From positions 1-35,939 of the forward strand of contig ONYA01000033.1 of assembly GCA_900321965.1 (NCBI GenBank): a DNA stretch of 35,939 nucleotides. The letters run 5' to 3'. The DNA is from an uncultured Prevotellaceae bacterium. GTDB taxonomy: Bacteria > Bacteroidota > Bacteroidia > Bacteroidales > Bacteroidaceae. Below the pieces are notes generated by a model. That model did not search any database. It saw only the letters and a list, made by a program, of their open reading frames with translations, and was not told the DNA's origin. The translations under genes were made by a program, and so were the position numbers. Numbering within the stretch: the first letter of the stretch is position 1; the number at the start of each line of letters is the position of its first letter. Positions 1 through 35,939 of the stretch are shown piece by piece.

Positions 1-94
1 TCGTCGTCACGAGTGTAAACGATGTTGCAAGGTAAGAACATCGCAAAATCTTTCCTTCTTGTTCATAATAATTTCGTTTAATTTTCAATTTCAT
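1..94 (-). CDS. Unknown protein, 5' end only (runs off window)
   Basis: An open frame starts with ATG at 94 and stays open to the window edge, giving 31 codons that begin MKLKIKRNYYEQEG. The start overlaps the stop of the preceding gene as ATGA (positions 91-94), the same coupling seen between the other genes of this operon. That overlap is the main reason for believing the gene. The visible residues are basic at the start and more hydrophobic near the edge, so a membrane segment may follow, but no family can be recognised. I infer that it is the fourth gene of the sigma-factor operon. Confidence 0.5.
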   Translation of the reverse strand, partial: MKLKIKRNYYEQEGKILRCSYLATSFTLVTT

Positions 95-528
95 GGGGTG
101 GCCAATAGGGCATAAGGAATGTTATCGCATAGCATGGAACAAGCCGCTTGTTCGGCATCATTCTCAATGATCTGATTATCCATTACCTTTTGGTCGATTA
201 CTGGAGAGGTCTGAGCAGTCAAGGGCTTTACATACTTAGTGACAATGCGTGTCTGATAGATGGTGTCACAGACAGTCTCGGTATGCACAATGGTGTCGTG
301 TTGCACAAGAATGTTTTGTGCCATTGGCTGGATGTCAGACTGTGACATGTTAGCACGAACGCCGTAGCCAGCAATAAAACTGATGAAACTGGCGGCAATG
401 GCTATCGCGGCTGCTATGCCACGGCTATGACGATGATGGGGATGCCACGGCTCAACGCCCATACGGCTGTTTACTGATTCACGCTGACGGCGGGCCGACT
501 GGATAATCTGTTCGTTACTTATCTTCAT
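91..528 (-). CDS. Single-TM protein, putative anti-sigma factor
   Basis: A 145-residue protein with a short polar N-terminus (about residues 1-35), one hydrophobic segment (about 37-57, IAAAIAIAASFISFIAGYGV) and a polar tail with repeated Thr/Val/Asp motifs such as HDTIVHTETVCDTIYQT. Its start overlaps the end of the ECF sigma gene by 14 bases, so the two are translationally coupled. A small cytoplasmic head, one membrane helix and an outer tail directly behind an ECF sigma factor is the usual layout of a membrane anti-sigma factor. No zinc-binding anti-sigma motif (HxxxCxxC) is present, so the role rests on topology and position only. The tail would face the periplasm. Confidence 0.6.
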   Translation of the reverse strand: MKISNEQIIQSARRQRESVNSRMGVEPWHPHHRHSRGIAAAIAIAASFISFIAGYGVRANMSQSDIQPMAQNILVQHDTIVHTETVCDTIYQTRIVTKYVKPLTAQTSPVIDQKVMDNQIIENDAEQAACSMLCDNIPYALLATP

Positions 529-1090
529 ATTTCTTGAGTTTTTTACGGATGATGTTCATTGTTTTGTGGAGACGCGATTTAACGGTGCCTTCTGGAATAT
601 CGACAATCTCAGCAATCTGCGGAATTGTCAGTTCTTCCTGATAGTGTAGAGAGAAGATTTGGTGCAATGACGGGGGAAGTTCTGCCAACGCCTGTTCCAA
701 AGCTTGGTCTAATGTGGCTTCGTCCAATTCAACCTCAATCTGCTGATCATTCACTGGCTCAGAATCGAGGGTGGCTAACAGTTGTGCCTCGTAGGCATTG
801 CTGCGATAGTGGTTGCGACAGATGTTGTAGGCGATGGTAAAGAGCCACGTATCAACCCGGCGTCCCTCCTGATATCTGCTCCTTGCCTCGTATGCACGCA
901 GAAAGACATCGTGCATGGCATCGGCTGCCAGTTCCTCGTCGCCACCTAACTGTAGGAAGAAGAACCCTTTCAACCTACGCGCATAGCGGCGATACAGCTC
1001 TTCGAAAGCTGTATCGCTGCCCGTCGCAGCCTTTGCCATCAGCTGCTCGTCGGTCTGCTGGCGCAGTGGCTTTAGATGGAAGATGCTCAT
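515..1090 (-). CDS. ECF-family RNA polymerase sigma factor
   Basis: A 191-residue sigma-70 family protein. Region 2 spans about residues 25-95, with FEELYRRYARRLKGFF and the region 2.3/2.4-like VDTWLFTIAYNICRNHYRS. Region 4 spans about 130-185, with LPPSLHQIFSLHYQEELTIPQIAEI and the helix-turn-helix IPEGTVKSRLHKTM. It lacks regions 1.1 and 3, as expected for an ECF sigma factor, and should direct RNA polymerase to a small regulon. Its ATG (1088-1090) overlaps the upstream gene's TGA as ATGA, and its 3' end overlaps the putative anti-sigma gene. The trigger and targets cannot be read from the sequence; autoregulation is common for such operons but no promoter was identified. Confidence 0.93.
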   Translation of the reverse strand: MSIFHLKPLRQQTDEQLMAKAATGSDTAFEELYRRYARRLKGFFFLQLGGDEELAADAMHDVFLRAYEARSRYQEGRRVDTWLFTIAYNICRNHYRSNAYEAQLLATLDSEPVNDQQIEVELDEATLDQALEQALAELPPSLHQIFSLHYQEELTIPQIAEIVDIPEGTVKSRLHKTMNIIRKKLKKYEDK

Positions 1091-2186
1091 TTCAGATACG
1101 CTTTGAATTCATCCATATCGTAGTTTTCTTTCTCTAACCGCTCGATGATGTCGGTAAAGATGCCGTGCAACCACTGATAGCGCTCCCGGTTGTGTTTCTT
1201 GTAGTAGGGCAACTGGTCGTGCAGCAGCCGTATGTAGTTCATAGCGTAGCCATCGGCCGAAGACGAGAAGAGCTGTGTATCCTTTATTTTCGGATGGAAC
1301 GGCATGCGTAGATACTCCAGACGGTAGCGCTGTTCTATGTTGCGACGCTTCACGGCCATGTTGTCGTAGGGCTTGGTGGAGTAAGGGTCGCTTGGAATGG
1401 TCGAAGATGTAGCGCATGATAGTCCGCTGCTTTTCCATCTGATCATTGTATCCCTCCCAGTACCACGCCTTATCAAAGGCAATGCCGATGTGTCCAAACA
1501 CAGCCTTCACATACTCGGGATCCATAGAGGCATTCTCGTTATAAAGAATCTTGTCCTGATGCACGCCCAACACCCTCCATGCCCTGCAGTTCATTGAAAT
1601 GGTATTGCAATGTCTCCTCAGGATACTGCCCGCTCTCGTAGTAGCGCGTCAGCAGCTGGTTGATTCGCACGGTGTCACACTTCGGAATGAGGTGTAGTAT
1701 CCAGCGCTCGTAGTCGCCTGCCATGGCATTGGAGGGCAGTGTAGCGATGGCCGAATCAGCGTACGCATCGTGGTGCATATACAGCGTCGTCATATTATTC
1801 TTTTTTGCCAGCTTCTCTTCCTCTTCTGGGAGATAGCTGCCTTCGTATGCACTATAATAAAAGGTATAGGTGCCGGGGATGGCTTTTTCCATGCGTCCCA
1901 CCACATTCAACTGCTTGCGATATTCCTCACAACCCTTCCAGTCCTTGGTAGTATGAATTCTGCTAGAAACCATTTTCTCCGACACTTCGAAGAGGTTATG
2001 CCAAGCCACTTCGTCCTTCGGATGAACCTGGACGTAGGTGTTCCAGAAGTTATAAAGACTGTCTGTCTTCTCTGCGTTGCCATATAGAGTCAGAATTTCT
2101 TCTCTGTCTATACGTTCCGTTCCCTGTGCGCTGGCTCCCGTCATCAATGTGAGGCCCACCAGCATTGAAATGATTCTCTGTTTCAT
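1087..2186 (-). pseudogene. Secreted protein of unknown function, broken by two frameshifts
   Basis: Three frames must be joined to read one protein. It starts at ATG 2186 with a signal peptide (MKQRIISMLVGLTLMTGASA) and continues in that frame to about 1575, ending near FNELQGME. The second frame carries HQDKILYNENASMDPEYV to about 1400 (IMRYIFDHS). The third carries DPYSTKPYDNMAVKRR through to DMDEFKAYLK, ending at 1087. Both shifts go the same way, equivalent to one extra base each. The mature part is helical and rich in aromatic and charged residues, recalling TPR-like secreted Bacteroidales proteins, but I do not recognise a family. It is the first gene of the sigma-factor operon and overlaps the sigma start. 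Either it is decayed or the sequence has indel errors. Confidence 0.75.
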
Positions 2187-2384
2187 AATTACTTTTTTTA
2201 AGTTTGGTTTTGACAGCATACACACGAAACATCAAATCGTTCATTTTATTTTCAAATTTATTTTTACCTTTTATTATATATACGCCGTAATCGCGGAAAT
2301 ATTGCGTTCGGGGCATTCATTTCATGCTGTAACCTTCTCCGAGAGTCAGTCCGAGCCGCGAAGTTACAAAAACGGCACGAAATA

Positions 2385-2443
2385 GCCCTCGGCAAGGACT
2401 GGAAATCTGATGCCGAGGGCGAATGTCTCAACTTAGGTTGAGA
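2385..2443. terminator. Two adjacent hairpins downstream of the Crp-like remnant
   Basis: A perfect 10-bp inverted repeat (2385-2394 with 2411-2420, arms GCCCTCGGCA/TGCCGAGGGC) lies next to a 7-bp hairpin (2426-2432 with 2437-2443, loop TTAG). They sit just past the 3' end of the minus-strand Crp-like remnant. Neither has a long U tract on the minus strand, so the terminator call is tentative. Confidence 0.45.
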
Positions 2444-2465
2444 GTTTCTGTCAGTTTTTAGACTG

Positions 2466-2935
2466 TTATCTGTTGCCAAACGTTATGTCACGCCGTATTT
2501 TGCTGACAGTATTTGGATGGACGTTTAAGAACGAGGCGATGTCTTGTAAGTCAAGAAACTCCATGATACCAGGACAGCGTTGCAGCAACATTTCATAGCA
2601 TTCACGGGGCGTAGTACAATGGAGGTCAAGATAGCGCGAACGGAATTGGCTGAGAATGTGCTCGTCAATCATGGCTCGTAGTTTCATCGTTTCCATGTTT
2701 TGATTGAAGAATAGTTCCAGTTGCTGGCCCGTAACCCTCAGTACACGGCTGGGTACCATTGCCTATATTTAACATATTTGAAACATCCTTCAGTGACGAA
2801 GGCAAACCACCGTGCCGGATCACCCTCTCGTTCCAGTTGGTCACCCTTGCGGTAAGCAATTTCCTCACCCTCCCGCTCGCAGAACTCCCGTAGCACCTGC
2901 AAGTCCAAGCGATTATTATTAAATATCTGTTCCAT
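2466..2935 (-). pseudogene. Crp/Fnr-family regulator with internal deletion
   Basis: The N-terminal part, from ATG 2935 (MEQIFNNNRLDLQVLREFC), is the start of a cyclic-nucleotide-binding-like domain. It includes the GD..EREGDPARWFAFVTEGCFKYV stretch, then hits a stop near 2738. The C-terminal part, in another frame from about 2750, carries the linker helix (ELFFNQNMETMKLRAMI) and a Crp-type helix-turn-helix (LDLQDIASFLNVHPNTVSKIRR). The middle of the sensor domain, roughly 50 residues in family members, is missing at the junction around 2740-2765, and the deletion shifts the frame. The gene should therefore make no working regulator. A -7 promoter element remains upstream. Confidence 0.85.
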
Positions 2936-2953
2936 CGTCGTAGAATTTGTTGG

Positions 2954-2961
2954 CAAAGGTA
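2954..2961 (-). promoter_or_regulatory. Bacteroidetes-type -7 element upstream of the Crp-like remnant
   Basis: TACCTTTG on the minus strand matches the TAnnTTTG -7 consensus and lies 19 bases ahead of the ATG at 2935. No matching TTTG was found at the usual -33 distance. Confidence 0.45.
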
Positions 2962-3017
2962 ATGAATTTTACCAAGAAATCGTTTCTTTTTGTTATAAGT
3001 TGGGCTATTTTTGACTA

Positions 3018-3107
3018 AATTTGTGTCCATCAGAGGAACAGGAACCACATCTGAAAGATGTAAAGGAATTAATCAAACAAGGTAATTCAATTAGAATAAA
3101 GAAATAG
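3018..3107 (+). pseudogene. 3' fragment of an unrecognised small gene
   Basis: An open stretch between a stop at 3015 and a TAG at 3105-3107 reads EEQEPHLKDVKELIKQGNSI and then RIKK. It has coding-like composition and is followed at once by a second small ORF at 3109. No ATG start is visible (a TTG at 3021 is possible), so it may be the tail of a truncated gene. No family is recognised. Confidence 0.35.
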
Positions 3108-3108
3108 T

Positions 3109-3292
3109 ATGACTATCAACGAAAGAAAAAAAACTAAAGCCTTGGGGACTCACTGTCGAAGATTTGACAGAAGAACTGGCAGAAGCAAAAGAGTGTTTGA
3201 AGCCAGGAACCATTGATGGCTTTTTCTCCAGTGAAGTTTTGATTAAAAAATCGCTCTTGAAGAGCATTGAGCACAAAAAAGGAAACACTTAA
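3109..3292 (+). pseudogene. Small unrecognised gene with a frameshift in an A8 run
   Basis: ATG at 3109 opens MTINERKK, then the frame fails after the run of eight A at 3126-3133. Dropping one A restores a continuous frame that reads KPWGLTVEDLTEELAEAKEC and continues to a TAA at 3290-3292, for about 60 residues in all. The restored product is acidic in the middle and lysine-rich at the end. It follows a similar small fragment by one base, so the two may have been a small two-gene unit; a toxin-antitoxin pair is possible but unsupported. The homopolymer makes an assembly or sequencing indel plausible. Confidence 0.5.
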
Positions 3293-3300
3293 AATAGAAT

Positions 3301-3331
3301 AAAAATAGCAGGCCGTATCAGAGACCTGCTA
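3301..3331 (-). terminator. Rho-independent terminator behind the DUF2188 gene
   Basis: A 7-bp stem (TAGCAGG at 3306-3312 with CCTGCTA at 3325-3331) is followed on the minus strand by TTTTTATTCTATTTT. It lies 20 bases past the DUF2188 stop. Confidence 0.65.
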
Positions 3332-3350
3332 TGTCCAAGAAGAGTAATGC

Positions 3351-3587
3351 TTAATGCCTGGTGTCCTTGGGTGGACATGGGTCATTTCCATAGCTGTTGG
3401 GATTTTGAATCTTACCATCTGTACCATGAGGAATAAGTTCTAGTCCTTCCCTCTTTGCCAGATCGCGACCCCACTCCATTGCTTCTTTCTTCGTATCAAA
3501 GTGCTTTGAAGCCCTGTCTGCGTTCGGTCTTTTCGCATCCCAACCTCCTCTGTTTGGATTAGAAACGATATGTATTTCTTTCCTCAT
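3351..3587 (-). CDS. DUF2188 domain protein
   Basis: A 78-residue protein starting MRKEIHIVSNPNRGGWDAKR. The pattern of a short strand, W-x-x-K, then a helix containing HFDTKKEAMEWGRDLAKREG, then a strand ending in ELIPHGTDGKI, is typical of the DUF2188 family (small proteins with a K/R-rich strand and an 'A...GR..A...G.EL..H..DG.I' core). A longer reading frame extends upstream, but the ATG at 3587 fits the family start. The function is unknown; members often occur in accessory DNA. It ends in a terminator at 3301-3331 and sits beside the HNH-like gene in the same direction. Confidence 0.8.
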   Translation of the reverse strand: MRKEIHIVSNPNRGGWDAKRPNADRASKHFDTKKEAMEWGRDLAKREGLELIPHGTDGKIQNPNSYGNDPCPPKDTRH

Positions 3588-3670
3588 AATAGTTGGGGTT
3601 AGATTAAAACATTGCGGTGGCCTTCCGATTCCGCTACGGAGCACTTTAGGCGTTGCATACCGTGCGTTGG

Positions 3671-3949
3671 TTACTGTCCACTGGGTACCCTGACCAGTTC
3701 GGTGTCAACCCAGAAGTTGTCGCTTCGCTGATTGCATCCGGTGCAAAGAGGTGTGATATAGAGCTCGTTGCCTCCAAACACCTTCTGAACGTGAGCGCCA
3801 ACAAGGGTGCCTGTGGAATGGCAATCGGTAGCGCCACAACGGGTAGCCTTTTTACCCGTTTTCTTCTCCCAATACTCCAACCAAGATGACTCACCTGTAG
3901 AGGGCTTTGACCATCTGGAAGTACCACTTGCGTTTTTGACGTATGTCAT
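3671..3949 (-). CDS. Small HNH-like zinc-finger protein
   Basis: A 92-residue protein with four cysteines in two pairs, C38-x4-C43 and C69-x2-C72, the second followed by Asn (PLCTGCNQ), and a His at 53 in LVGAHVQKV. That order (Cys pair, G-x-H, then C-x-x-C-N) matches the treble-clef core of HNH nucleases, though the classic D-H and the final His of the metal site are not obvious. It could be an HNH nuclease variant or a DNA-binding zinc protein; catalytic activity is not shown. It lies upstream of the DUF2188 gene on the same strand. The N-terminal 35 residues are Ser/Lys/Trp-rich. Confidence 0.6.
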   Translation of the reverse strand: MTYVKNASGTSRWSKPSTGESSWLEYWEKKTGKKATRCGATDCHSTGTLVGAHVQKVFGGNELYITPLCTGCNQRSDNFWVDTELVRVPSGQ

Positions 3950-4276
3950 AGAGCAGGTATGGTTTTAGACGCTGTTGTCTGAACAGTACAGCAGAGCTTT
4001 ACTCTAGTGGGTGGTTCCGGTGCTCAGGAACGAGTCCACCATTTTGAAAAGGAACAAATTCCGTGCCAATTCTTAAAATTTGAGCCAAAACCTCAAATTT
4101 AAAAATATTTTTATTTTCAGGTAGCGTATAATCTGTTGATATTTCGCTAAGTTCACAAAAATTGCGGTAACTTGTCGGTCGAGAGCGTTTCTGACAAACT
4201 GACTTTTTATCCCTGTCAATTTGTCAGACATTTGAAGAAAAATCGATTTTTCCTCGTGTATATTAAATAAAATGTG
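3950..4276. other. Intergenic region between divergent HNH-like and ATPase genes
   Basis: No gene was found here. A 9-bp inverted repeat (AAATTTGAG at 4076-4084, loop 4085-4091, CTCAAATTT at 4092-4100) could be an operator or a weak terminator. A second small stem (GTTCC/GGAAC) lies near 4016-4031. The right part is very AT-rich and leads into the promoter of the ATPase gene. Confidence 0.5.
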
Positions 4277-4284
4277 TAATTTTG
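4277..4284 (+). promoter_or_regulatory. -7 element for the lone AAA ATPase gene
   Basis: TAATTTTG matches TAnnTTTG and is 36 bases before the ATG at 4321. No clear TTTG is found at the -33 position; the region there is T-rich. Confidence 0.5.
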
Positions 4285-4320
4285 CAGCCTATATTTGAGC
4301 AAAAATCACAAAATCGAGTT

Positions 4321-5619
4321 ATGATAACGAGCTTTACCGCGGAGAATTACCGTTCGATAGACGAAGAGATCAAACTGTCATTTGAAGCTGATACGGGCAT
4401 CAAAGACATGAACAACAAAGGCTTCACCATTGTTGCAAACACTCGTGTGCTTAACGCCAAGGCTTTTTATGGAGCCAACTCCAGCGGTAAGTCGAACGTA
4501 TTCAAGGCCATTGGAAGAATGCGGGGTATTATTATCCATTCGGTGAGGCTGAACGATAACGAAACGCTACCGTATGATGCCTTTCTGCTTTCGGACAAAG
4601 AGGCGAGGCCAACGAGATTTGAAATGTCGTTTGTAGACGGCACCGACAAGTTTACCTACGGATTCAGCTATACCGCACAACGGATAGAAGAGGAATGGCT
4701 AATAGCGAAATTTCCCAAGCGATCGCTGAAAACGCTGATGAGGCGGACTCCCGATATGATAGAGATAGACGAGCAGAACTATCCGGAAGGGCTGGCCATA
4801 AAAGAAGGAACCATCCCCCTGAATAACAATAGACTTTTCATCTCGCTTGCGGCACAGCTGGGTGGGAAAATATCGAAAAGGGTGATAGAGTGGTTCAGAA
4901 CCAAACCCAATGTGATTTCCGGTTTGCGCGACAGCGACTTCTCACGCTATACAAAGGAGATGCTGCATACCAAGACAGACTACAAGGACGAGATTCTGGA
5001 CTTTATCCGCGGTATGGATGTGGGCTTCCGCGAAGTGACTACCGAACAAGAGCTCATTGATGAAAAAATGTTGCCCAAAGGACTGCCAGCGGAAATAGTG
5101 ACCTCGCTGAAAGAACACCCGCCCATTGTTGCCTATGCAAAGCACAGTAAAATAAATGTAGATGGTGAAGTAGTGGGGATGGTGGACTTTGACATAGATG
5201 AAAGAGAGTCGGACGGCACGAGGAAACTGTTTAATCTTGCCGGGCCTATTGTTGACACCTTACGGCAAGGGAAATCGCTGTTTGTGGATGAACTGGATGC
5301 ACAATTGCACCCGCTGCTGTCGCGACGTATTGTAAAACTGTTTAACTGTGCTGAAACGAACCCTCACGGAGCCCAACTGATTTTTACGACTCACGATACC
5401 GACATGCTTTCGAAGAAACTGCTGAGACGAGATCAAGTGGTCTTTGTAGAAAAGACGGTAAAAACTAGCTATTCTACGAAACTCACACCGATGATGAGTA
5501 TAACGCTGGACAATGGGGCAAAGCCTAGGACAGATAGCAACTACGAAAAGAACTATTTGGAAGGTAAGTATGGGGCAATTCCATACTTTGAAGATGAGTT
5601 TAAAGGTTGTAACGAATAG
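4321..5619 (+). CDS. AAA_15/AAA_21-type (RloA/AbiLi-like) ATPase, lone copy
   Basis: A 432-residue ATPase. The ATG at 4321 (MITSFTAENYRSIDEEIKLS) gives the usual start of this family, where a strand and 'NYRSI' precede the P-loop. Visible motifs are Walker A GANSSGKS (51-58), an ABC-like signature ESDGTRKL (296-303), Walker B SLFVDELD (319-326, D323 E324) and a switch His in TTHDT (H358). The C-terminus LEGKYGAIPYF is also typical of RloA/AbiLi-type proteins, which couple ATP hydrolysis to a TOPRIM partner in phage defence. No partner gene follows; the next DNA is an opposite-strand Crp remnant. It is therefore either an orphan or a system that lost its effector. Confidence 0.85.
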   Translation: MITSFTAENYRSIDEEIKLSFEADTGIKDMNNKGFTIVANTRVLNAKAFYGANSSGKSNVFKAIGRMRGIIIHSVRLNDNETLPYDAFLLSDKEARPTRFEMSFVDGTDKFTYGFSYTAQRIEEEWLIAKFPKRSLKTLMRRTPDMIEIDEQNYPEGLAIKEGTIPLNNNRLFISLAAQLGGKISKRVIEWFRTKPNVISGLRDSDFSRYTKEMLHTKTDYKDEILDFIRGMDVGFREVTTEQELIDEKMLPKGLPAEIVTSLKEHPPIVAYAKHSKINVDGEVVGMVDFDIDERESDGTRKLFNLAGPIVDTLRQGKSLFVDELDAQLHPLLSRRIVKLFNCAETNPHGAQLIFTTHDTDMLSKKLLRRDQVVFVEKTVKTSYSTKLTPMMSITLDNGAKPRTDSNYEKNYLEGKYGAIPYFEDEFKGCNE

Positions 5620-5888
5620 AGAGAGGATGCGAAGCCCGTGTAGTAGTTCTTGTCCTCCTCATCATTCTTGGACAAGCTAAACGTCATAAGCGCCGAGCGA
5701 TGCGCCATGTACTTGAAGCATTCCCGCTCCACGTAGGCCACCCACTGCGCCGGTTTGCCCGCCTCCTCCAGCGTCTCGCCCCGCAGGAACGACCGCCGCT
5801 CCCCGTGCTTCATGCAGTACTCCCGCAGGAACTCCAAATCGAGTCCCTCCTTGTAGGTGTTGAAGTGCTTGTTCTGTTGGTGTGTCAT
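5620..5888 (-). pseudogene. Crp/Fnr-family regulator, N-terminal fragment
   Basis: From ATG 5888 the frame reads MTHQQNKHFNTYKEGLDLEF, then the sensor-domain stretch with LRGETLEEAGKPAQWVAYVE and ECFKYM. A divergent continuation, DEEDKNYYTGFAS, is the usual next segment of these regulators. Family resemblance stops near 5622, and the helix-turn-helix half is absent; the open frame runs on into the antisense of the ATPase gene. The junction lies exactly at the ATPase stop codon (5617-5619), suggesting that the ATPase segment arrived by replacing the 3' half of this gene. It differs in sequence from the Crp-like remnant at 2466-2935, so it is a separate paralogue. Confidence 0.75.
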
Positions 5889-5919
5889 ATTTTACGTTTC
5901 GTTTGGGTCACAGAATACG

Positions 5920-6963
5920 TTATGATGTTTGTTTGGGGATATGAAGAATAAATTCATTTTCAGAAAATGATATTTTTCCTGTTTTTCTTATTTCTTCGCC
6001 AGGCTTTATTATAAGTTTTGCATTGTGAAGTTTTACCATTATATTAACCAAATACATACCAAGACCCTGGCCTGCTGTTTTTTGTTCTACAGCAATTTTC
6101 CCAGAATATCCTTCGTTGTATATTTGATCTAAATCTTCACTATATATGTGATAACTTGTCATTAAAAATGTTACAATATTACTATCCGCATCCTCGCTAA
6201 ACATTACATGCAATACACTATTAGGCTTGATGTATTTCTCCGCATTTGCTATTAAGTGATAGAAAATGAATCTAATCACTGTAAAGTCAAAAACAACTCT
6301 TGCGTCATAATCCATAACATCAATGGTTACTTGCTTGTTGCTAAAGTCTGGCATGAATTCATGGAACACAAGCATCAATACATCATGTATGTCATATTTT
6401 CTTTTCTCTAACTGATATGGACTCTCCTTATGTGTGATGTGGTCATAAATAAATATCTCCTCGCTCATTGCTGTGTTTATCTTTGCAAGTCGGAGAATTG
6501 TATAAGCAGCATGATGTGCTTTTGTTTTTATCTTCTCCCTCACGCCAGGAATAACAGACTTTATATCATAGGCGAACTGCTCTGGTTCAATGAAATTGGT
6601 TAATTCTTGTATTGCATGCGCATTCTGAGTCTTTATATTATGGATAATACGATCCATCTTTTGCAATTCTGCTTCATGCACACTTTTTTCTATCTCTTTA
6701 CGAAAACGCATTAATTGCGGAATAGAGTCAACTACATTTTGCAATTCTGTCCTAAAATTGCGTGCGGTTAAACCTTCAGCACATACTTGAGCATACCCCT
6801 TGCTACTTTTTTTACATCCAATGCGTCGGTTAACTTTATCCACAGGACATACTACGTTAGAGATGCCTTCTGAATTCACTTGATGAAGACAAATGTCACA
6901 ATCTGGATATTTTAGGTTGTTTAGGAGTTCTTCTCCGACTCCATAAATTACGCGTTTTTCCAT
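5920..6963 (-). CDS. Soluble histidine-kinase-like protein with Cys-rich N-terminus
   Basis: A 347-residue protein with no membrane helix. Residues 20-65 carry five Cys (C22, C25, C39, C50, C61), which may bind metal or sense redox. A helical region includes an H-box-like RIIHNIKTQNA with H108. The C-terminal half resembles a GHKL ATPase: N-box-like FYHLIANAEKYI (N240), F-box-like IYNEGYSG and a G2 box GQGLGMYLVN (299-307). The G1 box Asp (D-x-G-x-G) is not visible where expected, between about 265 and 275 (FLMTSYHIYSEDL), so ATP binding may be altered. Its start overlaps the receiver gene by 16 bases, so the two form a coupled pair. The family is inferred from motifs; the biochemical role is untested. 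Confidence 0.75.
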   Translation of the reverse strand: MEKRVIYGVGEELLNNLKYPDCDICLHQVNSEGISNVVCPVDKVNRRIGCKKSSKGYAQVCAEGLTARNFRTELQNVVDSIPQLMRFRKEIEKSVHEAELQKMDRIIHNIKTQNAHAIQELTNFIEPEQFAYDIKSVIPGVREKIKTKAHHAAYTILRLAKINTAMSEEIFIYDHITHKESPYQLEKRKYDIHDVLMLVFHEFMPDFSNKQVTIDVMDYDARVVFDFTVIRFIFYHLIANAEKYIKPNSVLHVMFSEDADSNIVTFLMTSYHIYSEDLDQIYNEGYSGKIAVEQKTAGQGLGMYLVNIMVKLHNAKLIIKPGEEIRKTGKISFSENEFILHIPKQTS

Positions 6964-7592
6964 ATATCTTCAGCTAAAGTCTCGATAAGACTGACAAAAA
7001 CTGCAGGTTGCGAATTTTTTGGAATCTGGTCATCTGCTAATTTAATAGCCTCATGAAATAGTTTATGTTCTGGTATTGCTGAGTATATTACAACCTTCTT
7101 TTGTGGGTACTTTTTCTTAAGATCAACAACCAAGCCAAGCCCTTCGTCTTCATACAGAGTCTTGCCTACCCCAATAATATCAACGAATATGATATGAGCT
7201 TTTCTGATTCTTTCAGCATTAGTATCTCTTACATCGGCATTAGGGAAGAAAGATGTATTCTTCCAACCAGCTTTTTTCAAGATGGGAACAATCTTAAACT
7301 CTTTGTCATCATCTATAAAAAGTATATTAGTTTGTGCTTTAATGCCTTCTATTGTCAATGCAGGTGAGTCCTCTTTTTTTTCACCAACCGACTTGATCGG
7401 AGCAACAAAAGGCTGTGCCATGTTAACTGTTACATTTTGTGTTTGGCTATTAGATTGCGACTGTGTCTGTTTGTCTTCGCTTCTATTGTTCTGCGTAAAG
7501 AGTTTTTTTACTACAAAAGCGATTATCGTGATACCAAGTCCACTAAATAGCCACTCTCTGTTTTCGATAATCCAATTAATGATTTGTTCCAT
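6948..7592 (-). CDS. Membrane-anchored receiver-domain protein
   Basis: A 214-residue protein. One hydrophobic segment lies near the N-terminus (about 14-32, FSGLGITIIAFVVKKLF), then a Gln/Ser/Asn-rich linker (33-60), then a response-regulator receiver domain (about 87-210). The receiver shows the acidic triad DDD at 94-96, the likely phospho-acceptor D138 in HIIFVDIIGVG and S171 in VVIYSA. There is no DNA-binding or enzymatic output domain. Tethering a receiver to the membrane is unusual and suggests signalling by protein contact rather than transcription. It lies 52 bases behind the RloB-like gene and overlaps the kinase-like gene, so it probably shares their transcript. Confidence 0.75.
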   Translation of the reverse strand: MEQIINWIIENREWLFSGLGITIIAFVVKKLFTQNNRSEDKQTQSQSNSQTQNVTVNMAQPFVAPIKSVGEKKEDSPALTIEGIKAQTNILFIDDDKEFKIVPILKKAGWKNTSFFPNADVRDTNAERIRKAHIIFVDIIGVGKTLYEDEGLGLVVDLKKKYPQKKVVIYSAIPEHKLFHEAIKLADDQIPKNSQPAVFVSLIETLAEDIWKNA

Positions 7593-7644
7593 TTTAATTA
7601 ACCTTTTTGTTCGTAGGAAAAGATATTATTTCTAATTCTTAGCA

Positions 7645-8250
7645 CTATAGTTCATTGAGTATTTCAGTTAATCGTCCAAGCTCCGAGTAAGTGTAATCCC
7701 GGCCCGAAGTTACCTTCTCATCCATCGACCGATTAGCATTGGCCACAGCCTTTTCAAGGCTTCCACCATTGCGCTCAAAGTATGAGTGCAATCCCTTACT
7801 CTTCATAAAGAATTCAATAGTTTTCCGATATTCCACACACTGGTTGAGATCTTTGAGCAGTGATTCCTGTTCATCGTATGGACGTGAGGTGTAGCGGAAA
7901 TAGTAGAGGAAGAATAGTTCGGTGCAGCGGTGGGTCTCGAAGAACTCGACCTTGCAGTAAATGCCTTTCCTTGGCTTGTTGATGGGGTTGGAATACTTCG
8001 CCTTCAACCTTTGATATTGGGTGCGCTCGGGCTCCTTATCCTTCGTGTCCATATCAATGATGCAGAAGATGTGGCTGTAGCCCATGGTAATGCCCTCTTC
8101 TATCTTGGCTTCAAGTTCCTTGAGGTTGGTGTGCTTGGGATAGTCTGGCTTGATGGTCAAGCGCTTGAACACATCACACAAAGATTTGAAGTAGAAGAAC
8201 TCGGTAGGCCCTTCACCCAAGATAAGTGCTGCTTGACGTTGTTTTCCCAT
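7645..8250 (-). CDS. RloB-like (AbiLii-type) TOPRIM protein
   Basis: A 201-residue protein with the RloB pattern. It has a first strand ending in EGPTEFFYF (E13, E17), then HIFCIIDMDTKDKEPERTQY with the D-x-D pair D66/D68, then ETHRCTELFFLYYF, equivalent to the family's 'PCFELWLLLHF' block. These acidic residues form a TOPRIM-type metal site, as in OLD and AriB nucleases. The family is the effector partner of RloA/AbiLi ATPases; in PARIS-like systems the TOPRIM subunit is released to cleave nucleic acid. Its ATG is one base after the ATPase stop, so the two are tightly coupled. The target is unknown. Confidence 0.85.
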   Translation of the reverse strand: MGKQRQAALILGEGPTEFFYFKSLCDVFKRLTIKPDYPKHTNLKELEAKIEEGITMGYSHIFCIIDMDTKDKEPERTQYQRLKAKYSNPINKPRKGIYCKVEFFETHRCTELFFLYYFRYTSRPYDEQESLLKDLNQCVEYRKTIEFFMKSKGLHSYFERNGGSLEKAVANANRSMDEKVTSGRDYTYSELGRLTEILNEL

Positions 8251-8251
8251 A

Positions 8252-9532
8252 TCAGTCCTCCAGATTTATAAAAATGCTACCCAGTTCTGGTTTTGCCCCT
8301 AATCGGCCAATCCGATAAGAATTATAGAGAGAGAGATTCTTGTGTAATCCAAATGAATCACCACGGGAATACTCGGATGATGCAGTTTCCTTGTTCTTTT
8401 CAACAAACCACACCACACCTCTGTTTTCATTGATCAAGTCTTGGGAAAGGAGTGTTGTCTCTTGGCTCGTGATAATCAACTGCGATTTCTCTGAGTTGAA
8501 AATGAATACATTGAGATAGTAGTACAACAAATCATTATGTAAATCCTCACCCAGTTCATCAAGATAATACACATGGGAACTTGTTATCATATCATATAAT
8601 GCATCCAATATGCGTATGTATTTTATTGTACCTTTTGACTGCCATTTGAGTGGAATGTCAAAATCCCCATCATTAGAATGATTGACAAACGCCACAGAGT
8701 CTGCCGTCGGTTTAAGCAAGGCTTCCTTCATTTCCTCGGGAATGTTTTCCTTTTGAATGCGTTCTCTATATTCTGATGGGACGAAACGATCTTCCACAAT
8801 AGGCCTATATTCTAGAATATTCAAATCGGCCTTTTGAAGCATTGTGTTATAGAATTTACGCTTTTTAGAAGTGTTGTATGCATCCTTTAAAATCTCGACT
8901 ATGCCTTTGTCTCCATCACCATCTATCTCATGATAGTTGTCCATAATCCAAGCGTGAAGCGTGTTGAATGGTGCTATATCTTCTTTTAATGCGGCTTTTC
9001 TACAAACGGACAATACGCTGTGGTTGTTCAGTGTGTTTTCACGGATGCTTTCCTGCGTCTTGGCTTGTAGTTTGAGACTCGCACCAAACTTTATGTCGGC
9101 CTGTACATTTTCGCCCACAAAACTACGCTCATAGAACAGCGATTTCGATTTGTTGGGGTAATAGTACAAGGCTTCACTCATAATGTGCTTGCCGTTGAAT
9201 GTGACATCGTAGTCATATCGGGTACCATCGGCATAGAATGATACGTGCATTTCCGTTGACTCATCTTTGCTGAGCACAAATGGAATACAGCCGCCTATTC
9301 CTACGGTTGCATCCGACTTTGGCATAACCAACATACGGAATACCTCGTTCATGGCAATCAGCATGTTTGACTTACCAGAAGCATTTGAACCATAGAGGAT
9401 GCCTAATTTATACAAGAACACACCATCAGCAACTTCGGTGACAAGTTCCGAAGATGGTCCCTTGGCCACAAAGCTTAATTCCTGCTTGTCGCGAATGGAA
9501 AGATAGTTCTTAACCCCAAAATCTCGTATCAT
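8252..9532 (-). CDS. AAA_15-type (AbiLi/RloA-like) ATPase
   Basis: A 426-residue ATPase and first gene of the four-gene block. Motifs are MIRDFGVKNYLSIRDKQELS at the start, Walker A GSNASGKS (48-55), an ABC-like signature WQSKGTIKYI (297-306) and Walker B VYYLDELGEDLH (D325 E326). The switch His of the usual TTHDT is replaced by Gln in TSQET (Q357), which could slow hydrolysis. The family forms oligomeric scaffolds that hold a TOPRIM effector until phage infection is sensed. The RloB-like gene follows by one base, giving the AbiL-type pair. It differs clearly from the lone ATPase at 4321-5619 and faces the opposite way. Confidence 0.87.
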   Translation of the reverse strand: MIRDFGVKNYLSIRDKQELSFVAKGPSSELVTEVADGVFLYKLGILYGSNASGKSNMLIAMNEVFRMLVMPKSDATVGIGGCIPFVLSKDESTEMHVSFYADGTRYDYDVTFNGKHIMSEALYYYPNKSKSLFYERSFVGENVQADIKFGASLKLQAKTQESIRENTLNNHSVLSVCRKAALKEDIAPFNTLHAWIMDNYHEIDGDGDKGIVEILKDAYNTSKKRKFYNTMLQKADLNILEYRPIVEDRFVPSEYRERIQKENIPEEMKEALLKPTADSVAFVNHSNDGDFDIPLKWQSKGTIKYIRILDALYDMITSSHVYYLDELGEDLHNDLLYYYLNVFIFNSEKSQLIITSQETTLLSQDLINENRGVVWFVEKNKETASSEYSRGDSFGLHKNLSLYNSYRIGRLGAKPELGSIFINLED

Positions 9533-9567
9533 ACTGCAATATTTTATTTATTATTGTAATTTTGCTA

Positions 9568-9575
9568 CAAAAATA
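9568..9575 (-). promoter_or_regulatory. -7 element for the four-gene ATPase block
   Basis: TATTTTTG on the minus strand matches TAnnTTTG and lies 35 bases ahead of the ATPase ATG at 9532. No good -33 TTTG is seen at 19-21 bases. It is the only promoter-like site found for the block; the gaps between its genes are 52 bases or less. Confidence 0.45.
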
Positions 9576-10054
9576 CAAACAATATTTGAGGTAACTGATA
9601 TGATTGTCGTTGTTTTTTGTAATTATAATACGATTTTATATATATTTAACTCTAATTTAAACTTAGAGATGGCAAATATGTACCAGTTTACGGTCCAACG
9701 TTGTTGGAAGAAAGTTCATTATATCTCATGAACACCTACAATGCCACTGCACTGGTAAAAAATTGTGATTTGTCCCTTTAGGAATAATCTCATGCACGTA
9801 ATATTATAAGGTACTATCATCGTCTCTGAATTTGTACATCAAGGCCACTATAACCCATTGTAAAAATAGTGACGTGCTGTCGCAGTTTAATACAGCCATC
9901 GAAGAAACTCCAACAAGCTATAACACAGCTCAAAATCTGCATATTTTATTTTTTTTATGGTTTCGTAAAGTTAAAAGTGTTAATTATTCTACTTTTTTAT
10001 CGTTCAATGAATCTACGGTTTCACTTTTCTACCGTTTAACTCGTAAATCACTAA
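9576..10054. other. Intergenic region, no convincing gene
   Basis: AT-rich DNA between the defence-like block and the leucine-rich repeat fragment. A weak open frame with a TTG start at 9832-10059 has partly coding-like residues (DVLSQFNTAIEETPTS) but no recognisable domain, and it degrades into AT-rich low complexity. It may hold remnants of the missing 5' part of the surface protein gene, but no repeat units could be read. Confidence 0.5.
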
Positions 10055-10975
10055 TATAAAGCAATATACAAATACATTGGCTGTAGCGGCCTGACAAGCA
10101 TCACCATTCCTAACTCCGTGAAAAGCATCGAGGTTGAAGCGTTCTCTGGCTGTAGCGGCTTAACGAGTGTAATATCCGAGATTACAGAACCATTTAATTG
10201 CGGAACAGATGCTTTCCCGGAGAATGCCTGCCGAAATGGTACGCTGTACGTTCCCGCAGGCACGAAGGACCTGTACATTCGGTTTGACGGTTGGCGCAAT
10301 TTCCTACATATTGAAGAGGGCGGTGAGACTGCCAAATACAAGCTCTCGTTCGTCGTCAACAACAAGGAATTGTCAACCAAGAATGTAGAAGTAGGTGCTA
10401 CCATCGCGCCTCCAACAACAGACGGCGAGGGCAACACCATAACGTGGTACACCTACCCCGCGACGATGCCCGCCCACGACCTGGTGGTCTACGGCATGGT
10501 GGTGAAGCAGCCGGAGCCGGAGGTGCTGGTATGGCTGACGGTGAAGGACGGACAGGGTACGACGAGGATGAAGGTAAGGCAGGGCACGGAACAGGTGCTG
10601 ACGATAACGCCCGAGGAGGGCTGGAAGGTGGTCAGCGTGACGTGGAACGGCACTGACGTGACGGCACAGACGAAGGATGGCGGCAGCTACACGACACCCG
10701 CCATCACGGGCGACGCCACCCTGGCCGTGGTCTACGAGCAGGACGCACCGTCGGACGTCGCCTCGGCAAGGGCCGGACAGGCCACGGTGACGGTGGTAGA
10801 CGATGGTGTCGTCATCGCCCATGCCGAACCGCAGAGCCGCTGCGTGGTCTACGCGTCGAACGGACAGCCGGTGGTCAGCACCGTCATCGAGAGCGACAGC
10901 CAGAAAATACGCCTGCAAAAAGGTCAGGTGTACATCCTGACCATCAACGGACGGACGCTGAAGTTCGCGCTGTAG
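10055..10975 (+). pseudogene. BspA-like leucine-rich repeat surface protein, 5'-truncated
   Basis: The frame opens after a stop at 10052 with no signal peptide or proper start. It begins inside LRR_5 (BspA/TpLRR) repeats: YIGCSGLTSITIPNSVKSIE, then AFSGCSGLTSVISEI. A cap region follows, then repeat-like extracellular modules (KLSFVVNNKELSTKNVEVGA and TVKDGQGTTRMKVRQGTEQV). The C-terminal 60 residues, ending QVYILTINGRTLKFAL, look like a type IX secretion sorting domain. Family members have a signal peptide and many more repeats, so this is the last third of a cell-surface protein. A GTG at 10118 could act as a start, but the product would not be exported. Confidence 0.75.
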
Positions 10976-10999
10976 GCAGGCGCTGAAGTTCGCGCTGTA
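10956..10999 (+). repeat. Direct repeat duplicating the 3' end of the surface protein gene
   Basis: The 19 bases at 10956-10974, which encode the last residues and most of the stop codon, recur at 10981-10999. The period is 25 bases. The second copy lies after the stop codon and so does not alter the protein. Confidence 0.85.
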
Positions 11000-11031
11000 A
11001 GGCCAGAGCCAGTGGTTGGCAGCAATTTATC

Positions 11032-11061
11032 AGCCGAAAGTTTTGTGCTTTCGGCTTTTTT
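11032..11061 (+). terminator. Rho-independent terminator of the surface protein fragment
   Basis: A perfect 9-bp stem (AGCCGAAAG at 11032-11040 with CTTTCGGCT at 11048-11056) has a 7-base loop and a T-rich tail. It lies between the surface protein fragment and radC. Confidence 0.9.
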
Positions 11062-11072
11062 GTGTATTTTTG
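11042..11072 (+). promoter_or_regulatory. radC promoter, Bacteroidetes -33/-7 type
   Basis: TTTG at 11042-11045 and TATTTTTG at 11065-11072 are separated by 19 bases, matching the TTTG/TAnnTTTG consensus. The -33 box lies in the loop of the upstream terminator. The start codon is only 5 bases after the -7 box, so the transcript should be leaderless or nearly so. Confidence 0.7.
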
Positions 11073-11077
11073 CAGAC

Positions 11078-11776
11078 ATGAAAGCAGTGGAGAATAAGCT
11101 GAACATCAATCAGTGGGCGGAGGAAGACCGTCCGCGCGAGAAGTTGGAGCGGCTCGGAGCACAGGCACTGAGCGACGCCGAACTGCTGGCCATACTCGTG
11201 GGCAGCGGTTCGACGAAAGAGGACGCGGTGACGCTGATGAAGCGCATCCTCAACGACTGTCACAACAACCTGAACACGCTGGGGAAGATGAGTATACGCG
11301 ACCTGTGCCAGTATAACGGCGTCGGACCGGCCAAGGCTATCACCATCATGGCGGCCTGCGAGCTGGGCAAGCGCCGCCAGCACGAGAAGCCCGAGGAGCG
11401 CCCCGACCTGGGCACCGCCACCAGAATCTACAACCACATGCACCCCACGCTGCAGGACCTCGACGTCGAGGAGTTCTGGCTGCTGCTGCTGAACCAGAAC
11501 TGCCGTCTTATCAAGCAGGTGAAAATCTCGCACGGCGGCATCAGTGAGGTGTCCGTCGACATTCGCGTCATCATGCGCGAAGCCGTGCTGGTGAATGCCA
11601 CCATCATGGCCGTGTGCCACAACCACCCCAGCGGCAGTCTGCGCCCCAGTCAGGCCGACAACGACCTGACGAGAAGCATCAAACAGGCCTGCGACGTCAT
11701 GCGTATCAAGTTTCTGGACCACGTCATCGTGACCGACGGCAATTATTTTTCTTACCACGAAAGTGGGAGAATCTAA
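11078..11776 (+). CDS. radC: RadC family JAMM-domain protein
   Basis: A 232-residue protein. The N-terminal part holds a UPF0758/helix-hairpin-helix region (RPREKLERLGAQALSDAELL, and YNGVGPAKAITI at 79-90). The C-terminal half is a RadC JAMM/MPN fold with the metal motif HNHPSGSLRPSQAD (H181, H183, S186, D194). RadC was once linked to DNA repair, but its true role is uncertain; related proteins ride on mobile elements. The ATG at 11078 was chosen because upstream in-frame codons fall in the terminator and promoter and the family starts here. It is followed by the DUF59 gene, which has its own -7 element. Confidence 0.95.
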   Translation: MKAVENKLNINQWAEEDRPREKLERLGAQALSDAELLAILVGSGSTKEDAVTLMKRILNDCHNNLNTLGKMSIRDLCQYNGVGPAKAITIMAACELGKRRQHEKPEERPDLGTATRIYNHMHPTLQDLDVEEFWLLLLNQNCRLIKQVKISHGGISEVSVDIRVIMREAVLVNATIMAVCHNHPSGSLRPSQADNDLTRSIKQACDVMRIKFLDHVIVTDGNYFSYHESGRI

Positions 11777-11786
11777 CTTTTTTCAT

Positions 11787-11794
11787 TACCTTTG
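11787..11794 (+). promoter_or_regulatory. -7 element upstream of the DUF59 gene
   Basis: TACCTTTG matches TAnnTTTG and lies 9 bases before the ATG at 11804, just after the radC stop. No TTTG is seen at the expected -33 distance. Confidence 0.5.
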
Positions 11795-11803
11795 CAACCT
11801 GAT

Positions 11804-12124
11804 ATGACACAACAAGAGAAAACACTTTTAGAAGGGCGTATCGTCGACGTGCTGAAAACCGTCTACGACCCTGAGATTCCCGTCAACATCTACGACCTGG
11901 GAATGATTTACAAGATCGACGTGCAGGACGACGCGTCGGTAGAGTTAGACATGACATTCACCGCCCCCAACTGTCCGGCTGCCGACTTTATCCTGGAGGA
12001 CGTGCGGACCAAGGTGGAGAGCGTCGAGGGCGTCAAGGGTGCCAACGTCAACCTGGTGTTCGAACCCGTCTGGGACCAGTCGATGATGTCGGAGGAGGCA
12101 CGCGTCGAACTGGGATTCGAGTGA
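11804..12124 (+). CDS. DUF59/MIP18-family Fe-S cluster assembly factor
   Basis: A 106-residue protein spanning one DUF59 (MIP18/SufT/PaaD-like) domain. Typical features are VYDPEIPVNIYDLGMIYKID, the conserved TFTAPNCPAADF with the reactive Cys, and a C-terminal VNLVFEPVWDQSMMSEEARV. The family helps mature Fe-S proteins in the cytoplasm, as SufT does with the SUF system. The start at 11804 (MTQQEK) is preferred over a TTG at 11792 inside the promoter. The 3' end abuts an inverted-repeat element that separates it from lpxH. Confidence 0.9.
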   Translation: MTQQEKTLLEGRIVDVLKTVYDPEIPVNIYDLGMIYKIDVQDDASVELDMTFTAPNCPAADFILEDVRTKVESVEGVKGANVNLVFEPVWDQSMMSEEARVELGFE

Positions 12125-12600
12125 AGTGAGAATTGAGAAGTGAGAACTGAGAGGTATGATTACATTTGAAGACTGTATTTGATGATGAAGAGAGAGAAAA
12201 GTCTTTTATTGGACAAATCTGAAAAGTTTGCTGGTAGAGTCTTGAAGATGTATCAATACCTGACATCAGAAAAGAAAGAACTCATTATCTCAAAACAAGT
12301 ACTCAGGAGTGGCACCAGTATTGGAGCTAACATTACGGAGAGCAGAAATGCACAGAGTACGGCAGACTTCATCCACAAGTTGAATATTGCCCTGAAAGAA
12401 GCAGACGAGACGCTTTATTGGATTACGAATCTGCATAATGGCAATTACTTAAACGACAAAGAATATGAATCAATATACAATGATGCTGATGAATTGGTCA
12501 GACTACTTGTCAGCTCAATTAAAACCCTTAAGCAAAAGCATGGTTGACAGCCATTGCATGAGTAATCATACCTCTCACTTCTCAGTTCTCACTTCTCAGT
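12125..12600 (+). mobile_element. Inverted-repeat-bounded element carrying a four-helix-bundle gene
   Basis: The gap between the DUF59 stop (12122-12124) and the lpxH ATG (12602) is filled by one unit. Its left end (12125-12163) is built of GAGAAGTGAGAACTGAG-like octamers and ends in TGAGAGGTATGATTAC. Its right end (12562-12600) is the inverse: the 16-bp inner part (12562-12577) is a perfect reverse complement of 12148-12163, followed by the same octamers. Between them sits one gene, the four-helix-bundle protein. The perfect ends and exact fit between two unrelated genes suggest insertion as a unit; how it moves is unknown, as no transposase is present. Confidence 0.6.
12182..12547 (+). CDS. 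Four-helix-bundle (S23/IVP family) protein
   Basis: A 121-residue, mostly helical protein of the family named after the protein found in 23S rRNA intervening sequences. Typical motifs are LLLDKSEKFAGRVLKMYQYL, the conserved QVLRSGTSIGANITESRNAQ and DFIHKLNIALKEADETLYWI. The family forms pentamers; its role is unknown, with DNA or RNA binding or work with retro-elements suggested for relatives. An 8-codon leader frame (ATG 12156, MITFEDCI) ends TGATG on this start. Its codon use is more AT-rich than the flanking DUF59 and lpxH genes, which fits transfer. ATG at 12185 is an alternative start. Confidence 0.9.
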   Translation: MMKREKSLLLDKSEKFAGRVLKMYQYLTSEKKELIISKQVLRSGTSIGANITESRNAQSTADFIHKLNIALKEADETLYWITNLHNGNYLNDKEYESIYNDADELVRLLVSSIKTLKQKHG

Positions 12601-12601
12601 T

Positions 12602-13366
12602 ATGAAACCTATTTATTTCCTTAGCGACGCCCACCTCGGCTCGTGGGCCATAGAGCACGGACGGATGCAGGAGCGGCGACTGGTGCGGTTCCTTGACAGC
12701 ATCAAGGAGAAAGCGGCAGCCGTCTATCTCTTAGGCGATATGTTCGACTTCTGGTACGAGTACAAGTATGTGGTGCCGCGTGGCTATACCCGTTTCTTGG
12801 GCAAACTGTCGGAGCTGACAGACATGGGTGTCGAGGTACACTTCTTTACCGGCAACCACGACATCTGGGCCTACGACTACCTGGAGAAGGAGTGCGGCGT
12901 CATCCTGCATAAGAAGCCTGAGACTACCGAGATCTACGGCAAGATATTCTTCCTGGCTCACGGCGACGGGCTTGGCGACCCCAACAAGTCGTTCAAGCTC
13001 ATCAGGTGGATCTTCCACAATAGGGTCTGCCAGTGGGCTTTCTCAGCATTACATCCCCGCTGGGCTATGTGGTTCGGCCAGACATGGGCCAAGCACTCGC
13101 GGATGAAGCGGCCAGGCGGTGAAGAGCCGCCATATATGGGCGAAGACCGCGAACATCTGGTGCTCTACACGAAGCGCTACATCCAGTACCACTCCAACGT
13201 TGACTACTTCATCTACGGCCACCGACACATAGAAGTAGACCTGCAGCTGACGCGCCGCTCACGGATGATAATCCTCGGCGACTGGATCTCACACTTCAGC
13301 TATGTCGTCTACGACGGCGAACATCTCCTCATGTCGCAGTACGTCGAGGGCGAAAGCATTATGTAA
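12602..13366 (+). CDS. lpxH: UDP-2,3-diacylglucosamine pyrophosphohydrolase (LpxH-type)
   Basis: A 254-residue calcineurin-like phosphoesterase. Metal ligands are visible: SDAHLG (D9, H11), GDMFDFW (D46), GNHD (N85, H86), AHGDG (H120) and GHRH (H207, H209). LpxH removes UMP from UDP-2,3-diacylglucosamine to give lipid X at the membrane surface, an early step of lipid A synthesis. The Bacteroidetes form is often called a 'UDP-2,3-diacylglucosamine diphosphatase' and has this same set. Its ATG comes directly after the right end of the inverted-repeat element, so its original leader and any coupling to the DUF59 gene have been displaced. No separate promoter was identified. Confidence 0.9.
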   Translation: MKPIYFLSDAHLGSWAIEHGRMQERRLVRFLDSIKEKAAAVYLLGDMFDFWYEYKYVVPRGYTRFLGKLSELTDMGVEVHFFTGNHDIWAYDYLEKECGVILHKKPETTEIYGKIFFLAHGDGLGDPNKSFKLIRWIFHNRVCQWAFSALHPRWAMWFGQTWAKHSRMKRPGGEEPPYMGEDREHLVLYTKRYIQYHSNVDYFIYGHRHIEVDLQLTRRSRMIILGDWISHFSYVVYDGEHLLMSQYVEGESIM

Positions 13367-13384
13367 CGGTCGCTCAGAAAAACG

Positions 13385-13419
13385 TCACGGCCTCTCGTAA
13401 ATCTCTCACGGCCTCTCGT
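13385..13419. repeat. Two copies of a dispersed 14-base intergenic repeat
   Basis: TCACGGCCTCTCGT occurs at 13385-13398 and 13406-13419, and again at 35567-35580. Looser copies follow here (around 13450) and in the right-hand intergenic region. It lies between lpxH and ftsZ, which converge. Confidence 0.8.
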
Positions 13420-13488
13420 GAAAAAATATAGGCGTGTGGTGAAAACGCCACGGCCCCCTCGCGCGTTTATATAGCGAAACAAAAAAAC

Positions 13489-13551
13489 AACCCTCACCTC
13501 CCTCACCTCTCACACCCGACGTAGGTGTGGGAGGTGTGGGAGGTGAGGGTT
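13489..13551. repeat. 28-bp inverted repeat, long hairpin
   Basis: Arms 13489-13516 and 13524-13551 pair with two mismatches around a 7-base loop (CGACGTA). Each arm is made of CCTCACCTCC-like direct repeats. It lies in the 302-bp gap between convergent lpxH and ftsZ, which otherwise holds only the dispersed repeat and a terminator. It could terminate or protect transcripts from either side. Confidence 0.85.
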
Positions 13552-13629
13552 CGTTTTGGCTTGTAACAACTATATATCACGCACGCGCGAAACAAAACTT
13601 TTTGCCTCCTATATATGTAGACATAAATA

Positions 13630-13661
13630 TCAGGGGATGAACCTTTTGGCTCATCCCCTGA
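13630..13661. terminator. Hairpin terminator at the end of the dcw cluster
   Basis: A perfect 11-bp stem (TCAGGGGATGA at 13630-13640 with TCATCCCCTGA at 13651-13661) lies 7 bases past the ftsZ stop. On the minus strand it is followed by TATTTATG, on the plus strand by TTTCTGTTT. It may serve both convergent units. Confidence 0.8.
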
Positions 13662-13668
13662 TTTCTGT

Positions 13669-14994
13669 TTATACAAAACTGATGACACCTTGCAGCGGCT
13701 CCGGTTGCCCGTCATTCTTGGCATCGATAGGAAGGTCGCCGGTGGCCTGCGAGTGAATGCTCTCAAGAATCTCCTTCGTACGCTTATAGGTTGGCGTTGA
13801 CTCTACGGCAGAGATGACGTCATCGTTGTCGAGGTCCTCTGGACGGAAGAGATAAATATGAGGACGGCGCTTGTAGCGACGTACACCATCGCCTCCCTTA
13901 TAGTAGATATTACGGCGCTCCTCACGGGCGGCGGCTTTCTCCTGCTCCTCGGCTATGCGGTTGGCCTCTTCCTGAGAGTGTTTCTTCAGGCGGGTCTCCA
14001 TACCATCAACATTGGTGATGCCGAAGCCAGTAGCAAGGATGGTCACCTTGACCTTCTTGCCCAGGTCGGGATCGATGGCGACGCCCCACTTGATTTCGAA
14101 GTCGCCGAACTTGTCCATGAAGTCGTTGACGTAGTTCATCTCCTCCATCATGAAGTTGTCGTTGCCACCCTTCTCTTCGTTGAAGGCAATGGAAAGCAGG
14201 ATCTTCTTAGAGTTGAACACGTCATTATCATTGAGCAGTGGCGAGTTCAGGGCATCGTCGATAGCCTTCTTCACGCGGTCCTCGCCCTCGCCGTAGCCGG
14301 TAGACATGATGGCCACGCCACCGTCCTTCAACACGGTCTTCACGTCGTTGAAGTCGAGGTTGATAAGTCCGTGGACGGTGATAATCTCAGCAATGGACTT
14401 GGCAGCGACGCTGAGCGTGTCGTCAGCCTTGCCGAAAGCGGCGGTCAGCGAGAGGTCTGGATAGATCTCGCGTAGGCGCTCGTTGTTGATAACAAGGAGG
14501 GCGTCTACGTGCTTCGACATCTCCTCGACACCGTCGAGGGCCTGGTCAATCTTCTTGGCACCCTCGAAGCGGAAGGGGATGGTGACAATACCCACGGTGA
14601 GGATACCCATCTCCTTAGAAACGCGGGCAATAACAGGGGCTGCGCCGGTGCCGGTGCCACCACCCATACCGGCAGTGATGAAGGCCATACGTGTACCGTC
14701 GCTGAGCATCGCCTTGATGTCCTCAAGGCTCTCCTCAGCAGCCTGGCGGGCACGCTCGGGCTTGTTGCCGGCGCCGAGACCCTCGGCACCGAGTTGCAAA
14801 TGGACGGGCACGGGCGAATCGTTGAGTGCCTGTGCGTCGGTATTACAAAGGACGAAAGTAACGTCGTGGATGCCTTCGCGGTACATGTGGTTGACAGCAT
14901 TGCCGCCACCGCCGCCGACGCCGATAACCTTAATGATGCTGTGCTCCTTCTCCGGCTCACCGAAGTCGAGGATATCTATTGTGTTTTCTTTCAT
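13669..14994 (-). CDS. ftsZ: Cell division protein FtsZ
   Basis: A 441-residue tubulin homologue, last gene of the dcw cluster. It has the GTP-binding core with VIGVGGGGGNAVNHM (23-37) and the tubulin signature GGGTGTGAAP (111-120), then the T7 loop region LINLDFNDVKTVL. It polymerises into the Z ring at midcell and recruits FtsA. The tail after about residue 335 is long and charged (EEQEKAAAREERR and a K/R-rich stretch) and ends TGDLPIDAKNDGQPEPLQGV, without an obvious copy of the short C-terminal peptide seen in E. coli. This is common in Bacteroidetes. It lies 49 bases behind ftsA, with a terminator after it. Confidence 0.98.
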   Translation of the reverse strand: MKENTIDILDFGEPEKEHSIIKVIGVGGGGGNAVNHMYREGIHDVTFVLCNTDAQALNDSPVPVHLQLGAEGLGAGNKPERARQAAEESLEDIKAMLSDGTRMAFITAGMGGGTGTGAAPVIARVSKEMGILTVGIVTIPFRFEGAKKIDQALDGVEEMSKHVDALLVINNERLREIYPDLSLTAAFGKADDTLSVAAKSIAEIITVHGLINLDFNDVKTVLKDGGVAIMSTGYGEGEDRVKKAIDDALNSPLLNDNDVFNSKKILLSIAFNEEKGGNDNFMMEEMNYVNDFMDKFGDFEIKWGVAIDPDLGKKVKVTILATGFGITNVDGMETRLKKHSQEEANRIAEEQEKAAAREERRNIYYKGGDGVRRYKRRPHIYLFRPEDLDNDDVISAVESTPTYKRTKEILESIHSQATGDLPIDAKNDGQPEPLQGVISFV

Positions 14995-15043
14995 AATTTC
15001 TACTATTTACTATTTACTTAACTACTTAACTAACTCCCAGCAT

Positions 15044-16495
15044 CTATTCTTCCTCTTCGACCATGCCCTTGACAAAACGCATGGCCCCCTTCTTGAACTT
15101 GTTCCACTTGGAGTTTTCGCGGCGGATGCGCTCCTCCTCAGCTTTCTGACGAGCTTCCTCTTCAGCCTTCTTGCGGGCTTCCTCCTCGGCTTTCAGGCGG
15201 GCTTCCTCCTCAGCCTTCTGCTTCTCGGCCTCGGTCACAACGACACCAGCGCGAACATCACCAGGTTTACGGGCTGGACGTTGATCGTTGGTTTCCTGTA
15301 CACCAGGGGTCTTTGTCGGCTCAAAGAGGTCGCCATGCTGGTCGATGGCATAGCCGGCACAATTGACGTCGCCCTTCAACAACAGTCCCAGTACGGTGTT
15401 CATCATACCATTCCTTGACTTGATATCGTCGCCACCGCCATTGACGGCCTGCACAGGAACCTTGGCAACACGGATTTTGTCAACATGGGTATGGTTATGG
15501 AAAGCGAGCTCGATATTCTTCAGGTTTGCACCACCACCAGTCAGGATAATGCCACCCAAAAGCTTATCGTAATACTCCGACGGCACCTGATACCAGGCAT
15601 TCTCAACAATCTCCTCAAGACGGCCTTCTACAATCTCGATGAAACGACGACTTTCAACCTGACGGTCCTGATCGATAGAGTATTTCAGATTGTTGTCTAT
15701 CTCGTTGTTATCGGTATAGGCCGAAGCATATTTCATCTTCATACTCTCGGCATCAGACTCTTCCATCTGGAGGCTGGCAATATCTTTGGTGATATTGGCA
15801 CCGCCTAGGGGTATGACAGCCAAATGACGCAGGATGTTCTTCGAGTAGACGGAGACGGTAGTCGTGTCGCTACCGATGTCAATGAGTGCACAGCCCGAAC
15901 GACGCTCAGCCTCGGTGAGCACGGCCTCGGCCAGGGCCAATGGTGCATTGAGCATTTCGGCAATGGCAATGCCGGCAGTCTCAAAGCACTTATTAAGGTT
16001 CTTAAAAAAAGCCTTTCGCTGCAGGATATTCAGATAGTTACCCTCCAAGCGGGTACACTGTATGCCTACCGGATCCTGCTGGTACTGTGAATCGACCTTA
16101 TATTCTTGTACAGCGGTGTCGATACGTTCCTGGTCAGGATAATTGGCGTTGCGGTTCATGTAGACCAACTCGTCGATTAGTGCGTCAGTCACAATAGTAC
16201 CTGCAGGCAGTTCTTTCACGACGATATTACGGACACCGCGGATAGACTGTCCGCCAACACCGACATAAACCTGCGAGATCTGTGTCTTCAACTGGTTCTC
16301 CAGTTTCTTGATAATACTCTGAAGACACAGGGCTGTCTTGTCGATGTTGTAAACCACTCCCTTACGGATGAAGGAGGACGACTCCTCCTTGGCCACAGCT
16401 AACACCGTTATGCTGCCATCCAGATTCTTCTGCCCGGCAATACCTGTCACCTTCGATGAACCGAGCTCAATTGCTACAATAAAATCCTTTGCCAT
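15044..16495 (-). CDS. ftsA: Cell division protein FtsA
   Basis: A 483-residue actin-like ATPase that links FtsZ to the membrane. The start MAKDFIVAIELGSSKVTGIA is the phosphate-1 region; CALIDIGSDTTTVSVY is phosphate 2; GGIILTGGGANLKNIE is the adenosine motif. The C-terminal 60 residues begin with four near-copies of KAEEEAR (about 426-455), a likely coiled coil or charged helix. They end in NKFKKGAMRFVKGMV (about 465-479), which fits an amphipathic membrane-targeting helix. The charged repeat is longer than in E. coli FtsA. It lies between ftsQ (29-base gap) and ftsZ. Confidence 0.97.
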   Translation of the reverse strand: MAKDFIVAIELGSSKVTGIAGQKNLDGSITVLAVAKEESSSFIRKGVVYNIDKTALCLQSIIKKLENQLKTQISQVYVGVGGQSIRGVRNIVVKELPAGTIVTDALIDELVYMNRNANYPDQERIDTAVQEYKVDSQYQQDPVGIQCTRLEGNYLNILQRKAFFKNLNKCFETAGIAIAEMLNAPLALAEAVLTEAERRSGCALIDIGSDTTTVSVYSKNILRHLAVIPLGGANITKDIASLQMEESDAESMKMKYASAYTDNNEIDNNLKYSIDQDRQVESRRFIEIVEGRLEEIVENAWYQVPSEYYDKLLGGIILTGGGANLKNIELAFHNHTHVDKIRVAKVPVQAVNGGGDDIKSRNGMMNTVLGLLLKGDVNCAGYAIDQHGDLFEPTKTPGVQETNDQRPARKPGDVRAGVVVTEAEKQKAEEEARLKAEEEARKKAEEEARQKAEEERIRRENSKWNKFKKGAMRFVKGMVEEEE

Positions 16496-16524
16496 ATTAC
16501 TAACTCCTTATTACTTGTTTCTTC

Positions 16525-17268
16525 TTAACTGTTCCTCTTGCAGACTATCTGGTTATCAAACTCTACACTGATGCGTTTATAACGGCTCCAGCCTGCATGA
16601 CTAAGCCCGTACTTATAAAACTTACGCAAGCGTTCCAACTTCCTATCTACACCTACCGGGGAACCTAAATAGATGACGTGATCGCCCACACGCGGTATCA
16701 GCTCGACCGTACCGTCAGGCAGCACGTTGAGCTGCTCGGTCTGTGACCTCCAAAACTGGTCGTCGAGAATCAGACGCGCTATCGGCGTCAGTCGCTTCTG
16801 GGCATAACTGCGCTCCATCGTGCCGGTAGCCACCAGCAGATTGCCGGCCAACTGGGTATGGGGCAGGACGTCGCCATGCATATCGACATAGTACTGTACA
16901 TCGTTGGTAGGCATGACATGGAGCACAGGCTGGCGCTGTACGAGGTCGACATTGACATGGCCGTTCTGCGTCTTGTAACACTGGGCCGACTCCACATAGG
17001 GATTGGCTAACAAAGCGTCCTCAATGTCGCGTGTGCTGACAAACTGCATAGGTTGACCCAAAGGGTAGAGACGGCGCTGTTGCAACAGGCGCTTCACCTC
17101 TGCTGGGCTGAGAAGACCACTCTGCAGGTCATCAACATGGATGTTCACCTCGGAGCACACCGTCGCCTTCTCCTCCGGCTGGTTGAAAAGGGTGATTGCC
17201 AAGAGCAGGTAGACGGCGACGACAATGTCGGCCAGGATGAATACGGTTTGCTTCCAGTTAAAGGACAT
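16525..17268 (-). CDS. ftsQ: Cell division protein FtsQ
   Basis: A 247-residue bitopic protein with a short cytoplasmic start, one TM segment (about 8-28, TVFILADIVVAVYLLLAITL) and a periplasmic part. The periplasmic part includes a POTRA-like region (VNIHVDDLQSGLLSPAEVKR to VDLVQRQPVLHV) and a beta domain (YVDMHGDVLPHTQL to YKRISVEFDNQIVCKR). FtsQ links early and late divisome proteins through FtsB and FtsL. Sequence conservation is low across phyla, but the position between murC and ftsA and the topology make the call firm. The gene is 35 bases behind murC. Confidence 0.93.
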   Translation of the reverse strand: MSFNWKQTVFILADIVVAVYLLLAITLFNQPEEKATVCSEVNIHVDDLQSGLLSPAEVKRLLQQRRLYPLGQPMQFVSTRDIEDALLANPYVESAQCYKTQNGHVNVDLVQRQPVLHVMPTNDVQYYVDMHGDVLPHTQLAGNLLVATGTMERSYAQKRLTPIARLILDDQFWRSQTEQLNVLPDGTVELIPRVGDHVIYLGSPVGVDRKLERLRKFYKYGLSHAGWSRYKRISVEFDNQIVCKRNS

Positions 17269-17303
17269 GTATATTTACAATTTGACGATTTATTATTTAC
17301 AAT

Positions 17304-18686
17304 TTATTTTGCGATTTTGTCATTTAACAATTTTGTCATCTGTGGCACCTGGTTGTCGAGGTCGCCGGCACCAAGCACGATGAGCACGTCGAACGAATGG
17401 TCGCGGACAAAGTCGAGCACGTCGGCCTTGTTGATGATCTTCTTGTCAACCCCCGGCTTCAGGTTGTCGTAGATGAGCTGCGAGGTGACTCCTTCTATGG
17501 GAAGTTCACGCGCCGGGTATATCTCGGTCAGCACCACTTCATCAAGCTGGCTCAGCGCGTCGGCAAAGTCACGGTAGAAGTCGCGCGTGCGGGTATAGAG
17601 GTGCGGCTGGAAGATGGCCGTGATGTGCCGTCCCTTATAGAGCTCGCGGATACTGCGGGCACTCTGGTAGATCTCCTTCGGGTGGTGGGCATAGTCGCTG
17701 AGGAATACCAGACGGTCGGTCTTAATCTTGAAGTCGAAGCGACGGTCGACACCTCCATAGGTCTGCATACCGTAGCGCAGGTCCTCGGGCGTGCACCCGT
17801 TAAGTTGTGCCATAGCCATAGCAGCAATACCATTCTCGATATTAATAGGTACGGGCTGTCCCAGTTCGATATTGGGCACCGACTCTATCGGCGACACGAA
17901 GTCGAAGGTGATGCCGCCGTTCTCGATGCGGATATTCTCGGCATGAAAGTCGCCCTCGTTAAGAGCATAGTCATAGCGACGCACGCCCTGTGGCAGGTCT
18001 TCCTGCATCTCTAATCCGCGATGGATGATGAGTGCGCCACCGGGCTGTATGAGTGTTGTGTAGTGGCGGAAGCTCTCCAAATAAGCCTCCTTCGTACCGT
18101 AGATATCCAGATGGTCGGGGTCGGTGGAGGTGATGACTGTCATCCAAGGGCGCAGCCAGTGGAAGGAACGGTCGAATTCGTCAGCCTCAATGACGACATA
18201 ATCGGAATCAGAAAGGATGTAGTTCGTACCATAGTTCTTAGAGATGCCGCCGAGGAAGGCATTGCAGTCGAGGGCAGACTGGTGCATAATATGTGCGCAC
18301 ATAGTCGACGTGGTCGTCTTACCATGTGTTCCGGCGACACAGAGTCCGCGGTGCTCACGGGTGAGCAAACCAAGTACCTGGGCGCGCTTCTGTATCTCAA
18401 AGCCATGTTCACGGAAGTAGACAAGTTCCTGATGGTCGGCAGGGATGGCAGGCGTATAGATGACAAGACACGACTGCGGCTGGCGACAGGCCTGGGGAAT
18501 CTTGTCGACGCTCTCCTCGTAGTGGATAAGCATACCCTCGTGCTCCAATTGGCGTGTCAGTTCGCTGGGTGTCTTGTCGTAGCCTGCCACGACAAGGCCA
18601 CGATTCAAGTAGTAGCGAGCGATGGCACTCATGCCGATACCACCAGCTCCCACAAAATATATTGCCTTCAGATCCTTATTTTCCAT
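17304..18686 (-). CDS. murC: UDP-N-acetylmuramate--L-alanine ligase MurC
   Basis: A 460-residue Mur ligase. The N-terminal Rossmann part holds FVGAGGIGMSAIARYYLNRG (11-30). The ATP loop is VAGTHGKTTTSTM (117-129), and the middle domain has DEFDRSFHWLRPWMTVIT and STDPDHLDIYG, with the YDYA and PHLYTRT segments after. It adds L-Ala to UDP-MurNAc in the cytoplasm, the first peptide step. The start overlaps the murG end by 11 bases. No domain is missing, and the length is normal. Confidence 0.97.
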   Translation of the reverse strand: MENKDLKAIYFVGAGGIGMSAIARYYLNRGLVVAGYDKTPSELTRQLEHEGMLIHYEESVDKIPQACRQPQSCLVIYTPAIPADHQELVYFREHGFEIQKRAQVLGLLTREHRGLCVAGTHGKTTTSTMCAHIMHQSALDCNAFLGGISKNYGTNYILSDSDYVVIEADEFDRSFHWLRPWMTVITSTDPDHLDIYGTKEAYLESFRHYTTLIQPGGALIIHRGLEMQEDLPQGVRRYDYALNEGDFHAENIRIENGGITFDFVSPIESVPNIELGQPVPINIENGIAAMAMAQLNGCTPEDLRYGMQTYGGVDRRFDFKIKTDRLVFLSDYAHHPKEIYQSARSIRELYKGRHITAIFQPHLYTRTRDFYRDFADALSQLDEVVLTEIYPARELPIEGVTSQLIYDNLKPGVDKKIINKADVLDFVRDHSFDVLIVLGAGDLDNQVPQMTKLLNDKIAK

Positions 18687-19791
18687 TTTCTGCTAATTTT
18701 ATCACTTCCTTTGCTATGATGTCTGCCGAGTCGGGCAGGGCCAGCTTCAAAACGTTCTCACTGAGCGACTTCAGACGAGCCTCGTCAGCCACCGTATCAA
18801 GGGCAAGTTTTAATAGCGTGGCCGGCGCCTCACTGTCCTTGACATAGAGGGCTGCGTCGCGGTTGGCCAAGGCCAAGGCATTCTTGGTCTGGTGATCCTC
18901 AGCCACGTTAGGACTGGGCACCAGAATGACGGGCTTACCGATGAGACAGAACTCGCTGATGCTACTGGCACCGGCACGGCTGATGACCAAGTCGGCAGCC
19001 CGATAGGCCGTACCCATATCGCTGATGAAGTCTGTCGCCTTCAGGTTAGGCAGCAGCTTGTCCTTCAGACGCTGCTGGATGTCGGCATAGTAGTACTTGC
19101 CCGTCTGCCAGAGGAACTGCACATCGGTCTGCTTTACCAAGTCCAGATGCTGCAGGACGCTCTCGTTGATCGTGCGGGCACCAAGAGAGCCGCCAACGAG
19201 CAGGATCGTCTTCTTCGTCGGGTCGAAACCGAGGCTACGGACAGCTTCTTCACGCGACATTGTCGTCTCGAGCAACGCCTGACGCACAGGATTTCCCGTC
19301 AGCAGAATCTTCTCCTTGGGGAAGAAACGCTCCATGCCTTCGTAAGCCACACAAATCTTTTTCGCCTTTGATGCCAGTTGCTTGTTAGCCAAACCTGCAT
19401 AAGAGTTCTGTTCTTGTATCAGCGTAGGAATGCCAAGACTGTTGGCAGCACCAAGGGCAGCACTGCTGGCATAGCCCCCCACCCCAACGGCCACGTCAGG
19501 CTTAAACTCCTTGAGCAGTTTCTTGGCAAGCCACTTGCTCTTGAGATAGTCTATAGCCACACCGACATTGGCGGGTTTCCACAGCGGACGGAAGAAGCCG
19601 CGGATAGGCAGGCCCTTGATCTCATAACCGGCAGCAGGCACACGCTGCATCTCCATACGTCCCTGGGCACCGATAAACAGGATCTTGGCATCGGGGCGCA
19701 GACGCATCACGGCGTTGGCTATACTGACGGCCGGGAAGATATGACCTCCCGTACCGCCGCCACTGACAATCACTCTTAACTCCTTTTTCAT
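18676..19791 (-). CDS. murG: UDP-GlcNAc transferase MurG (lipid II synthase)
   Basis: A 371-residue GT28 glycosyltransferase. The first glycine loop SGGGTGGHIFPAVSIAN (10-26), the second GVGGYASSAALGAANSLGIP and the donor-site region SRAGASSISEFCLIGKP are all present. It transfers GlcNAc from UDP-GlcNAc to lipid I at the inner face of the membrane, giving lipid II. The gene lies 5 bases after ftsW and overlaps murC, so it is part of one transcript. Its length is normal for the family. Confidence 0.97.
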   Translation of the reverse strand: MKKELRVIVSGGGTGGHIFPAVSIANAVMRLRPDAKILFIGAQGRMEMQRVPAAGYEIKGLPIRGFFRPLWKPANVGVAIDYLKSKWLAKKLLKEFKPDVAVGVGGYASSAALGAANSLGIPTLIQEQNSYAGLANKQLASKAKKICVAYEGMERFFPKEKILLTGNPVRQALLETTMSREEAVRSLGFDPTKKTILLVGGSLGARTINESVLQHLDLVKQTDVQFLWQTGKYYYADIQQRLKDKLLPNLKATDFISDMGTAYRAADLVISRAGASSISEFCLIGKPVILVPSPNVAEDHQTKNALALANRDAALYVKDSEAPATLLKLALDTVADEARLKSLSENVLKLALPDSADIIAKEVIKLAENGK

Positions 19792-19796
19792 AACTC

Positions 19797-21059
19797 TTAA
19801 CTCCTTTGTTCCTTAACTTCCTTCTTCATCTTTGCCGAACGGCTGACGCTCAGAATGACGCCAATGTAGGCACAGTTGATGATAGTACTCGTACCGCCTT
19901 TGGACACGAGTGGTAGCGGCTGACCCGTGACCGGTGCCAGTCCTACGGCCACCATCATATTGAACGTAGCCTGAATGACCAACAGCAGCGACAGTCCCAT
20001 AATGAGGAATGCCGGGAAATTATTCTCGCAACGTGAGGCTATACGGGCAGCACGGTAGAGCAGCACGATATAGAGGAACGCTACGACAGCAGCACCGATG
20101 ATGCCCATCTCCTCAATGATAATAGCATAGATAAAGTCTGAGAATGCCTGTGGCAGATAGTCGCGCTCCAAGGAGTTGCCTGGTCCTTTGCCGATGATAC
20201 CCGATGAGGCGATGGCAATGTTGGCGTGGCCCACCTGGAAGTTTTCCTCGATGTCGTAGTCCTCAGGAGCCACCTCCTGTTTCTGTACAAACTTCAGGAT
20301 GCGATTGCGCTGCGTAGTAAAACGATGGAAGATACCATGAGACTTAATACTTGTCTCATTAGCATCAATATGGTCGTCATTGACCACAGTCTCGGTCAGC
20401 TGAGCCTCTTCCGTCTCACGGCTTTCAATGCTGCCCAACGTAAACACCAACACTATGAACACCACAGCCAGCACGGCAATGACTCCCATCAGCTTTCCCA
20501 TCTGCGACATTGGCACGCGGCCTATGAACATCATCAGGAAAATAACGGCAAAGAGCAGGGCAGCCGTCGACAGGTTCTCAATACCTATGAGGAACACCGT
20601 AGGCAGCAATATCATCATAATATACTTGAAAGCCTTACGGTCAGCTCCCGTCTCGCGTTGCATAGCACTCAGTATCTGTGCCGTGACGAGCACCATCGTA
20701 CCCTTGGCAATCTCCGACGGCTGGAAGGTGAAGCCCGCCAGTGAGATGACGCGGTTGGCGCCGTTGATACTCTCGCCACCGACCAACACCCATAGCAACG
20801 TCACTGCCGAGATGACGAGCAGAAAAGGCGTCATCAGCTTGAAATAGCGGCACGGGACGTTGAGCGTCACCACAGCCACCAACGCACCGAAAATAATCAT
20901 TGTCGTATGGTAGATGATAGGCCCCATATAGTTCTGCGTCTTATAGGTCAGGTTGCTCGAAGCCGAAAAGACTTCGACAATACTGATCATACAGAGGAGG
21001 AAGAACACCATCCAGATGACCTTGTCGCCTTTAAACAGATTGCCTATTTTCTTGTTCAT
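19797..21059 (-). CDS. ftsW: Septal peptidoglycan polymerase FtsW (SEDS family)
   Basis: A 420-residue membrane protein with about ten hydrophobic segments. It has SEDS features: GGESINGANRVISLAGFTFQ followed by PSEIAKGTMVL, the SGIIGKGPGNSLERDYLPQA loop and the C-terminal VTGQPLPLVSKGGTSTI. FtsW polymerises lipid II during septation with its partner PBP (the FtsI-type gene in this cluster). A long extracytoplasmic loop (about 215-265) contains many acidic and polar residues. It begins directly after murD, with no gap. Confidence 0.96.
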   Translation of the reverse strand: MNKKIGNLFKGDKVIWMVFFLLCMISIVEVFSASSNLTYKTQNYMGPIIYHTTMIIFGALVAVVTLNVPCRYFKLMTPFLLVISAVTLLWVLVGGESINGANRVISLAGFTFQPSEIAKGTMVLVTAQILSAMQRETGADRKAFKYIMMILLPTVFLIGIENLSTAALLFAVIFLMMFIGRVPMSQMGKLMGVIAVLAVVFIVLVFTLGSIESRETEEAQLTETVVNDDHIDANETSIKSHGIFHRFTTQRNRILKFVQKQEVAPEDYDIEENFQVGHANIAIASSGIIGKGPGNSLERDYLPQAFSDFIYAIIIEEMGIIGAAVVAFLYIVLLYRAARIASRCENNFPAFLIMGLSLLLVIQATFNMMVAVGLAPVTGQPLPLVSKGGTSTIINCAYIGVILSVSRSAKMKKEVKEQRS

Positions 21060-22454
21060 TTACAGACTTCTTGCTATTTCCTTGAATTGTTCACCACGGT
21101 CCTCCATATTCTTGAACAGGTCGAACGAGGCGCAGCAGGGGGAGAGCAGCACCGTCTCGCCGGGCTGGGCCAACTCATAGCAGGCCTGCATACACTCCTT
21201 CATAGAGTGCGTGTCGCGCACGGGGATGCCTAACTGGTCGAAATTCTGGTGCAGCTTCGTGTTGTCAGCACCAAGATAGACCAGTGCCGAGCACTTCTCC
21301 TTAATCAGCGGCACCAGCGGACTGTAGTCGTTGCCCTTATCCTTGCCGCCGACAATGAGAACGACCTTCGTCTTCATCGACTCTAACGCATACCAGCAGG
21401 CATCGACATTCGTGGCCTTCGAGTCGTTGACATAGTGGACGCCACGCACGTCGCATACTTTCTCCAAACGATGCTCCACACCGGGGAAGTCGCCCAGCGA
21501 ACGGCGTATGTCCTCATTCTTGATACCGGCAATGTTAGCAGCCAGACCGGCAGCCAGTGAGTTGTAGATATTGTGGCGGCCCGTCAGGCTCAGGCTTTCC
21601 TGCTCCATGTTGAAGGGCGTAGGATATTCCAGCTTGTATTGTCCTTCCTCGATATAGCCGATGACACCGCTCTTCTTTACGTCGGAGAACGGGCAGAGCA
21701 CAGCCTTGATGTCATACTTCTTCAGCTCCTCCGAGATAATAGGATCGTCAGCCCAATAGATGAAGGCGTCCTGCGGCGTCTGGTTCTGGATGATACGCAT
21801 CTTGGCGTCGGTATAGTTCTGCATCTTGTTGTCGTAACGGTCCAGATGGTCGGGCGTGATGTTCAGCAGGATGGCGATGTTGGCGCGGAACTTGTACATA
21901 TTGTCCAACTGGAACGACGACAGTTCGATGATGTAGTATTCATGCGGATCCTCTGCCACTTGCAGCGCTAATGAGCGACCGATATTACCTGCCAGTCCGG
22001 CATCATAGCCAGCCTGACGGAAGATGTGGTAGATGAGCGACGTGGTTGTCGTCTTGCCGTTGGAGCCAGTGATGCAGATCATCTTCGACTGCGTATAGCG
22101 TCCGGCGAACTCTATCTCGCTGATGATAGGGATGCCCTTCTCAATGGCCTTGGCCACCATCGGCGCGGTGTCGGGAATACCTGGCGACTTGATAATCTCG
22201 TCAGCTGCCAGGATGCGCTCTTCCGTGTGCTGCCCTTCCTCCCAGGCTATCTGGTGGTCGTCCAACAGTTTCTTGTACTTATCAGCTATCTTCGACATGT
22301 CCGAAACAAACACGTCGAACCCTTCCTTCTTGGCCAGCACGGCGGCTCCTGCACCGCTCTCGCCGGCTCCTAATATAACGAGCCTACCCCCAGCCCCTTC
22401 CGAGGGAAGGGGAGTAGTATGTCTGCTGTTTGTTATACCATTGTTCTGTTCCAT
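21060..22454 (-). CDS. murD: UDP-MurNAc-L-Ala--D-Glu ligase MurD, with repeat-derived N-terminus
   Basis: A 464-residue Mur ligase that adds D-Glu to UDP-MurNAc-L-Ala. The ATP loop is ITGSNGKTTTTSLIYH (128-143), with LNITPDHLDRYDNK and the C-terminal VNDSKATNVDACWYALESM. The family normally opens with a few residues before the strand VILGAGESG. Here about 23 residues precede it (HTTPLPSEGAGG), encoded by a GC-rich repeat. No ATG, GTG or TTG lies between the repeat and the conserved strand, so translation must begin upstream, at ATG 22454 or nearby. The enzyme is probably still active, as the extension lies before the first strand. Confidence 0.95.
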   Translation of the reverse strand: MEQNNGITNSRHTTPLPSEGAGGRLVILGAGESGAGAAVLAKKEGFDVFVSDMSKIADKYKKLLDDHQIAWEEGQHTEERILAADEIIKSPGIPDTAPMVAKAIEKGIPIISEIEFAGRYTQSKMICITGSNGKTTTTSLIYHIFRQAGYDAGLAGNIGRSLALQVAEDPHEYYIIELSSFQLDNMYKFRANIAILLNITPDHLDRYDNKMQNYTDAKMRIIQNQTPQDAFIYWADDPIISEELKKYDIKAVLCPFSDVKKSGVIGYIEEGQYKLEYPTPFNMEQESLSLTGRHNIYNSLAAGLAANIAGIKNEDIRRSLGDFPGVEHRLEKVCDVRGVHYVNDSKATNVDACWYALESMKTKVVLIVGGKDKGNDYSPLVPLIKEKCSALVYLGADNTKLHQNFDQLGIPVRDTHSMKECMQACYELAQPGETVLLSPCCASFDLFKNMEDRGEQFKEIARSL

Positions 22455-22568
22455 AAATTATTTTTTTATATTCTTTTCTCAATAAAAATCTTCTCCTTAT
22501 TGTATTCACTCCTTCCAGGCTTTGGTATCTACTCCCCTCCCTCACAGGGAGGGGGCGGGGGAGGGTCT
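22384..22568. repeat. Pair of inverted GC-rich repeats at the mraY-murD junction
   Basis: Two copies of one repeat face each other. The right copy (about 22529-22568, CTACTCCCCTCCCTC) lies just after the mraY stop. The left copy (about 22384-22418, read on the minus strand as CTACTCCCCTTCCCTCGG) lies inside the start of murD. Each holds a hairpin: 22535-22542 with 22546-22553, and 22394-22401 with 22405-22412. They bound about 110 bases that include the murD start codon. Confidence 0.75.
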
Positions 22569-22570
22569 CT

Positions 22571-23842
22571 TTATCTAATCTTCAACGTTATAATGGTGAG
22601 TGCCGCCAGGATAATGGTGATAATCCAGAAGCGGAACGTAATCTTCGACTCATGGAACTGTCGCTGTGGCCAACCACGCAGGATGTAGGTCGACGTGGGG
22701 TCGAGCTGCGAGTCCAAACGGCGGAAGTTGTCGTGGATAGGCGTGGCACGGAACACACGGACGCGCTTGCCTTTCTTTTTCATAATCTTGAACCACTGCG
22801 TCTGGATGATGACGCTCAGACTCTCAATGAAGAAGATGCCGCAGAGAATCGGCAGCAACAGCTCCTTATGGATGATGACCGCACACACACCGATGATGCC
22901 ACCGATAGTCAGCGAACCGGTATCGCCCATGAATATCTGAGCCGGATAGGCATTGTACCACAGGAAACCGATCATAGCTCCGATGAACGCCGAGAGGAAC
23001 ACCACCAGCTCCTCTGCGTGCGGAATATACATAATGTCGAAATAGGCCGCATAGACAATGTGGCCCGACACATAGGCCAGGACGAGCATCGCCACACCGA
23101 TAATGGCCGAGTTACCCGCACACATGCCGTCCATACCGTCGTTCAGGTTGGCTCCGTTCGAGACGGCCGTCACCACGAGGATGGTCAGAATGACAAACAG
23201 CACCCAACCAGCGGCCACCTTGTAGTTGCCTAAGAAACTCATCACCTCAGAGTAGTTCAGGTTGTGGTTCTTCACGAAGGGGATGGTCGTCTGCAGCGAC
23301 TTCACCGCATCGGCCTTATGCTTCACCACCACCTCCTGGTTCTGCTGCTGCACGCTGACATTCTCGCGCACCACGGCGTCGGGGCTGAGCCACAGCGTCA
23401 GGCCGACGATGAAACCGATAGACACCTGGCCCACAATCTTGTACTTGCCTTTCAGCCCTTCTTTGTTGCGGCGGAAAATCTTGATGTAGTCGTCCATAAA
23501 GCCAAGGAAGCCTAACCACAAGGTGGTGGCTATCATCAAGATGATATAGATATTACGGATACGGGCAAAGAGCAGCACCGGAATCAATAGCGACACGATG
23601 ATGATGATACCACCCATCGTGGGCACGCCCTTCTTCTCGACGCCAAACGGGTCGATAGCCGGGTCACGCTCCGTCTCGTAAATCTTCTTGCGGCGCATAT
23701 ACTTGATGAAATATTCGCCAAACCACGCTGAGATAAGCAGCGCAAAGATCAGCGCCATCAGCGAACGGAACGAAATATACGACCAGAGGTGTGCCCCCGA
23801 GACGCCAAATTGCTCTAAATATCTGAATACGTAGTATAACAT
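22571..23842 (-). CDS. mraY: Phospho-MurNAc-pentapeptide transferase MraY
   Basis: A 423-residue polytopic membrane enzyme with about ten helices. Motifs are KKGVPTMGGIIIIVSLLIPV with FLGFMDDYIKIFRRNKEGLK, the active-site NLNDGMDGMCAGNSAI, MGDTGSLTIGGIIG and the C-terminal ATPIHDNFRR. It joins phospho-MurNAc-pentapeptide to undecaprenyl phosphate, giving lipid I. Between the DD motif and the next segment there is a longer extracytoplasmic loop (SPDAVVRENVSVQQQNQEVV) than in E. coli, seen in other Bacteroidetes. It lies 31 bases after murE. Confidence 0.97.
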   Translation of the reverse strand: MLYYVFRYLEQFGVSGAHLWSYISFRSLMALIFALLISAWFGEYFIKYMRRKKIYETERDPAIDPFGVEKKGVPTMGGIIIIVSLLIPVLLFARIRNIYIILMIATTLWLGFLGFMDDYIKIFRRNKEGLKGKYKIVGQVSIGFIVGLTLWLSPDAVVRENVSVQQQNQEVVVKHKADAVKSLQTTIPFVKNHNLNYSEVMSFLGNYKVAAGWVLFVILTILVVTAVSNGANLNDGMDGMCAGNSAIIGVAMLVLAYVSGHIVYAAYFDIMYIPHAEELVVFLSAFIGAMIGFLWYNAYPAQIFMGDTGSLTIGGIIGVCAVIIHKELLLPILCGIFFIESLSVIIQTQWFKIMKKKGKRVRVFRATPIHDNFRRLDSQLDPTSTYILRGWPQRQFHESKITFRFWIITIILAALTIITLKIR

Positions 23843-23873
23843 CTTCTTTATTTACGATTTACGAATTTACAAT

Positions 23874-25328
23874 TTAAGCAATGCCGAAGGCTTCCCTCAC
23901 CACCTCATGGTCGTCGAAGTGGTGCTTCACACCCTGAATCTCCTGGTAGTCCTCATGACCTTTGCCGGCAATCAGGATGACATCGCCTTTCTTCGCCATC
24001 AAACAGGCTGTGCGGATAGCCTCCCGACGGTCGACGATGCTGATGACCTTCTTCATCTGCTTCGCATCGAGCCCCTCCAACATGTCGTTGATGATGTCCT
24101 GCGGCTCCTCGAAGCGGGGATTGTCGCTGGTGATGATGACGCGGTCGCTCTGCTTCACGGCCTCCTGTGCCATCAGCGGACGCTTGCCCTTATCGCGATT
24201 GCCACCGGCACCACAGACGGTGATGACCTGTCCCTTACCGTCAAGCACCTCATGGATGGCACCCAACACGTTCTGCAGGGCGTCAGGCGTGTGGGCGTAG
24301 TCCACAATCGCCGTGTAACCGTCAGGCGACTGGATGGGGTCGAGGCGTCCGTTGACGCTCTTCAGAGTACTCATCACCACAAGGATGTCCTCCGGCTGCT
24401 GTCCTAACATAATGGCGGCACCATAGACACACAGCAGGTTCGACACGTTGAACTTGCCAATGAACTGTACGCCCACCTCGTGTCCGTCGATGTCGAGATA
24501 CATGCCCTCGAAGTGGCACTCGATGATACGGGCGCGGAAGTCGGCCATCGTCCGCTGGCTATAGGTCTTCACCGTCGCCTTCGTGTTCTGTACCATGAAC
24601 ATGCCGTTCTTGTCGTCGGCATTGGTAATGGCAAAGGCGTCTTTGCCTAAGCCGTCGAAGAACTGCTTCTTGGCGTCGCGGTAGTTCTCCACGGTCTTAT
24701 GGTAGTCCAAGTGGTCGCGGGTCAGATTGGTGAAGAGTCCGCCGACAAAGTGCAGACCGCCGATGCGACGCTGGGCAATGGCGTGACTCGAACACTCCAT
24801 AAAGGCATACTCGCAGCCGGCTTCCACCATGCGGGCCAGCAGGGCGTTCAGCTCAATGGGGTCGGGGGTGGTATGGCTGGCGGCCACGGCCTCGCCCTCG
24901 ATGTAGTTACACACCGTCGACAACAGACCGCAGCGGTAGCCTAACTTGCGGAACATATTATATAATAAGGTGGCGATGGTGGTCTTGCCGTTGGTGCCTG
25001 TAACACCCACTAATTTCAGCCGACGCGACGGGTCGCCATAGAACTGCGTGGCCACCTCGCCGACGCAATCCTCAGTTGACTCCACGGCAATATAGGTAAC
25101 ACCCTCCGTCCGCTTCGTAGGCAGGCTCTCACACAAGACGGCGACAGCCCCCTGCTCTATGGCTTTGTTGATGAAGCGGTGACCGTCGGTCTGAGTTCCG
25201 GGAATGGCCACAAACAAGTGGCCGGTCTCAATGCGGCGCGAGTCAATATTCACACCGGTTATCTCAACCTCGGCATCGCCTATCAGGTTGAGAACATCTA
25301 CATGCTTGAGGAGTTCACTCAGTTTCAT
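23874..25328 (-). CDS. murE: UDP-MurNAc-tripeptide synthetase MurE (meso-DAP type)
   Basis: A 484-residue Mur ligase. The N-terminal uridine domain has [20 protein letters not shown]. The ATP loop is [13 protein letters not shown] (109-121), followed by [11 protein letters not shown] and a C-terminal [16 protein letters not shown]. The motif DNPR in [12 protein letters not shown] is the meso-diaminopimelate specificity signature, so the peptide third residue should be mDAP. It acts in the cytoplasm after murD. The gene is 15 bases after the PBP gene and 31 before mraY. Confidence 0.97.
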
Positions 25329-25343
25329 ATCTTTGCTTTTTAT

Positions 25344-27509
25344 TTAAATGTCCATATACAACTCACATACCGCACCCTTATTCACAGCCGAACCGGCAGG
25401 TATGCTTTGCGAGCTCACCTTGCCACGACCATGAATAGCCACCTTGATGCCACGGCGCTCCATCTCGTAGACAGCATCGCGAGCTCCCATTCCCGTCACA
25501 TCGGGCACCTGGCTGGCGCCATAGGTCTTATTTGTCCTATAGGTCCCATGAGTCCCATTGGTCTTATTCGTCCCATTGGTCCCATTACTCCCATTCCCCT
25601 TCAGCCCCAGTCTCCCTAAGACATACGCCGAAGCAGCCTCGTCGCCAGCCTTCACGTCGGGCGTGAAGTTCGACGTAGAATCGCGGACATCGTCGACCAG
25701 GCGCTTGACGTTCTGCGCCATCACGCCCTCGGCAATATGACGGAAGACGACACCGCTCATGCCGCCACCCGAAGCGGGCAGACCCGTCTTTCGCAGACAG
25801 ACGATGCACGTATAGCGGGGATTGTCTGCCGGGAAGAAACCGGCGAAGCTCAGCCAGTAGCGCGTCGTACCTGAGTGGTAGCCGCCATGCTCGTCGGCAA
25901 TCTGGGCAGTTCCCGTCTTGCCGGCCACCTTGAAGGCTCTCGACAGCGGGGCGGCCTTACGGCCCAGTCCCTGGCTGACGACGTGCTCCAGGATGGTCTG
26001 CATCATCGTGATGGTCTCCTTCTTGGCAATACGCTCCTTCAGCACCACGGGCGGGAACTCACGGATGGTCTCGCCGTCCTTCACCAGCTTCGTGACGAAA
26101 CGCGGCTGCATCATCTTGCCGTTATTGGCAATGGCATTATAGAACGTCACCGTGTTGATCGGTGCAATCTGCGTCTCATAGCCTATCGACATCCACGGCA
26201 GCGTCGTCTTACTCCAGTATTTCGAGCGGTCGGTGGTCTTCGTGTCCACATCGCGGATGACGGGCTTGCGGTAGCCTACCAACGGCAACTTCAAATCCTC
26301 AGCGATGCCTACGCGGCGCAACCCGGCGACATACTTCTCGGGATGGCCGCCGTAGAACTTGTCGATGACATAGCTCGTGCCGATGTTGGAGCTGACCTCC
26401 AACGTGCGGGCCACGTTGATGTCCTGATAGCCGCCACGACGCCAGTTGTGGTCCTTCATCCAGCGGCCGTGCATCTCCATCACGCCACTGCCGGTATGTA
26501 TCACATAGCTCGTATCGCCGGGAATGACGCCGTCGTCAAGGGCCACGAGCATCGATGCCACCTTGAACACCGAACCCGGTTCACAGCGATAGCTGATGGC
26601 CGAGTTGATGGCCTCGGCATACTGGCCGTCAGGCATCCGGAGCATATTGACAATAGCCTTCACGTCGCCCGTCTGCACCTCCATCAGGATAGCCACGCCC
26701 ATCTCGGCATTCACCTCTGGCAGTTTCATCTCCTCGACGAGGGCACGCTCGGCCAAGTCCTGCATACCCACATCGATGGTCGTCACGATGTCGGCACCGT
26801 CAACGGGCGGTGTCTCGGTGATATTCATAATCTTGTTGAGCACCTTCTGACGATGCACCAGTCCGTTCTGACCGCGCAGCAGCGAGTCATACGACAGCTC
26901 CAGACCGCAGCGGGCAGAGTCGATTTCGCCGAACATGATGCCCACCGTACGCTGAGCCAACGAACCGAAGGGACGGTTGCGGGCGTTGAACTCCTCCCAG
27001 TGGAAGCCGCTCTTATACTTGCTCATATTGAAGATCGGCAGCTTGCGCACCTCGGTGAAGACGTTATAGTTGATACGACGCTTCCAGATTGGCCAGTGAC
27101 GGGCACCCACACCAGTCTTCGTCTGCTTCAGTCGGCCTTCCTCCAAATGCTGGCGGAACTCTTCCTTCGACATCTCGGGGAAGATGTCGTTCAGACCGAT
27201 GCAGATACTGTCGAGCTTCAGCTGCCACAGCGAGTCGCGCTCGGGACCGCCGGTCTGGAAGTCCATGTAGATCTTGTACTCGGGAATGGAACTGGCCATC
27301 AGCTGACCGTCACAACTCAATATGTTGCCACGGCTGGGCTTCACGGGTATGGAATCGTGCTTCAACTGGTTCTGCACTATCATCCAGAAGTCCTTCTTGG
27401 CCGTCATGATGTAGAAGGCCTTGCCCACAATGGCAACTCCCAACAGTGTCAGCACTATGATGATGGCAAAATAGCGCGGCATTACCTTGCGTGTGTTAAA
27501 CTTACTCAT
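25344..27509 (-). CDS. ftsI: FtsI-type class B penicillin-binding protein with PASTA domain
   Basis: A 721-residue protein. It has one TM segment (about 12-34), a PBP dimerisation region (55-240) and a transpeptidase domain with SVFK (S313, K316), SSN (373-375) and KTG (531-533). A linker follows (638-664), then one PASTA domain (about 667-721, VPDVTGMGARDAVYEMERRG). It crosslinks septal peptidoglycan with FtsW. The linker is a run of Gly-Asn-Thr units (NGTNGTNKTNGTHGTYRTN) encoded by a 9-base tandem repeat, so it seems to have grown from repeat DNA. The ATG overlaps the ftsL-like stop as ATGA. Confidence 0.96.
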   Translation of the reverse strand: MSKFNTRKVMPRYFAIIIVLTLLGVAIVGKAFYIMTAKKDFWMIVQNQLKHDSIPVKPSRGNILSCDGQLMASSIPEYKIYMDFQTGGPERDSLWQLKLDSICIGLNDIFPEMSKEEFRQHLEEGRLKQTKTGVGARHWPIWKRRINYNVFTEVRKLPIFNMSKYKSGFHWEEFNARNRPFGSLAQRTVGIMFGEIDSARCGLELSYDSLLRGQNGLVHRQKVLNKIMNITETPPVDGADIVTTIDVGMQDLAERALVEEMKLPEVNAEMGVAILMEVQTGDVKAIVNMLRMPDGQYAEAINSAISYRCEPGSVFKVASMLVALDDGVIPGDTSYVIHTGSGVMEMHGRWMKDHNWRRGGYQDINVARTLEVSSNIGTSYVIDKFYGGHPEKYVAGLRRVGIAEDLKLPLVGYRKPVIRDVDTKTTDRSKYWSKTTLPWMSIGYETQIAPINTVTFYNAIANNGKMMQPRFVTKLVKDGETIREFPPVVLKERIAKKETITMMQTILEHVVSQGLGRKAAPLSRAFKVAGKTGTAQIADEHGGYHSGTTRYWLSFAGFFPADNPRYTCIVCLRKTGLPASGGGMSGVVFRHIAEGVMAQNVKRLVDDVRDSTSNFTPDVKAGDEAASAYVLGRLGLKGNGSNGTNGTNKTNGTHGTYRTNKTYGASQVPDVTGMGARDAVYEMERRGIKVAIHGRGKVSSQSIPAGSAVNKGAVCELYMDI
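25521..25601. repeat. 9-base tandem repeat coding the PBP linker
   Basis: Eight to nine units of a 9-base repeat (plus-strand consensus about ATTGGTCCC, with variants ATAGGTCTT, ATTCGTCCC, ATTACTCCC) run from 25521. The frame is kept because the unit is three codons, giving repeated Gly-Thr-Asn on the minus strand. Units are diverged, so the array is not recent. Confidence 0.9.
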
Positions 27510-27964
27510 TCGTCACTCCCTTTAAAAAATCCGTCCTCGGGTACATTAATAATATATGGTGGCTGACTGCTGGGATGCAGCAGCGAGTCGTGGTTCTGGC
27601 GAAGCTTCTCAAGCACCTGACTCTCACGGCAACGCTCGGTCAGCGTACTTGAACTCGACAGGGCCTTGTACTTGGCATCTTTCAGCTGGCCTTCCATCTT
27701 GTCGATCAGAATCAGGTCCTGCTGACACTGGTAGCGGAACGCCACGTAGATGACCGTAAAGAAGACCACCAACACTAACGGCCAGATATTGCGGCGCACG
27801 AGTTCAGCCGACAGGAAGTCGCCGCCGAGAATCTTACGCAATGTCAACGTACCAACGGGGACGGTATCGTCCTCGCTGACACTCTGCTTGATTTCCTTCA
27901 GCTTCTCCAAGGCGTTCTGTTCTTTCGCCTTCAGCTTCTCCTGTATGTCTTCCTCTTCTGCCAT
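27506..27964 (-). CDS. ftsL: FtsL-like divisome protein
   Basis: A 152-residue bitopic protein. Its cytoplasmic part (1-55) is charged and helical (DIQEKLKAKEQNALEKLKEI), with one TM segment (about 60-77, IWPLVLVVFFTVIYVAF). A periplasmic helix (78-130) is likely to form a coiled coil with FtsB. FtsL recruits and activates the FtsWI pair. Sequence conservation is weak; the call rests on its position between rsmH and the PBP gene and on topology. The cytoplasmic arm is longer than in E. coli. It lies 5 bases after rsmH and overlaps the PBP gene. Confidence 0.85.
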   Translation of the reverse strand: MAEEEDIQEKLKAKEQNALEKLKEIKQSVSEDDTVPVGTLTLRKILGGDFLSAELVRRNIWPLVLVVFFTVIYVAFRYQCQQDLILIDKMEGQLKDAKYKALSSSSTLTERCRESQVLEKLRQNHDSLLHPSSQPPYIINVPEDGFFKGSDE

Positions 27965-27969
27965 ATATC

Positions 27970-28890
27970 TTACACTTTTTCAGCTATTCTGAGTTTTGCA
28001 CTGCGGCTGCGCGGGTTCTGCTGCTGCTCCTCTGCGTCAGGCACGATCACCTTGTTGTTAACAGGTCGGAACGGGGCTTCCACGCGTCCGAAGAAATCCT
28101 GACTGACACGTCCCTCGGCGTTGCCGGCCTTCATCACGTTCTTCACGATGCGGTCTTCCAGGGAGTGGTAGGTGATGACCGACAGACGGCCACCCTCGCC
28201 TAACACTTCGGTAGCACCACGCAACATCTCTTTCAAGGCCTCCATCTCGTGGTTCACCTCGATGCGCAGCGCCTGAAACAGCCGGGCCATATCCTTTTTC
28301 CACTGACTGCTCTCGGCGTCTACGCCCAGCACACCAAGCAGGTCGCCCGTGGTGGCAATATGTCGTTGTGCCCGTACCTTGACTATCAGCGAGGCTATCC
28401 TGCGGGCCTGCTTCAGCTCACCGTAGAGGTAGAGGATGTCGGCTATCTGCTCTTCGCTGTAGCTGTTCACGATGTCGGCTGCCGTCAGCGCTGCCCGCTT
28501 GTTCATCCGCATATCCAACGGCGCATCCTCGAAGCGGAAGGAGAAACCGCGCGTCTCGTCATCGAAATGGTGACTTGAAACGCCGAGGTCAGCTAACAGT
28601 CCGTCAACCCGCTCCACACCATAGTAGCGCATCCACTGTTTCACATATCTAAAGTTGCTCCTGACAAACGTAAATCTATCATCGTCAACGATATTTTTCT
28701 CAGCATCGGCATCCTGGTCGAAACTGTAGAGATGCCCCTCCGGACCTAAACGGCGCAGAATCTCGCGGCTGTGGCCACCGCCACCGAATGTCACGTCCAC
28801 GTAGATACCGCCGGGCTGAATGGCCAACCCGTCAATGCTCTCCTTCAGAAGCACTGGTACGTGGTATGTCTCTGCTGTGACAATCATCAT
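27970..28890 (-). CDS. rsmH: 16S rRNA m4C1402 methyltransferase RsmH (MraW)
   Basis: A 306-residue SAM-dependent methyltransferase. Motifs are YHVPVLLKESIDGLAIQPGG, the SAM-binding VDVTFGGGGHSREIL (31-45), LLADLGVSSHHFDDETRGFS and the C-terminal GGRLSVITYHSLEDRIVK. It N4-methylates C1402 of 16S rRNA, which tunes start-codon use and decoding. The gene is 10 bases after mraZ and 5 before the ftsL-like gene, as is usual in the dcw cluster. Confidence 0.98.
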   Translation of the reverse strand: MMIVTAETYHVPVLLKESIDGLAIQPGGIYVDVTFGGGGHSREILRRLGPEGHLYSFDQDADAEKNIVDDDRFTFVRSNFRYVKQWMRYYGVERVDGLLADLGVSSHHFDDETRGFSFRFEDAPLDMRMNKRAALTAADIVNSYSEEQIADILYLYGELKQARRIASLIVKVRAQRHIATTGDLLGVLGVDAESSQWKKDMARLFQALRIEVNHEMEALKEMLRGATEVLGEGGRLSVITYHSLEDRIVKNVMKAGNAEGRVSQDFFGRVEAPFRPVNNKVIVPDAEEQQQNPRSRSAKLRIAEKV

Positions 28891-28900
28891 GTCCGCTATT

Positions 28901-29368
28901 TCAAATATCCGCTATAGTGCCGCCCGTCATGAGGTCCTCAAGGGCCTCGCCAAATTCATCGCCGCTCATCTTCGATTCCTCGACCTTCTCGCTCGCCCAT
29001 ATTTCAATTGTATCTCCCATACCAATGAACTTGACCTCCTGTCGGATGGCCGCCATCGCCAGATAGCGTTTGGGAATCAGGAACCGACCGTTGCCGTCGA
29101 GCGTCAGCATCTCAACCTCCGACACAAACTGCCGGAAAATACGCTGGTGCTGAGCATTATAGCGGTTTAACTTGTTGCGCAGTGTGTCCATCTGCTCATT
29201 CCATACGCTTTCGGGGTAAAGCACCAGACAATCCTGGAAGATATCCTTCCGCAGCACCAGCGCCTCGTTGCCCGATGCCTGTAGCACCTTGCGGAACGTT
29301 GCCGGCAGGAAGACCCTTCCCTTAGCATCTGTCTTGGCCTCTATATTACCTAAAAAACGCATGTACAT
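28901..29368 (-). CDS. mraZ: Transcriptional regulator MraZ
   Basis: A 155-residue protein with two AbrB-like SpoVT halves. The first holds GNIEAKTDAKGRVFLPATFR and the second EMLTLDGNGRFLIPKRYLAM; the DxxGR motif is repeated in both. MraZ binds direct repeats in its own promoter and represses the dcw operon in E. coli. The family start MRFLGNIEAK corresponds to ATG 29362; ATG 29368 is two codons earlier and equally possible. It is the first gene of the cluster, with a promoter and three operator-like repeats upstream. Confidence 0.97.
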   Translation of the reverse strand: MYMRFLGNIEAKTDAKGRVFLPATFRKVLQASGNEALVLRKDIFQDCLVLYPESVWNEQMDTLRNKLNRYNAQHQRIFRQFVSEVEMLTLDGNGRFLIPKRYLAMAAIRQEVKFIGMGDTIEIWASEKVEESKMSGDEFGEALEDLMTGGTIADI

Positions 29369-29391
29369 TTCTTAATTAAGAATTCTGCCTA

Positions 29392-29399
29392 CAAAGGTA
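29392..29399 (-). promoter_or_regulatory. -7 element of the dcw cluster promoter
   Basis: TACCTTTG on the minus strand matches TAnnTTTG, 24 bases ahead of the mraZ ATG at 29368. No exact TTTG lies at the -33 position, where the operator-like repeats are instead. Confidence 0.6.
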
Positions 29400-29404
29400 C
29401 ATAT

Positions 29405-29434
29405 TTCTCCCCACAATCCACCACTTTTCCCCAC
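29405..29434 (-). promoter_or_regulatory. Putative MraZ operator: three 10-base direct repeats
   Basis: Read on the minus strand, three units follow one another with a strict 10-base period: GTGGGGAAAA, GTGGTGGATT, GTGGGGAGAA. MraZ in E. coli binds three TGGGN repeats with a 10-base period in its own promoter. The repeats here lie just upstream of the -7 box, where binding would block RNA polymerase. Confidence 0.7.
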
Positions 29435-29554
29435 AAATTTCAAAATTTAACGTTTATTATTGATTCGTACCGTACTAACGGGGTATGAAAAGACAAAAAA
29501 AGCGAAAATCTGCACTTTTTTATGTAAAATGTGTAATTTCTCAAACTTTTGTGT

Positions 29555-29562
29555 TATTTTTG
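29555..29562 (+). promoter_or_regulatory. -7 element for the glycine-lipid acyltransferase genes
   Basis: TATTTTTG matches TAnnTTTG, 27 bases ahead of the ATG at 29590. The -33 region has no exact TTTG. Confidence 0.55.
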
Positions 29563-29589
29563 CATCCCGATTCAAAGCATCAACAGAAA

Positions 29590-30414
29590 ATGATGACGGT
29601 AACAGAGAAGACCATAGACATTGACAAGATTCTGCACGACAAACTGGGCTCAAAGGCAAAGTTCGTGCCGGGATTCATGGTATCCTGGCTCAAGCGCATC
29701 GCTCATCAGGACCAGGTGAACGCATACCTGTGGGAGAGCCGAAACCTCGTCGGTACGGATTGGCTCGAAGAGTGCGTGCGCTATCTTGATGCTACGCTCG
29801 ACGTTGTCGGGGCTGAGAACCTGCCGGCAAAGGATGACGGACGGCTCTACACCTTCGTGTCGAACCACCCTCTCGGTGGAGAGGATGGCGTGGCCCTCGG
29901 AGCTATCATCGGCCGTCACTACGACGGACGCTTCCGCTATCTGGTCAACGATCTGCTGATGAACCTGCCGGGACTGGCCCCCGTCTGTATACCCATCAAC
30001 AAGACAGGCAAGCAGAGCCGCGACTTTCCGAAAATGGTGGAGGCTGGCTTCCAGAGCGACAACCACATGCTGATGTTCCCTGCTGGACTCTGCTCACGGC
30101 GCAAGAACGGGGTCATCCGCGACATTCCCTGGACGAAGACCTTTATCTCGAAGAGTGTACAGTACCAGCGCGACGTCGTGCCCATCCACTTCGGCGGTCA
30201 GAATTCCGACTTCTTCTACCGTCTGGCCAACTTCTCCGACCGTTTCCTGCCCTTCAACCTCGCCATGCTGTATTTAGTCGATGAAATGTACAAAAATGTG
30301 CATAAGACGTTCCGCGTGGCCATCGGCAAACCGATTCCCTGGCAGACTTTCGACAAGTCGCGCAAGCCCGCAGAATGGGCTCAATGGGTGCAAGACAAAG
30401 TTTACGAACTATAA
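29590..30414 (+). CDS. glsA: PlsC-like O-acyltransferase, glycine-lipid synthesis (GlsA-like)
   Basis: A 274-residue lysophospholipid-type acyltransferase. Its active-site block is FVSNHPLGGEDGVALGAI, with the His and Asp of the PlsC-like motif, followed by PVCIPINKTGKQ and the substrate block MLMFPAGLCSRR. Such 'NHPLGG' enzymes paired with a GNAT acyltransferase make glycine lipids in Bacteroides, where GlsA adds the O-linked acyl chain to N-acyl-glycine. It lies 2 bases before the GlsB-like gene. A longer frame upstream covers the promoter, so ATG 29590 was chosen. The product identity is inferred from the pair; an ornithine-lipid-type product is an alternative. Confidence 0.85.
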   Translation: MMTVTEKTIDIDKILHDKLGSKAKFVPGFMVSWLKRIAHQDQVNAYLWESRNLVGTDWLEECVRYLDATLDVVGAENLPAKDDGRLYTFVSNHPLGGEDGVALGAIIGRHYDGRFRYLVNDLLMNLPGLAPVCIPINKTGKQSRDFPKMVEAGFQSDNHMLMFPAGLCSRRKNGVIRDIPWTKTFISKSVQYQRDVVPIHFGGQNSDFFYRLANFSDRFLPFNLAMLYLVDEMYKNVHKTFRVAIGKPIPWQTFDKSRKPAEWAQWVQDKVYEL

Positions 30415-30416
30415 AT

Positions 30417-31406
30417 ATGGAACAACCTATCATCGCCCCTATCTCCAAGGAGGTACTTCTCAGTGAGCTGACGCCCGACCGTCAGCTGCGCATGACCAAC
30501 AAGAGCAACAATGAAATCTACATCGTCACGGCCCATAACGCACCCAACGTGATGCGTGAGATAGGCCGACTTCGTGAGATAGCTTTCCGCGAAGCGGGGG
30601 GCGGTACGGGCAAGGACTGCGACATCGACGAGTTCGACACCTGCGAGAACTGCTACAAACAGCTCATCGTATGGAACCCCGACGAGCAGGAGATCATCGG
30701 TGGCTACCGCTATATCCTCGGCTCCGATTGGGAGATGGACGACAAGGGGCAGCCTGTACTGGCCACGAGCCACATGTTCCATTTCAGCGAGAAATTCCTC
30801 AACGACTACCGTCCCTATACCATCGAGCTGGGCCGCTCGTTCGTCGCCCTGCCCTACCAGAGTTCACGTATGGGTGCCAAGAGCCTCTTTGCCCTCGACA
30901 ACCTCTGGGACGGACTGGGAGCGCTGACGGTCATCATGCCCGACGTCAAGTATTTCTTCGGGAAATTCACCATGTATCCTTCCTACATCCGCCGCGGACG
31001 CGACATGATTCTCTACTTCCTGAAGAAGTATTTCGCTGACAAAGAGGCACTGATTGTGCCGATGAAACCGCTGAAAATTGAAACTGACGAGCAAGAGTTG
31101 GAACACCTGTTCACTGGCAACAGTTTCAATGAAGACTACCGCATTCTGAACCGCGAGATACGCGCCTTGGGCTACAACATTCCACCGTTGGTCAATGCTT
31201 ATATGAGCCTGTCGCCGACGATGAAACTCTTCGGAACGGCCATCAACTACGGCTTCGGCGATGTCGAGGAGACGGGTATCCTCATTGCCATCGACGAGAT
31301 ATGGGAACCCAAGCGGGTACGCCATATCGACTCCTTCATCAAGGACCATCCTGAGGCGCTGAAGATTACCAGTGGTGCCAACAACTTAATCTACAAAGAG
31401 AAATAA
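30417..31406 (+). CDS. glsB: GNAT-fold N-acyltransferase, glycine-lipid synthesis (GlsB-like)
   Basis: A 329-residue protein of the OlsB-like acetyltransferase group (Acetyltransf_5 type). Visible family blocks are VMREIGRLREIAFREAGGGT, the DIDEFDTCENCYKQLIVWNP segment, IIGGYRYILGSDW and RPYTIELGRSFVALPYQ. The first step of glycine-lipid synthesis joins a 3-hydroxy fatty acid to glycine, and GlsB performs it in Bacteroides. ATG 30417 was chosen because the upstream gene stops at 30414 and the spacing is 2 bases. A long perfect hairpin follows the stop. Confidence 0.87.
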   Translation: MEQPIIAPISKEVLLSELTPDRQLRMTNKSNNEIYIVTAHNAPNVMREIGRLREIAFREAGGGTGKDCDIDEFDTCENCYKQLIVWNPDEQEIIGGYRYILGSDWEMDDKGQPVLATSHMFHFSEKFLNDYRPYTIELGRSFVALPYQSSRMGAKSLFALDNLWDGLGALTVIMPDVKYFFGKFTMYPSYIRRGRDMILYFLKKYFADKEALIVPMKPLKIETDEQELEHLFTGNSFNEDYRILNREIRALGYNIPPLVNAYMSLSPTMKLFGTAINYGFGDVEETGILIAIDEIWEPKRVRHIDSFIKDHPEALKITSGANNLIYKEK

Positions 31407-31409
31407 AAC

Positions 31410-31452
31410 CGATGAAACCGCCGATTCCTGATTGAAATCGGCGGTTTCATCG
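31410..31452. terminator. Perfect 17-bp hairpin, bidirectional terminator
   Basis: Arms 31410-31426 and 31436-31452 pair perfectly around a 9-base loop. It lies between the convergent GlsB-like and GH53 genes. On the minus strand GTTTTATTT follows; on the plus strand the tail is only TTATAAAG. Confidence 0.9.
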
Positions 31453-31472
31453 TTATAAAGTGTCGGTTCGCT

Positions 31473-32747
31473 TTATTTCACAAATACTTTCTTTCCATCG
31501 ACGATGTATAGTCCGCGGCGTTGCGGCTGTGCATCGTAGCACATGCCCTGCAGGTTATACCAGCGGCCGTCGCGTCGTGTCACTCTCACGTTGCTCACTC
31601 CGCTTGCACCTTCTACAAAAGTCTTCAGTTCCTGCATGGCGGGCATCACCTGACCGTAGCCCCAGATGCTGTTGTCGGTGTCGTTGAACAGGCTGGCGTT
31701 ATACCACTTGTCGGTCACGCGCTTCGTATTCCAGTCCAGTCCGTTCTCGCAGGCCTCCATAAACCACCAGTAAAGGCCCGTCACGCGGTTGTAGGCTTTC
31801 AGCGTGGCAATGAGGTCTTTGGTAAACTGCTGCTGACCGGCAGGAGTGACGGGCCAGGTCGACGACAGGTCGTAGGAGATGTCGGAAGGCTGCCAGGCGT
31901 AGTAGTAGCCGGTCTCCACAATCATGACGTCCTTGTCGATATTGTTGGCCAACCAATTCAGTGCTAATTCCAGTTGCGACAGACCACCGTGGTAATAGGG
32001 ATAGTAGCTCAGACCGACAATATCATAGTCGGCAGAGTTCAGCCCTTTATAGAACTTCTGCAAGAGGGAGATGTTACGCACGAACTCCGAATGGAGAATC
32101 AGCTTGGCCTGCGGACAAACCTCACGGCAGGCAGCGGCAGCCTGACCGAGCAGTCCTAACAGGCGGTTCCAACTGGGAGCATCGTCGGGATATGCTTTCT
32201 TCAGCTGACTGGAACTGGCATTACGGGCACCCCACAGCATGCCGTAGCTGATTTCGTTACCCGTCTGTATGAAGTCAGGCGTTGCCCCGGCTGCCACCAT
32301 CTGCTGCAGACAGTCTTTCGTATAGTCATAGATTTTCGCCTTCAGCTGGTCGTCCGTCAGTCCCTGCCATGACTCGGGCGTAATCTGCTGTTTCGGGTCG
32401 GCCCAGGTGTCGCTGTAGTGGAAGTCGAGCAGCAGGGAGAAACCGGCGGCCTTGATGCGCTGGCCTAACGTCTTGACATACTCCAGGTCCTGACGGACGC
32501 CCTGACCCTTCTCGTCGGCAGTGGCTTTCGATGGGTCTACAAACAGGCGCACACGCAGGCTGTTCAGTCCCTGTGCCTTCAGGTAGCCGAGCATGTCGGT
32601 GATACGTTCGTTATTGCCATCCATATACCAGGCACCGTTGGCCTCATAGGTTGGGAGCAGCGAGATGTCGCCGCCTACATAGTGTTGTTGAGCGTGGCTC
32701 GTCAGTGCGAAAGCACCGAAAACGAAAGCAAGTAGTAGTTTTTTCAT
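31473..32747 (-). CDS. Secreted arabinogalactan endo-beta-1,4-galactanase (GH53)
   Basis: A 424-residue enzyme with a signal peptide (MKKLLLAFVFGAFALTSHA) and a GH53 barrel. The family opening is YVGGDISLLPTYEANGAWYM; the acid/base is E165 in DFIQTGNEISYG and the nucleophile E278 in VMIVETGYYY. It cuts beta-1,4-galactan side chains of pectin. The end (VRVTRRDGRWYNLQGMCYDA to RGLYIVDGKKVFVK) has the Prevotella C-terminal sorting pattern linked to type IX secretion or cell surface attachment. No SusC/D pair or other glycan genes are near, so it is not part of a visible utilisation locus. It is 11 bases downstream of the dgt-like gene. Confidence 0.95.
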   Translation of the reverse strand: MKKLLLAFVFGAFALTSHAQQHYVGGDISLLPTYEANGAWYMDGNNERITDMLGYLKAQGLNSLRVRLFVDPSKATADEKGQGVRQDLEYVKTLGQRIKAAGFSLLLDFHYSDTWADPKQQITPESWQGLTDDQLKAKIYDYTKDCLQQMVAAGATPDFIQTGNEISYGMLWGARNASSSQLKKAYPDDAPSWNRLLGLLGQAAAACREVCPQAKLILHSEFVRNISLLQKFYKGLNSADYDIVGLSYYPYYHGGLSQLELALNWLANNIDKDVMIVETGYYYAWQPSDISYDLSSTWPVTPAGQQQFTKDLIATLKAYNRVTGLYWWFMEACENGLDWNTKRVTDKWYNASLFNDTDNSIWGYGQVMPAMQELKTFVEGASGVSNVRVTRRDGRWYNLQGMCYDAQPQRRGLYIVDGKKVFVK

Positions 32748-32758
32748 TTGTATTTTAT

Positions 32759-34099
32759 TTATACGATAGGTAAAGATATACCGTTAATCTTCTGGAAGAC
32801 GTCGAGGGCATAGATGTCTGTCATGCCTGAGATGTAGTCGATGACAGCCATCACGCGCGTCTCAAGGTCGTCGCTGTGGATGGCATACTGCGACGAGACG
32901 CGGCCTATCAGCTGCTGCGAGTAGTAGCGTTCGGGGTGCATGATGGCCTCGGTCATCTGCTGCATCAGTGTCTCCATGATCTTATAACCCGACAACTCGA
33001 CATCGAGCACCACCTTGCTGCGGTAGATGCGCTGGCGCGACAGTTCGGCACAGCGGCGGTAGGCCTCGGCCTGCAAGGGGGCGATGTGGTCGATGAGGCT
33101 GCCCTCGAAACGCCCGTTGAGGATGTCGTCCTCATGTTCTACGAAGGTGCGCACGCATTCGTTCTCAAGTTTGCCGATGACGCAGGCGCGCAGGTAAACC
33201 ACCTTCTCGTTGTCGTCGGTGAGCTGTTCCTCTTCTATGCGTCTCAGGATGCTTTTTTGAACGGTTTCGTCGAAGAAACCGAGCATCAGCATGGCTATCT
33301 CGCCGTAGCTGAGGAGCTTCAGCTTGTGGGCGTCTTCCAAGTCCATAATCTCGTAGCAGATATCGTCGGCTGCCTCCACCAAATAGACCAATGGATGACG
33401 CACGTAACGCAGGGGCTCGCCAGGCTGCGAGACGCAGAAAACACCCAATTCATCGGCAATTTTCTGATAGTCAGCTTTCTCCGAACAGAAGAAGCCAAAC
33501 TTCCCTTTGCGCGATGCTGCCGACGATGCGTAGGGATATTTCACGATGCTGGCCAACGTGGAGTAGGTCATGACAAAACCGCCCTGACGCCGGCCCTCAA
33601 ACTGATGGGTCAGCAGGCGGAAGGCATTGGCGTTACCCTCGAAATGGGTGATGTCGTCCCAGAAGTCGCGGCTGACCAGTCGCTGCAGGTCGCTGCCCGG
33701 ACCTTCGGTAAAGAATGTCTGGATGGCTTTCTCGCCGGAATGGCCGAAAGGCGGGTTGCCCATGTCGTGGGCCAGGCAGGCCGTGGCCACAATTTGGCCG
33801 ATTTCATCGAACAAAGTGTCCTTCAACTCGGGGTGACGGTCTGACAGGATACGCGAGACGTCATTGCCCAACGACATGCCGACGCTGGCCACCTCTAACG
33901 AGTGGGTCAGACGGTTGTGTACAAAGACACTGCCGGGCAGCGGGAACACCTGTGTCTTATTCTGCAACCGCCGGAAAGGGGCCGAGAATATCAGCCGGTC
34001 GTAGTCGCGCTTGAACTCCGTACGGACGTCGTGTCGTTCGGGATGGCGGTTCTCCTGACCAAGCCGTTTGTTCGATATCAGTTGTTGCCAGTTCATCAT
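32759..34099 (-). CDS. dgt: Deoxyguanosinetriphosphate triphosphohydrolase-like HD protein
   Basis: A 446-residue HD-domain hydrolase. Family motifs are RTEFKRDYDRLIFSAPFRRL, HNRLTHSLEVASVG (H66), and ACLAHDMGNPPFGHSGE (H111, D112), with the later catalytic Asp in YLVEAADDICYEIMDLEDA. It removes triphosphate from dGTP, or from dNTPs more widely, and affects the dNTP pool. The ATG overlaps the CYTH gene's TGA as ATGA, so the two are coupled. ATG 34096 is an alternative start. No truncation is seen. Confidence 0.93.
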   Translation of the reverse strand: MMNWQQLISNKRLGQENRHPERHDVRTEFKRDYDRLIFSAPFRRLQNKTQVFPLPGSVFVHNRLTHSLEVASVGMSLGNDVSRILSDRHPELKDTLFDEIGQIVATACLAHDMGNPPFGHSGEKAIQTFFTEGPGSDLQRLVSRDFWDDITHFEGNANAFRLLTHQFEGRRQGGFVMTYSTLASIVKYPYASSAASRKGKFGFFCSEKADYQKIADELGVFCVSQPGEPLRYVRHPLVYLVEAADDICYEIMDLEDAHKLKLLSYGEIAMLMLGFFDETVQKSILRRIEEEQLTDDNEKVVYLRACVIGKLENECVRTFVEHEDDILNGRFEGSLIDHIAPLQAEAYRRCAELSRQRIYRSKVVLDVELSGYKIMETLMQQMTEAIMHPERYYSQQLIGRVSSQYAIHSDDLETRVMAVIDYISGMTDIYALDVFQKINGISLPIV

Positions 34100-34572
34100 A
34101 CGTTGCCCCAGAGCTTATAGGGATTCTGCCGGAGATGGCTGTTGTAGTAGCGGCGGTCGCCAGTGACTTCCTCCCCGATGAAATCGGGCTTTTCGAACGG
34201 TTCGTCGGGTGCAGACAGCTCCACTTCGGCCATCACCAACCCTTCATTGTCACCATAAAACTCGTCGACCTCGAAGGTGTGACTGCCGCTCTTCACCAAA
34301 TAGCGTGTCTTATCGACAACGCCAGGCTCGCAGAGGGCGAACAGCTGCTCGGCCTCCTCCGCCGCAATCTCCTTCTCGAACTCGTAACGGCTCAGCCCTC
34401 CGTCGCGGGACGGCCCTTTGATGGTGAGGTAAGCACGGTCGCCACGCAGGCGTACCCTCACCGTACGCCCATGACCACTGCAGATATAGCCCTGCTTGAT
34501 ACGGTCGTGAGTGTAAGCCTGAGCCTTGAAGTCGCTGTCTTTCTTGACCAGGAACTTCCGCTCAATCTCCAT
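34096..34572 (-). CDS. CYTH domain protein
   Basis: A 158-residue protein starting MEIERKFLVKKDS, which has the E-x-E-x-K motif of the CYTH fold. The tunnel strands follow: RTVRVRLRGDRAYLTIKGPS, YEFEKEIAAEEAEQLF and FEVDEFYGDNEGLVMAEVEL. CYTH proteins of this size act on triphosphates such as inorganic tripolyphosphate or thiamine triphosphate; the substrate here is not shown. An ATG three codons upstream (34581) is possible. It couples by ATGA to the dGTPase-like gene, which also handles triphosphates, so a link in nucleotide or polyphosphate turnover is possible. Confidence 0.92.
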   Translation of the reverse strand: MEIERKFLVKKDSDFKAQAYTHDRIKQGYICSGHGRTVRVRLRGDRAYLTIKGPSRDGGLSRYEFEKEIAAEEAEQLFALCEPGVVDKTRYLVKSGSHTFEVDEFYGDNEGLVMAEVELSAPDEPFEKPDFIGEEVTGDRRYYNSHLRQNPYKLWGNV

Positions 34573-34584
34573 GCCGCTCATAGC

Positions 34585-34740
34585 TTATGCGACAAGCCAG
34601 ATGGAATAGGCAGCATAGCACATGGCGAGGGCTATGAGCACGCCGATGATCCACTTGATGACTTTCTCACCCTGCTGTTCCTGCTTCTTCTCGTAAGCAA
34701 TACGCTTCGGGTTAGTTTCTTTTGCTGTTTTCTTTGCCAT
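34585..34740 (-). CDS. 51-residue single-TM membrane protein
   Basis: A short gene with ATG at 34740 and TAA at 34585-34587. The product begins MAKKTAKETNPKRIAYEKKQ, is lysine-rich for 25 residues, and then has one hydrophobic segment (IIGVLIALAMCYAAYSIWLV). It should sit in the inner membrane with a positive cytoplasmic head. Its own full -33/-7 promoter lies just upstream, which strongly supports it as real. The stop is 3 bases before the longer CYTH start at 34581, so it is probably the first gene of the CYTH, dgt and GH53 run. I recognise no family; the layout resembles small conserved Bacteroidales proteins. Confidence 0.8.
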   Translation of the reverse strand: MAKKTAKETNPKRIAYEKKQEQQGEKVIKWIIGVLIALAMCYAAYSIWLVA

Positions 34741-34769
34741 AATATTTTATTGTTTTGGTTTTCTACGTG

Positions 34770-34800
34770 CAAAGGTACAAATAACTCCGCGAACAGCAAA
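34770..34800 (-). promoter_or_regulatory. Full -33/-7 promoter of the small membrane protein operon
   Basis: On the minus strand TTTG (34797-34800) and TACCTTTG (34770-34777) are 19 bases apart, an exact fit to the Bacteroidetes consensus. The ATG at 34740 follows 29 bases after the -7 box. Confidence 0.8.
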
Positions 34801-35104
34801 AGATTTTCCCATTTTTCTTTCAATAGTGGTCGAACTAAACTAAATGGAATACAAACCTGAGTGCGTAACCACGCAACACTGTTAATGATGTCAAAGATCG
34901 CTTTGTGTTCGCTCGGCTGTCGACTGATGGATGACGGATAGACTGCTGACGCGCCAGGGAATTGCACCGGAGTTTGCAACCAAATGATGGTCGCCCGTAT
35001 TTTGGCAGTCAGAACAGCAGCCATTTCCGACGATAGTTTTGTGGCGCACTTGTAGAGGTTAGCGACAACCACGTGGTAGACGGTCGGAGTGCCGAATGGC
35101 GGTG
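34801..35104 (-). other. Untranslated or non-coding transcribed region (candidate RNA)
   Basis: No convincing protein gene is present. A -7 element at 35105-35112 would start a minus-strand transcript near 35098 that runs towards the promoter at 34770-34800. A long open frame (35135 down to 34632) reads through this region, across that promoter and through the 51-residue gene in another frame, so it is probably not a protein. Whether the DNA encodes a structured RNA, a long leader or nothing cannot be decided by eye. Confidence 0.35.
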
Positions 35105-35112
35105 CAAAGGTA
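35105..35112 (-). promoter_or_regulatory. -7 element facing the small membrane protein gene
   Basis: TACCTTTG on the minus strand matches TAnnTTTG. The -33 place holds CTTG (35133-35136 on the plus strand, CAAG) rather than TTTG, at 20 bases. It would drive transcription into the region 34801-35104. Confidence 0.45.
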
Positions 35113-35249
35113 CGGAGAAAGACTGGACGGTGCAAGAGCCAGACGGGGGCTGGCGGAATCCTAATTTGTCAAGTGGCTGACAACCAGCGCCGTATAAACC
35201 GTCCTGACGGCTGCCGTCCTTTGACGCCTTTCGCTTCTTTTATACAATG

Positions 35250-35375
35250 TCCTGCGGTTTGCCCGCAGGAGCTCGCCCTTCGCGCGTGCGCATGCGCACG
35301 CTTCAGCCGAAATGGCGAACGCAGGTAACACCCGGCGCACCACCTACTGATTATCAGACAGTTGCAGCGCCGGGT
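35250..35375. repeat. Cluster of hairpins and a palindrome
   Basis: Three structures lie close together: an 8-bp hairpin (35250-35257 with 35263-35270), a perfect 18-base palindrome (35284-35301, GCGTGCGCATGCGCACGC), and a 9-bp stem with a 28-base loop (35330-35338 with 35367-35375, ACCCGGCGC/GCGCCGGGT). There is no gene here. Confidence 0.8.
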
Positions 35376-35383
35376 GGTCGCGC

Positions 35384-35419
35384 CAATACCCACACCAATA
35401 CCCGCACCAATACCCGCAC
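35384..35419 (+). repeat. 12-base tandem repeat, three units
   Basis: CAATACCCACAC (35384-35395) is followed by two copies of CAATACCCGCAC (35396-35407, 35408-35419), and then a degenerate partial unit (CAGTAC). Confidence 0.9.
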
Positions 35420-35550
35420 CAGTACGTCAAATGCATGATAACAGAATTGTTTTTTGAAACGAATTTGTATATTTGAAATAATTTAATCCACAAATTTATC
35501 ATTGTTTATTCGGGTGACAATGTTTCACGCCCAAAGCCAAAAACGTACAA

Positions 35551-35619
35551 GCCGCTCGTGAAAATTTCACGGCCTCTCGTAAAAAAATACCGCTCGTAAA
35601 TGTTTCACGGCCTGCCGTT
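35551..35619. repeat. Right-hand copies of the dispersed intergenic repeat
   Basis: GCCGCTCGTGAAAATTTCAC, then CGGCCTCTCGT, then CCGCTCGTAAATGTTTCACG and GCCTGCCGT follow one another. The 14-base core TCACGGCCTCTCGT (35567-35580) is identical to the two copies after lpxH. The near-palindrome CGTGAAAATTTCACG sits in the middle. The rest of the gap to 35858 is AT-rich with GGTGTCAC-type short repeats (35630-35720) and no gene. Confidence 0.75.
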
Positions 35620-35858
35620 ACTATCTGGTGTCACCTCTGGTGCGACTACAGGTGTCACTTAGCCTGGAAAAATAGACCCTGATTTTCAGACATTTAAGTG
35701 CCAGGTGTAAGAGGTGTCACCTATATATCTGTCTGTCATTATGCCTAAGCATAAAGCATCCCATTGCGAATGCGTTTTATGCAAAATTACATAATGCAAA
35801 AATACATAATTTGATTGGATTCTGCAAATCAAGGAACCGCCCCTATTATGTACGGAAC

Positions 35859-35939
35859 TTAATCAATATAAGCAGAACCACCGTACATATCCGGCTCCGC
35901 CCATTCTACGTCGTTGCGCCGGATAAGTTTATCTGCCAG
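35859..35939 (-). CDS. 3' end of an unknown gene (subtilase-propeptide-like)
   Basis: A frame entering from the window edge gives 26 residues before a TAA at 35859-35861. The stretch ADKLIRRNDVEWAEPDMYGG resembles the end of an inhibitor I9-type propeptide ('L...DVEWAEPD'), which in secreted subtilases precedes the protease domain. Here the stop follows within ten residues, so it is either a stand-alone propeptide-like protein or a truncated protease gene. The rest lies outside the window. Confidence 0.5.
   Translation of the reverse strand: MADKLIRRNDVEWAEPDMYGGSAYID

Follow-up and report, generated by a model that had tools for sequence, protein, structure and literature searches.

Two probably separable two-gene defence units, an AbiL-type ATPase-RloB pair and a PDC-M43 receiver-kinase pair, lie head to tail in an uncultured Prevotellaceae bacterium

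The window, a stretch of 35,939 nucleotides from an uncultured Prevotellaceae bacterium, carries on its minus strand, between positions 5920 and 9532, genes for an ATPase, an RloB protein, a receiver-domain protein and a histidine kinase. These genes, the sequence elements upstream of them and a convergent neighbour are as follows.

9619..9631, minus strand: twin GTA-N6-TTAC palindrome, upstream copy (sequence scan)
9568..9575, minus strand: TATTTTTG, a candidate TAnnTTTG promoter box upstream of the ATPase gene (sequence match)
9556..9568, minus strand: twin GTA-N6-TTAC palindrome, downstream copy, abutting the promoter box (sequence scan)
8252..9532, minus strand: AbiLi-type AAA/ABC ATPase, 426 aa (AAA_21, 7.5e-22; PADLOC AbiLi, 4.7e-59)
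7645..8250, minus strand: RloB/AbiLii TOPRIM-type protein, 201 aa (PF13707, 4.8e-22; AbiLii, 3.8e-12)
6948..7592, minus strand: receiver-domain protein with an N-terminal hydrophobic helix, 214 aa (PDC-M43A, 1.4e-62; receiver fold)
5920..6963, minus strand: cytosolic histidine kinase, 347 aa (PDC-M43B, 2.1e-83; DHp-CA fold)
4282..5619, plus strand: second AbiLi-type ATPase (PADLOC AbiLi, 6.5e-89), a convergent neighbour outside the four-gene unit

All four minus-strand reading frames are open. The ATPase and RloB genes are 1 base apart and the RloB and receiver genes 52 bases apart, while the receiver and kinase genes overlap by 16 bases; the ORF check thus agreed with the same-strand order and spacing given in the initial annotation, which had proposed a single four-gene defence system. 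The AT-rich character that it had ascribed to the block was also apparent, with GC contents of 0.409 (ATPase), 0.464 (RloB), 0.363 (receiver) and 0.347 (kinase), against 0.546 for the large ORFs beyond 13.6 kb. GC3 was 0.445 and 0.599 in the ATPase and RloB genes, and 0.321 and 0.296 in the receiver and kinase genes. Upstream of radC in 10 relatives of the same genus, an ORF that we take to encode an elongation factor P-like protein lay nearby in 9, and one that we take to encode a glycosyltransferase-like protein was likewise present in 9. Neither was seen in the first 11 kb of the window, which argues that this segment is rearranged or foreign. The plus-strand AbiLi-type ATPase, unmentioned in the initial annotation, is 26% identical to the minus-strand ATPase, and no RloB gene was found behind it.

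The first two genes, adjacent and matching AbiLi and AbiLii, form the known AbiL/RloAB-like pair for which they had been taken. The first does encode an ATPase, but its earlier AAA_15 label did not hold, that Pfam match being below the cut-off (0.00095) where AAA_21 scored strongly. The ATPase contains the sequences GSNASGKS at residue 48 and YYLDE from residue 322, presumably its Walker A and Walker B motifs, and RloB contains the acidic motifs GEGPTE (residue 12) and IDMDTKD (residue 65), which we read as those of a TOPRIM domain. A PDB sequence search with RloB and the ATPase returned no relative at useful E values. Passages of the NetFlax study (PMC10440598) also read RloB as TOPRIM, and the AAA-RloB pairs described there, which are included in AbiL, have the same adjacent arrangement of an AAA ATPase followed by an RloB/TOPRIM-type gene; in a Clostridium pair, the RloB-type toxin is neutralised by its AAA partner. 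Judged from sequence, the ATPase is predicted to be the sensor or antitoxin half of the pair, and RloB is likely to be a nuclease effector. The resemblance to PARIS pointed out earlier is one of layout, an ATPase plus a TOPRIM nuclease, and a logic in which the ATPase sequesters the nuclease may be shared; according to passages of PMC12409363, a hexamer of AriA holds AriB, a tRNase. However, the window ATPase matched AbiLi at 4.7e-59 and AriA at 5.2e-19, and AbiLii was the sole PADLOC family matched by RloB at E ≤ 0.1, so that an AriB-type effector was not found.

The receiver and kinase genes had been presented as an undescribed addition to this pair. Their identities were upheld, although by sequence match both are already catalogued, as the PADLOC candidate pair PDC-M43 A/B, whose two members lie side by side in the window and also in three related loci (L042, L044 and L052). 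No paper using the name PDC-M43 was found in the literature searched. The Pfam matches were below cut-off, both for the receiver (Response_reg, 0.038) and for the kinase (HATPase_c, 2.4e-5; 25.2 bits against a cut-off of 26.4). The predicted folds, of moderate confidence (mean pLDDT 68.6 for the receiver and 68.3 for the kinase, from four-sequence alignments), resembled response-regulator receivers (best match 1.4e-6) and HK853-type histidine kinases of the DHp-CA kind (best match 3.7e-12), and profile matches of the kinase among solved kinases included SrrB and WalK/YycG. Receiver residues D94, D95, D138 and K192 were invariant in 11 of 11 aligned relatives, with S171 nearly so, and kinase residues H108, N240, G298, G300 and G302 were invariant in 10 of 10. 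We take D94/D95 to be the acid pair, D138 the phosphoacceptor and H108 the site of kinase phosphorylation, the remaining kinase residues being presumably those of the N and G2 motifs. A membrane helix was placed by eye at about residues 14-28 of the receiver, and no output domain was recognised in that protein by Pfam.

These canonical residues and folds would also fit an ordinary two-component pair that had landed in a defence island and is no defence system, and no phenotype is known for PDC-M43. Nevertheless, we regard this as unlikely, because no output domain is recognised in the receiver, and the pair is sporadically distributed and found on plasmids.

The ATPase-RloB pair was then followed through 121 genomes of the same family, of which 33 yielded a total of 45 RloB matches, the window included. 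DNA around all 44 other loci was taken, with at least 1 kb behind RloB in 37 of the 44 and at least 300 bases in 42 (thus seven loci had less than 1 kb and two of these less than 300 bases). Profiles of the receiver and kinase, run against ORFs and six-frame translations of the 44 loci, gave no match at E ≤ 0.01. Eight of the loci are orthologues of the window's pair, with ATPases 74-92% identical to that of the window (L115, 90%; L116, 74%; L117, 92%; L118, 91%; L119, 85%; L121, 90%; L122, 77%; L124, 77%), and the receiver and kinase were missing near all eight; in L115, RloB has an internal stop. DNA similarity to the orthologues sets in some 20-145 bases ahead of the ATPase gene (window 9553-9677), and in seven of the eight it breaks off no more than 30 bases from the RloB stop codon (window 7645-7675), with different sequence beyond; in L116 it ends at window position 7756. 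These limits indicate that the shared piece consists of a promoter and two genes. Behind it, the tight same-strand genes vary: a KAP NTPase in L124, a 273-aa ORF followed by a SIR2_2 protein in L121, and unknown genes in L117 and L119. Three plasmid matches to RloB were obtained, of which two were examined; on a plasmid of Phocaeicola, a less closely related pair is followed by TIR-SIR2-TIR genes whose start overlaps the RloB stop. In phages, tblastn with RloB and the receiver gave no match, and four scans of viral contigs confirmed no relative of the receiver, kinase or RloB.

Upstream of the ATPase gene, the window and five of the eight orthologues have two GTA-N6-TTAC palindromes with a spacing of 61-63 bases. 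The nearer one abuts a TAnnTTTG-like box, the form that we take to be the Bacteroidota -7 box, which is exact in the window, L118, L119 and L124 and inexact in L115 and L117; L121 and L122 each have one strict palindrome copy and L116 has none. Across the window, L044 (a locus described below) and the 44 loci, 360,865 bases in all, the twin palindrome (spacing 50-75) was confined to this AbiL subclass. Its conservation and confinement suggest that a regulated promoter belongs to the AbiL cassette itself. A search of positions 5500-10100 revealed no terminator-like site, and there was no exact TAnnTTTG box within 200 bases upstream of the receiver, so that read-through from the AbiL promoter into the receiver and kinase genes is possible.

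The receiver-kinase pair was collected from 14 loci: the window, three plasmids, three genome contigs and seven loci from whole-genome searches. The PADLOC receiver model matched 102 of 393 genomes at E ≤ 0.001, of which just one, the window's own genome, was a strong match (1.2e-61, against 2.7e-8 for the runner-up), the remaining 101 probably reflecting generic receivers. Further searches gave matches in 5 of 395, 3 of 395, 1 of 251, 1 of 276 and 2 of 104 genomes, counts that include the own or centre genome and come from overlapping sets. A kinase gene lies behind the receiver gene in 13 of the 14 loci, the record of the other (L041) ending before that point. An AbiL pair is directly upstream in two, the window and L044; among the 13 other than the window, 11 have none, and one more (L051) could not be read, its record stopping 254 bases upstream of the receiver. 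Plasmids of Shewanella and E. coli carry receiver and kinase together without an AbiL pair, as do several Bacteroidota; for the pair on the E. coli plasmid, a search of complete E. coli genomes gave no match. In L039, a HigB/regulator pair lies some 0.5 kb upstream; L040 has an IS3 element beside the receiver-kinase pair, and L050 other-strand neighbours that we take to be type I restriction genes.

In some loci the gene upstream of the receiver is of another nuclease or restriction type: a same-strand NYN nuclease with a 7-base overlap in L087; a PADLOC REase_II protein, itself behind a methylase, 43 bases upstream on the same strand in L088; and a methylase-like ORF of 914 aa, 31 bases upstream on the same strand, in L053. 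Together with the positions directly behind AbiL pairs in the window (52 bases) and L044 (16 bases), these would fit the view that the two-component pair is a portable module, able to work alone or docked behind many nuclease-type effectors, with ATPase-RloB as one of several partners. We think this improbable, since eight of the 13 other loci (L039-L043, L050, L052 and L159) have no AbiL pair, nuclease or methylase-like gene directly upstream, L053, L087 and L088 are weak relatives (receiver E values of 6.8e-11 to 1.1e-10), the methylase match in L053 (0.04) was below cut-off, and clustering in defence islands alone could account for the pattern.

The search for the same gene order elsewhere that had been suggested with the initial annotation found one further genome, that of the uncultured Prevotellaceae RUG112 (L044), so receiver and kinase genes do adjoin an ATPase-RloB pair a second time. 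Here, ATPase, RloB, receiver and kinase genes follow one another with gaps of 9, 16 and 15 bases, and their GC3 values are 0.455, 0.463, 0.381 and 0.379. This recurrence, with the same-strand packing and short gaps in the window, is what speaks for one system in which infection is sensed by the kinase and receiver, which then set the ATPase-RloB effector. We nevertheless consider that reading very improbable, and no longer the default, because the 44 other RloB loci, close orthologues included, are devoid of receiver and kinase, and the latter pair mostly stands without AbiL; L044 is the one recurrence, and both halves are found apart. Moreover, the L044 ATPase belongs, like its RloB, to a different subclass and is only 23% identical to that of the window's four-gene block (37% to the plus-strand ATPase), the two RloB proteins have no BLAST similarity, and L044 runs on, 44 bases behind the kinase, into PDC-M36A, a third candidate system. 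In L091 there is an ATPase-RloB pair, lacking receiver and kinase, with which the L044 proteins share 80% (ATPase) and 78% (RloB) identity, so that both joinings look recent and separate. The L044 receiver has no N-terminal helix and shares a C-terminal extension with L051 and L052, with which it grouped in a joint receiver-kinase tree (90/95, not starred). Receiver and kinase trees were for the most part poorly resolved, with the window and L044 neither joined nor firmly apart, and an AU test did not reject a clade of their receiver-kinase pairs (p = 0.241). The likeliest account, by sequence comparison, is that the two four-gene orders represent separate joinings, through island traffic or functional preference.

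We therefore favour, as probable, two separable two-gene defence units, lying one behind the other by ordinary adjacency in a segment that is AT-rich and rearranged. This follows from the eight orthologous ATPase-RloB pairs without receiver or kinase nearby, the differing sequence and genes behind RloB, the receiver-kinase pairs without AbiL on plasmids and in several Bacteroidota, and the difference in GC3 between the units. It is weakened by the L044 order, the possible read-through, the result of the AU test, the restriction of the RloB survey to one family and the short DNA behind RloB in some of its loci. The observations are the genes present, their families and folds, the conservation of phosphorelay residues, relatives of both units that stand free, and the sequence joint at the RloB stop. 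The functional steps we infer throughout. In the first unit, the AbiL-type cassette driven from a promoter of its own, the ATPase would restrain the TOPRIM nuclease RloB until a trigger from phage; RloB would then damage nucleic acid (RNA perhaps, if it resembles AriB of PARIS), and the infection would abort. In the second, PDC-M43, an intracellular cue would cause the cytosolic kinase to autophosphorylate on H108 and pass the phosphate to D138 of the membrane-tethered receiver; as this has no other output domain, the output may consist in an altered state at the membrane.

Unlike the AbiL relatives surveyed, the window pair has a receiver and a kinase behind it, and unlike PDC-M43 alone, the receiver-kinase pair, which shares with that entry of PADLOC-DB both halves and their order with a slight overlap, sits behind an AbiL pair. 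Detocs presumably also has receiver and kinase genes. Passages of PMC11249213 and PMC10952713 present it as two-component signalling in defence, and in the former the best described Detocs has three genes, with an ATP-cleaving PNP effector; a Pfam scan of the four proteins and of neighbouring ORFs found no PNP. No AbiL/RloB plus receiver-kinase combination was found in the passages available of PMC13092281 and PMC12839542, and no paper on RloB with a histidine kinase and phage defense in the literature searched.

Tight same-strand packing in defence islands can thus mimic a new multi-gene system, for which looking for orthologues of each half elsewhere is a cheap test. A more speculative and rather doubtful extension is that PDC-M43 serves as a portable phosphorelay module, inserted directly behind nuclease effectors that are unrelated to one another (NYN, restriction-type and, in two cases, AbiL-RloB), which it would gate or boost from the membrane, and also able to act alone; in parallel, the conserved twin-palindrome promoter of AbiL would drive whatever defence cargo comes to lie behind RloB. 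If so, the module would be a two-component analogue of swappable effector-sensor architectures. Should its repeated position behind nuclease genes have a functional basis, the module would provide a two-component input, of which no example was met in this analysis, for TOPRIM, NYN and restriction-type effectors.

Two features lie beside the four-gene block (minus strand, 5920-9532):

4282-5619, plus strand: second AbiLi-type ATPase, convergent with the four-gene block
5553-5888, minus strand: short ORF resembling the start of a regulator gene

No RloB gene was found in the window behind the plus-strand AbiLi-type ATPase. The block containing this ATPase begins where the regulator-like ORF breaks off. 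That ORF, for which no Pfam match was found, has a host-like GC3 (0.867, measured over 5640-5888), and by eye looks like the beginning of a Crp-like gene.

Two further features lie within the four-gene block or just upstream of it:

Gene 5920-6963, minus strand, residues about 22-61: Cys-rich N-terminal stretch of the kinase (CDIC, CP, C61)
9556-9631, minus strand: twin GTA-N6-TTAC palindrome at the ATPase promoter

The Cys-rich stretch, present in several relatives of the kinase and absent from others, is possibly a metal-binding sensor. At another locus (L087:5578-7731), an NYN nuclease gene and a distantly related receiver-kinase pair share a 7-base overlap. On a Phocaeicola vulgatus plasmid (L157:3698-8206), three genes (TIR, SIR2, TIR) come after an AbiL-type pair, and the nearest of them overlaps the stop codon of RloB; these are further tight cargo downstream of such a pair.

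The two palindrome copies are spaced 63 bases apart in the window, and five of eight orthologous AbiL cassettes carry the same twin. None occurred outside these cassettes in the 360,865 bases scanned (the window, 44 other RloB loci and locus L044). The twin suggests that the ATPase promoter is under the control of some factor.
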